Positions 1-38,432 of a DNA stretch of 38,432 bases are shown piece after piece. The DNA is taken from positions 1 through 38,432 of the IMG/VR virus record IMGVR_UViG_3300003885_000018; one strand, written 5' to 3'. Below the pieces are notes generated by a model that saw nothing but the letters and a program-made list of their open reading frames with translations, had not been told where the DNA came from and did not search any database. The DNA is from a virus. Positions within the stretch are counted from its first letter, which is position 1, and every line of letters begins with the position of its first letter. Both the position numbers and the translations under genes were made by a program.

Positions 1-91
1 AATATATCCAATATTACACAATATCCACAAGGCGTGAATAATTATTGCTGCTGCTAAGATTTTGCCGAATGTGTCATAGGGTCTTATTTTT
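1..91. repeat. terminal direct repeat, left copy
   Basis: These 91 bases are identical to 38342-38432. The match begins exactly at base 1 and ends exactly at the last base of the window, as expected when a circular or circularly permuted genome is assembled with a k-mer overlap. A coding frame passes through the repeat in both copies. A biological short terminal redundancy cannot be excluded, but assembly overlap of a circle is the simpler reading. Confidence 0.95.
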
Positions 92-99
92 TTATGCAC
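1..99 (-). CDS. N-terminal part of a small membrane protein crossing the circular junction
   Basis: Reading leftward from a GTG at 97-99, a frame runs to base 1 and continues at 38341 down to a TAA at 38252-38254, giving 62 residues. A stop lies directly upstream of the GTG, so it is the first usable start, but I see no clear ribosome site. Residues about 13-40 form a hydrophobic helix followed by a Tyr/Ile/Gly-rich stretch built on a nine-base repeat. The product looks like a one-helix membrane protein of unknown function. It precedes another one-helix gene (38048-38239), so a lysis or host-envelope role is possible but unproven. Confidence 0.5.
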   Translation of the reverse strand, partial: MHKKIRPYDTFGKILAAAIIIHALWILCNIGYI

Positions 100-190
100 T
101 TAAAGCATATAATTATTATTATCACCACTATCAAAACCTGAACGAATAAGCAGTTCTTTAAATGCCATGCTAAATTACAAAGATGAGTGT

Positions 191-271
191 TCATGGCTTA
201 TAGAACAGCATTATAAGAATTAGTAATGAAAAAGCGCTCATCAACATTATAATCACAAAATCTTTGTACAT
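191..271 (-). CDS. 26-residue single-helix membrane peptide
   Basis: The frame starts at ATG 269-271 behind an AAAGGAG ribosome site about 8 bases upstream and ends in TGA at 191-193. Almost the whole peptide is hydrophobic (Phe-Val-Ile-Ile-Met-Leu-Met then Leu-Leu-Ile-Leu-Ile-Met-Leu-Phe) with Lys residues at both ends, so it should sit in the membrane as one helix. It lies in the distal early operon next to other tiny membrane proteins. Function is unknown; a holin-like or host-modulating micropeptide is conceivable. The good ribosome site is the main reason to accept so short a gene. Confidence 0.5.
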   Translation of the reverse strand: MYKDFVIIMLMSAFSLLILIMLFYKP

Positions 272-661
272 ATAGCTTTACTCCTTTTATTCAAAGTTTT
301 AATTGTTTGTTCTAAGGTATCTTTAAGCAGTATTTCCTGATTTTTTTCAAAATAATCAGCTTTAATAGTTTAGTATTAGATATATTGGTGTTTTTTTAAC
401 CATATCCACATTTTTGCTTTTGAGTTGGTTTCGGTGCCTGCTGATAGCTGCCCTATTTTACGCCTTCCGGATAATAAAACCATAATTGGTATTGTTTTGA
501 TAATTTGTTCATTCTGTTCTTTCTCCTTTATCAAATGCCTCAGATTTGGTAAAATCACAGCTATTTAAAATATTTCTGTGCATAGCATGAAGGTCAATAA
601 AATCATAATCAGGATGTTGTTTAGTAGATCTACTGCTAATTTGTTTATAACAATTTTCATT
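253..661 (-). pseudogene. degraded reading frame with one frameshift and two stops
   Basis: On the minus strand a protein-like frame without a normal start runs from about 661 to a TGA near 510. In the next frame it is continued by the 60-codon stretch 376-558 (containing GRRKIGQLSAGTE), then after TAA-Tyr-TAA by a further protein-like stretch (KADYFEKNQEILLKDTLEQ) to about 253. The pieces read like one roughly 135-residue gene broken by a shift and nonsense codons. I do not recognise the family. An alternative for its first part is a 31-residue hydrophobic peptide in another frame (565-660), which has a good AAAGGAGG ribosome site and ATG. I cannot decide between them. Confidence 0.35.
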
Positions 662-689
662 TTACCTCCTTTTCTCATTTCTCACCTCC

Positions 690-866
690 TTAACTTTCGT
701 TTTTTCTTCTCAACTTTTTTCGTTGCTCTTTTGCTTTGCTAATAAATTCATCTGATAAGGGAGAATTTATAAACTCTGGTTGGTTTTTAATTATATATAA
801 TTCCTCATTACAATTAGGACAAACACCTCCGTAAACTTTACAACCACAATCTTTACAGTGTTTCAT
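690..866 (-). CDS. 58-residue zinc-ribbon protein
   Basis: The frame has an ATG at 864-866 with AGGAG about eight bases upstream and a TAA at 690-692. Residues 4-9 give Cys-x-x-Cys-x-Cys and residues 16-19 give CPNC, a compact four-cysteine zinc-ribbon pattern, followed by a basic C-terminal tail (KKLRRKNES). It probably binds zinc and perhaps nucleic acid. It ends just upstream of another ribosome site (AAGGAGG), consistent with a tightly packed early operon. The family is not recognised; many phages carry such small ribbons. Confidence 0.6.
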   Translation of the reverse strand: MKHCKDCGCKVYGGVCPNCNEELYIIKNQPEFINSPLSDEFISKAKEQRKKLRRKNES

Positions 867-907
867 CTCTCATCATCTCCTATCTAAACAATTATTCCTT
901 AAAAAGT

Positions 908-1216
908 TTACCTTCCTTTCCCCATCTTAACTTCCTTCCTCGTCAATCCCATTTCTCTCATAACCTCCCATACACCCTGCTTTATGCTGCCTAACTGGTT
1001 ACTTGACTCACATTTAACCTTTACAGTTAGAGTACAGGGCTTTCGCTTATTGCTTTTTAGTATGTTAAGAGGCTTGCGACGGGTTGAACATCCGCATTTC
1101 CTCTGCGCAGGAGGCGTATTTTTAGGCTTATACGATGCAAGTTTCTTAACTCTTTCTGCCATTTTGTTTACATCCTTGATTATATTTTTATCATGTATTA
1201 AAGGTATTATTTTCAT
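908..1216 (-). CDS. hypothetical basic protein, 102 aa
   Basis: The frame starts at ATG 1216 directly behind GGAGGAATAG, a strong ribosome site, and ends at 908. The protein is Lys/Arg-rich (about a quarter of residues), with a central RKCGCSTRRK segment and a C-terminal part resembling a short helix pair (VWEVMREMGLTRKEVKMGK). No family is recognised. A plus-strand frame over the same bases (984-1259) lacks a good ribosome site and runs against all neighbours. Expression with the leftward early operon is likely from its orientation. Confidence 0.6.
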   Translation of the reverse strand: MKIIPLIHDKNIIKDVNKMAERVKKLASYKPKNTPPAQRKCGCSTRRKPLNILKSNKRKPCTLTVKVKCESSNQLGSIKQGVWEVMREMGLTRKEVKMGKGR

Positions 1217-1249
1217 CTATTCCTCCATTCCTCCAATGTCAAATATTTC

Positions 1250-1690
1250 TTACAAGTAAAGGGTACGTAATATTGGTATTATTGGCTCTATAGTCTTTGT
1301 AAGATTCCTATTTTCACATATTTTATCAAATTTTATATGGCAAGATGTACAAAGCCTTTTGAAATCTTTCAAATCTCTTTTGTATTCTCCACTAATATTG
1401 GCCCAAACATATTTTTTAGCTTTAGTTGTTTTGCAATCTTCACAAATTTTTGGTTTACCAAAATGTCGAGCTATCCAAGCATGTAAGGCATGATATCCAA
1501 CTTTATCACCTTTCCATGCATAGGGCTTGTGACCTTTCTTGAACCAAGTTATTTTAGCATTTGATTTTTTTAATTTTTGTATAGATTCAATAGACCATAT
1601 TTTACCAACATTTATCTTGTGTCCTTTTTGAAAACCATAGCCACAAGAATTTCCTATGACAAATCTTCCTAGCCTATCTCTTTTTTCCAT
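1250..1690 (-). CDS. HNH endonuclease, homing type
   Basis: The 146-residue product has N-terminal glycine/lysine-rich DNA-binding repeats (FKKGHKPYAWKGDKVGYHAL) and a C-terminal zinc-bound HNH core. CEDC (around residue 84) and CTSCH (around residue 117) would supply the four zinc cysteines, and the His after the last Cys pair together with WANIS-x-EYKRD forms the typical phage HNH signature. Such free-standing enzymes cut DNA and promote their own spread. The start at 1690 lies inside the end of the upstream gene (1674-1892), a translational-coupling overlap. Target site unknown. Confidence 0.85.
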   Translation of the reverse strand: MEKRDRLGRFVIGNSCGYGFQKGHKINVGKIWSIESIQKLKKSNAKITWFKKGHKPYAWKGDKVGYHALHAWIARHFGKPKICEDCKTTKAKKYVWANISGEYKRDLKDFKRLCTSCHIKFDKICENRNLTKTIEPIIPILRTLYL

Positions 1691-1892
1691 CGTTAAACAT
1701 TAACCATATTTTACATTTTGTTGGTATTACATATTTCCAATAAATTCCATCTATTGTTCTTGCAACTGCCCACTTCTTAAACTTTGGTTGGCGTTGAGCG
1801 TTAAGGATAAAGCCCAGAGTGATTAAATACATCACAAATACAATCGTGCAAATATACATCAGTTTTTTGATTATAAGTTCAAGGCGTTTCAT
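1674..1892 (-). CDS. small membrane protein, 72 aa
   Basis: A hydrophobic segment at residues about 12-31 (YICTIVFVMYLITLGFIL) is preceded by positive residues and followed by a basic, Trp-rich tail. This suggests an inner-membrane anchor with its C-terminal half on the other face. The start overlaps the last 14 bases of the upstream frame (1879-2088) and the end overlaps the HNH start, so it sits in a coupled string. Function is unknown; position among other one-helix genes hints at an envelope-directed role. Confidence 0.55.
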   Translation of the reverse strand: MKRLELIIKKLMYICTIVFVMYLITLGFILNAQRQPKFKKWAVARTIDGIYWKYVIPTKCKIWLMFNDGKKR

Positions 1893-2088
1893 TTAGTTTA
1901 TGGATTATTTCATCTATGGTTTTAACTATCGTATAAGTCGTATAAGTCGTATAAGTCGTATAAGTCGTATAAGTCGTATAAAGTGACGGCAGGCTGTCTT
2001 CACCATTTATTGGATCTAAAAGTTTTATCTTACCTTTGAGGCCGGACTTTTTAGGCGTAGATTTTCAGTTCTCAAATATTTTCTTCAT
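1879..2088 (-). pseudogene. short gene interrupted by in-frame TGA at codon 8
   Basis: An ATG at 2086-2088 sits behind GGAGGCAGGAT, a good ribosome site. After seven codons the frame meets TGA (2065-2067) and then stays open for 61 codons to a TGA at 1879-1881. The downstream part is protein-like (KKSGLKGKIKLLDP) and carries a tandem Tyr-Thr-Thr repeat encoded by nine-base units. Its end overlaps the next gene by 14 bases, as if translation normally reached it. Other genes here stop at TGA, for example the large terminase, so genome-wide recoding is unlikely. A TGG-to-TGA mutation, readthrough, or a sequencing error would each explain it. Function unknown. Confidence 0.5.
1931..1984. repeat. 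nine-base tandem repeat (GTATAAGTC), five units plus a variant
   Basis: Five perfect GTATAAGTC units run from 1931 to 1975, followed by a degenerate GTATAAAGT. The period is a multiple of three and encodes repeated Tyr-Thr-Thr on the minus strand within the interrupted gene 1879-2088, so copy-number slippage would not shift the frame. Confidence 0.9.
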
Positions 2089-2184
2089 ATCCTGCCTCCA
2101 ATTATAAATACAGCCAGAAGGGTAAAACTGGAAGCCGCTCTGTACTTTTGATTGGCTCGTTTATCCGGCTGGAATTTTATTATT

Positions 2185-2505
2185 TTAATCCAAAGTTTGT
2201 CTTGCTTCTTTAGTTTCATAGTCATATTCTCTCTCAATTTCTTTTTTTACTATACCTGTTTTTGTTTTTATTGTCTGTAAGCCATGTTCTTTATGGTCAA
2301 TTCGGATGGGTTCAGTTATTTCTTTATAGTACATAACTCCATCTTTTTCGTAAATTTCACATTCATTTTCTATAGTATGAATATTTACCCCTTCTCCTTT
2401 CTCAAGGATAAAACCTTGATACCATTTAATTTTCTTTGCTCCTTCAGGTATTGAATTTACTTCAATTAATGTTACATCTCCGTGAATGTTTACTATTTTT
2501 TCCAT
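2185..2505 (-). CDS. hypothetical phage early protein, 106 aa
   Basis: A GGAGGAAAG ribosome site immediately precedes the ATG at 2505. The acidic protein begins with a short beta-rich segment (GDVTLIEV then IPEGAKKIK), has a HTIENECEIYEKDGVMYYK core, and ends with an RIDHKEH...KKEIEREYDYE pattern. I recall this overall pattern from many small phage and metagenome proteins without assigned function. It lies between the DUF6745-like gene and the broken gene 1879-2088, all leftward. Compact beta fold is an inference; no catalytic residues can be pointed to. Confidence 0.65.
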   Translation of the reverse strand: MEKIVNIHGDVTLIEVNSIPEGAKKIKWYQGFILEKGEGVNIHTIENECEIYEKDGVMYYKEITEPIRIDHKEHGLQTIKTKTGIVKKEIEREYDYETKEARQTLD

Positions 2506-2516
2506 CTTTCCTCCTT

Positions 2517-3761
2517 TTATGTTATTATTTTTGGTAAATTAGCTATTATTTCTAACTCTTTATCAAATGTTATATTATTTAATTGTTCTATTAAGCCCCG
2601 AGTCCATGCAAAAGCATGAAGAGATTTCTCAGCTTCAGGCGGCACAGGTTTGGCATAAAAAATGCCTTTCATCGATGCATGTTCAAAGTATAAATATTTC
2701 CTGTCTATGTTATCGTTTAGCCTCATATGAAACAAAGTATAAGTTAATCCTGTTTTATTGTCTTTATAAATATCAAGTTTTTTCGCATTGCTTTTTAATA
2801 ATATTCTATCTGCTCCTATCTTTCTAATTATTTCTCTTTGCACATCTGCATTTTTTTCTTTCAGAGCAAGTTCAGGATTAAGTTTTTCAGCAGGAGTTTC
2901 TACAATTTCTTTCGATACTGTAATACCGTTGAGTGAATATATACCCCATCCGTCCCGCCATTGTGTAGACATTCCTGTTTCGTTATGAAGCTCTCCTTTT
3001 GAATTTCTACAAATTCTGCTTGGTCTATTACAGACTATTATGAAATTTTTATTTGGCCACCAGTAACAGGCTGATTTTTGAGCTAATTCATATGCTTTTA
3101 TTCTTTCCATTATATTTTCTTGAAGTTGCAGTTTACACACGTCAGTAAAAAAAGTAACATATGCTTGCCATGCAACCCGAAATTGTCCTCCCAACCAGCA
3201 ATGCCAAGGTAGTTTGGCTGAACGAACGGCTGAACGAACGGCTGAATCAACGGCTGAATCAACGGGTGAACCAACGGCTGAAAGAATGGCTGAAAGAATG
3301 GCTGGACCAACGGCTGAACGAACGGCTGAACGAACGGCTGAATCAACGGCTGAATCAACGGCTGAAAGAATGGCTAGACCAATGGCTGAACGAACGGTTG
3401 GATCAACGGCTGAATCAACGGCTGAATCAACGGGTGAATCAACGGCTGAATCAACGGGTGAACCAACGGCTGAAAGAATGGCTGGACCAACGGCTGAACG
3501 AACGGGTGAACCAACGGCTGAACGAGATTGTTTTCTTGTCATTGAAGCTTTGGATGCTTCCAGAGCTCCTACAATAGGTGATTGCACTCGTATTATAGGC
3601 ACTTTTTTTAGATTTGCAAATTCATAACATTTATGAACTCCTCTTTCAAAATTATCCCAGTCAGCCTCATCGGTACATAGCCCTATATCAATCCATTTTT
3701 TTATCCATTTGTCAACACGGCTTCTTTCTTTATCAGTCAGCTTGTCTATTCTTGCTTTCAT
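2517..3761 (-). CDS. DUF6745-like protein with SAV repeat domain, 414 aa
   Basis: The N-terminal part (residues 1-75) begins with charged helices and ends at VQSPIVGALEAS. Residues about 80-185 are a string of four-residue units (RSAV, DSAV, GSPV, GPAI and the like) encoded by a 12-base minisatellite. The remainder contains GQFRVAWQAYVTFFTDVC and WRDGWGIYSLNGI, the motifs I associate with the DUF6745 family. The biochemical role of that family is not known to me. The SAV repeats would form a regular small-residue helix or solenoid. The repeat tract is the most slippage-prone coding stretch in the window. Confidence 0.7.
   Translation of the reverse strand: MKARIDKLTDKERSRVDKWIKKWIDIGLCTDEADWDNFERGVHKCYEFANLKKVPIIRVQSPIVGALEASKASMTRKQSRSAVGSPVRSAVGPAILSAVGSPVDSAVDSPVDSAVDSAVDPTVRSAIGLAILSAVDSAVDSAVRSAVRSAVGPAILSAILSAVGSPVDSAVDSAVRSAVRSAKLPWHCWLGGQFRVAWQAYVTFFTDVCKLQLQENIMERIKAYELAQKSACYWWPNKNFIIVCNRPSRICRNSKGELHNETGMSTQWRDGWGIYSLNGITVSKEIVETPAEKLNPELALKEKNADVQREIIRKIGADRILLKSNAKKLDIYKDNKTGLTYTLFHMRLNDNIDRKYLYFEHASMKGIFYAKPVPPEAEKSLHAFAWTRGLIEQLNNITFDKELEIIANLPKIIT
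3217..3528. repeat. 12-base minisatellite, 26 units, coding
   Basis: Twenty-six consecutive 12-base units with few recurring variants (gctgaacgaacg, gctgaatcaacg, ggtgaaccaacg, gctgaaagaatg, gctggaccaacg) fill this stretch without spacers. On the minus strand they encode four-residue units in gene 2517-3761. Because 12 is a multiple of three and units lack stops in several frames, three long open frames on both strands overlap here; only the minus frame continuing into flanking protein is taken as real. Confidence 0.95.
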
Positions 3762-3861
3762 TCTTTACTCCTTTAAATTTCTTCTTATAAGTATCTAAAT
3801 CACACTTTAAAAGTTTAGCCAAGCCTTTATCTTTCTGGATTTTGTAGTTTTTGTTTGTCAT
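3733..3861 (-). CDS. small hypothetical protein, 42 aa
   Basis: ATG at 3859-3861 follows AGGAATAA, and the frame ends in TGA at 3733-3735, overlapping the start of the 414-residue gene by 29 bases. The product is lysine-rich with a single Cys (KLLKCDLDTYKKKFKG) and probably helical. No family recognised. A competing 21-codon frame (3827-3892) begins at an ATGA overlap with the previous gene behind AAGGGGGGC; both cannot be strongly expressed, and I favour the longer one only moderately. Confidence 0.4.
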   Translation of the reverse strand: MTNKNYKIQKDKGLAKLLKCDLDTYKKKFKGVKNESKNRQAD

Positions 3862-3888
3862 TTATTCCTGCTGATTTAACTGTGTTAT

Positions 3889-4044
3889 TCATCTAATGCC
3901 CCCCTTAAAATATTCCCTCAAAAGTTTAGCAAATTCCACTGTTGCCGCAAGATGAAACCTCTTACATTGGAGAACATGAGTTGACAACGAAGGAAAACGC
4001 CAGAGTGCTTTAATTTTAATCACTGGTTTTTGGAATTTAATCAT
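3889..4044 (-). CDS. small hypothetical protein, 51 aa
   Basis: The ATG at 4042-4044 overlaps the last codons of the HTH regulator gene and the frame ends in TGA at 3889. The sequence is basic with a C-terminal helix (TVEFAKLLREYFKGGIR). Its tight overlap with the regulator suggests translational coupling. Function unknown. Confidence 0.5.
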   Translation of the reverse strand: MIKFQKPVIKIKALWRFPSLSTHVLQCKRFHLAATVEFAKLLREYFKGGIR

Positions 4045-4249
4045 AATTTGCCTCCTCCTTGTTTTTAATCGCTCTCTTATACAACCGCTTCAGAATATAA
4101 AAAGCAGCATAATTAGGGTTTCTGTTACCGCACTTCCAAGCTATAATGGTGTTGACTGAGATCTTCAGTTTTGTGGCTAACTCTTCCTTTGTAAAGCCGC
4201 ATTCAGTGATTAACAATCTTACTAATTTATGTCTTTCGTTTAATTTCAT
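4037..4249 (-). CDS. helix-turn-helix (Cro/C1-type) regulator, 70 aa
   Basis: Residues about 18-45 contain GFTKEELATKLKISVNTIIAW followed by KCGNRNPNYAA, the arrangement of a Cro/CI-like HTH: helix 2, turn and recognition helix with the conserved Trp. The protein is little more than the DNA-binding domain, as in Cro-type repressors. The start overlaps the stop of the long coiled-coil gene upstream by four bases. It may repress an early or divergent promoter. No integrase or CI-like partner is visible, so a lysogeny switch should not be assumed. Confidence 0.8.
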   Translation of the reverse strand: MKLNERHKLVRLLITECGFTKEELATKLKISVNTIIAWKCGNRNPNYAAFYILKRLYKRAIKNKEEANYD

Positions 4250-5385
4250 TTAATTGCCTCCTGATACAAAGTATTCTCTGCTCTTGTTAATAAATCTCTT
4301 ACTATTACTAAAATTTCAGCTGATTTTTTACTTTTAACATCTGGAAATTGTATTTTTTTAATAGACTCAGCGAGTGTTAAAAGTTTACCTTTATCAGAAG
4401 CCTTTTTTTGAGCCTCTACCTTTTCTCGTTCTTCTCTAAGCTTTTTTTCCTCTTCTTCTTTTTTAGCTTTCAATTCAGCCTCTACCTTTTCTCGTTCTTC
4501 TCTTTCCTTCTTTAGTCTTGCTTGATTTTCTTTTTCAATCTTTTCTTTCTCAAGCCTTGCTTTTTTTTCTGCTTCTTTACGTTTTCGTTCAGCTTCCTCT
4601 TTTTCCTTCCTGAAGACTTCTTCCTGTTTTTTCTTTTCTTCTTCTGCTTTTTTGCGTTCTTCTGCTAATATTTTTTCCTGCTCTTCTCTTTCTTTTTTCA
4701 ATTTTTTTTCATTCTCTTTCTTTATACGTTCTTTTTCCAATCTTGCTTTTTCTTCAATTTCTTTTTGCTTTTTTAAAGCTTCTTCTTTTTGTTTTTTTAA
4801 CTTTTCTTCTTGTTTTGCTTTTTCTTTCATTGCTTTCTGTTTAGCAAGCTCAGCAATTTTACGTTCTTTTATCAAAATAGCTTCTCGTTCATCAGCTTCT
4901 TTTTTTAACTTTTCATTCTCCAATCTTATCCGCTCTCTTTCTTCTTCTTCAGCTTTTTCCTTAGCAATTTTTTCTTCTTCCTCTTTTTTTTCAGCTTTTA
5001 TTCTTTTTCTTTCTATCTTTTCAGCTTGTCTTATTTCAATAAATTTTTCTTGTTTGTTAAGATATTCCTCTATAGGAATAATTAAGGCTTTTAAAACATT
5101 TGCTATACCGTCGATAGCTTTTCCTTCTCTTAAAGCCTGTTCTTTTAATTCCTTACGAGTTTTTTCAATAGCAATTCTTTTATCTCTCAAAAAAAGCCTT
5201 CCAACTTTTGCCATTTTCATATCTGTTAATTGAGTTTCGTCTATAACTTTAATAGATTTGGCTTTAACTTCCCACTCAGAAGCTAATTTGAAATAATCTT
5301 GAAATCTATCAAGAATTATTTTAGCTTTAGTAACTTCAAGACCGCTTTCTTTAACAATCAATTCTAACTTGTTTTCCATTATCAT
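4246..5385 (-). CDS. long coiled-coil protein, 379 aa
   Basis: Residues 1-120 form a mixed domain (VIDETQLTDMKMAKVGRLFL, RKELKEQALREGKAIDGIAN), followed by about 210 residues of Lys/Glu-rich heptad sequence predicted to be one long coiled coil, and a short C-terminal domain (IQFPDVKSKKSAEILVIVRD). The N-terminal pattern resembles phage DUF1351-like recombination-associated proteins and the gene at 7458-8024. It may scaffold replication or recombination factors; that is inference. A strong ribosome site (AAAAGGAGGATGAT) overlaps the start. The plus-strand frame opposite (4652-5233) is a composition shadow. Confidence 0.7.
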   Translation of the reverse strand: MIMENKLELIVKESGLEVTKAKIILDRFQDYFKLASEWEVKAKSIKVIDETQLTDMKMAKVGRLFLRDKRIAIEKTRKELKEQALREGKAIDGIANVLKALIIPIEEYLNKQEKFIEIRQAEKIERKRIKAEKKEEEEKIAKEKAEEEERERIRLENEKLKKEADEREAILIKERKIAELAKQKAMKEKAKQEEKLKKQKEEALKKQKEIEEKARLEKERIKKENEKKLKKEREEQEKILAEERKKAEEEKKKQEEVFRKEKEEAERKRKEAEKKARLEKEKIEKENQARLKKEREEREKVEAELKAKKEEEEKKLREEREKVEAQKKASDKGKLLTLAESIKKIQFPDVKSKKSAEILVIVRDLLTRAENTLYQEAIK

Positions 5386-5450
5386 CCTCCTTTTAAGTTA
5401 ATACAAATATAACATAATGTGTAACTTCTGTCAAGCTATTTCTTCAACGT

Positions 5451-5600
5451 TTATAAGTCCTCAACAAACGGCAAATCAATAACCTTGCCGCAAATTTTAT
5501 TAATACAAACCTGCACCCTGCGTTTTTTATTATCGCTCAATCTGCGGTATACTTTAACTACCATGCTGTCTTCCTTGCAGCTAGTGCAGTATTTTTTCAT
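5451..5600 (-). CDS. 49-residue zinc-ribbon protein
   Basis: The ATG at 5598-5600 overlaps the NinG-like stop in an ATGA arrangement, and the frame ends in TAA at 5451-5453. The spacing CTSC near the N-terminus and CINKIC about 25 residues later forms a four-cysteine ribbon, with Arg/Lys-rich beta strands between (VYRRLSDNKKRRVQV). Probably a small metal-binding nucleic-acid or protein adaptor. About 65 bases without a gene separate it from the coiled-coil gene. Confidence 0.6.
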   Translation of the reverse strand: MKKYCTSCKEDSMVVKVYRRLSDNKKRRVQVCINKICGKVIDLPFVEDL

Positions 5601-6037
5601 TTATACATATCTTTCATTTCTTTGATTCTCTTTTTATATTCTATGGCTTTCTCTTGTAAATCAGCTAAAATGAATTTTACTGATTTTTTATCATTCATCC
5701 TTAATTCTTCTATGATACCTTGACCGTACAGTTTAATCAGGGCATCCATGTAATTGAGGATATTTCCGCAAAGATTAATATTGCAATTATAACATTGAGC
5801 ATGAGTGCCTTTTTCGTAAAAGAGATTAGCATTATGCTTTCCCGGTATAAAATGGCCTGCTTGTAAGAGGGTTCGGGGAACTATTTTGTTACAGGAAATG
5901 CATCTTCCATAATCTGGTAATCCAGTAGTCCTCAAGCAATCTCGCAAACGGATATACTCTGAATATATTTTCCAAGCCTTTTTTTTAACTGTTTTTAATT
6001 TAGGTACTTTTTTTGTTTTCTCTCTCTTTTTTACCAT
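5597..6037 (-). CDS. NinG/Rap-like recombination endonuclease
   Basis: The 146-residue protein has a basic N-terminus, then YIRLRDCLRTTG, CISC, QAGHFIPG, and CYNCN: the zinc-binding HNH-like arrangement of the lambda NinG (Rap) family, which resolves Holliday-like junctions and aids recombination. The first 38 bases overlap the end of the upstream HNH gene, and its end overlaps the 49-residue ribbon gene. A second, truncated copy of its N-terminal domain lies upstream of the HNH gene (6518-6709), indicating that a ninG-type locus was invaded or duplicated. Length is near that expected for a minimal NinG. Confidence 0.85.
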   Translation of the reverse strand: MVKKREKTKKVPKLKTVKKKAWKIYSEYIRLRDCLRTTGLPDYGRCISCNKIVPRTLLQAGHFIPGKHNANLFYEKGTHAQCYNCNINLCGNILNYMDALIKLYGQGIIEELRMNDKKSVKFILADLQEKAIEYKKRIKEMKDMYK

Positions 6038-6527
6038 CTAAATACCCCCTTTTAAAACCATCTTTATATCCTTGATTATGCTCTATAGCGTGTTTTCCTC
6101 GTTTTGTTAGTTCAAGATTTTCTTTCCTATTGTCATCTCTAATGCCGTTTTTGTGATGAATTATTTCATATTTTTTCAAACATCTTTTTAAACTCTTTGC
6201 TATAACCAATCGATGTTCAACAACATAGTTATTACTTGACATAGGATAATAAATGCTATTTTTCCCAACCCAGATATATTTATACCCATAACGGTAATAA
6301 AATCCTCCTTTCCAACAAGGAGATTTTTCGCCTATTCCGTGAAGTCTTTTCACTTTTTGTCTATCAGAACACCTTTTACATTTTGTGCAAGATAGCTTAT
6401 TTTTGACAATTAAGACCCATCTTGGTTTACTGCAAATATTACAAGAACTCCATTCAAATAAGCTACGTTCTCCCCCGCCTCTTTTCTCTATTTCTCTACC
6501 TCTTTTTCTTTCTCCAATTAGTGGCAT
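6000..6527 (-). CDS. HNH homing endonuclease inserted at ninG-like locus
   Basis: The 175-residue protein contains an N-terminal Cys-rich ribbon (CNICSK, CTKCKRC), a NUMOD-type SPCWKGG motif, and a C-terminal HNH core (VVEHRLVIAKSL, then EIIHHKNGIRDDNRKENLEL), where the HH pair and the Asn-Arg-Glu-Asn run are the hallmark catalytic and structural residues. It starts behind a strong TTAGGAGGTGAA site that is itself within the truncated ninG-like frame. Such enzymes cut cognate alleles lacking the insertion. Its 3' end overlaps the complete NinG-like gene. Confidence 0.9.
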   Translation of the reverse strand: MPLIGERKRGREIEKRGGGERSLFEWSSCNICSKPRWVLIVKNKLSCTKCKRCSDRQKVKRLHGIGEKSPCWKGGFYYRYGYKYIWVGKNSIYYPMSSNNYVVEHRLVIAKSLKRCLKKYEIIHHKNGIRDDNRKENLELTKRGKHAIEHNQGYKDGFKRGYLDGKKERENKKST

Positions 6528-6709
6528 ATTTCACCTCCTAACTGAATTATATCATGCTTGCAACAATTTGCCAAGCCTTTACAGCTTATGCAGAGTCCCC
6601 AAGAAATACACCCTGTAGTCATTAGACAATCTCTCATGCGTATCATCTTAGAATATAGGGGCCAGAGAATCTTCTTTTTATAATGGGTGATTGTTGGTGT
6701 TCTTTTCAT
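6518..6709 (-). pseudogene. truncated ninG-like N-terminal fragment, 63 codons
   Basis: The start overlaps the NinB-like stop (TGATG). The segment ILWPLYSKMIRMRDCLMTTG followed by CISC parallels the N-terminal domain of the complete NinG-like gene (YSEYIRLRDCLRTTG, CISC), but the frame runs out where the HNH gene begins, before the QAGHF and second Cys motifs. It is therefore a 5' remnant of a second ninG-like gene that lost its 3' part to the HNH insertion. The short product, if made, would lack half its zinc ligands. Confidence 0.7.
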
Positions 6710-7098
6710 CAGAAAAAATCTACCTCCCCGGGCAGTGGGATGTAGCATCCTAGAAAACTAGATGCCCACTCCCTGACTTTAGTTAAATATTCTTCCATTT
6801 TTACAGTTGATAACTTAGTTGTACTCACATAAGTAGGGATTTTTCCAGTATGTTTAACAAGAAACTTCATCTTAAGGGCCTCATGGATTTCATCAGGAGT
6901 ATAGCCTAATTCCTTTGACAATATCTCAACAACTACAGCCCAATAATATGAATTTTGATTATTACTTCTCCCTTTCTTTCTCTTCCCTATGGTAATCTCA
7001 ATCTCACCCTCTAACAATAGAACTTGCCCCCTGAATTTAACAGGGTCATACAGGCTTAGTTTTCCATTCTTAGCCATTCCAAAGAATTTAGCTTTCAT
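6709..7098 (-). CDS. NinB-like recombination protein
   Basis: The 129-residue protein carries RSNNQNSYYWAVVVEILSKE followed by YTPDEIHEALKMKFL, the core signature of the NinB / DUF1367-type family found in many phage recombination modules. Lambda NinB (Orf) binds single-stranded DNA and SSB and helps recombinase loading. Here it lies directly after ssb (11-base overlap) and before the ninG-like locus, the expected context. The C-terminal Leu-Pro-Gly-Glu segment is normal for the family. Confidence 0.8.
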   Translation of the reverse strand: MKAKFFGMAKNGKLSLYDPVKFRGQVLLLEGEIEITIGKRKKGRSNNQNSYYWAVVVEILSKELGYTPDEIHEALKMKFLVKHTGKIPTYVSTTKLSTVKMEEYLTKVREWASSFLGCYIPLPGEVDFF

Positions 7099-7447
7099 CT
7101 TCTCCTATCCCTATTCCGGGTTCTTCTTCTCCAATATCTTTAGGCTTAGTATTAAGAAATTCAACCCTAATAGCTCTAATCATTACCTTGCTTCTCTTTT
7201 GGTCGTCTTTTTCCCACCTATACTGCTTTAAGGCCCCGCTCACACCAACTTTAGAACCTTTAGATAGGTATTGATGACAAGATTCTGCGATTTTTGACCA
7301 AGCTTCTACATCAAAAAAACTTACTATTTTTTCTTCTTTGTAAGATTCATTTACGGCTAGGCTCAAATTGCAGACTGCTGTACCATTAGGCAAATATCTG
7401 ATTTCAGGATCTCTACATAAATTTCCTATAATATTAACACTATTCAT
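7088..7447 (-). CDS. ssb: single-stranded DNA-binding protein
   Basis: The start at the ATG 7445-7447, behind AAGGAGGTAAAT, gives 119 residues beginning MNSVNIIGNL; upstream in-frame codons (to 7504) are not needed. VNIIGNLCRDPEIRYLPNGT and the FFDVEAWSKIAE strand match the bacterial/phage SSB OB fold. The acidic C-terminal tail (EEEPGIGIGEDES) is the usual partner-binding end, although it lacks the final Phe of the classic tip. It sits beside NinB-like, ERF-like and nuclease genes, consistent with a recombination-dependent replication cassette. Confidence 0.92.
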   Translation of the reverse strand: MNSVNIIGNLCRDPEIRYLPNGTAVCNLSLAVNESYKEEKIVSFFDVEAWSKIAESCHQYLSKGSKVGVSGALKQYRWEKDDQKRSKVMIRAIRVEFLNTKPKDIGEEEPGIGIGEDES

Positions 7448-7457
7448 ATTTACCTCC

Positions 7458-8024
7458 TTAAAAAGTTGTTTCTGTAAAATAGATCTCAATTGAACCCATA
7501 CCAACTATAAATTCTGCCTTATCATGATTTTTAGTTACTAAGGATTGTATTAACTTTTCGTCTGGAACCATGTATTTTTTATCTATCTTATTAATATCTA
7601 AAACCCTAAACTTATAATTTCTCCGCACCTTGACCTCTGTTTTAGGAATAGCCACTTCCGCTTGAGGTACAAACATATCATCTTTATCAACATTCTTGTT
7701 AATCTCTTCTTGTTTTTCCCGGGCCTCTTTCTCCTGCCTCCTGCGAAACGTAAACATTTCAGAGTTTATTCTATCTATAACACTTGTTAATCTAGTTTTC
7801 GCGGGCCGAAAAAAATCTCTAAAGTTTTTAAGTCCTTCATTGATAGGTTTGGTTACTGATTTTTCTTTACTGTCAACCAATTTCAACATATTCTTAGCTT
7901 CCTTGATGTCAACTGCGGCGAACTCATACCTTTTTTCAGTATCAACAACGTAATTTTCTAAGCTTTTACACACTTCTAAGGCTTCGTCAGTTACTTTTTG
8001 AGAACTCTTATCAACTTTTAACAT
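7458..8024 (-). CDS. recombination-associated coiled-coil protein (DUF1351-like)
   Basis: The 188-residue protein has a helical N-terminal two thirds (KNMLKLVDSKEKSVTKPINE, FRRRQEKEAREKQEE) and a C-terminal globular segment (RRNYKFRVLDINKIDKKYM, MGSIEIYFTETT). This layout occurs in phage proteins encoded next to single-strand annealing proteins and SSB. A strong ribosome site (AAGGAGGGTTAAAA) lies in the last codons of the upstream HNH gene. It resembles the first 120 residues of the long coiled-coil protein at 4246-5385, suggesting that the two are related. Exact role unknown. Confidence 0.7.
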   Translation of the reverse strand: MLKVDKSSQKVTDEALEVCKSLENYVVDTEKRYEFAAVDIKEAKNMLKLVDSKEKSVTKPINEGLKNFRDFFRPAKTRLTSVIDRINSEMFTFRRRQEKEAREKQEEINKNVDKDDMFVPQAEVAIPKTEVKVRRNYKFRVLDINKIDKKYMVPDEKLIQSLVTKNHDKAEFIVGMGSIEIYFTETTF

Positions 8025-8026
8025 TT

Positions 8027-8584
8027 TTAACCCTCCTTGCGCCCATCAAATATCATTCCTTCTGAATTACAGTAACCTCTTTTGTGAAACCATATATGGT
8101 AAGCGTGATTTTTAAAAACCATTAGATTTTCTATGCGATTATCACCTTTAATCTTATTAATATGGTGAACAACTTCTTCCCTTTTTAAATATCTACCAAT
8201 ATATTTTTCTATTACAATATGATGTTCAAGAATGTAATTACTTTTTGCAAAAGGGTGTTCAGACATGAATATCCACACATATCCATCGCTATTAATGTGT
8301 CTTCCTCCTTTCCAGTTTGGATGGTTTTTGCCTCTGCAATCAAAATGATTTTTACTAATTTTATCTCTTGTTTCTTTAGGAAGCTTTTTACCTTTCCAAA
8401 AACAAGGTTTACCTTTGTTGGCAACACTAATCTTCTTTTTAGTTTCTTCCGGCAACTTTCTTCCTTTGCCTAATCCTTTTCTATTCTTTTTTATCTTAGC
8501 ACAAGTTTTTTCTGAATGATGATAAACACCCTTCAACCCTTTGTTCCAAATCTGTTTTGTTCTTATATAGACCCCTTTAGGCAC
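8027..8584 (-). CDS. NUMOD3/HNH homing endonuclease
   Basis: The start is a GTG at 8582-8584 behind GGAGCCATA and overlaps the nuclease stop. The 185-residue protein has several NUMOD3-type DNA-binding repeats (WNKGLKG, LPEETKKKISVANKGKP, LPKETRDKIS, NHPNWKGG) followed by the HNH core (LEHHIVIEKYIGRYL, EEVVHHINKIKGDNRIENL). It sits between the PD-(D/E)XK nuclease and the DUF1351-like gene, so it may have been inserted into the recombination operon. Likely spreads by cutting insertion-free relatives. Confidence 0.9.
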   Translation of the reverse strand: MPKGVYIRTKQIWNKGLKGVYHHSEKTCAKIKKNRKGLGKGRKLPEETKKKISVANKGKPCFWKGKKLPKETRDKISKNHFDCRGKNHPNWKGGRHINSDGYVWIFMSEHPFAKSNYILEHHIVIEKYIGRYLKREEVVHHINKIKGDNRIENLMVFKNHAYHIWFHKRGYCNSEGMIFDGRKEG

Positions 8585-9152
8585 TATGGCTCCTTAAATG
8601 TTTTTTTCGCCATCTCCAAGCCATGAGAAATGCTAAAAATCCATTCCTGTTAGGCTTTATAGTTTCTAATTTATAATCATTAGGCTTTAATTTAACTAAT
8701 ATATGCTCTTCCGGCGCCACTCCCTGATATTCCTCGATAAGAAGATCATAACCTCCCATGCACAATGAAAAATGCGGATAGGTAATTTGAGAGCATTTCC
8801 AATCATAGTTTTTAGACGTAAACATATCTGGAGTGCCGGCGAACTTCCATTTATTAGAATATAAAGGTTTTTCAACCTCAAGAGGGATAATTCTAGAATC
8901 TTCAATAAACTTCTTAGCCCCGTTAAAGTAACTAAGAACATCACCGCTTAAAGAACTCTCATCAAGCTTCCTAGAAAAATATAAGCTGATTGCCGCATGC
9001 ACATAAGTTCCCAAAATCCTCTTATATTCCATATTCTTAAACTTAGAAAAGTCTGGTATAATATTCTCAGCTTTCAAGATTTGATTCACAGAATCGACAA
9101 CCTCACCTTTCCACCTATACTCGTGAATATCAGCCGTATATACTAAACTCAT
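8577..9152 (-). CDS. PD-(D/E)XK exonuclease, Cas4/RecB-like
   Basis: The 191-residue protein has GTYVHAAISLYF (helix with the conserved His), EVEKPLYSNKWKFAGTPDMF (metal-binding Glu and Asp), and NYDWKCSQITYPHFSLCMGG, where Asp-x-Lys completes the PD-(D/E)XK catalytic set and the following helix carries the usual Gln/Tyr-like motif. Such nucleases resect DNA ends for a partner annealing protein; here the ERF-type gene overlaps its start by four bases. A 45-base piece of this gene (8838-8882) recurs inverted at 10329-10373. Confidence 0.8.
   Translation of the reverse strand: MSLVYTADIHEYRWKGEVVDSVNQILKAENIIPDFSKFKNMEYKRILGTYVHAAISLYFSRKLDESSLSGDVLSYFNGAKKFIEDSRIIPLEVEKPLYSNKWKFAGTPDMFTSKNYDWKCSQITYPHFSLCMGGYDLLIEEYQGVAPEEHILVKLKPNDYKLETIKPNRNGFLAFLMAWRWRKKHLRSHSA
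8838..8882 (-). repeat. 45-base segment, original copy of inverted duplication
   Basis: This coding part of the PD-(D/E)XK nuclease (encoding LEVEKPLYSNKWKF) is found, reverse-complemented and without a mismatch, at 10329-10373. Because the copy here is part of an intact conserved gene, it is the donor. Confidence 0.95.
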
Positions 9153-9988
9153 ATCGCCTCAGCACTAAAATCTTCCTGTATACCCCTATGCCCCAATATC
9201 ATTTCCATAGCAAATATAATTTCCTTGGCCATTTTAACACTTTTTATATCCTTGGTAGTTTTACACTTGTTCTTTTTAAGAATGGTTAGGAAATCCTCAT
9301 CCCCTAATTCGGCTCTCAAATCTTTCAATTTCTGATTAATTACCTTGACTTCGCTTGTAGAGGCTTTTTTCGCCTTAGGATTGCTTGCAGCGGCTTTTTC
9401 TGGTTTATTCGCCTCTTTCACGGGTGCCTTGCCTAAGTCAACCTTGTAGGTAGGCTCAGGATTGTTTAAGGGGTCTTTCTCTTTGGGTGCGGATAGCTCC
9501 TTTTGAGGTTTGTTTGGTTCTGAGTTTGGTTCTGAGTTTGGTTCTGAGTTTGGTTCTGAGTTTGGTTCTGAGTTTGGTTCTGAGTTGTGAGAATTATGGT
9601 CTGCATCCTTGTTATCATCTATACATAGCAATCCATTTAGTGCATATTTCCTTGCGTAGGAAGAGGCGGCACCTGTAATTTGTGCGGAATCCATACTTTT
9701 TTTGATATCTGCCTCTCTGGCGTAAGCATGGCATTCGATAAAATCTTCTTTGCTTCTAAGTTGAGCAGCAGCCTTAATGTAATATCTGTTTCCCATAAAT
9801 ACAATTTCATCAGTTAATATCAAAGTTAAATCGTTTGCTTTTAGAAAGGGTTTCACAGCCTCAAGTATATCTTCGCAAGACCTATACTTATATCTTCCAA
9901 AATTGTTATATTGCCCTTTAACAGCTTTCAATTCAAACTGTATCTTACCTAGCTTATCGTGTATCGTTTCAATTTTTTTCTCAGACAT
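9149..9988 (-). CDS. ERF-family single-strand annealing protein
   Basis: The 279-residue protein has NNFGRYKYRSCEDILEAVKP, FIECHAYAREADIKKSMDSA and ITGAASSYARKYALNGLLCI, the ordered motifs of the ERF superfamily, which anneals single strands during phage recombination and genome circularisation. Residues about 131-160 are a tandem Asn-Ser-Glu-Pro linker, followed by a Lys-rich region and a small C-terminal domain (RAELGDEDFLTILKKNKCKT). It works with the adjacent nuclease and SSB. A circularly permuted genome fits with use of such a protein. Confidence 0.88.
   Translation of the reverse strand: MSEKKIETIHDKLGKIQFELKAVKGQYNNFGRYKYRSCEDILEAVKPFLKANDLTLILTDEIVFMGNRYYIKAAAQLRSKEDFIECHAYAREADIKKSMDSAQITGAASSYARKYALNGLLCIDDNKDADHNSHNSEPNSEPNSEPNSEPNSEPNSEPNKPQKELSAPKEKDPLNNPEPTYKVDLGKAPVKEANKPEKAAASNPKAKKASTSEVKVINQKLKDLRAELGDEDFLTILKKNKCKTTKDIKSVKMAKEIIFAMEMILGHRGIQEDFSAEAI
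9516..9587. repeat. 12-base tandem repeat coding NSEP linker
   Basis: Six near-perfect 12-base units (GGTTCTGAGTTT) encode Asn-Ser-Glu-Pro on the minus strand in the flexible linker of the annealing protein. Unit length preserves frame, so linker length can vary. Confidence 0.9.
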
Positions 9989-10001
9989 TTTCTTCCTCCT
10001 T

Positions 10002-10316
10002 TTAATATGGTTTATAAGGGAACTCTTTAAATTTATATATCCACCCTTGAAAGATAACCTCTTGGCAAATCTTCTCGCCCTGCCTATTCTTTGCTAAGTT
10101 AATAAAATTCTTCTTATTACCTGCTGGATCCTCAGTACCATATACTAGAATAACTTTATCAGCCATTTGTTCTAAGGCCCCAGTGTTGTGAACTAATATA
10201 TCATTAGCATAGAAACAGTGCGTTTTGGGTATTGTAAGATCGTAGGTTTGTATTTTTCCTAAATACTCTATTTCTGTTATTTCATCTAAATTTAAAGGAT
10301 TTATTCTTTCTGTCAT
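10002..10316 (-). CDS. split-intein C-half fused to C-terminal part of DnaB-type helicase
   Basis: The 104-residue product starts at ATG 10316 behind GGGAGAGTTTAAA. Residues about 24-44 carry intein block F (TYDLTIPKTHCFYAND) and block G (ILVHN), so Asn44 is the intein's last residue and Thr45 is the +1 nucleophile. The extein (TGALEQMADKVILVYG onward) is the last 60 residues of a DnaB-like motor, including the motif after the usual arginine-finger region. Trans-splicing with the product of 10626-11579 would give a helicase of about 282 residues. Neither part alone has a complete ATPase domain. Confidence 0.9.
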   Translation of the reverse strand: MTERINPLNLDEITEIEYLGKIQTYDLTIPKTHCFYANDILVHNTGALEQMADKVILVYGTEDPAGNKKNFINLAKNRQGEKICQEVIFQGWIYKFKEFPYKPY

Positions 10317-10328
10317 TTTAAACTCTCC

Positions 10329-10373
10329 CTTGAGGTTGAAAAACCTTTATATTCTAATAAATGGAAGTTCGCC
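10329..10373 (+). repeat. 45-base inverted copy of nuclease gene segment
   Basis: An exact reverse-complement copy of 8838-8882 lies between the two intein halves. It supplies the last eight codons and stop of the NUMOD peptide gene (10347-10598), so the insertion or template switch truncated that gene. Confidence 0.95.
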
Positions 10374-10598
10374 AAAGTATCTATGTTCTAATTTGTGTTC
10401 TTTACTAATGTTTCTTTTTTTTAGTGCTTTGCTTATTTTTTTCCTGTGGGCTATTGTTAATGGACTTAATTTTTTACCTTTATTCCACACCTTTTGTCCT
10501 TTGTGAGCGATACTTAATTTGGCTTTATGTTCTTCTGTGAAAATATGCTCCCTCATTTTCTTTCTTGCTTCCTTTGGCATCTTACTTCCTTTTTTCAT
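10347..10598 (-). CDS. NUMOD3-repeat remnant of a homing endonuclease between split-intein halves
   Basis: The 83-residue protein consists of NUMOD3-like basic repeats (MPKEARKKMREHIFTEEHKA, KLSIAHKGQKVWNKGKKLSP, RKKISKALKKRN), which bind DNA in homing endonucleases, but no HNH, GIY-YIG or PD-(D/E)XK core follows. It ends within the inverted 45-base duplicate, so the catalytic part appears to have been lost. An AGGAGG site lies upstream. Split-intein 'fractured genes' with a free-standing homing-enzyme gene between the halves are a known arrangement; this seems to be a decayed example. Confidence 0.75.
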   Translation of the reverse strand: MKKGSKMPKEARKKMREHIFTEEHKAKLSIAHKGQKVWNKGKKLSPLTIAHRKKISKALKKRNISKEHKLEHRYFGELPFIRI

Positions 10599-10625
10599 GA
10601 CAGAACCTCCTTGTAGATAATGCTA

Positions 10626-11579
10626 TCATAAGCTTATCTGCTTATTAACTACTATTTTATCCCCTACCTTAACATATTTTACCTTTACCCATTTTCCGTT
10701 GTATAGTTTTGTATCTTTACTCATTATTATTTCTTTTCCAGCTTTAGTTTTAATTCTATAACATTCTAACATTCCTGTATTTACTACTCTTGACGGATTA
10801 ATATATTCACATTTATTTGTTTCTAAGTTAAGGCTTTTTACTGGATTTAAATCGTTTTGGTCATATATTTCTTTTATCTTTTTACCATTAACTATGCTCT
10901 CTCCATGTATGCAGCCTTTCAAATCTATAATATCTGGTGCTCTATCATAGTTAACGCCGGAGGGTAATCTCCTAAGTTGAGATACTATAACAACTGCTAT
11001 GTTTTGGGTCTTGGCAAGTTCTTTAAGCTTCCTTACATACTCAGTTAGGGCCATTCTCTCGTTTCCAAATTTATGCCACTCTATCTGTTGTATGAAGTCT
11101 ATAAACATAACATCAGGCTTTTTGTACTTATATCCATTAGTTAATATCTTAGTTACTTGGTCAAAGGTATATCCTTCCTCAACAATCTCAAAGTCTATAC
11201 CGGTTAAATAATTTTGAAAATTTTGATCTATCTTTTTAAAATTATCAGGATATATACCCTTTTTAAGACTAGCATATGTAATACCATTCATCTCACAGAA
11301 TAACCTAGTAGTAAGCTCCCAACCCTTCATTTCTAAAGATAAAAACAATATACTATGCTCAGGATTATCCGCGAAAGACTGCGCTAATTGAAGGGCTAAG
11401 GAAGTTTTACCACCCCCGGTTTTCCCTGCTATGACCCAAACTTCACCTTTTTCTATTCCGTCTGTAGCTTCATCTAAAAAACTTAGACCTGTTGGGTATT
11501 CAGGATTTCCTCTTTCGGCTCGTCTTTTAAAGATTCTCTTAGCTTCGCTCCAATATTGGAGAAGGTCTTGATTTTGCAT
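10626..11579 (-). CDS. N-terminal part of DnaB-type helicase fused to split-intein N-half
   Basis: Residues 1-222 are the RecA-like motor of a DnaB/Gp4-type helicase: Walker A GKTGGGKT at 52-59, Walker B VMFIDF near 157-162, and VVIVSQLRR near 197-204. At Cys223 an intein begins (CIHGESIVNGKKIKEIYD) and runs to residue 317, ending in VGDKIVVNKQISL and a stop. There is no primase-interaction N-terminal domain. The ribosome site AAAGGAGAAAATACT fixes the start, which overlaps the upstream gene by 97 bases. Block B of the intein reads GKEIIMSKDT, with Thr290 where the conserved His is expected. Confidence 0.9.
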   Translation of the reverse strand: MQNQDLLQYWSEAKRIFKRRAERGNPEYPTGLSFLDEATDGIEKGEVWVIAGKTGGGKTSLALQLAQSFADNPEHSILFLSLEMKGWELTTRLFCEMNGITYASLKKGIYPDNFKKIDQNFQNYLTGIDFEIVEEGYTFDQVTKILTNGYKYKKPDVMFIDFIQQIEWHKFGNERMALTEYVRKLKELAKTQNIAVVIVSQLRRLPSGVNYDRAPDIIDLKGCIHGESIVNGKKIKEIYDQNDLNPVKSLNLETNKCEYINPSRVVNTGMLECYRIKTKAGKEIIMSKDTKLYNGKWVKVKYVKVGDKIVVNKQISL

Positions 11580-11821
11580 AGTATTTTCTCCTTTTCCTGT
11601 ATTAATACTTTAATAATCTCTTTACAATTTCTTTTAATACCGCTATCACCCCTATTGTTAATGATTCTCTCACTCCAAAATTTTATTTTTTTATCAAGCT
11701 GCTTAATATCTGCTTTAAATTCTTTAACAAATTCATCATAAAATTCAGGTTTATCTTGTGGATTAGGCCAATATTCCAAATCAAGACAACCTTTTCTAAT
11801 ATCTTCCCAGTCTGTAATCAT
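11483..11821 (-). CDS. helical protein between replication genes, 112 aa
   Basis: The frame starts at 11821 in a four-base overlap with the DUF4373-type gene and ends 97 bases inside the helicase gene. Long amphipathic helices (ADIKQLDKKIKFWSERI, CKEIIKVLIQEKEKIL) and no Cys clusters or catalytic motifs are visible. Its place between an initiator-like protein and the helicase makes a helicase-loader or adaptor role attractive, but nothing in the sequence proves it. Confidence 0.6.
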   Translation of the reverse strand: MITDWEDIRKGCLDLEYWPNPQDKPEFYDEFVKEFKADIKQLDKKIKFWSERIINNRGDSGIKRNCKEIIKVLIQEKEKILCKIKTFSNIGAKLRESLKDEPKEEILNTQQV

Positions 11822-12477
11822 GTAAATTTTACCTTACCTTCACCACAATTTTTACTCTCCCACATCAGTATAGTATGATAGTGGGATTTATACTTCTTGT
11901 CTTTAGAGGCTACATAGTTTGCTAAACGAGTTATACGATCATCAGCCCCTCTTTGTCCAAAGCGTTTAACCAACTCTTCGTATTCTTTATCTGTAAGCAA
12001 TACGTGATCGCTATATATATTACTTTCCTTTACTTTACTTTCCTTTACTTTGGTTCGTTTGCTTCGTTCTGCTTTAAGCGGTGCTTCGTCTTGTAATGTC
12101 TTATTCCTAGAAATGCCTGATTTTATTCCACCTATTCGCCCTGCGTCAACTTTTGCTTGTCTTTTTGCCATTCTTTTTTCAAGGTTTCTTATCACCCTGT
12201 TTGACCATACAAAATTGGCATCTTCTTTTAGTAATTCGTAGTCGTGAAGCAATGCTTCAAGCAGATTTTTAAAATATTTTATTTCGACTTGGAATTGGAA
12301 GGCTAATCCGTTAATCAACTTAGGGAATTTCTTTATTTTTCCACCCTGTTCATGCAGTAATTCTATTATAGCCCAATAAATTCCATAACCGGTATAGCCC
12401 CAATCATTAATCAGAGCTGAACACTTTGGATCTTTATGAGCATTTGAGTCATGTGAGAAGTAGTAAGTGTCTTTCAT
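11818..12477 (-). CDS. DUF4373-type replication initiation protein
   Basis: I take the ATG at 12475-12477 (219 residues) because GGAGG lies 11 bases upstream and the family's usual beginning (KDTYYFSHDSNAHKDPKC) follows; the frame remains open to 12555. YTGYGIYWAIIELLHEQGGK is the hallmark of the DUF4373 (Lin1244/Lin1753-like) N-terminal winged-helix domain found in phage replication proteins. The middle is a Lys/Arg-rich linker (RIGGIKSGISRNKT) and the C-terminal part (ITRLANYVASKDKKYKSHYH) is the usual DnaD-like end. It is the first gene of the leftward operon and probably recruits the helicase. Confidence 0.8.
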   Translation of the reverse strand: MKDTYYFSHDSNAHKDPKCSALINDWGYTGYGIYWAIIELLHEQGGKIKKFPKLINGLAFQFQVEIKYFKNLLEALLHDYELLKEDANFVWSNRVIRNLEKRMAKRQAKVDAGRIGGIKSGISRNKTLQDEAPLKAERSKRTKVKESKVKESNIYSDHVLLTDKEYEELVKRFGQRGADDRITRLANYVASKDKKYKSHYHTILMWESKNCGEGKVKFT

Positions 12478-12502
12478 TTTAAAAAGGGCCTCCGCAAAGA
12501 AA

Positions 12503-12587
12503 GATGGTATCCTGACTGGCAGGACTCTCTCGCTTCGGCCCAGTTGATAAAACATTTGATTTTAGTTTTTGATTTACAGGATACCAT
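12503..12587 (-). promoter_or_regulatory. 5'-leader inverted repeat with a competing hairpin
   Basis: An 11-base perfect inverted repeat (12503-12513 and 12577-12587; ATGGTATCCTG and its complement) brackets the leader of the leftward operon. The same CAGGA arm can instead pair with TCCTG in a tight hairpin (12509-12523). The two structures exclude each other and lie just upstream of the ribosome site of the initiator gene, so the element could act as an attenuator or operator. Function is inferred from pairing only. Confidence 0.4.
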
Positions 12588-12593
12588 GTAAGT

Positions 12594-12621
12594 AGATTAA
12601 CACCTTAGAAAAGTGTGTCAA
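12594..12621 (-). promoter_or_regulatory. candidate leftward early promoter
   Basis: On the minus strand a perfect TTGACA (complement of 12616-12621) is followed after 16 bases by TAATCT (12594-12599), a weak -10. An imperfect inverted repeat (ACAC ... GTGT) covers the spacer and could be an operator for the HTH protein at 4037-4249. It is about 115 bases upstream of the initiator gene start. Confidence 0.4.
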
Positions 12622-12641
12622 TAAAAAAAACGATTATTTTT

Positions 12642-12663
12642 TTTAATCTTTGTTTAATCTTTG
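12642..12663 (+). repeat. tandem 11-base direct repeat TTTAATCTTTG
   Basis: Two perfect consecutive copies lie between the divergent promoter candidates. One helical turn spacing suggests a protein-binding site such as an operator or origin iteron. Confidence 0.5.
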
Positions 12664-12686
12664 AACAACAAACACAAAAATAATTC

Positions 12687-12715
12687 TTGTAAAGCTGCAC
12701 ATTATGTTTTATAAT
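12687..12715 (+). promoter_or_regulatory. candidate rightward late promoter
   Basis: TTGTAA (12687-12692) and a perfect TATAAT (12710-12715) are separated by 17 bases, the best sigma-70-like pair in the divergent region, and point toward the terminase operon. It is about 300 bases upstream of the first rightward gene, leaving a long leader with repeats. A second TATAAT at 12901-12906 lacks a -35. Confidence 0.45.
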
Positions 12716-13020
12716 GCATTTGGGCCATGTAAAAACTTTTTCTATTTTGTATTTTATGAAATGTTGAAGATGTCCTGATATTTTTAACAGCAGCGGTGTT
12801 TGGAATTGTTTGTGTAAAAAATGCAATCACCATATATCCATATATCCATATATCCATATATCCATATATCCATATAAACTCACCAAAATTTCTATGAGTT
12901 TATAATGTAATTTTTTTTAAATTTGTAAATCCAAACACAAAAAAAAGCTTCAGAGAGGTTAGTCCATAATGATATTAGAAAAAGACCCACAGAAAACTAT
13001 TTACAAACGGGAGGAAAGAC
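12716..13020. other. gene-poor divergent region, possible origin or leader
   Basis: No convincing gene is present. The stretch contains the 8-base tandem repeat at 12831-12876, poly-T/poly-A tracts (12913-12920, 12939-12946) and a weak 21-codon frame (12969-13034) that ends inside the lipoprotein start region and could be a leader peptide. AT-rich repeats between divergent operons are a common place for phage replication origins, but I see no defined iteron-plus-DnaA-box set. Confidence 0.4.
12831..12876. repeat. 8-base tandem repeat CATATATC, five units plus partial
   Basis: Five perfect CATATATC units (12831-12870) are followed by CATATA. Unlike the other short tandem repeats of this genome it is non-coding and its period is not a multiple of three. 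It may be a DNA-unwinding or protein-binding element. Confidence 0.9.
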
Positions 13021-13221
13021 TTGTTGAAGTTTAGTTTGTTAATACTTTTATTTTTGGTATTTATTGGCTGCTCAATGCGCATGACATCGTATAAAGACGA
13101 AAAGGGCAACATGATTTACGAGGCAAATTATCAGGTCAAGCAGGCTGATTATCCTGACGGTGCGAAAATGGGCAGGAACGAGCCTCATAAAATATTGGAT
13201 AATATAAAATTGGAACAATGA
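13021..13221 (+). CDS. small lipoprotein, 66 aa
   Basis: A TTG start at 13021 follows GGGAGGAAAGAC. Residues 1-18 form a signal peptide ending in the lipobox VFIGC, so Cys18 would be lipidated after export. The mature part is short and polar (KDEKGNMIYEANYQVKQADY). A lipoprotein as first gene of the packaging operon is unusual; roles in superinfection exclusion or lysis (outer spanin-like) are possible but the sequence shows no spanin partner. It overlaps the small terminase start by four bases. Confidence 0.65.
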   Translation: MLKFSLLILLFLVFIGCSMRMTSYKDEKGNMIYEANYQVKQADYPDGAKMGRNEPHKILDNIKLEQ

Positions 13222-13709
13222 AATATTATAAAGGCAGAAACCCCAATCCAAAGAAAAAACCCCGCAAGAAGAAGCCGGAAGGCAGACCTACAAAATACAG
13301 CAAAAGATATTGCAAGGAGATAATAAAATACTTTCAGGAAAAAACAAAAGTACCTTATAAAGTAGTTGGTGTAGGAACAACAGCAAGAATAGTTGCAAAT
13401 CCTTTACCATTTCTGTATGATTTTTCAGAACATATCGGTGTAACTTATATGACAGTAACGAGGTGGGTAAAAAAATATTCTGAGTTTTGTGACTCGTTGG
13501 AAACAGCCCGCGAAATTAGAAAAAACTTTATGGTAAATAATGGAATGGCAGGACTATATCCAACAGGAGTATTTACTTTCGTTGCTAAAAACTTAACGGA
13601 CATGAAAGACCAACAAGATATTAAACATAGTGGAGAAGTAATAGTAATGCCAACCGTAAAAGTAAACGGTAAGTCAATAAACCCGGACATAGGAGAAGAT
13701 GCCAAGTAA
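13218..13709 (+). CDS. terS: terminase small subunit
   Basis: The 163-residue protein begins with a basic tail, then GRPTKYSKRYCKEIIKYF and an HTH segment (HIGVTYMTVTRWVKKYSEFC), followed by a helical oligomerisation region (ETAREIRKNFMVNNGMAGLY) and TFVAKNLTDMKDQQD, a pattern typical of phage small terminases that recognise the packaging site. It overlaps the large terminase by 11 bases, the usual arrangement. Confidence 0.85.
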   Translation: MKYYKGRNPNPKKKPRKKKPEGRPTKYSKRYCKEIIKYFQEKTKVPYKVVGVGTTARIVANPLPFLYDFSEHIGVTYMTVTRWVKKYSEFCDSLETAREIRKNFMVNNGMAGLYPTGVFTFVAKNLTDMKDQQDIKHSGEVIVMPTVKVNGKSINPDIGEDAK

Positions 13710-15021
13710 CGTAACAGACGTTCCTAAATTACTAGATATTCCTCAAAAGCTATACCCAATCATAGAATGTATCGATGACTATAGATATTTTCTTTTGGAA
13801 GGCGGAAGAGCCGGGGGCAAATCACAATCAATAGCCCGATGGTTATTATGGCTTGCTGAAAAAAGGAAGATAAGAATTATATGCGGTAGAGAAACACAAA
13901 ACTCAATTGACGAATCAGTATATACAATATTCTCAGATTTAATCCGCAAGTACAAATTAAACTTCCAAATACTATCCACAGAGATAAGACACATTAGAGC
14001 AGAGTCAACAATTAATTTCAGAGGATTCAGAGAACAGGGCCGCCATAATATCAAAGGCCTTGAAGGTGTTGATATTCTTTGGGTAGATGAAGCACAGTCA
14101 ATCACAAAGGAAACATTAGACATTATCATTCCTACAATCCGTAAAGACAGATCTAAAGTCTTTTGGACAATGAACAGATTTATAGAAACAGACGCAGTAT
14201 TCAATAAATTCTTTGGCAGGCAGGATTGTTTACATATCCACATAGACTACATGGATAATAAGCATTGCCCCCAGAAAATGATAGATGAAGCCAATATCTG
14301 CAAGGATTTAAGCCTTGATGATTATGAGCATATCTGGTTAGGCAAGCCAAGGAAAGACGGCGGAGCATTAAAAGTTGTTACAGAAGATATGTATAATAAA
14401 CTCAAAGGCATTCATTTCGATAGGCCGTTCACAAAAAGGTTATTCACAGGTGACCCAAGCCTTGGCGGAGATGAATGTGCTGCATATATCATGGATGAGA
14501 ACGGCCAAAAGCTTGACGAGTTATTCCTACATGAGAGAGATGAGATGAAAATAGCCGGCACATGGGTAGCTTTTGCCAATCGTAATGGAGTCAGGGATTA
14601 CGTAATTGACATTATAGGCTTCAAAGGAATAGCAGACAGGATACGAGAATTAGTAGATGACTGCAAAATTATAGAAAACATAGGCTCAGGCCATAGCAGC
14701 AGGCCGGAGGATTATCTAAACTTAAGAGCTGAGATATATATGTATGCCATGAAAGAAGTTCTACACAAGAGAGTAGAATATTTCAATGACCCAATAATGA
14801 GAAAACAGCTGCTTGATATTCGCATTAAACCAATAAACTCAAGAAAGATTAAGATTGAGAGCAAAGACGATATTCGTAGAAGAACTCTTAAATCTCCGGA
14901 TAGATCAGACGCTTATGTTCAAGGTTTATGGGGATTACAATATTGCAGAGTATGGAGAAAGAGAGACGAATATGCCGCTGATGATGAACCGGAAGAAGCA
15001 GTTAATTGGAGAACGGCATGA
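13699..15021 (+). CDS. terL: terminase large subunit
   Basis: The 440-residue protein has the packaging ATPase motifs GGRAGGKS (residues 35-42, Walker A variant) and ILWVDEAQ (about 126-133, Walker B with catalytic Glu), plus a C-terminal RNase H-like nuclease domain that opens with GDPSLGGDE. The family pumps DNA into the procapsid and cuts the concatemer. Length is as expected for the Terminase_3/PBSX-like group; headful packaging would fit the circular permutation. Confidence 0.93.
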   Translation: MPSNVTDVPKLLDIPQKLYPIIECIDDYRYFLLEGGRAGGKSQSIARWLLWLAEKRKIRIICGRETQNSIDESVYTIFSDLIRKYKLNFQILSTEIRHIRAESTINFRGFREQGRHNIKGLEGVDILWVDEAQSITKETLDIIIPTIRKDRSKVFWTMNRFIETDAVFNKFFGRQDCLHIHIDYMDNKHCPQKMIDEANICKDLSLDDYEHIWLGKPRKDGGALKVVTEDMYNKLKGIHFDRPFTKRLFTGDPSLGGDECAAYIMDENGQKLDELFLHERDEMKIAGTWVAFANRNGVRDYVIDIIGFKGIADRIRELVDDCKIIENIGSGHSSRPEDYLNLRAEIYMYAMKEVLHKRVEYFNDPIMRKQLLDIRIKPINSRKIKIESKDDIRRRTLKSPDRSDAYVQGLWGLQYCRVWRKRDEYAADDEPEEAVNWRTA

Positions 15022-15221
15022 CAAAACAAAAACATAGAAGTGGAGGAAACTACACACGAAAAGTTGACAGGAAACTAAAATACTTTGGAGAAATAGATTT
15101 TGACAAGAATGTTATAAAGGTTAATCCGAAGAAAGGCGATTTAGTGAATACAATTATTCATGAGGAAATACACAGAAAGAATCCCAAGATGAAAGGGAAG
15201 AATATTGTTAAGAAAACATAG
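15018..15221 (+). CDS. small HExxH-type putative metalloprotein, 67 aa
   Basis: The ATG at 15018-15020 overlaps the terminase stop (ATGA), and I prefer it to the upstream in-frame start at 15006. The motif TIIHEEIHRKNP resembles the metal-binding helix of SprT/zincin-type peptidases (His-Glu-x-x-His), preceded by a basic half with two beta strands (FGEIDFDKNVIKVNPKKGD). It is too small for a full peptidase. Similar short proteins often follow phage terminases; function unknown. Confidence 0.65.
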   Translation: MTKQKHRSGGNYTRKVDRKLKYFGEIDFDKNVIKVNPKKGDLVNTIIHEEIHRKNPKMKGKNIVKKT

Positions 15222-15307
15222 CAAAAAGAGAGCAAGGATTATTGCGGTTAAACGGTCTTTTCTATTCTTGCCAACAATGTATAAATGTATAAATGTATAG
15301 GAATAAT

Positions 15308-15445
15308 ATGGCACAGATAAAAAAACTACTTGAATTTATCAAATTATTGATAGATAATAAATGGACAGGACAATTAAGACTTAATTTTTATAAGGGAGAT
15401 ATATCAAAAAAGATAGACAAGAAAGAAAGTTTTAAAATAACTTAA
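15308..15445 (+). CDS. small hypothetical protein, 45 aa
   Basis: ATG at 15308-15310 follows AGGAATAAT and the frame ends TAA at 15445. The amphipathic helix AQIKKLLEFIKLLIDNKWTG is followed by a strand-like LRLNFYKGDISKKID. I recall this type of 45-50 residue protein upstream of portals in environmental phages, without assigned function. The remaining bases up to the portal (15446-15522) contain a weak AGCC/GGCT pairing only. Confidence 0.55.
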   Translation: MAQIKKLLEFIKLLIDNKWTGQLRLNFYKGDISKKIDKKESFKIT

Positions 15446-15522
15446 ACGAGCCATCACCAGTTAATCTGACGGGCTATTCTTACTTAATTGCAGGGATAGT
15501 CTTTTTTTATTTTAGGAGGCAT

Positions 15523-17415
15523 ATGGCAAAGAAGAAAGTAACCATTGAAACAATCAAAAAGAATTACAGGCGTTCAAGACGCTTCGATAATAAATGGCGT
15601 AAACAAGCAGAGGAAGATCTAAGATTCTGCTTAGGTGAACAATGGGATAAACAAGATAAAGAAACTGTAGAAAAAAAAGGCCGGCCAGCGCTTACACTTA
15701 ATATCATACAACCCAATATTAGATTAATAACAGGTTTTCAGAGAGAGAGCCGTTCTTCAATAAAAGCATACCCGGAAGGCAGAGAAGATGAATTAGCAAG
15801 TGAGATAGCAACAAAGCTGCTTAAGAACGTACACAAAAGAAGTCACCTTGATATGATTATCTCAGAGGCATTTGAAACCTCACTAATGGCTAGAGGTAAA
15901 GCCTTCATAGAGCCCTACATAGATTATACCTATGACCTTTTAAACGGTACCATGCAGTTTAACGTACTTGATGGTTGGAATATTAGAATAGACCCAAATT
16001 CAGTTAAGTATGATTTGTCGGATGCCAGGTATATTATCAAAGAAAGAAAACTTACCGAAGATGATATGGCTGCATTATTCCCTGATAAGGAAGACTTGAT
16101 AAAAGAGATCAAGAACTTGGCTTTTTCTGATAATGACGAAATACCTGATGAAGACAGCATACTTGAAGAGAACGAAGATTATCCTAAAACTCAAGACATG
16201 GATAAGTCAAGACTTGGCGAAGATGAGGAAGATACGTTTAAATTCATTGAGTATTTTTATAAAAAATGGATTTCCCATTATCTTGCAATAGACGTAAAGC
16301 ATAACATAGCCCAAATGTTTCCTACTAAGAAACAGGCAGAAGCTCATTTAATAGAAGCAAGACAAGCAGAGAGGCCTAATGCAGAAGTGAAATCACTTAC
16401 AAGAGGACAGAAGGTAATTGAGAGAAAGATACCTCAGATATGGGTTGCCTCTATTATAGGACAAACAATTGTTGAGGATAAAGTAAATGACGCATGGCCC
16501 AATTGGAAAGGTTATCCATTCATTCCTTACTTTGCATGGTATTACTCAGCTGCTAAGAGAGTATTGAAAAAAGAGGAATTAGCGTACCAAGGATTTGCTT
16601 CTTCACTTAAAGACCCTCAAATGGAAAAAAATAAGCGGAGAAGTCAAGCGTTACATATAGTTAATAGTATGGCTAGTAGTGGTTGGCTGTCTGAAGAAGA
16701 TTCATGGGTAAAACCTAAAGATGTAAAGCATTATGGGAGTACGCCCGGCGTTAATCTTTTTTATAAGACAGGCAAACCAAAGCCTGAAAGAATACAGCCT
16801 GCGATAGTTCCTCAATCCCATATATATTTTGAGGAAAAGAGTGAGGAAGATATTAAACTCATTTCGGGTGTTAATGCTGATATGCTTTCTGTTCAGGATA
16901 AAACTACATCAGGCAGGGCATTAGCGATAAGAGAGAGAATAGGTGTAAGGATATTAAAGCCCCTATTTGACAATCTCTCATTCACACAAGAATTACTTGG
17001 TAAATACATGGTTTCACAATTAGCTGAATTATACACAGTAGATAAGGCTATAAGAGTTTTAGGCGGTGATTTTATAGATAAGAGTTTCAGGAAAAATGAA
17101 GAAGATACCCCTGAGATTATCATGGGTGCAGCAAGTAATTTTATAGCAGCTTTACTTAATGACCAAGAACTAACTAATTACGATATAGAGATAGGTGAAG
17201 GCCTAGAAAGCCCAACTGAGAGATTAGCACAATTCTTAAGTATGTTAGAAATGGCAAAAGAGGGTATTCCAATACCTCCGCAGGTATTGATAGAACATTC
17301 AGATATGCCGGAGAGCGCTAAGAAAGCTACATTAGCGGCGATGCAGACATCGCAATCTGATCAGGAGCAGAATAATAAATCTCTTGCTAGTAAAAAAAGG
17401 AGAAAGAAAACATGA
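15523..17415 (+). CDS. portal protein, P22-like
   Basis: The 630-residue protein opens with NYRRSRRFDNKWRKQAEEDL and LRFCLGEQWDKQ, then RPALTLNIIQPNIRLITGFQ, the beginning of P22-type portals, and later has a VNADMLSVQDKTTSGRALAI segment typical of the clip and stem region. It forms the dodecameric channel through which DNA enters and leaves. AGGAGG precedes the ATG. Its end overlaps the scaffold-like gene by four bases. The size fits the family. Confidence 0.9.
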   Translation: MAKKKVTIETIKKNYRRSRRFDNKWRKQAEEDLRFCLGEQWDKQDKETVEKKGRPALTLNIIQPNIRLITGFQRESRSSIKAYPEGREDELASEIATKLLKNVHKRSHLDMIISEAFETSLMARGKAFIEPYIDYTYDLLNGTMQFNVLDGWNIRIDPNSVKYDLSDARYIIKERKLTEDDMAALFPDKEDLIKEIKNLAFSDNDEIPDEDSILEENEDYPKTQDMDKSRLGEDEEDTFKFIEYFYKKWISHYLAIDVKHNIAQMFPTKKQAEAHLIEARQAERPNAEVKSLTRGQKVIERKIPQIWVASIIGQTIVEDKVNDAWPNWKGYPFIPYFAWYYSAAKRVLKKEELAYQGFASSLKDPQMEKNKRRSQALHIVNSMASSGWLSEEDSWVKPKDVKHYGSTPGVNLFYKTGKPKPERIQPAIVPQSHIYFEEKSEEDIKLISGVNADMLSVQDKTTSGRALAIRERIGVRILKPLFDNLSFTQELLGKYMVSQLAELYTVDKAIRVLGGDFIDKSFRKNEEDTPEIIMGAASNFIAALLNDQELTNYDIEIGEGLESPTERLAQFLSMLEMAKEGIPIPPQVLIEHSDMPESAKKATLAAMQTSQSDQEQNNKSLASKKRRKKT

Positions 17416-18440
17416 AGATTGAAGAAGGGAATGAAGATAGTTTCATAAAAGATTTAGGTTTGGGTACTGATTCTGAGGAAGAAAACACTGATAACAAGAA
17501 TGAGGAACAGGAAAAAGAATCAACAGAGGAAAAAGGTAAAGAGAGTGAAGAGAAAGATTTAGAGGAAGAAGAATCCGAAGAAGAGGAAAACGAAGAGAAA
17601 GAAGAAAGCGAGGAAGAATCTGAGGGAAAAGAAGAAGAGGAAGAAAAGGAAGAATCCGAAGAAGAAAGTGAAAAAGATTTAACGAAAGAGGAAATAAAAA
17701 AGCTGCCTAAAGACGTAAGAGGTATGTATCATGCCTTAAAAAAGGAAAGGGGCAAACGTCAGGATATAGAAGCTGAATTGGGCCAGATTAAATTACAGAT
17801 TAAGTATGGTAATAAAAAAACTGAAACTGAGAAAGAAGAACCGGAAGAGAAAGATTTTGAAACAGTTGAAGATATATTAAAAGATAAAGCTGATGATGAT
17901 TTAATCAGCGTAGGTGAACAAAGGCGCATAAAAATATCTGAAAACAAAGAAAGAGAATTTCAAGCTAGAAAACAAAGTAAAGTCACAGAGGCACAGGCGA
18001 AGGCCCACGCAAATAGAGTTGCGCAGATAGATGAACTTGAAGATACCTTCAAACTGAGCCATTCTGACTATGACGAGAAATTGAATATTTTTCAAGCTGC
18101 TCTTAGAGATATGCCAAGTTTAGCAATAGAATTAAATGCCGAATATGCCCGGGAAGGCGGCAATCCCGCAAAAAAGGTTTACGAACTTGGCAAGAGATTT
18201 GAGAAAGTATACGACAAAACGGTTGACAGCAAACCGAAAAAGAAACCGAATAATGCTGAGAGAACACTAAAGAACTCAAAGAAGAAAGTTTCAAGTGCCA
18301 GTATATCAAGCAGCGGTGTTAGTGCAGAAGCTTTGAGTGAAATGGATGTAAAAGAATTAGGTAAAACTTTAGCTGCTATGTCAATGAAACAACTAATGAG
18401 AGTTCCGAAGAAGTTGAGAGAAAAGGCATTGCGGGCATAA
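17412..18440 (+). CDS. acidic scaffold-like protein
   Basis: Residues 10-95 are almost purely Glu/Ser/Lys with clear predominance of Glu, followed by a helical region (DVRGMYHALKKERGKRQDIE; then TEAQAKAHANRVAQIDELED) and a basic C-terminal end (MKQLMRVPKKLREKALRA). Its position between portal and coat, the acidity and the basic C-terminal coat-binding end are those of phage scaffolding proteins, which guide capsid assembly and are released or degraded. No protease domain is seen. Confidence 0.78.
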   Translation: MKIEEGNEDSFIKDLGLGTDSEEENTDNKNEEQEKESTEEKGKESEEKDLEEEESEEEENEEKEESEEESEGKEEEEEKEESEEESEKDLTKEEIKKLPKDVRGMYHALKKERGKRQDIEAELGQIKLQIKYGNKKTETEKEEPEEKDFETVEDILKDKADDDLISVGEQRRIKISENKEREFQARKQSKVTEAQAKAHANRVAQIDELEDTFKLSHSDYDEKLNIFQAALRDMPSLAIELNAEYAREGGNPAKKVYELGKRFEKVYDKTVDSKPKKKPNNAERTLKNSKKKVSSASISSSGVSAEALSEMDVKELGKTLAAMSMKQLMRVPKKLREKALRA

Positions 18441-18455
18441 TTTAAGGAGGAAAGA

Positions 18456-19475
18456 ATGGGTAACACAAGTTCAATTTCTAACATGCAGCCACAATTATGG
18501 CAAAGGCAAACATTAATAGATGCTATAGAAGAATTGTTCTTTAAGCAGAATGGTATGATGTCTGCTAACAGGACTGCACCTGCTCCTATATTCTTAAAGC
18601 CAGACTTTAAGACTAAGCAGGGAAAAAAGGTTACTATTCCGTTAGTTATTAAGCCAAGCGGGGAGGGCATTGACGGAGATTCCGAACAAGAAGGCAACGA
18701 AGAAGAATTAACAACTTACTCACAGGATATAGAAGTTAATCAAAAAAGAAATGCTATCAGATTAAAAGGTAGAATGGATGAGCAAAAAAATGCCCTTAAT
18801 ATGCGCACCATAGCAAGAGAAGCATTGGCAGGGTGGCAAGCAGAGATAATGCAGAAAGAGATTTTCCGTAAAGGTGGAGGAATTGTTGCTAACACTTTTT
18901 CAAATACGCCAGTAGCACCAAGTTCAACTAGAGTTATCTATGGCGGAAATGCAACAGCAGACAGCGATATTGACAGCGCAGATAAAATGACTCTTTCTTT
19001 GTTATTCAAGATAAGCAATACGATTTCTACACTTACACCATTGATAAGGCCGATTAAATACAAAGGTAAAAATTACTATTTGTTTCTAATTCATCCTAAC
19101 CAAAGATATGATTTAATGCAGGATGATAGTTACCTTACACTACAAAAAGACGCAGGCCTAAGAGGTTTTGATAATCCTTTATTTTCCGGCGCAGACGCTA
19201 TTGTAGATAATCTAATTATCCATGTTCATAATTATGTTCCTACTTTCTCTACATGGGGGTCAACTTCTGATCAACCCGGGGCAAGAGGTTTAATAATGGG
19301 CGCACAAGCAATAGTTTTGGCATTGGGCGAAGAAGGCAGATGGGTTGAGAAATCTTTTGACTTTGACAATAAATGGGCTATTTGTGTAGGTGCAATATGG
19401 GGTGTTCAGAAAGCTATTTTTAATAGTGTTGATTATGCTATAGTTGCGGTGGATACTTATGCAACATCTTTATAA
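18456..19475 (+). CDS. major capsid protein (DUF4043/N4-gp56-like)
   Basis: The 339-residue protein contains FLKPDFKTKQGKKVTIPLVI, NAIRLKGRMDEQKNALNMRT, REALAGWQAEIMQKEIF and RYDLMQDDSYLTLQKDA, a set of motifs I associate with the N4 gp56/DUF4043 HK97-fold coat proteins. AAGGAGGAAAGA precedes the ATG. The distance from the portal and the following small genes match a capsid locus. Likely the most abundant protein of the particle. Confidence 0.85.
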   Translation: MGNTSSISNMQPQLWQRQTLIDAIEELFFKQNGMMSANRTAPAPIFLKPDFKTKQGKKVTIPLVIKPSGEGIDGDSEQEGNEEELTTYSQDIEVNQKRNAIRLKGRMDEQKNALNMRTIAREALAGWQAEIMQKEIFRKGGGIVANTFSNTPVAPSSTRVIYGGNATADSDIDSADKMTLSLLFKISNTISTLTPLIRPIKYKGKNYYLFLIHPNQRYDLMQDDSYLTLQKDAGLRGFDNPLFSGADAIVDNLIIHVHNYVPTFSTWGSTSDQPGARGLIMGAQAIVLALGEEGRWVEKSFDFDNKWAICVGAIWGVQKAIFNSVDYAIVAVDTYATSL

Positions 19476-19519
19476 TCAATATAATCAATGATTTGTGAAA
19501 ATAATAAGGAGGTTTTAGA

Positions 19520-19831
19520 ATGGCATACACAGCAACAGAATTAGGCAGGATAGGCACTTCAGGGGGAGATATACTTTTACTTGTAAATGTATCACCTGAT
19601 GCCGCTACAGGCAATATTACGATAAGTGATGTAGCTTATGCTTATCCAGTAGGAATAATTTCTCTTATTGAAGATCCCGGTGCTGCAACAGATCATGCTA
19701 CAGTTCAGGCTTTGAAAAATACATCTACGCATAACCAGATTGACCTTAAATTATGGACTTCACCAAATGTAGCAGCGTCAACGTATAAGGATTTCAGGTT
19801 AACATTACTTCTTAAAGAAGAAGCAATATAA
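19520..19831 (+). CDS. small virion-like protein, 103 aa
   Basis: A strong AAGGAGGTTTTAGA site precedes the ATG. The sequence is beta-rich and Ala/Thr/Ser-rich (ILLLVNVSPDAATGNITISD; VGIISLIEDPGAATDHATVQ). It follows the major capsid gene directly and has the style of a decoration or head-completion protein. No motif proves this. Confidence 0.6.
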   Translation: MAYTATELGRIGTSGGDILLLVNVSPDAATGNITISDVAYAYPVGIISLIEDPGAATDHATVQALKNTSTHNQIDLKLWTSPNVAASTYKDFRLTLLLKEEAI

Positions 19832-19874
19832 ACATTCAGGCGCTCCCGCCTGTTAAATAAAAGGAGTTTAAGTT

Positions 19875-20300
19875 ATGAAATTAGTATATTTCGGTAGAAA
19901 ACGGCCTAAGATAGTTAAAACAGTTTCGCCAGAGCGTTTTGAAATGGCAAGAGATGAGGATAGACAAAAGAGTACAGGGATTACCTATATTGCGCTAGCA
20001 GGCAAAGCGCTAACTTATAGATTTGACCCATTTAGAGAGATTGAAGTAAATGATAATGCAGCTTCTATCCTTCTTGATAAGGCTAATGACCTTTTTAAGT
20101 GTGTAGATAAAGACGCTAACGTATCTAAGTCGAAGGCAGAAGTGAAAACTAACGGTTATGTTGGTGCCACTCATGCTGAACGAATTTCTGATTTAGATAA
20201 GAAGGTGAAACAGGAAGCTAAGGCAGAAGAAGGTAAGAGTGTTGAACAAATTATTGGTGAGAGTAGAAGTAAAAAAGAAGAAAAATCTAAGGAGGAATAA
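19875..20300 (+). CDS. hypothetical structural-region protein, 141 aa
   Basis: Residues 1-75 form a compact globular part (KLVYFGRKRPKIVKTVSPER; ALAGKALTYRFDPFREIEVN; AASILLDKANDLFKCVD) and the remainder is a charged helix ending in KSKEE. Such proteins with a short beta domain and charged tail occur between coat and adaptor genes. Function unknown. AAAGGAGTTTAAGTT provides the ribosome site. Confidence 0.55.
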   Translation: MKLVYFGRKRPKIVKTVSPERFEMARDEDRQKSTGITYIALAGKALTYRFDPFREIEVNDNAASILLDKANDLFKCVDKDANVSKSKAEVKTNGYVGATHAERISDLDKKVKQEAKAEEGKSVEQIIGESRSKKEEKSKEE

Positions 20301-20695
20301 TGAGGATGAGAAAGGATTTTCAAATATTAGTGCTGGCAGCATCTATAGTGTTACTATCAGCAATGCCTGCTTTTGCACAGAGCCTTTTCTATGCTGATAA
20401 TCCGTCAAGCATAGCTACGGCCCAAGGTGGAACATTAGAACAAGGTACTGCAATGGTTACAGGGCAGGCTAACGTGCAGAGCATAACTGTAAGTGGTGCA
20501 AGTTCGGTAGCAGGTGACACCATTCTTATTTATGACGCAACAAGCGCAACAGGCACACCTAAATTCGACATCACGGTTGGTACAGCAAAAGAAACAATAG
20601 TATTAAAGCTTAATGATGCTGAATTTGGTACAGGTTTATTTGCAGACGCAAATACTCCGGGTTTACATATTTCAGTAGAATACACACAACAATAA
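20300..20695 (+). CDS. exported beta-rich protein with Sec signal peptide, 131 aa
   Basis: Residues 1-27 are a textbook signal peptide (basic MRMRKDF, hydrophobic LVLAASIVLLSAMP, cleavage after AFA-Q). The mature part is Ala/Thr/Gly-rich and beta-like (TLEQGTAMVTGQANVQSITV; GDTILIYDATSATGTPKFDI), resembling the small virion-type proteins nearby. An export signal on a gene in the capsid operon is odd: either the protein is secreted to the host surface or a virion gene has acquired a leader. Confidence 0.7.
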   Translation: MRMRKDFQILVLAASIVLLSAMPAFAQSLFYADNPSSIATAQGGTLEQGTAMVTGQANVQSITVSGASSVAGDTILIYDATSATGTPKFDITVGTAKETIVLKLNDAEFGTGLFADANTPGLHISVEYTQQ

Positions 20696-20706
20696 TAGGA
20701 GTAATA

Positions 20707-20737
20707 GGTTAGGTGGGGTTAATAGCCTCATCTAACC
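20707..20737 (+). terminator. 12-bp hairpin before the Wzy-like gene
   Basis: The arms 20707-20718 and 20726-20737 pair completely in RNA (ten Watson-Crick and two G-U pairs) around a seven-base loop, followed only by TTT. It sits between the exported protein and the membrane gene and ends 10 bases before that gene's ATG. It may be a leaky terminator or block ribosome access, separating the membrane gene's expression from capsid genes. Confidence 0.6.
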
Positions 20738-20747
20738 TTTGGCCATT

Positions 20748-21788
20748 ATGGTAGATAGAGTATTCAAAACTATTCTATTTTTCACTCCTATCGCTTATTG
20801 TATAGGAGTTGACTATTGGAAATTTGAAATTGTTTTTTTCCAATTATCCTCAATAATTCTTTTTATCTCCGCTTTAAACGGCATACCAAAAAGAGAATTT
20901 AATATAAAGAAACTTATATCGATATTTTTAGGTATATGTTTATTTTCCACTATAGTAAATGGATATCAAATTAAGTCCTTAAGTGCTATGATAAATATAT
21001 TCATTGGTATCGTTGATATAGCCATTCTTTCCATTTATTGCGTTGATTTAAAGAAATGTTTGAATTGGTTAATGATTGGATTAGGGATTAATACGGTGGT
21101 GTTTATCGGCCAAATGTTTGGCTATAGCCCCTTTATAGACCCCTCTACGTTCATAGGCGGAAATGGACAAGTGATTATAGGCCAATTTGGCGGCATTATA
21201 GGCAATTCTCCAAGATTTGCTGCGTTTATAGCCTTAATGCTTCCATTTGTGTCAAGGTGGTATCTTATACCAGCGCTTATATTAGGTTTATTTTTAAATG
21301 AAGCCTCTATATTATTCTCGATATTCTGCGTATCACTTTATACAATTTATACAATAAATAATGACATGCTAAACCCTAATCAATATTCAGTATTATTCAT
21401 AAGTTTATTATTTGCAGGATTGGCAAGTATATTCTTTTTTCGTGAACACATTAGTCAGTCTTTTTCTATTAGGTTTTCTATGTGGAGGGATGTAATTAGT
21501 AATCTTGCTCAACAACCTTTTAATGGATTCGGATTAGGAGTTTTCCCGTTAGCTGATTATGCTGCTTCTTCATTCTTACAATGGATATATGGGGTAGGTG
21601 TATTGGGTGTAGGTTTTATAACTCTATGTATTAAAAGAATTAAATGGTATATGCTGCCACTTATATTTCTTTGTTTATTTGAGTATCCGTTTGAGATACC
21701 AAGATTATGGCCATTGATAATATTTATTATAGCGTACTACGCTATTGAACAAAAGGAGGATTATTATGTTAAGACCTGCAGCGTATGA
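20748..21788 (+). CDS. O-antigen polymerase/ligase-like (Wzy/WaaL) membrane protein
   Basis: The ATG at 20748 gives about 346 residues; an in-frame TTG lies at 20739. I count roughly ten hydrophobic segments. A soluble stretch contains RFSMWRDVISNLAQQPFNGF followed by GLGVFP, the Arg/Trp and Pro-x-x-Gly-x-Gly pattern found in the large periplasmic loop of Wzy_C-type O-antigen ligases and polymerases. A phage enzyme of this kind could change host surface polysaccharide, as in seroconversion and superinfection exclusion. It is unusual within a virion operon. No ribosome site is obvious; a hairpin precedes it. Confidence 0.65.
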   Translation: MVDRVFKTILFFTPIAYCIGVDYWKFEIVFFQLSSIILFISALNGIPKREFNIKKLISIFLGICLFSTIVNGYQIKSLSAMINIFIGIVDIAILSIYCVDLKKCLNWLMIGLGINTVVFIGQMFGYSPFIDPSTFIGGNGQVIIGQFGGIIGNSPRFAAFIALMLPFVSRWYLIPALILGLFLNEASILFSIFCVSLYTIYTINNDMLNPNQYSVLFISLLFAGLASIFFFREHISQSFSIRFSMWRDVISNLAQQPFNGFGLGVFPLADYAASSFLQWIYGVGVLGVGFITLCIKRIKWYMLPLIFLCLFEYPFEIPRLWPLIIFIIAYYAIEQKEDYYVKTCSV

Positions 21789-22062
21789 AGAAATCACAAT
21801 CAGCAGCGCAGCAAAAAAATTAACTGAAGCAACCTATAACATTTCAGGTTGGGGAATCGCACAGAAAGCAGTTGTACAAGTTTTAGATGCTGGCATAAGA
21901 GTAAAACTTGATGGAACAGATCCATCAGCAAGTACAGGTTTTGCAGAAAGCCAAGGCAGTTCTTTCGCATTAGAAAGTGTATCTGAAATTATAAACTTTA
22001 GAGCAATTCGTAAAGGCGGCTCAGACGGAAAGATAATCGTAACATATTATCAAAAAATGTAA
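21766..22062 (+). CDS. small beta-rich virion-like protein, 98 aa
   Basis: The start at ATG 21766, behind AAAGGAGGATTATT, is preferred to the in-frame 21745. IAQKAVVQVLDAGIRVKLDG followed by TDPSASTGF and INFRAIRKGGSDGKIIVTYY are typical of short phage structural proteins with a jelly-roll-like strand order. It overlaps the end of the membrane gene by 23 bases. It is similar in style to 22935-23231. Role probably decoration or attachment, unproven. Confidence 0.65.
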   Translation: MLRPAAYEEITISSAAKKLTEATYNISGWGIAQKAVVQVLDAGIRVKLDGTDPSASTGFAESQGSSFALESVSEIINFRAIRKGGSDGKIIVTYYQKM

Positions 22063-22071
22063 GGAGAAAAT

Positions 22072-22374
22072 ATGCCAATAGTAAATCTTGGAAAGAAAGA
22101 AGAATATGATATGCCTGTTAGGGCAGGGAAAAAGAAAATCTACTATCCTCACCTTCATATAGATAAAAGTCTGCCTATTGATAGTAAAGACATTGGTAAA
22201 GAGATTATTGTTTCAGTAAAGTTAAAAGTAAATTCAGTTGAGAAAAGAGTTAGTAAAAATGGAGAGAAGTATAGTTATTCCTTTGATGTAACAGAAATGA
22301 TATTTCCTTATGACAAAAAGAAAACTCCCAATAGTGTTAGGGAAATGAAGGAGAAGTTATATGAAAATAGTTAG
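22072..22374 (+). CDS. hypothetical structural-region protein, 100 aa
   Basis: AAGGAGAAAAT precedes the ATG. KKIYYPHLHIDKSLPIDSKD followed by GKEIIVSVKLKVNSVEKRV suggests a small beta-barrel. I know similar 'YPxLxI' proteins from environmental phages close to capsid genes, with no proven role. Its end overlaps the next gene by 14 bases. Confidence 0.55.
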   Translation: MPIVNLGKKEEYDMPVRAGKKKIYYPHLHIDKSLPIDSKDIGKEIIVSVKLKVNSVEKRVSKNGEKYSYSFDVTEMIFPYDKKKTPNSVREMKEKLYENS

Positions 22375-22942
22375 AAAAAATGCAATGGGACAAACCATTG
22401 AAGAATTGGAAGTTACTAATATTGATATTATTAAAGACGCAATAGTTATTAAAGAACCTAAGTTTGTAACCGAAGAAGTAAAAGTTGAAAAAGTTAATAT
22501 CGTTGAAAAAGATAGAATAGTTGAAGTTCCAGTGTTTAAGAAAACAGATGTGTTTTTTGAAAAATTGAATATTATCAAAAAAGATTTTGTAATTGACGTT
22601 GCTAGAATAAACTACATAGAGAAAACAGTCAATGATGTAAAGATAAAAGAAGAAACTAGGACTGTTATACTTTATGACTTTGTTATTGAAAAAAAGATAG
22701 TACCACTTTTAGAATATCATACTGTAAAAGTTCCTAAGATAGTTGAGGTAGACACTCCTGTTCCTAAGATAAGAGAGGTTGAAAAGACGATTGACAAAGT
22801 AGTTTATAATACTGTTGTAGTTGATAAGCCTGTTTACAATACAAGAGAAATAAACACTTGTATAGTAAATCATGTTTGTCCTCATTGCGGCAAAAAGTCT
22901 GTTGAATTTTTAAAGAGTAAGAAAAAGGAGAAAGATGTATAG
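22361..22942 (+). CDS. Val/Lys-repetitive protein with C-terminal zinc ribbon, 193 aa
   Basis: Most of the protein is an irregular alternation of Val/Ile with charged residues (VTEEVKVEKVNIVEKDRIVE; EVDTPVPKIREVEKTIDKVV; VVDKPVYNTREI), as in extended beta fibres or beta-helices. The C-terminus holds CIVNHVCPHCGKKS, a Cys/His cluster for zinc. The mix of a fibre-like body and a metal knuckle in a capsid operon is unusual. Family not recognised. Possibly a minor fibre, or a spacer tethered at its C-terminus. Confidence 0.6.
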   Translation: MKIVRKNAMGQTIEELEVTNIDIIKDAIVIKEPKFVTEEVKVEKVNIVEKDRIVEVPVFKKTDVFFEKLNIIKKDFVIDVARINYIEKTVNDVKIKEETRTVILYDFVIEKKIVPLLEYHTVKVPKIVEVDTPVPKIREVEKTIDKVVYNTVVVDKPVYNTREINTCIVNHVCPHCGKKSVEFLKSKKKEKDV

Positions 22943-23231
22943 ATTCCCTTCCGGTATTCAGGAGGTGGGAAAAGTTTATGATAAGAGTGCGTTGAGTATT
23001 ACATCTACGGCTCAAGAAATAACTTTAACTGCGGGAAGAAAAAGCATAGAGTTGGTGCCGGGGCCTGATGAAACCAATGAGATTTATTATGGCGGTTCAG
23101 GAGTAGACAGCACAGATGGCGCTACAATAGGAGCAGGAAAAGTGTTTAGTAACTGCAAGACAGGATTCAGTATATATGTGGTAATGGCTTCTGGGGAAAC
23201 TGGAAATCTACGAATTATTGAATATGATTAA
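22935..23231 (+). CDS. small beta-rich virion-like protein, 98 aa
   Basis: The sequence ITSTAQEITLTAGRKSIELV, NEIYYGGSGVDSTDGATIG and GFSIYVVMASGETGNLRIIE has the repeated strand-turn pattern of small decoration or stabilisation proteins. AAAAAGGAGAAAG precedes the ATG. It overlaps the previous gene by eight bases and the next by eight. Placed between two fibre-like genes, it may belong to the tail or capsid surface. Confidence 0.6.
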   Translation: MYRFPSGIQEVGKVYDKSALSITSTAQEITLTAGRKSIELVPGPDETNEIYYGGSGVDSTDGATIGAGKVFSNCKTGFSIYVVMASGETGNLRIIEYD

Positions 23232-24423
23232 ACGATTAACTCTATTTTTAGCTATTTTATTATCTTTGTCTATTAGCGTATCTGCTCAGAACATTAGAAG
23301 TAGATCCATAGATAAAGCTAATAAAATAAAAATAACTGATTCTGGAAGTTACTACACCGGCACACAGGTAGAAGCCGCTCTACAGGAAATAGGAGCAGGA
23401 ACTACACTTGATACTCTCTATCTCCGCCTAGACGGCACAACAACTCCAACGGCTGATATTACATTTGGGGATTTTGATATTACCAATGCCGGGGATATAG
23501 CTCTCGATACAATATCCTCTGACTCGGAAACAACCGTAACAGTTAATCTCGGTTTTGATGCAGGAGATGATTTTCGGATTAAAGGCGGGCAGAGTGGAAC
23601 GGATATTCTAATGCTGGTTGAGGGAAATACCGGCAACGTAGGAATAGGAACTCCCAATCCGTCTATCGATGTTGATATCGTAAAAGCGATAAATCCAATT
23701 ATACGGACAAAAGATACTACCAATACCGCTATAGCTAATCTCTTTGCTACAGACAGCAGTGGAAGAACAGGGACAGGGTCAGCCCACAAGTTTTATATTG
23801 TAACACAAAATTCTTGGAGAGTAGCCTTTGATTTATTAGGAAATGTAGGGATAGGAACAAATACTTTTGGAACGAACGCGGCGCAGGTTCTTGCGATAGA
23901 AAACGGCACAGCTCCTGCATCGAGCCCGGCTAATATAATTCAGTTATTCGCTGAAGATGTGGCTTCCAGTTCTGAATTACGAGTAAGAGATGAGGCTGGT
24001 AATACCACTACTCTGTCTCCTCATCCTGTAGAATTTCTTGATACTATGCCTGTTGATAAGGCTCATATTTCACCTTACGCGTATTATTCCAGGAATGATT
24101 ATCTGGGAAAAGAAATGTGGATTGATCTATCCCTGCTTGCTTTTGAGGTTCAGAGATTAAGCGGAAAGAAAATCATAACTATAAAAGATATTCCCAGACA
24201 AGATTGGAATACCAACCAGGATATGATAAAACAAAAAAAGGATGCGGAGATAAACAGAATAACAAATGGCTTAAACGAAATCGATATACTTATCATGAAA
24301 GAAACCAATAAGCATAAAAGAGGTAAATTGATTGAGAAAAGAAAACTTTTGGATAAAATCCCTAAACCTTATACCAAAAAACCTATACCAAAATGGATTA
24401 AGAATAGAATAAATGGAAAATAA
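23224..24423 (+). CDS. signal-peptide-bearing fibre-like protein, about 399 aa
   Basis: The ATG at 23224 (MIKRLTLFLAILLSLSISVSAQ) yields a Sec signal peptide cleaved after SA-Q. The mature part is typical of phage or bacterial fibres: ADITFGDFDITNAGDIALDT, then GNTGNVGIGTPNPSIDV, repeated with GNVGIGTNTFG. The C-terminal 100 residues are highly basic and helical (TNGLNEIDILIMKETNKHKR; PKPYTKKPIPKWIKNRI). A secreted leader is unexpected for a tail fibre assembled in the cytoplasm. No S74-type chaperone motif is obvious in its end. Confidence 0.65.
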   Translation: MIKRLTLFLAILLSLSISVSAQNIRSRSIDKANKIKITDSGSYYTGTQVEAALQEIGAGTTLDTLYLRLDGTTTPTADITFGDFDITNAGDIALDTISSDSETTVTVNLGFDAGDDFRIKGGQSGTDILMLVEGNTGNVGIGTPNPSIDVDIVKAINPIIRTKDTTNTAIANLFATDSSGRTGTGSAHKFYIVTQNSWRVAFDLLGNVGIGTNTFGTNAAQVLAIENGTAPASSPANIIQLFAEDVASSSELRVRDEAGNTTTLSPHPVEFLDTMPVDKAHISPYAYYSRNDYLGKEMWIDLSLLAFEVQRLSGKKIITIKDIPRQDWNTNQDMIKQKKDAEINRITNGLNEIDILIMKETNKHKRGKLIEKRKLLDKIPKPYTKKPIPKWIKNRINGK

Positions 24424-24721
24424 AAACTGCAGCGGAAAAAACAGGCATAAATCTACAATAAGAGATATTATAGGAATAATTGCTATTATCGGCACTATAT
24501 CAAGTGTAACATTAGTCTATGGCAAACTTCAATGGAATGTCAATGTACTGGCTGATGAGTCTAAAAAAATAGTAAATAAAGTTATCGAAACAAACAAAAA
24601 AGATGCTAAACAGGATATTTCTATAGCTAAAATACAAACTCAGTTGGAAATTTTAACAAAGGGGCAGGAAAAAATAAGTGAATTAATATTAAAAATAGCT
24701 GTAAAGGTAGGTGCAAAATGA
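24413..24721 (+). CDS. holin-like or anchored coiled-coil protein, 102 aa
   Basis: A single hydrophobic helix (DIIGIIAIIGTISSVTLVYG, residues about 18-37) after a basic N-terminus is followed by a polar coiled-coil (ESKKIVNKVIETNKKDAKQD; SIAKIQTQLEILTKGQEKIS). This is the layout of some phage holins or of inner spanins. It lies two genes upstream of a papain-like hydrolase, so a lysis role is plausible. Overlaps the neighbour on both sides by a few bases. Confidence 0.55.
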   Translation: MENKNCSGKNRHKSTIRDIIGIIAIIGTISSVTLVYGKLQWNVNVLADESKKIVNKVIETNKKDAKQDISIAKIQTQLEILTKGQEKISELILKIAVKVGAK

Positions 24722-24972
24722 AACATAAAAAGCCTGATGATGTTTGGTGTGATTTTGTACATGAGTATAAGTTTAACAAGAAGTATTTAGTAGAGGAATT
24801 GACTCAACTTGAAAAGGAAATGAAAGTACCGTATGACAGGCTTATTCAAATGATTAAGAAACTTCTTCTGCATGTTCAGGAGTTGGAAGACAAGATTGAT
24901 AATACTGAAGAGGTTGAAAGGTTTGCTAAACATAGGCTAATTCATGGTGTGAGTACGGAAGAAGGGCTGTGA
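24718..24972 (+). CDS. hypothetical helical protein, 84 aa
   Basis: The ATG overlaps the previous stop (ATGA). The protein is helical and charged with no cysteine cluster (YLVEELTQLEKEMKVPYDRL; KKLLLHVQELEDKIDNTEEV). It sits between the putative holin and the hydrolase. Function unknown; an assembly adaptor is possible. Confidence 0.5.
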   Translation: MKHKKPDDVWCDFVHEYKFNKKYLVEELTQLEKEMKVPYDRLIQMIKKLLLHVQELEDKIDNTEEVERFAKHRLIHGVSTEEGL

Positions 24973-24998
24973 TGTGGTATACTTAAGAGGGGGTGTAT

Positions 24999-25532
24999 AT
25001 GAAAGCTATAAATCCTAAAGACTTTAAAAGGAAAGATTTTCCTATTATTTGTTTATCAGATAATAGGCGTTCCTTTATAGGCTTTGCTATCAAAGCTCAC
25101 AGTAAAGGACAATACTCCCATGTTATGGAAATCACAGAGAAAGGGTATTTTGCTTCTCAGCAGTTCACAGGCTACAAACGAGTTCCCTATAAAGCATATA
25201 TGAAACCAAACATCACTTTAAAGTTTTTCCGCTATAAAGATATGAATAAAATTCAGAAAACATATTGGATAGACTTAGTTGATAAAGAACTTAAAGAACC
25301 TTGGTGGAGAATAAAGTATGATTTGTTAGGAATACTTGGAATAATATTACCTTTCAAGTGGACTCGTAAACTAAACAACCCTTGGGCAAAATATTGCTCT
25401 GAAAGAGTTGCAGGGCACGAATTAGCGATTATGAAGGTCAATAGAGGTTTACATCCTACGCCTGTAGAGCTAAATAATAAGTATAAGAATGATGAAAATG
25501 TTGAATACCTTGGACACTATTTTTTCGATTGA
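24999..25532 (+). CDS. permuted papain-like (YiiX/NlpC-P60-type) hydrolase, 177 aa
   Basis: ATG 24999 follows GAGGGGG. SKGQYSHVMEIT holds the catalytic His early and WAKYCSERVAGHEL the Cys late, the order of circularly permuted papain-fold enzymes (YiiX/YebB class) that cut amide or ester bonds in cell-wall peptides or lipids. RRSFIGFAIKA fits the strand before the His motif. In phages these lie among tail or lysis genes; here it follows a holin-like gene and precedes a tail adaptor. Confidence 0.7.
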   Translation: MKAINPKDFKRKDFPIICLSDNRRSFIGFAIKAHSKGQYSHVMEITEKGYFASQQFTGYKRVPYKAYMKPNITLKFFRYKDMNKIQKTYWIDLVDKELKEPWWRIKYDLLGILGIILPFKWTRKLNNPWAKYCSERVAGHELAIMKVNRGLHPTPVELNNKYKNDENVEYLGHYFFD

Positions 25533-25546
25533 TAAGGAGGTGAATA

Positions 25547-26203
25547 ATGACTGATGACAGAGATACAATCGTATCAGAAGTAATGGCTGACACCAAACGA
25601 ACAGATAAGCAGACAGCATTAGAGGGTTATTTTGAAGATGCACTTATTGAAATGAGCCAAGCTAAGACTGAAGATGGCGAGCCTATACTCTTGCAAGATT
25701 TAAAAGAAGATGAATCATACTCTATAGTTAGCGGTGATTATTTTAAAGCCTTACCAACTGATTTTGTTTATATGTATTCAAGGCCCGAATTAAGATATGA
25801 CACAGACAAAGGGCGTTTATTAATAAAAAAAGATAGAGAATGGATGGATTGGAACTATCCAAATAGAGCCAACAATACAACCAATAAAAGTAAGCCTTCT
25901 TATTTTTCCTTAGAAGCAGGAAGATTTGATTTTGCACCAATGAGCGATAACAGTTATACGATAATATTTCCACACACAAAACTTCATCCGGTTGCTGCTA
26001 ATAATATTACTACAATTTTATATGGAGATAGATTTAAAACAGTTATTAAAGATTTATTGAAATCTAAGCTATGGGACTTATTAGAAGATTTTGATAAAAG
26101 AGATTTTCATTTTAATAGAGGAATGACAAAACTAAGAGCAGCCGCAATTATAGATAAAAGAAATGCAAGTGATATTTTAATAACTAATTATTCTGATTTA
26201 TAG
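25547..26203 (+). CDS. head-tail/tail adaptor-like protein, 218 aa
   Basis: AAGGAGGTGAATA precedes the ATG. ALPTDFVYMYSRPELRYDTD, YFSLEAGRFDFAPMSDNSYT and the helical ends (TALEGYFEDALIEMSQAK; KLRAAAIIDKRNAS) resemble portal-binding adaptor or tail-tube proteins of short-tailed phages, where an N-terminal helix packs on the portal and a beta domain forms the ring. The gene precedes the fibre-like gene. Assignment is by pattern and position, not by a diagnostic residue. Confidence 0.6.
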   Translation: MTDDRDTIVSEVMADTKRTDKQTALEGYFEDALIEMSQAKTEDGEPILLQDLKEDESYSIVSGDYFKALPTDFVYMYSRPELRYDTDKGRLLIKKDREWMDWNYPNRANNTTNKSKPSYFSLEAGRFDFAPMSDNSYTIIFPHTKLHPVAANNITTILYGDRFKTVIKDLLKSKLWDLLEDFDKRDFHFNRGMTKLRAAAIIDKRNASDILITNYSDL

Positions 26204-26213
26204 GAGGTAAAAG

Positions 26214-28043
26214 ATGAAAAAGTTAAGTTTTGGATTGACGTTTAAGAAATCTATGGTAGTGAAGATGAATACGGTTATTTGGAAACAATATAAGATTCTC
26301 AAGTCTATTATCGTCAACAATACCATTAGTGTGATGCACAACTTCTTCAGGAAGAAGATAACGCTTAAGCAACTTCTCCATCACAAGACGATGTTCGTAA
26401 ACATAATCTCCAGTGGTTTTGTGAGGATGATTAAGTTTATGAATAAGGATATAACCTCTGCTTTTAGCTCTTCCGCCTTTCCAGCTCGGATGTTTCATTC
26501 CTTTGCTTTGGTTATGGCCTTCTTTAAAAGAGCCTTTATTAGTCAATCCTTTCATTCCTTTATTCCAAGCGATCTGGCTCTTATGAGATTCAGAAAGTTT
26601 TTTGCAGTGTTCTTTGGAAAGAGTTCTTCCCTTGGTGGGGGCAGGTTTACCTTCCATAGATTTCCAATAATATTTTTGAGAACAGTAACTTTTATCATGA
26701 GCAGGAATTGTTTCAAAGTTTTTTCCACAAGTAAGGCAATTTTTACTAATTCTTTTTTTGCGGGTTTCGGCTCTGCATTGATTAGAACAAAAAATTGTTT
26801 CAGGATGTTTTTTGTTAAGAAATTCTTTTTGGCAAGTAGGACAGTTTCTTATAGATTATCTCCTTGTTTTAAATTCAGTTTTATTATAGCACTTCTATTT
26901 GTTAGTTGTCACCTGTTTTCTTTGAAAAGTTATGCTTTAAGTAACCTATGGCCTGACAATGACCAAAGAGTTGACGGCTCTGTAGACACGGTTGACGAGC
27001 TTGACGGGTTTATCAATACTCTCTCTTTAGACATACGAGAAAGGCTCTTATCAACAGACGGTGAAACAGTAAAGATAGGGACAAATTGGACTGCTGCAGG
27101 ATTTACTGCTGCCGATTTAGGAACAGTAACCACTGCGGATATAAATGGAGGTACATGGTTAGGTACTATTGACGGTGCGTGGACAGCAGCCAGCCAGACT
27201 TGCGCTGATTTAGGAACTGTAACCACTGCGGATATAGATGGCGGCACTTTAGATAATGTTATCGTAGGAGGCTCAACAGCGTCAGCGGGAACATTTACTA
27301 ACATAATAGGATCAGGTACAGCTACGTTTAATGATTCTAGCAATGCAACGGTATCTCAAATAGATAACGGCGGCACAGGACATGGATTGGAAATAATTGT
27401 AAACGGTGTGCAAGCAACTTCTAAATATGGGTTATCTGTTTCATCTGACGTAGCCCAAGTTAGTTCTTATTTAGTATATATCAATCAAGATAATGCAAGC
27501 TCTAGTCAAGAACCTCTAGTAATTAGAAATGATGGCTCAGGTAATACTATTGTTGGTGAAGGAAATGAAAATTTGTCTAATGCAGGTGTTTGGGTTGATA
27601 GAACTTCTTTCTTTGCTGATAAAGAAAATCTTAGTGCTTTAAATACAAGCGAACTTGTAACTAAACTTAAAAATATGAATTTGTACCGCTACCAAAAAAA
27701 ATGTGAAATCTATGGTAATAAGAGAAAAGACAAAGTAGAGATTACAGAGGAAAAATATGATAAAAAAAATAAAACTCATAAAAAGAGAAAAGGCAAATTT
27801 TATAAAGAAATAGGTGAAGATAAGTTTGGTACAGAGATTATATACCCCAATGCAAAAGAATATGTAGGATTAATACTTGATGATCCTACTACGCCAGAGG
27901 AACTAATCTCAAGAGATTTAGAAGGCAGCATAAATGGAAAATCTGGTACTCAAATTGCTGAGTTTCTATTAGGAGTTTGTAAGCAGCTTATATCTGAAAT
28001 AGATAATCTAAAAAGTAGGATATTAGTATTAGAAACTCCATAA
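26214..28043 (+). CDS. signal-peptide fibre-like protein carrying an antisense HNH insertion, 609 codons
   Basis: A strong TAGGAGGTAAAAG site precedes the ATG. Codons 1-3 (MKK) are followed by about 215 codons that are the exact complement of an HNH gene (26223-26865). At codon 219 a signal-peptide-like FKFSFIIALLFVSCHLFSLK followed by SYALS starts. Then come fibre repeats (ADLGTVTTADINGGT twice, GSGTATFNDSSN) and a C-terminal domain (YVGLILDDPTTPEELIS; AEFLLGVCKQLISEIDNLKS) like the helical end of intramolecular-chaperone fibres. The simplest reading is MKK joined to FKFSF originally, split by the HNH gene but still open. Whether the fused product is made is unknown. Confidence 0.65.
   Translation: MKKLSFGLTFKKSMVVKMNTVIWKQYKILKSIIVNNTISVMHNFFRKKITLKQLLHHKTMFVNIISSGFVRMIKFMNKDITSAFSSSAFPARMFHSFALVMAFFKRAFISQSFHSFIPSDLALMRFRKFFAVFFGKSSSLGGGRFTFHRFPIIFLRTVTFIMSRNCFKVFSTSKAIFTNSFFAGFGSALIRTKNCFRMFFVKKFFLASRTVSYRLSPCFKFSFIIALLFVSCHLFSLKSYALSNLWPDNDQRVDGSVDTVDELDGFINTLSLDIRERLLSTDGETVKIGTNWTAAGFTAADLGTVTTADINGGTWLGTIDGAWTAASQTCADLGTVTTADIDGGTLDNVIVGGSTASAGTFTNIIGSGTATFNDSSNATVSQIDNGGTGHGLEIIVNGVQATSKYGLSVSSDVAQVSSYLVYINQDNASSSQEPLVIRNDGSGNTIVGEGNENLSNAGVWVDRTSFFADKENLSALNTSELVTKLKNMNLYRYQKKCEIYGNKRKDKVEITEEKYDKKNKTHKKRKGKFYKEIGEDKFGTEIIYPNAKEYVGLILDDPTTPEELISRDLEGSINGKSGTQIAEFLLGVCKQLISEIDNLKSRILVLETP
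26223..26852 (-). CDS. antisense HNH homing endonuclease with two zinc knuckles
   Basis: The conventional ATG frame is 26223-26657, but the same frame stays protein-like upstream to 26852: NCPTCQKEF with FCSNQC, and NCLTCGKNF with SYCSQKYYWK, giving two Cys-rich knuckles. The only start near an AAGGAG site (26860-26865) is ATA at 26850-26852; an ATG may have been lost. The rest has NUMOD3-type repeats (KHPSWKGG) and the HNH core (YEHRLVMEKLLKRYL, EEVVHHTNGIVDDNRLENL). It contains no TTA, CTA or TCA codons, since the plus frame in the same register is open throughout. Confidence 0.8.
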   Translation of the reverse strand: MRNCPTCQKEFLNKKHPETIFCSNQCRAETRKKRISKNCLTCGKNFETIPAHDKSYCSQKYYWKSMEGKPAPTKGRTLSKEHCKKLSESHKSQIAWNKGMKGLTNKGSFKEGHNQSKGMKHPSWKGGRAKSRGYILIHKLNHPHKTTGDYVYEHRLVMEKLLKRYLLPEEVVHHTNGIVDDNRLENLILFPNNRIHLHYHRFLKRQSKT

Positions 28044-28083
28044 AGAAGCAGGCTATATGGCTGTTAAAATTAGAAAAAAACTA

Positions 28084-28557
28084 TTAATTATATTTTTTTC
28101 TATTAGAAGGTTTCCCTTCCATAGATTTCCAGCAGCATTTTTGGTTACAATACTTTTTGTTATAAGAGAGAATTGTACCAAAACTTTTGTTACAGTTAAG
28201 ACATTTTTTAAAAATTCTTTTTTGGGGATTATGGAATTTAGTATGTTTATAGGCATTAGCAAACAATTCCAAGTTTTCAGGGCTATCATCTTTCTTATTG
28301 GCAATACTTTTAATAGGAAAATGGATACCTCTATGATGAACGATTTCTCCAAGCCTAAGATAGCGTCCAATCATCTTTTCCATAATAATATGACTTCTAA
28401 GAACATAGTTGGTAGTGCCACAAAAGGGATGAGAAGGTTTATAAACAAGAATATAACCATGACTTATTATTTCTCCACCTTTCCAATTAGGATGATTCTT
28501 ACCAGATATTTCAGGGCGTTTTTTACTTTTCATACGTTCATAAATTCCACTTGGCAT
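28084..28557 (-). CDS. antisense HNH homing endonuclease with C-terminal zinc knuckle
   Basis: The ATG at 28555-28557 follows GGAGGTAAAA. Order: NUMOD-type NHPNWKGG, then the HNH core (RSHIIMEKMIGRYL, GEIVHHRGIHF, DDSPENLEL) and a C-terminal knuckle CLNCNKSFGT with YCNQKCCWKSMEGKP. That last block is the same motif found N-terminal to the HNH in 26223-26852, so domain order is swapped. The plus-strand frame 28057-28671 in codon register is fully open, so this gene too avoids TTA, CTA and TCA. Confidence 0.85.
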   Translation of the reverse strand: MPSGIYERMKSKKRPEISGKNHPNWKGGEIISHGYILVYKPSHPFCGTTNYVLRSHIIMEKMIGRYLRLGEIVHHRGIHFPIKSIANKKDDSPENLELFANAYKHTKFHNPQKRIFKKCLNCNKSFGTILSYNKKYCNQKCCWKSMEGKPSNRKKYN

Positions 28558-28700
28558 TTTTACCTCCAGAATAGAAAAGCGCTTTTCAGGTTGTTACAGG
28601 ATTCACGGTTAAGTGTTTCCACCTTACTCAGCGCTTTCAATTTTAGACAAAAAAATCCGTTAACCCTGTAACTAATCTTATTATAACAGGAGTATTTTAA
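28558..28700 (+). other. spacer with palindrome and long inverted repeat
   Basis: A perfect 14-base palindrome (28574-28587, GAAAAGCGCTTTTC) and an imperfect 15-base inverted repeat (28594-28608 with 28657-28671, 13 of 15 paired) lie between the HNH gene and the next tail gene. They could be the HNH promoter/terminator or its target site. No gene is evident; a plus-strand frame crossing it is regarded as a shadow. Confidence 0.4.
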
Positions 28701-30233
28701 ATGGCAATACAAACAAAAAAGAAAGGACTCATAATTCCTATATTGACTCTTGACACCTCAACTCCTTCAACTCTCATTGATCAGAGACAATCTCCAAATA
28801 TGCAAAATGTACGAATTGAAAGAAAACAAATAAAAAAGAAAGAAGGGTATTCTACATTAGGCGGAACTTCTACAGGTGATATTCAGTTTATATCTGAAAT
28901 TGATAGAGAAGGTGAGTTATATTTATTTCGTATATCTACACGCAAATTTGACTCATTAAACACGGTATCAGGTGTTTGGACTGACCGTACAAACGGTAAC
29001 TTAGGAGGTACAACTAAAAGGCCCGTAAGCTCTACCATAGCCAAAATAAGCGGAAAGAATATAGTAGTATTTACTAATTCAGTTGATGTTATTAAGAAAT
29101 GGGCAGGAGGCACAAACAATATAGCGGATTTAGGAGGAAGCCCTCCTAAAGCTAGATATATATTAGAGTTCAATAGATTCGTATTAGCGGCTTACGTGAT
29201 AGAAGGGGCCTCAATCTTCCCTGAGAGGGTGCAGTGGGCTGATTATGATGATCCTGAGAGTTGGACAGAGTCAACAGCAAGTAACGCAGGAAGCGGTGAT
29301 TTAGGCGGTGGAGAGGCTATTACAGGTATGTTTAGACTCGGCAACAATGTAGTAGTTACAAAGCAAGACAGTATTTGGGTAGGCTATTTAACCGGTGATG
29401 ATAGGGTATTCCAATTTGACGCTGTAGAGAGGAATATAGGCTTTATGGTAAACAATACCATAAAGGTGATACCCGGGGGCTTAGCGATAGGATTAAGTAA
29501 GCATGGGCTAATCCAATTTAATGGTGCAAGAGCGCAAACAATAGCACCCGGAATATTTGAAGATTTAAGAGATAATCTAAACGCTGACCTTTTACAAAAA
29601 TCTTTTGCAGTTATCATGACTCAATTAAATGAATACTGGTTATATATTGTAATAACGGGTCAGACATATCCTACAAGGCTATATAGATATAATTATGCTA
29701 CAGGACAAGTATATAAAGATTTAGTGACTAATATCACAGCAGCGGGTTTATATACGAAACTACCGAATAAAGAATTAATCGACAATGTAACAGATGTTAT
29801 AAATACTAAAACAACAGTCATCGATGCAGCTATAGTAGACGTTCTTTATCCGACATTGGTTTTGGGAGATAAAGACAGCCAGACTTATAAATTTGATTTT
29901 GATTTAAAAAATGAAAATGGAGTTGCCATAAATGCCTTTTGGGATACTTCGGATATAACTCCTTTCCCCGGATATTACTCACATTGGACTGAATTATTCT
30001 TTGAAGGCTTAGGTGATACAGTTACGATACAATATTCAACAGATGAGGGAGTTACGTATACAACGCTTGAGACTATAACATTGACAGCTAGTATGGCGGC
30101 TTATGCAGTATATATTGATGTTCTTTCAGAGAAATTAAGAATAAGGGTTTCTAATGCTGTTGTGAGCGAAACATTTACTATGAGAAATTTATATTATAAA
30201 CAACCAATTCAAAGAGAGGCTATAGAAAAATAA
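28701..30233 (+). CDS. propeller-like tail protein (P22 gp10-like hub), 510 aa
   Basis: The sequence begins with SPNMQNVRIERKQIKKKEGY, TSTGDIQFISEIDREGELYL and many repeated beta blades (RPVSSTIAKISGKNIVVFTN; IGLSKHGLIQFNGARAQTI; VQWADYDDPESWTE), the style of the beta-propeller stabilisation or hub proteins of short-tailed phages such as P22 gp10. It would plug or extend the portal. AACAGGAGTATTTTAA is the ribosome site. MAIQTKKKGLII at its start resembles MAVKIRKKLLII at 28057, a possible remnant left by the HNH insertion. Confidence 0.75.
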   Translation: MAIQTKKKGLIIPILTLDTSTPSTLIDQRQSPNMQNVRIERKQIKKKEGYSTLGGTSTGDIQFISEIDREGELYLFRISTRKFDSLNTVSGVWTDRTNGNLGGTTKRPVSSTIAKISGKNIVVFTNSVDVIKKWAGGTNNIADLGGSPPKARYILEFNRFVLAAYVIEGASIFPERVQWADYDDPESWTESTASNAGSGDLGGGEAITGMFRLGNNVVVTKQDSIWVGYLTGDDRVFQFDAVERNIGFMVNNTIKVIPGGLAIGLSKHGLIQFNGARAQTIAPGIFEDLRDNLNADLLQKSFAVIMTQLNEYWLYIVITGQTYPTRLYRYNYATGQVYKDLVTNITAAGLYTKLPNKELIDNVTDVINTKTTVIDAAIVDVLYPTLVLGDKDSQTYKFDFDLKNENGVAINAFWDTSDITPFPGYYSHWTELFFEGLGDTVTIQYSTDEGVTYTTLETITLTASMAAYAVYIDVLSEKLRIRVSNAVVSETFTMRNLYYKQPIQREAIEK

Positions 30234-30643
30234 TGGGTTCAATATATGACGGTTTAATATTGAATGATTTTCCTGCTGATAAGGATAAAAACTCTTATGA
30301 ATATAATGTTCATTTGTTTTTACAAAAACTATTAAGTACATTAAAACTTATTCCTGATGGAAGAGAACCTATATATCAAAAGATATACACCTTAGCAGAT
30401 GACGCTGTAAAGGACAACTCAAGGAGCGGTATTTATATTATCTCAATAGGCGGAGGCTCTAGTTACGCTATTGCTAATGCTAAAAAAGCTTCTGCAATTA
30501 CTTTATTACAAGATAGCGGCGACTTCGCTGCATTAGATACAGACGGTAAATACTGCCTAATAGATAACACTACAGGTATTAGATTGAAAAATAGAATAGG
30601 CTCGGCAAAGAAATTTGCTGTTACAATAATAACTACAGATTAA
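30233..30643 (+). CDS. hypothetical tail-region protein, 136 aa
   Basis: It starts by overlapping the previous stop. The N-terminal half is helical (HLFLQKLLSTLKLIPDGREP), the C-terminal half beta-rich (SAITLLQDSGDFAALDTDGK; GIRLKNRIGSAKKFAVTII). It may be a tail accessory or needle-adaptor protein; no diagnostic motif. The final strand-turn elements resemble virion proteins. Confidence 0.5.
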   Translation: MGSIYDGLILNDFPADKDKNSYEYNVHLFLQKLLSTLKLIPDGREPIYQKIYTLADDAVKDNSRSGIYIISIGGGSSYAIANAKKASAITLLQDSGDFAALDTDGKYCLIDNTTGIRLKNRIGSAKKFAVTIITTD

Positions 30644-30658
30644 TAAAGGAGAGATATT

Positions 30659-31588
30659 ATGGGACTGTTTTCAGACTTTTTCAGAGGCAAAAAAGATAAA
30701 GTAACACTAGAGCCTTTACAGACAGAAACTCAAAAACAAGCAGGGAAAACATTATCTGATATTGTTAAAAGATTTTCTGCGGGATATCAACCCGGAAAGG
30801 AATTTGGTAGAATTTCGGAACTTACATCACCTACATCTTATGAACAACAAGGTTTAGATTATCTTCAAAAATATATAGGTGGTGATGTTCCCCTTACAGG
30901 TATGATGAAACAAGTTAGTGATGTTCTCGGAAAGACTTTAGGGGGAGAGTATGATCCATTTGAATCAAAATATTATGGGTCATTACGAAGGAATGTAGAA
31001 AAAGAACGTAAACAAACCATAAAGCAGCTCAATCAACAGATAAGCAAGGCAGGTTTAGGCGGCTCAAGTTTTAGAGCAGGAAAATTGGGAGATATACAAC
31101 AAGAGAGTTTTGATAGAGTTTCTGACATAATGGCTAAATTGCAAGAAGAAGAAAGACAAAATCAACTCAAGGCTATTATTACAGGAATGGATTTTTCTAA
31201 AACTCAAGAAGCATTGCATACTCAAAAGTTATCTAATATATTTGGCTTCGGTTCTTTACCAAGAGAATTGGCAGGAGTAGGGTATCAAGATTTTTTAAGA
31301 AAGCAAGGTGAGTTTTCAGATATACCACAAATAGCACAGAATTTATTTGGAACCAATGTTCCATTTGGAGTTAAAGAATTAGAGTTTAGACAGCCATCAG
31401 GGTTGAATAGAGTATCAAATATTTTAGGTGATGTTGCTTCAATAGGTTCATCTCTGAGCGATATATTTCCCGGGATGGGAGGAAAAATAAGCAAGAAGAT
31501 TGGCAGTTTCTTTAAATCAAGAAAATCAGCCTTTGGTGGGGGAAACAGCGGAACAACAACTGGTGGTGGCTATGCGAGATATACATAG
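30659..31588 (+). CDS. putative internal/ejection protein, 309 aa
   Basis: AAAGGAGAGATATT precedes the ATG. Helical segments rich in Lys/Gln (NVEKERKQTIKQLNQQISKA; VSDIMAKLQEEERQNQLKAI) are followed by a Gly/Ser-rich C-terminal end (GGGNSGTTTGGGYARYT). Such proteins, placed before the giant virion enzyme, commonly are ejection proteins of podoviruses (P22 gp7/gp20 position). No enzymatic motif seen. Confidence 0.6.
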   Translation: MGLFSDFFRGKKDKVTLEPLQTETQKQAGKTLSDIVKRFSAGYQPGKEFGRISELTSPTSYEQQGLDYLQKYIGGDVPLTGMMKQVSDVLGKTLGGEYDPFESKYYGSLRRNVEKERKQTIKQLNQQISKAGLGGSSFRAGKLGDIQQESFDRVSDIMAKLQEEERQNQLKAIITGMDFSKTQEALHTQKLSNIFGFGSLPRELAGVGYQDFLRKQGEFSDIPQIAQNLFGTNVPFGVKELEFRQPSGLNRVSNILGDVASIGSSLSDIFPGMGGKISKKIGSFFKSRKSAFGGGNSGTTTGGGYARYT

Positions 31589-31606
31589 AATAAAAGGAGA
31601 TAAAAT

Positions 31607-32275
31607 ATGGCAAGTGTAAGCGATTTAATAAAAATAGTACAGTTTAAACAACAAGAAAAGGCACAAAGCCCTCTTAGTGGGTTAAGCACTCAATTAGAAA
31701 ATATAGCAACTCAGGTAAAACGGCAAAATGAGAATAGAAGAAAAAAAGAAATGCAGAGTAGGCTCTCAGATATATTAATGAAAAATGATAAAAGCAACTT
31801 TGAACCTACTTTTAAAGTTGACGAATCTGGTGCCATAAATGTAACTTTTAAATCTAAGGGTAAAGCTGGGTTTGCAAGCGAATTTCAAAAGTCTATTAAA
31901 TCGGTAAAATCTGGGGAAACTACGCTTGACGAAGAAATTGCAAGACTTGTAGAAGATTATCCCAAGCAATATAATTTACAAGCGGATAAACATTTTAGGA
32001 AAGTTACAGGAGCAGATGAAAAATACGATGAAGATACTTTTGAAAAAGACACTACCAAAGAGCCATTGGTAGAACTCCGGGCAGAAGGATTTGGCAGGAT
32101 AGGTAAAGGTGCTAAGTATGAAGAAGCTGTAGAAGTTTATGGAAAAGAAGGTACTGATAAAATACTTGATATTATACGTGATTTACAGTCAAAAGGGAAA
32201 ACATTTGACAAAATAAGCAAATTAATGAAAGATAAAAAAATTAATTCTAATTTCTTTCTGAAATATTATAGATGA
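31607..32275 (+). CDS. putative internal virion protein, 222 aa
   Basis: The N-terminal 60 residues are helical (LIKIVQFKQQEKAQSPLSGL; ATQVKRQNENRRKKEMQSRL), the middle has a short beta part (INVTFKSKGKAGFASEFQKS), and the end is helical (TDKILDIIRDLQSKGKTFDK). It lies directly before the giant protein, separated by one base, probably coupled. Likely an ejection protein or scaffold partner; no known domain. Confidence 0.55.
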   Translation: MASVSDLIKIVQFKQQEKAQSPLSGLSTQLENIATQVKRQNENRRKKEMQSRLSDILMKNDKSNFEPTFKVDESGAINVTFKSKGKAGFASEFQKSIKSVKSGETTLDEEIARLVEDYPKQYNLQADKHFRKVTGADEKYDEDTFEKDTTKEPLVELRAEGFGRIGKGAKYEEAVEVYGKEGTDKILDIIRDLQSKGKTFDKISKLMKDKKINSNFFLKYYR

Positions 32276-32276
32276 T

Positions 32277-35200
32277 ATGGGAAATCCATTTGCAAATATT
32301 GTACAAAATAGCCCTAGCACTTTTGGCAAAAAAACAAAAACATTTGAAGGGTGGAGAAGTAAGCCTTATCAAGACCCCGGAGGCAGCAATAGATCTATAG
32401 CTTGGGGTTTTAATATTGATGAACCAAGCGTAGCAACCCTTTTATCTCCAGATGTGTTAGCAGGAAAAAGAGACATAACAAAAGAAGAAGCTGAACCAAT
32501 ATTTCGGCTTAAATATCAGCAAGCTCAAAGTGAAGCAGGTACATATTTAGGTGGAAACCTTATTAACGAAATTCCTGAAGAGGCTAAAGACGTAATAGTT
32601 GATTTAACTTACAATATGGGGTATCCAACTATTTCAGAATTTAAAAATCTTAGACAGGCTATAGAAAATAAAGATTGGAATAAGGCAGCAGACGAATTAG
32701 AAAATAGTAATTGGTACAAGCAAACAGGAAATAGGGCAAAAACTCATGTTAATACTCTAAGGAAATTAGCACTTAAAAAGAATGATCAACAATCTTCATT
32801 GATTGACTTTTTCCTACCTTCCGCTCAAGCAAAAGAGATAAATAACCCCTTTAAAGCCATAGTCACTAAAGATACTGAAAATCCATTTTCTGAGGTAATC
32901 GCTTCTGATAATTCTTTTTCTGAAATCTCTAAAATTACCGAAGATACCAAAAAGAAAAAATCTTTGTTGAATGATATTTATTATGGTGTTCAATCGGGAA
33001 TATCAAGAACTTGGGCTAATGTGTGGAGAACTCCTGCGGCCGTTTATGATATAATCTCTATGCCTACTAATTTTATGTTGAAAGTAATAGGCAAGCCGGA
33101 ATGGCAAGCTAAATCTCCTGATTGGCTAATGAATAATCCTATGGCTAAATGGAATGATTATTTTGCTAACGAGTTTGAGAAAGAAATTACTCCAACCAAA
33201 ACATTGGAAGAAGCTTTTGAAACTAAAGATTTTGATAATATTGGTAGACACTTAGCAATACAGGTTGCTAAAAATGCCCCTCAGCAATTAGCACTAATAG
33301 CTAGTTATATGGTAGGTTATCCGGGAACAGGTTTAGCCGGAATGGGTTTGTTACAAGCTACTCAAGCTTTACAGGAAACCAGAGATAAAGACCCTGCTAT
33401 GAGTGCATACAACGCCCTAGCGCAAGGCGTGATAGAGGTAGGGTTTGAAAGCATAGGTATTGGCATAATAAGCAATTGGAGTAAAGTTTTAAGAAAAAGT
33501 TTTGGCACTAAAAATGCTTTAAAAATAATCGGTGATGTTTTCAAGACGATAATTAACTCTATAGCAGGTGAAGGATGGAGTGAAGGATTAACATCTTTAG
33601 CCCAAGACTTCTCAAGTTTTGTTACTGGAATGAATGATAAAGCTATGAAGGGTTCATTGCCGAGGGCCTTTGAGAGTGCGGCAGTAGGAGCAATATCAGG
33701 GGGGTTATTGACGGGCCCCGCAGCTATAGGAACAGGCATAAAAAGCGCCGAATACAAGAAACTCTCTGATATAGAGCAAAGACAGCCAGAGAACATTGTA
33801 GAAACCCTTCAAATTAAGCCAGAACAAGCCGAAATTGAAGAGTTAAAGCCTAAAGCCGAGCCAAAGACGATTGAGGCAGAAAATGCTCTTATAGAGGAAG
33901 CTAAGAAGTTTGGAGTAAGATATAGTCCAGAAATAAAAGATAAAGTAATTAAACTTTATTCACAAGGGAAATCGTCAACACAAATTTCAAGTGAATTGGG
34001 GATTAGTTCATCTGCTATCTTGAATATTGCTGATAAAGCTGGGATTAAAAGAACGATTAGTCAATCTAAAATATTATATGAAAAAGATATTCCAAAAGTT
34101 ATTGAATTATACAAACAAGGAAAAAGTATTTATAAAATTGGGGAAGATTTAAGCCTTGCTCCTTCTTCTATCGCAAGGTGGGTTAAAGAAGCCGGTATAA
34201 CAAGAACAGCAAGCGAAGCACAAGGAGCAAAATCGGAAGATATTATAAAAGCAATAGACTTATATAAAAGTGGCAAAAGCACTATCGAGATAGGCAAAGA
34301 GTTAGGGTATAGTAAAGGTGCGATATGGAGATGGGTTAATAATGTTGGTGAAAATAGAAGTCAAAGCGAAGCTCGTTCAATTCTTGCCGAAGAAGGAAGA
34401 TTAAATTTACGAAGTGTAAAAAGTAGTGTAAAAACCAAATCTGGAGAAATTAAAGCAGATAGTGCTTATGAGGCGGCGAGAATTAAACAATTAGATAAAG
34501 ACAATAATGTTATTGAAATAAAAAGAGCAAAAAGAATACCTTTCGGCAATAAGTCATATATACCTGATTTAGAAATTAAATATTCTGATGGAAAAATAAT
34601 CATAGAAGAAATAAAAGCAGATTATAAGAAAGGTGATGAAAATGTAATTGCTAAAGAAAAAGCCGCAAAGGAATACTATAAAGATAAAAATATTGAATAT
34701 CGTATAATTACCGAAAATGATATAGGTATAAATGCTTTTTCAAATATTCATATAGATGATTTGACTTTTACAAACGAAGTTGACAAATCCAGATTTAATC
34801 AAGCCATCAAAAGCGTAAGAGCTATTTTATCTAAACAGCAAGCGCAGATTAAACCTTCCCCTTCACCCGGAGTATCCGGAGTATATGGATATACAGTACC
34901 TGCAGGAATAGTTGCAGAAGGCGGTTATGGTACTATAGAACCAAACGAGAAAGCAACTAGAGAAAAGATAGCCAAAACTGACTATTCTAAGATAGCAGAG
35001 GATATACCTGTTCAAGAGTTCAGTGTTGTAGATGAGGTATTGAAGATTACATCGCCGGCAGAGCGCAAAGGTGCTTTAATTGGAAAGAAAGTTCTCCGTA
35101 AAAACATAGCTGACTTAGCACATAAAGATGTTGCTGCAGTAGAAACTTTGAAAAAAACGCATAAGGCTTTTAAGTGGATGAATAAAGAAGATAGTTTAGA

Positions 35201-38051
35201 CTTTATAGATAGAGTAGAAACAGGTAAAACACAAATTACTAAAGAACTACAAACTATTTCTGATACATTCAGAAGTTTGCTTGACGGTAGACGAACAGAT
35301 ATTCAAAATCTAGGCAAAGGACACTTAGAGAGTTTTGTTGAAAACTACTTCCCTCATATATGGAAAGACCCTAAGAAAGCCAAGAATGTTATTTCTGCCA
35401 TAATGGGGAAGAAAAGACTTGAGGGTACAAAGTCTTTTTTAAAGAAACGGGTTATTGTATCTGTTAAAGACGGAGTAAAAAGAGGGCTTGAGCCTGTTAG
35501 TGATAACCCTGTTGATTTAGTTCTTCTAAAACTTCACGAAATGGATAGGTATATTATGGCTCAAAACATAATTAAAGAATTAAAAACAAGAGGATTGATT
35601 AAGTTTGTTTATTCACGTGGAGGCAAAAAACCTGATGGATATGTTACGATAGATGATAATGCTTTTACTGTGTATATGCCGCCAGAGATTACAAAGAAAG
35701 ATTATTATGATCAGATAGTAGTAGACCAAATGGTAGATATAGCAAGGTCTTTAGATATAGACACAAAGCGTTTTGTAAGCATAGGGGGCAAAAGAGTAGG
35801 TTACGCTCAATGGTTTCCCGGACAAGAGAAAGGAGAGAAGATAAGGACAAAGTTTGCTTCTCCTGAGAGTGTATTAGCTCATGAGATAGGGCATATATTA
35901 GGAATAAGATACAATCTTTATGCTTTATTGGGTAGAAGAAATGACGGAGAGTGGAAGGTACACAAAGCAGGGAAGAGTAAAGGAAAAAGATATTTTAGTC
36001 CTTCAAAAGAAGCTATTGAATATAGACGGAAGATAGATAGTCAATGGCGAGCATTATCAGACGCAAGAGCTAAAGGCCTTGATCCAAAGAAATATCCCGG
36101 GTTTTATAAATATATTAGAAACGCGAGAGAAAAAGAAGCTGTTATGCTTGAGGCTATGATACATGCCCCTAATGAGTTTAGAAGGGCAGCCCCTGACTTG
36201 TACAAAGTATTTACGGCCTTTCTTAATAGCCACGCTGAATTGCGCCCGATATTAGACATCAGGTCTTCTTTGGTATTAGGAGAGAATGAAGCTAAAATAA
36301 AAGTTCCCGGGTTCACAACATTAGGAAGGTATTACGTTCCTGAACCAGTAGGGACTTTACTAAATAATTATCTTTCCTCCGGGCTTAGAAATAATAAAAA
36401 TAAATTAGTATCAAGTGGATATAATATACTTCGCGGAGCAGGCAATGTATTAAACCAAGCTCAATTAGCATTCAGTCTATTTCATGGATTAAATGTTACC
36501 TCTGATATGGCTGCTTCTACTTTTGGGTTGGGCTTAAGGAGAATGTTCATTAAAGGTCAAAGGTTTAAAGGAATTACAGATATACTATCTGTTCCTGTTG
36601 CTCCGATTATGGCCATATGGAATGGCACAAGGATAAGAAAAGCATACACTCAACAGTTAAAATCAATTACTGATCCGAAGATGAGGCAAATGGTAGAAGC
36701 TATTATTGCAGCCGGCGGTAGAGACAGGATGGACACTTTTTATTATAACAACCAGATTAAAGCATTAGAACAGACCTTTAAAGACATAGTAAAAGGTAAT
36801 GCCTTCACTAAAGTAAAAAGTAGCCTAAAACTCCCTTTTAATTTATTCGGTGCAACATTAGAGATGGTAGCAAAACCTTTAATGGAATGGTATGTACCTA
36901 CTGGAAAGATAGGATTGTTTTCTAAGCTGGCCCAACATGAAATGGAGAGGGCGGAGGCAGGGCAAATAAGTCAAGAGCAATTATGGGAAAGATTAACCCA
37001 AGTTTGGGATAGTGTAGATAATCGTATGGGGCAATTGATATATGATAATTTGTTTTGGGAAAAAACAATGAAAGATACTCTTATGTTATCCATTAGAAGC
37101 GTTGGTTGGAATTTAGGATCGTGGAGAGAGTTTGGCGGTTCGGCTGTAGATATAGTAACTACTCAGGAAAGAATCAACAGAGGCGATATTTGGCTAAGCC
37201 ATAAAATGGCGTACACAATAGGAGCAATTACTATCTATGCTGCACTAGGAGCAATGATACAGTATATATTAACAGGAGAACCCCCAGAGGAAGCAAGGGA
37301 TTATTTTTTTCCAAAAACAGGTAAGAAGAATCCTGACGAATCAGATGAGAGGATTTCTTTACCTACTTATGCAAAAGATTGGTATGCTTGGTCTCATCAA
37401 CCGGTAAAAACCTTAATACATAAAGTACATCCTCTTTGGGGCCTAGTAGGAGATCTAGCCACAAATAAAGATTATTTCAATGTAGAAGTTAGGCATACAG
37501 ATGATTCCTTACTTAAACAAGCAAATCAGGCAATTGCTCATATAGGGGAAAGCTTTAAATCAATATCTTTAAGGAATTATGAGAAAATGGAGAGAGTATC
37601 TCCCAGAGATAAAAGAAATTTTTGGATTTCAATTACAGGCATATCTTCAGCACCTTCTTATATAACTAAAAGCCCTGCTCAAAAATTGATGACACGTCTT
37701 ATCGTTGAAAGAATACCGCCTAAAGCTAAAACTAAAGAACAGTTTGAAAGATCAACATATCGGAGAACTTTAAAGAATCGTCTTCGTAAAGGTGAGAGAA
37801 TTGATAATAATGAAGCTCGAAAAATACTAGGAATGGAATCATATAAAAGACTGAGAAAAGAAGCGGAAAAATCGCCTTTCGCTGATTCCTTTAATAGACT
37901 TGGAATCAAAGATGCACTAAGCGTTTATACCATAGCTACAAAAGAAGAGAGAAGGCAAGTAAGGAAGATACTAAGAGGAAAGTATAATAGGGCCAAGCCG
38001 TATACTAAGACAAAAGATATAAGAGATTTATATAGAGAATTAATTTTTTAA
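32277..38051 (+). CDS. giant multidomain virion/polyvalent protein, 1924 aa
   Basis: Residues 15-165 are a GH24-type lysozyme with FEGWRSKPYQD (Glu24 and Asp33 spaced as in T4 lysozyme) and WYKQTGNRA. Residues about 335-490 have hydrophobic helices (AVGAISGGLLTGPAAIGTG). Residues 543-700 are three HTH repeats (IKLYSQGKSSTQISSELGIS; IELYKQGKSIYKIGEDLSLA; IDLYKSGKSTIEIGKELGYS). Residues 718-818 are a PD-(D/E)XK nuclease (Glu732, Asp764, Glu778-x-Lys780). HEIGH at 1202-1206 is a zincin motif, and a late hydrophobic helix lies near 1645. It would drill the wall and enter the host with the DNA. The HTH-nuclease block looks inserted. Confidence 0.85.
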   Translation: MGNPFANIVQNSPSTFGKKTKTFEGWRSKPYQDPGGSNRSIAWGFNIDEPSVATLLSPDVLAGKRDITKEEAEPIFRLKYQQAQSEAGTYLGGNLINEIPEEAKDVIVDLTYNMGYPTISEFKNLRQAIENKDWNKAADELENSNWYKQTGNRAKTHVNTLRKLALKKNDQQSSLIDFFLPSAQAKEINNPFKAIVTKDTENPFSEVIASDNSFSEISKITEDTKKKKSLLNDIYYGVQSGISRTWANVWRTPAAVYDIISMPTNFMLKVIGKPEWQAKSPDWLMNNPMAKWNDYFANEFEKEITPTKTLEEAFETKDFDNIGRHLAIQVAKNAPQQLALIASYMVGYPGTGLAGMGLLQATQALQETRDKDPAMSAYNALAQGVIEVGFESIGIGIISNWSKVLRKSFGTKNALKIIGDVFKTIINSIAGEGWSEGLTSLAQDFSSFVTGMNDKAMKGSLPRAFESAAVGAISGGLLTGPAAIGTGIKSAEYKKLSDIEQRQPENIVETLQIKPEQAEIEELKPKAEPKTIEAENALIEEAKKFGVRYSPEIKDKVIKLYSQGKSSTQISSELGISSSAILNIADKAGIKRTISQSKILYEKDIPKVIELYKQGKSIYKIGEDLSLAPSSIARWVKEAGITRTASEAQGAKSEDIIKAIDLYKSGKSTIEIGKELGYSKGAIWRWVNNVGENRSQSEARSILAEEGRLNLRSVKSSVKTKSGEIKADSAYEAARIKQLDKDNNVIEIKRAKRIPFGNKSYIPDLEIKYSDGKIIIEEIKADYKKGDENVIAKEKAAKEYYKDKNIEYRIITENDIGINAFSNIHIDDLTFTNEVDKSRFNQAIKSVRAILSKQQAQIKPSPSPGVSGVYGYTVPAGIVAEGGYGTIEPNEKATREKIAKTDYSKIAEDIPVQEFSVVDEVLKITSPAERKGALIGKKVLRKNIADLAHKDVAAVETLKKTHKAFKWMNKEDSLDFIDRVETGKTQITKELQTISDTFRSLLDGRRTDIQNLGKGHLESFVENYFPHIWKDPKKAKNVISAIMGKKRLEGTKSFLKKRVIVSVKDGVKRGLEPVSDNPVDLVLLKLHEMDRYIMAQNIIKELKTRGLIKFVYSRGGKKPDGYVTIDDNAFTVYMPPEITKKDYYDQIVVDQMVDIARSLDIDTKRFVSIGGKRVGYAQWFPGQEKGEKIRTKFASPESVLAHEIGHILGIRYNLYALLGRRNDGEWKVHKAGKSKGKRYFSPSKEAIEYRRKIDSQWRALSDARAKGLDPKKYPGFYKYIRNAREKEAVMLEAMIHAPNEFRRAAPDLYKVFTAFLNSHAELRPILDIRSSLVLGENEAKIKVPGFTTLGRYYVPEPVGTLLNNYLSSGLRNNKNKLVSSGYNILRGAGNVLNQAQLAFSLFHGLNVTSDMAASTFGLGLRRMFIKGQRFKGITDILSVPVAPIMAIWNGTRIRKAYTQQLKSITDPKMRQMVEAIIAAGGRDRMDTFYYNNQIKALEQTFKDIVKGNAFTKVKSSLKLPFNLFGATLEMVAKPLMEWYVPTGKIGLFSKLAQHEMERAEAGQISQEQLWERLTQVWDSVDNRMGQLIYDNLFWEKTMKDTLMLSIRSVGWNLGSWREFGGSAVDIVTTQERINRGDIWLSHKMAYTIGAITIYAALGAMIQYILTGEPPEEARDYFFPKTGKKNPDESDERISLPTYAKDWYAWSHQPVKTLIHKVHPLWGLVGDLATNKDYFNVEVRHTDDSLLKQANQAIAHIGESFKSISLRNYEKMERVSPRDKRNFWISITGISSAPSYITKSPAQKLMTRLIVERIPPKAKTKEQFERSTYRRTLKNRLRKGERIDNNEARKILGMESYKRLRKEAEKSPFADSFNRLGIKDALSVYTIATKEERRQVRKILRGKYNRAKPYTKTKDIRDLYRELIF

Positions 38052-38239
38052 TTATTTTTCCCACAAATAACATATCCCCTAAGCGCAGGTTTTTCAATAA
38101 TATAATGCTTTTCAACTACTTCAATATGTTTATGAGATTCTAATTTTCTCATTCTCCATTCCCATTCCGAACCCATAGAATTAATAATTACCAAGAAGGT
38201 AACACATATACCTATCAGAATCCCAATACATACTTTCAT
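38048..38239 (-). CDS. 63-residue one-helix membrane protein
   Basis: GAGAGGTGAAGA precedes the ATG at 38239. CIGILIGICVTFLVIINSMG forms a signal-anchor helix, followed by a polar, His/Glu/Lys-rich tail with a final VICGKNN. It is the last gene of the leftward operon when the circle is closed and overlaps the stop of the giant late gene by four bases, so the two operons converge without a spacer. A spanin-like or inhibitor role is possible. Confidence 0.55.
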   Translation of the reverse strand: MKVCIGILIGICVTFLVIINSMGSEWEWRMRKLESHKHIEVVEKHYIIEKPALRGYVICGKNN

Positions 38240-38251
38240 TCTTCACCTCTC

Positions 38252-38432
38252 TTATTTCAATCCAAAATCCTTAATCATATCAAACTTCCAATATGGCCTT
38301 AAAAATTTATATGCCTTATATCCAATATATCCAATATATCTAATATATCCAATATTACACAATATCCACAAGGCGTGAATAATTATTGCTGCTGCTAAGA
38401 TTTTGCCGAATGTGTCATAGGGTCTTATTTTT
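38252..38432 (-). CDS. C-terminal and main part of junction-spanning membrane protein
   Basis: This is the part of the frame described at 1-99 that lies on the right edge; its first eight bases are cut by the window end. Tyr/Ile/Gly repeats come from a nine-base repeat (CCAATATAT class, 38319-38350). It ends in TAA, followed by the ribosome site of the 63-residue gene. Confidence 0.5.
   Translation of the reverse strand, partial: KIRPYDTFGKILAAAIIIHALWILCNIGYIRYIGYIGYKAYKFLRPYWKFDMIKDFGLK
38342..38432. repeat. terminal direct repeat, right copy
   Basis: Identical to bases 1-91; see that entry. The unique genome length would be 38,341 bases. Confidence 0.95.

Follow-up and report, generated by a model that had tools for sequence, protein, structure and literature searches.

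Two HNH endonuclease genes inserted antisense in the late operon of a phage contain none of the codons that, read codon-aligned from the operon strand, would be stops. They are best explained as translation-transparent homing genes, such that ribosomes on the operon mRNA would cross each insert (a reading to which we give a probability of about two in three). The window, i.e. the whole stretch of DNA analysed, is the 38,432-base virus record IMGVR_UViG_3300003885_000018. An earlier sequence-only reading of the window had noted the absence of TTA, CTA and TCA from both genes and had proposed selection for, or origin in, frame-preserving antisense insertion; the absence is confirmed, and comparison with relatives supports the proposal in part and refines it, since the absence is a property of the antisense context and not of the HNH family.

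Two antisense HNH genes and their opposite frames

The first gene, HNH1 (26223-26855, minus strand), is codon-aligned with the plus-strand ORF 26214-28043, and the second, HNH2 (28084-28557, minus strand), with the plus-strand ORF 28057-28671; each ORF is stop-free across the whole HNH gene. The genes, the ORFs and their exact register are thus present as the sequence-only reading had described them, and the counts of stop-making codons are zero in both genes. HNH1 uses neither TTA nor CTA among its 17 leucine codons (14 CTT and 3 TTG) and no TCA among 14-15 serine codons, and all three codons are likewise absent from the 8 leucine and 12 serine codons of HNH2. In the rest of the phage, TTA and CTA make up 56% of leucine codons and TCA 26% of serine codons, a usage from which approximately 13 stop-making codons are expected in HNH1 and 7 in HNH2 (probability of none, ~1e-8 and ~4e-5, respectively). 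The remaining two plus-strand frames contain 16-18 stops opposite HNH1 and 13-14 opposite HNH2. Two same-strand relatives in the window, both located on the early strand, serve as internal controls: HNH8 (8027-8584, minus strand) contains five TTA, CTA or TCA codons and HNH6 (6000-6527, minus strand) contains eight, each equivalent to an in-register stop.

The assignment of both genes is based on profile matches. HNH1, which carries an N-terminal zinc-ribbon part, matches PHROG HNH families (E=7.8e-20), with a match to Pfam HNH_3 just under the cut-off (E=3.7e-5), while HNH2 matches a PHROG HNH family (E=6.9e-16) and gives no match to Pfam HNH_3. The conserved columns of the HNH catalytic core (HH...N...D.R.ENL; family HNH_3 / PHROG 20891) are found in both proteins. 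Foldseek comparison of the AlphaFold model of HNH1 (pLDDT 84) returned nothing significant, I-HmuI being matched at merely E=2.6, and a profile search of solved structures likewise gave nothing significant.

The open frames could instead be a by-product of foreign codon bias, the genes stemming from a source that dislikes A-ending codons. Consistent with this, the control codons ATA, GTA, ACA, CCA and GCA are also scarce in HNH1 (5 against 17.2 expected) and HNH2 (5 against 14.1 expected). When this bias is taken into account, the absence of TTA, CTA and TCA has a probability of 0.06 in HNH1 and 0.14 in HNH2, so for these two genes composition could go some way towards explaining the absence. 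Because the control codons are scarce, the window alone cannot separate selection from bias, and it is the relatives that discriminate between the two.

Codon depletion among HNH relatives

Relatives (referred to here by L numbers) were gathered by protein patterns independent of codon choice, which yielded 274 ORFs in 179 clusters at 65% identity. The expected number of TTA, CTA and TCA codons was derived for each relative from genes of the same contig, and, with inteins set aside, each relative was assigned a context by its strand relative to flanking genes of 300 nt or more, as predicted by a simple ORF caller. The 26 clusters antisense to both neighbours contained 69 stop-making codons, compared with 162.0 expected, whereas the 84 clusters on the same strand as both neighbours contained 729, compared with 641.7 expected. 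An observed-to-expected ratio below 0.5 was found in 17 of the 26 antisense clusters, as opposed to 4 of the 84 same-strand clusters (Fisher P = 3.3e-10; 3.9e-9 without the window). Stop-making codons were completely absent from 11 antisense clusters (0.53 expected) and from one same-strand cluster (1.04 expected). Homologues thus do use TTA, CTA and TCA freely when they lie on the same strand as their neighbours, but mostly not when they lie antisense.

The control codons showed no comparable effect, with observed-to-expected ratios of 1.00 in antisense and 1.13 in same-strand context. Per codon, the three antisense registers contained 0.014, 0.053 and 0.065 stops in antisense context and 0.045, 0.042 and 0.051 in same-strand context, and the median longest open run covered 95% of the gene in the former, against 30% in the latter. 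Since the control codons and the other registers are unaffected, the depletion is restricted to stop-making codons, to a single register and to antisense context. Outside the window, the 15 depleted antisense genes contain 7 stop-making codons where 87.2 are expected, together with a normal number of control codons (175 against 170.2). These relatives, and the same-strand relatives that lack depletion, refute foreign codon bias as the whole explanation for the group; it is an improbable account of the finding, although it may have contributed in HNH1 and HNH2. The notion that the absence is expected from composition therefore fails for the relatives. Selection against stop-making codons, the core of what the sequence-only reading had proposed as selection for frame-preserving antisense insertion, is well supported by this specificity for context, stop codons and register, as well as by several origins in the tree described below.

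Two further sources of the signal were rejected. A codon bias of the whole family is ruled out by the same-strand relatives, HNH6 and HNH8 among them, which use TTA, CTA and TCA, and an artefact of counting a bridge ORF as a neighbouring gene was removed by requiring flanks of at least 300 or 450 nt, with which the result stands. Chance in a small set selected by a reader deserves consideration, given that the feature was chosen after looking and that antisense context was taken from a simple ORF caller; with a survey picked by protein similarity alone, and with the Fisher probability obtained without the window, we regard it as barely credible. The depletion is not universal. Approximately one third of the antisense relatives are not open (L222, L176, L105, L106, L204 and L048, as well as L265 and L110, which lie farther from neighbouring genes), and L222 groups with HNH1. 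A survey of 396 genomes of the phylum to which the L100 genome belongs gave only one new match, too few to replicate the result.

A FastTree phylogeny of all clusters, poorly resolved with its 144 columns, supports the open-antisense state having arisen several times: this label changes 16 times on the tree, and at least six of the changes are forced by supported branches. HNH8, which uses TTA, CTA and TCA, clusters at a support of 82 with a gene of L220 that is antisense and open. There are only seven independent pairs on supported branches (3.8 for and 1.1 against), a comparison that is not significant alone.

A further set of 13 clusters (L158, L261, L191, L254, L285, L178, L292, L287, L263, L241, L268, L270 and L101) has no stops in another antisense register, with 2-14 in the codon-aligned one. 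Their opposite strand encodes intein-like ORFs, namely terminase large subunits or similar ones, and Pfam recognized intein splicing domains in four of the five clusters tested. An isolate case is provided by Pectobacterium phage Ymer (L295), whose HNH gene of 232 codons has 11, 11 and 0 stops in the antisense registers. It lies inside a CDS annotated as hypothetical, which has a match to Terminase_6 and one to an intein domain, the latter under the curated cut-off; the annotation carries the antisense ORF only and leaves out the HNH gene. HNH1 and HNH2 are not intein-borne, as Pfam found no intein domain or motif in 26214-28043 or 28057-28671, and no group I intron RNA was found by Rfam at 25500-29500.

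Host gene, bridge ORF and insert ends

HNH1 interrupts a gene encoding a tail-region protein of unassigned family. The host ORF (26214-28043, plus strand) begins with an AGGAGG and ATGAAAAAGTTA (MKKL), runs in frame through the antisense of HNH1 and then enters a signal peptide, FKFSFIIALLFVSCHLFSLKSYA, and the remainder of the protein. The insert length is a multiple of three, and the TAA stop of HNH1 is the complement of host codon 4, TTA. The part of the host gene 3' of HNH1 (26868-28043, plus strand) has a conserved N-terminal region and is 37% and 31% identical to the uninterrupted homologues L012 (2313-3092) and L013 (5669-7033), which belong to phages only moderately related to that of the window. 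Both empty and occupied alleles of the site are therefore represented, the host gene of HNH1 being intact in L012 and L013 and HNH2 also being absent from L013. The fused layout recurs in another signal-peptide protein in the distant contig L100, where MKRIIL is followed by an antisense HNH, a hydrophobic segment and SNLW.

No ATG, GTG or TTG start is present in HNH1 before 26657. Its start is probably the ATA at 26850-26852 (minus strand), located 7 nt after an AAGGAG ribosome site (26860-26865), and the matching position in its relatives is ATG (L100 begins MQKTCPVC). With this ATA start and no canonical codon, HNH1 may have low expression or be undergoing decay, with the antisense frame preserved. 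A sigma-70-like promoter on the minus strand (GTGACA-18-TATAAT, 26883-26912; 11 of 12 consensus bases) lies antisense within the signal-peptide codons of the host gene.

Of the two open frames noted in the sequence-only reading, only the one opposite HNH1 belongs to a host gene, the insert following the MKKL of a signal-peptide gene. HNH2, preceded by a GGAGG at 28563-28567, sits between genes, where it directly follows a shortened version of the next gene's beginning. The plus-strand ORF opposite HNH2 and its leader (28057-28671) forms a bridge that opens 13 nt past the upstream stop and closes 29 nt short of the next start. The opening codons of this ORF (MAVKIRKK) are similar to the beginning of the gene that follows (MAIQTKKK), and homologous starts are found in L012 and L013. 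That next gene (28701-30233, plus strand) encodes a virion structural protein (PHROG 3287, E=2.1e-37), and a scan of viral contigs with this protein found no relatives. In L013, which has neither insert, the genes flanking the HNH2 site overlap as TAATG. The sigma-70-like promoter of HNH2 (TTGCCA-16-TATAAT, 28680-28707, minus strand; 11 of 12 consensus bases) has as its -35 box the complement of the start of the next gene (ATGGCAA). No terminators were predicted around HNH1 or HNH2.

A pseudoknotted 5' leader RNA (28574-28676, minus strand; covariance-model match of 91.5 bits, the sequence itself being in the seed) separates the HNH2 promoter from the gene start and combines a 14-pair stem with a crossing 10-pair stem. 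In an alignment of six sequences, 96.5% of cells are paired, and two-sided changes affect 16 of the 24 pairs, a number that none of 500 shuffles reached. Further copies accompany L012, L019/L142, L220 (two), L223 and L147/L148 (two). A comparison with Rfam gave no family match; a weak SAM-III match inside HNH2, far under the cut-off, was taken as chance. In L147/L148, the second leader copy is upstream of a gene unlike HNH, and in L012 (3148-3290, minus strand) a decayed HNH remnant with an RNA leader stands where the window has HNH2.

Most open antisense frames among the relatives are similar bridges, which start at or near the upstream stop and end at or near the next start (several of these distances were determined by visual inspection of the sequence). 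At the 5' end, the bridge is coupled to the upstream gene by ATGA in L142 and L145, by TAATG in L271 and by TTGA with AAGGAGG in L146. At the 3' end, ATGA occurs in L223, the first copy of L220 and L142, TAATG in L284, and TAA followed by ATG in L226, while in L065, L155, L271, L231 and L282 the bridge overlaps the next gene. In other cases a gap separates bridge and next start: 10-14 nt in L145, L221 and L146, 29 nt for HNH2, and approximately 33-51 nt in the second copy of L220, L023 and L230. In-frame fusion to a host gene is found in HNH1 and L100, and apparently in L273.

These ends bear on what the open frame is for. If it served only to preserve a host protein, as in the ShiLan element with its fused host protein, and not translation between genes, fusions such as HNH1, L100 and apparently L273 would be the expected form; most open cases, HNH2 included, instead stop at or near the next start and are unfused, which makes this account unlikely. 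The antisense ORF might also be a true overlapping gene with a useful protein, since it is long and open and its start codon is often coupled to the upstream gene. Yet the frame in L012 is partly open despite a decayed HNH, without a good start, and lengths, starts and ends vary among the bridges, so a useful product appears very improbable.

In some cases the beginning of the next gene also occurs, cut short, in the left flank: MAVKIRKK precedes and MAIQTKKK follows HNH2, MPVRTRKN and MAVKTMKE surround the decayed HNH of L012, and the HNH of L109 (~2806-3411) has an incomplete DNA-methylase start on one side and a complete one on the other, so that the methylase N-terminus occurs on both sides. 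Such truncated starts are presumably remnants of the recipient left by homing. At the other end, inspection by eye places the antisense HNH promoter so that its -35 box covers or adjoins the start codon of the following gene (ATGTCAA or TGTCAATG) in L065, L282, L145, L142, L220, L271 and the window (28701-28707), and this box may mark the right end of the element. Elsewhere in the window, a 1924-residue virion protein with an N-terminal lysozyme domain contains, in frame, several helix-turn-helix domains and a TnsA-like nuclease domain (33915-34715, plus strand), perhaps a homing-type insert.

Proposed translation across the inserts and comparison with known systems

The preferred reading, that of translation-transparent antisense homing genes, assumes that homing-type HNH genes with their own promoters were inserted antisense into a phage late operon, and that selection then stripped them of TTA, CTA and TCA, which are operon-strand stops in the codon-aligned register. 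Every protein can be encoded with this antisense register open and its amino acids unchanged, which holds for no other antisense register, because only leucine and serine are affected and both have synonymous codons; some adjacent amino-acid pairs force stops in the other registers, so selection is expected to act in the codon-aligned one. The operon mRNA could then be translated straight across the insert. In HNH1, the start and ribosome site of the host gene would be read in frame via the insert into the remaining gene, and the antisense-encoded stretch, which precedes the signal peptide, could be cut off by signal peptidase. In HNH2, the bridge ORF would carry ribosomes from past the upstream stop to shortly before the next start. 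The purpose of the selection would presumably lie in a ribosome-covered mRNA free of Rho-dependent polarity and in neighbours that remain translationally coupled, making the insert cheap for the host; in the fused cases the host protein itself would be a further benefit. Both the translation of the bridge and the homing activity of HNH1 and HNH2 are implied by this scheme. Slightly less firmly, we also favour a general class of HNH genes that were repeatedly inserted backwards in phage operons and evolved a stop-free antisense frame with a coupled start and stop, paralleled by the antisense HNH genes of terminase inteins, in which another register is kept open.

The sequence-only reading knew of no described class of such genes. 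A related case has been described: in the ShiLan element, DNA methylase genes of actinophages conceal an out-of-frame HNH (Arsenault et al. 2025, PMC11855218), which is approximately 44% identical to that of L226 over ~86 residues. As with HNH1 (26214-28043), a phage gene has taken up a homing-type HNH without its frame being closed. However, the ShiLan HNH shares the strand of its host gene and is read in a different frame, whereas HNH1 and HNH2 are antisense and codon-aligned; the antisense cases, moreover, usually have their own promoter and are mostly bridges between genes, whereas ShiLan is inside one gene. The ShiLan paper makes no mention of an antisense arrangement (PMC11855218).

Free-standing homing genes (mob, seg) of T4-like phages are similarly small nuclease genes lodged between structural genes, and their effects on coupling and promoters have been discussed (PMC2988022). 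All are oriented as their neighbours except segD, in a region where terminators have been reported (PMC2988022). The antisense GIY-YIG gene segD (L305, 3062-3733, minus strand) has nine in-register antisense stops and is not open. In phage terminase inteins, a homing nuclease lies inside a host ORF that stays open, and the active ones carry a sense-strand LAGLIDADG nuclease (Kelley et al. 2016, PMC5050341), in contrast to the antisense HNH genes in the inteins of the relatives surveyed here. Full-text searches of openly available journal papers gave no account of an HNH gene placed antisense to an open host frame or within an intein.

If this reading is correct, a selfish gene has been selected at synonymous sites for the reading of the opposite strand and consequently does less harm to its host. 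Long antisense ORFs opposite HNH genes would be explained as something other than chance. They would also call for caution in annotation, as gene callers may report a bridge or a fused host ORF as if it were a genuine protein and overlook the HNH gene (compare Ymer). The arrangement additionally offers a clear way to test what untranslated inserts cost an operon.
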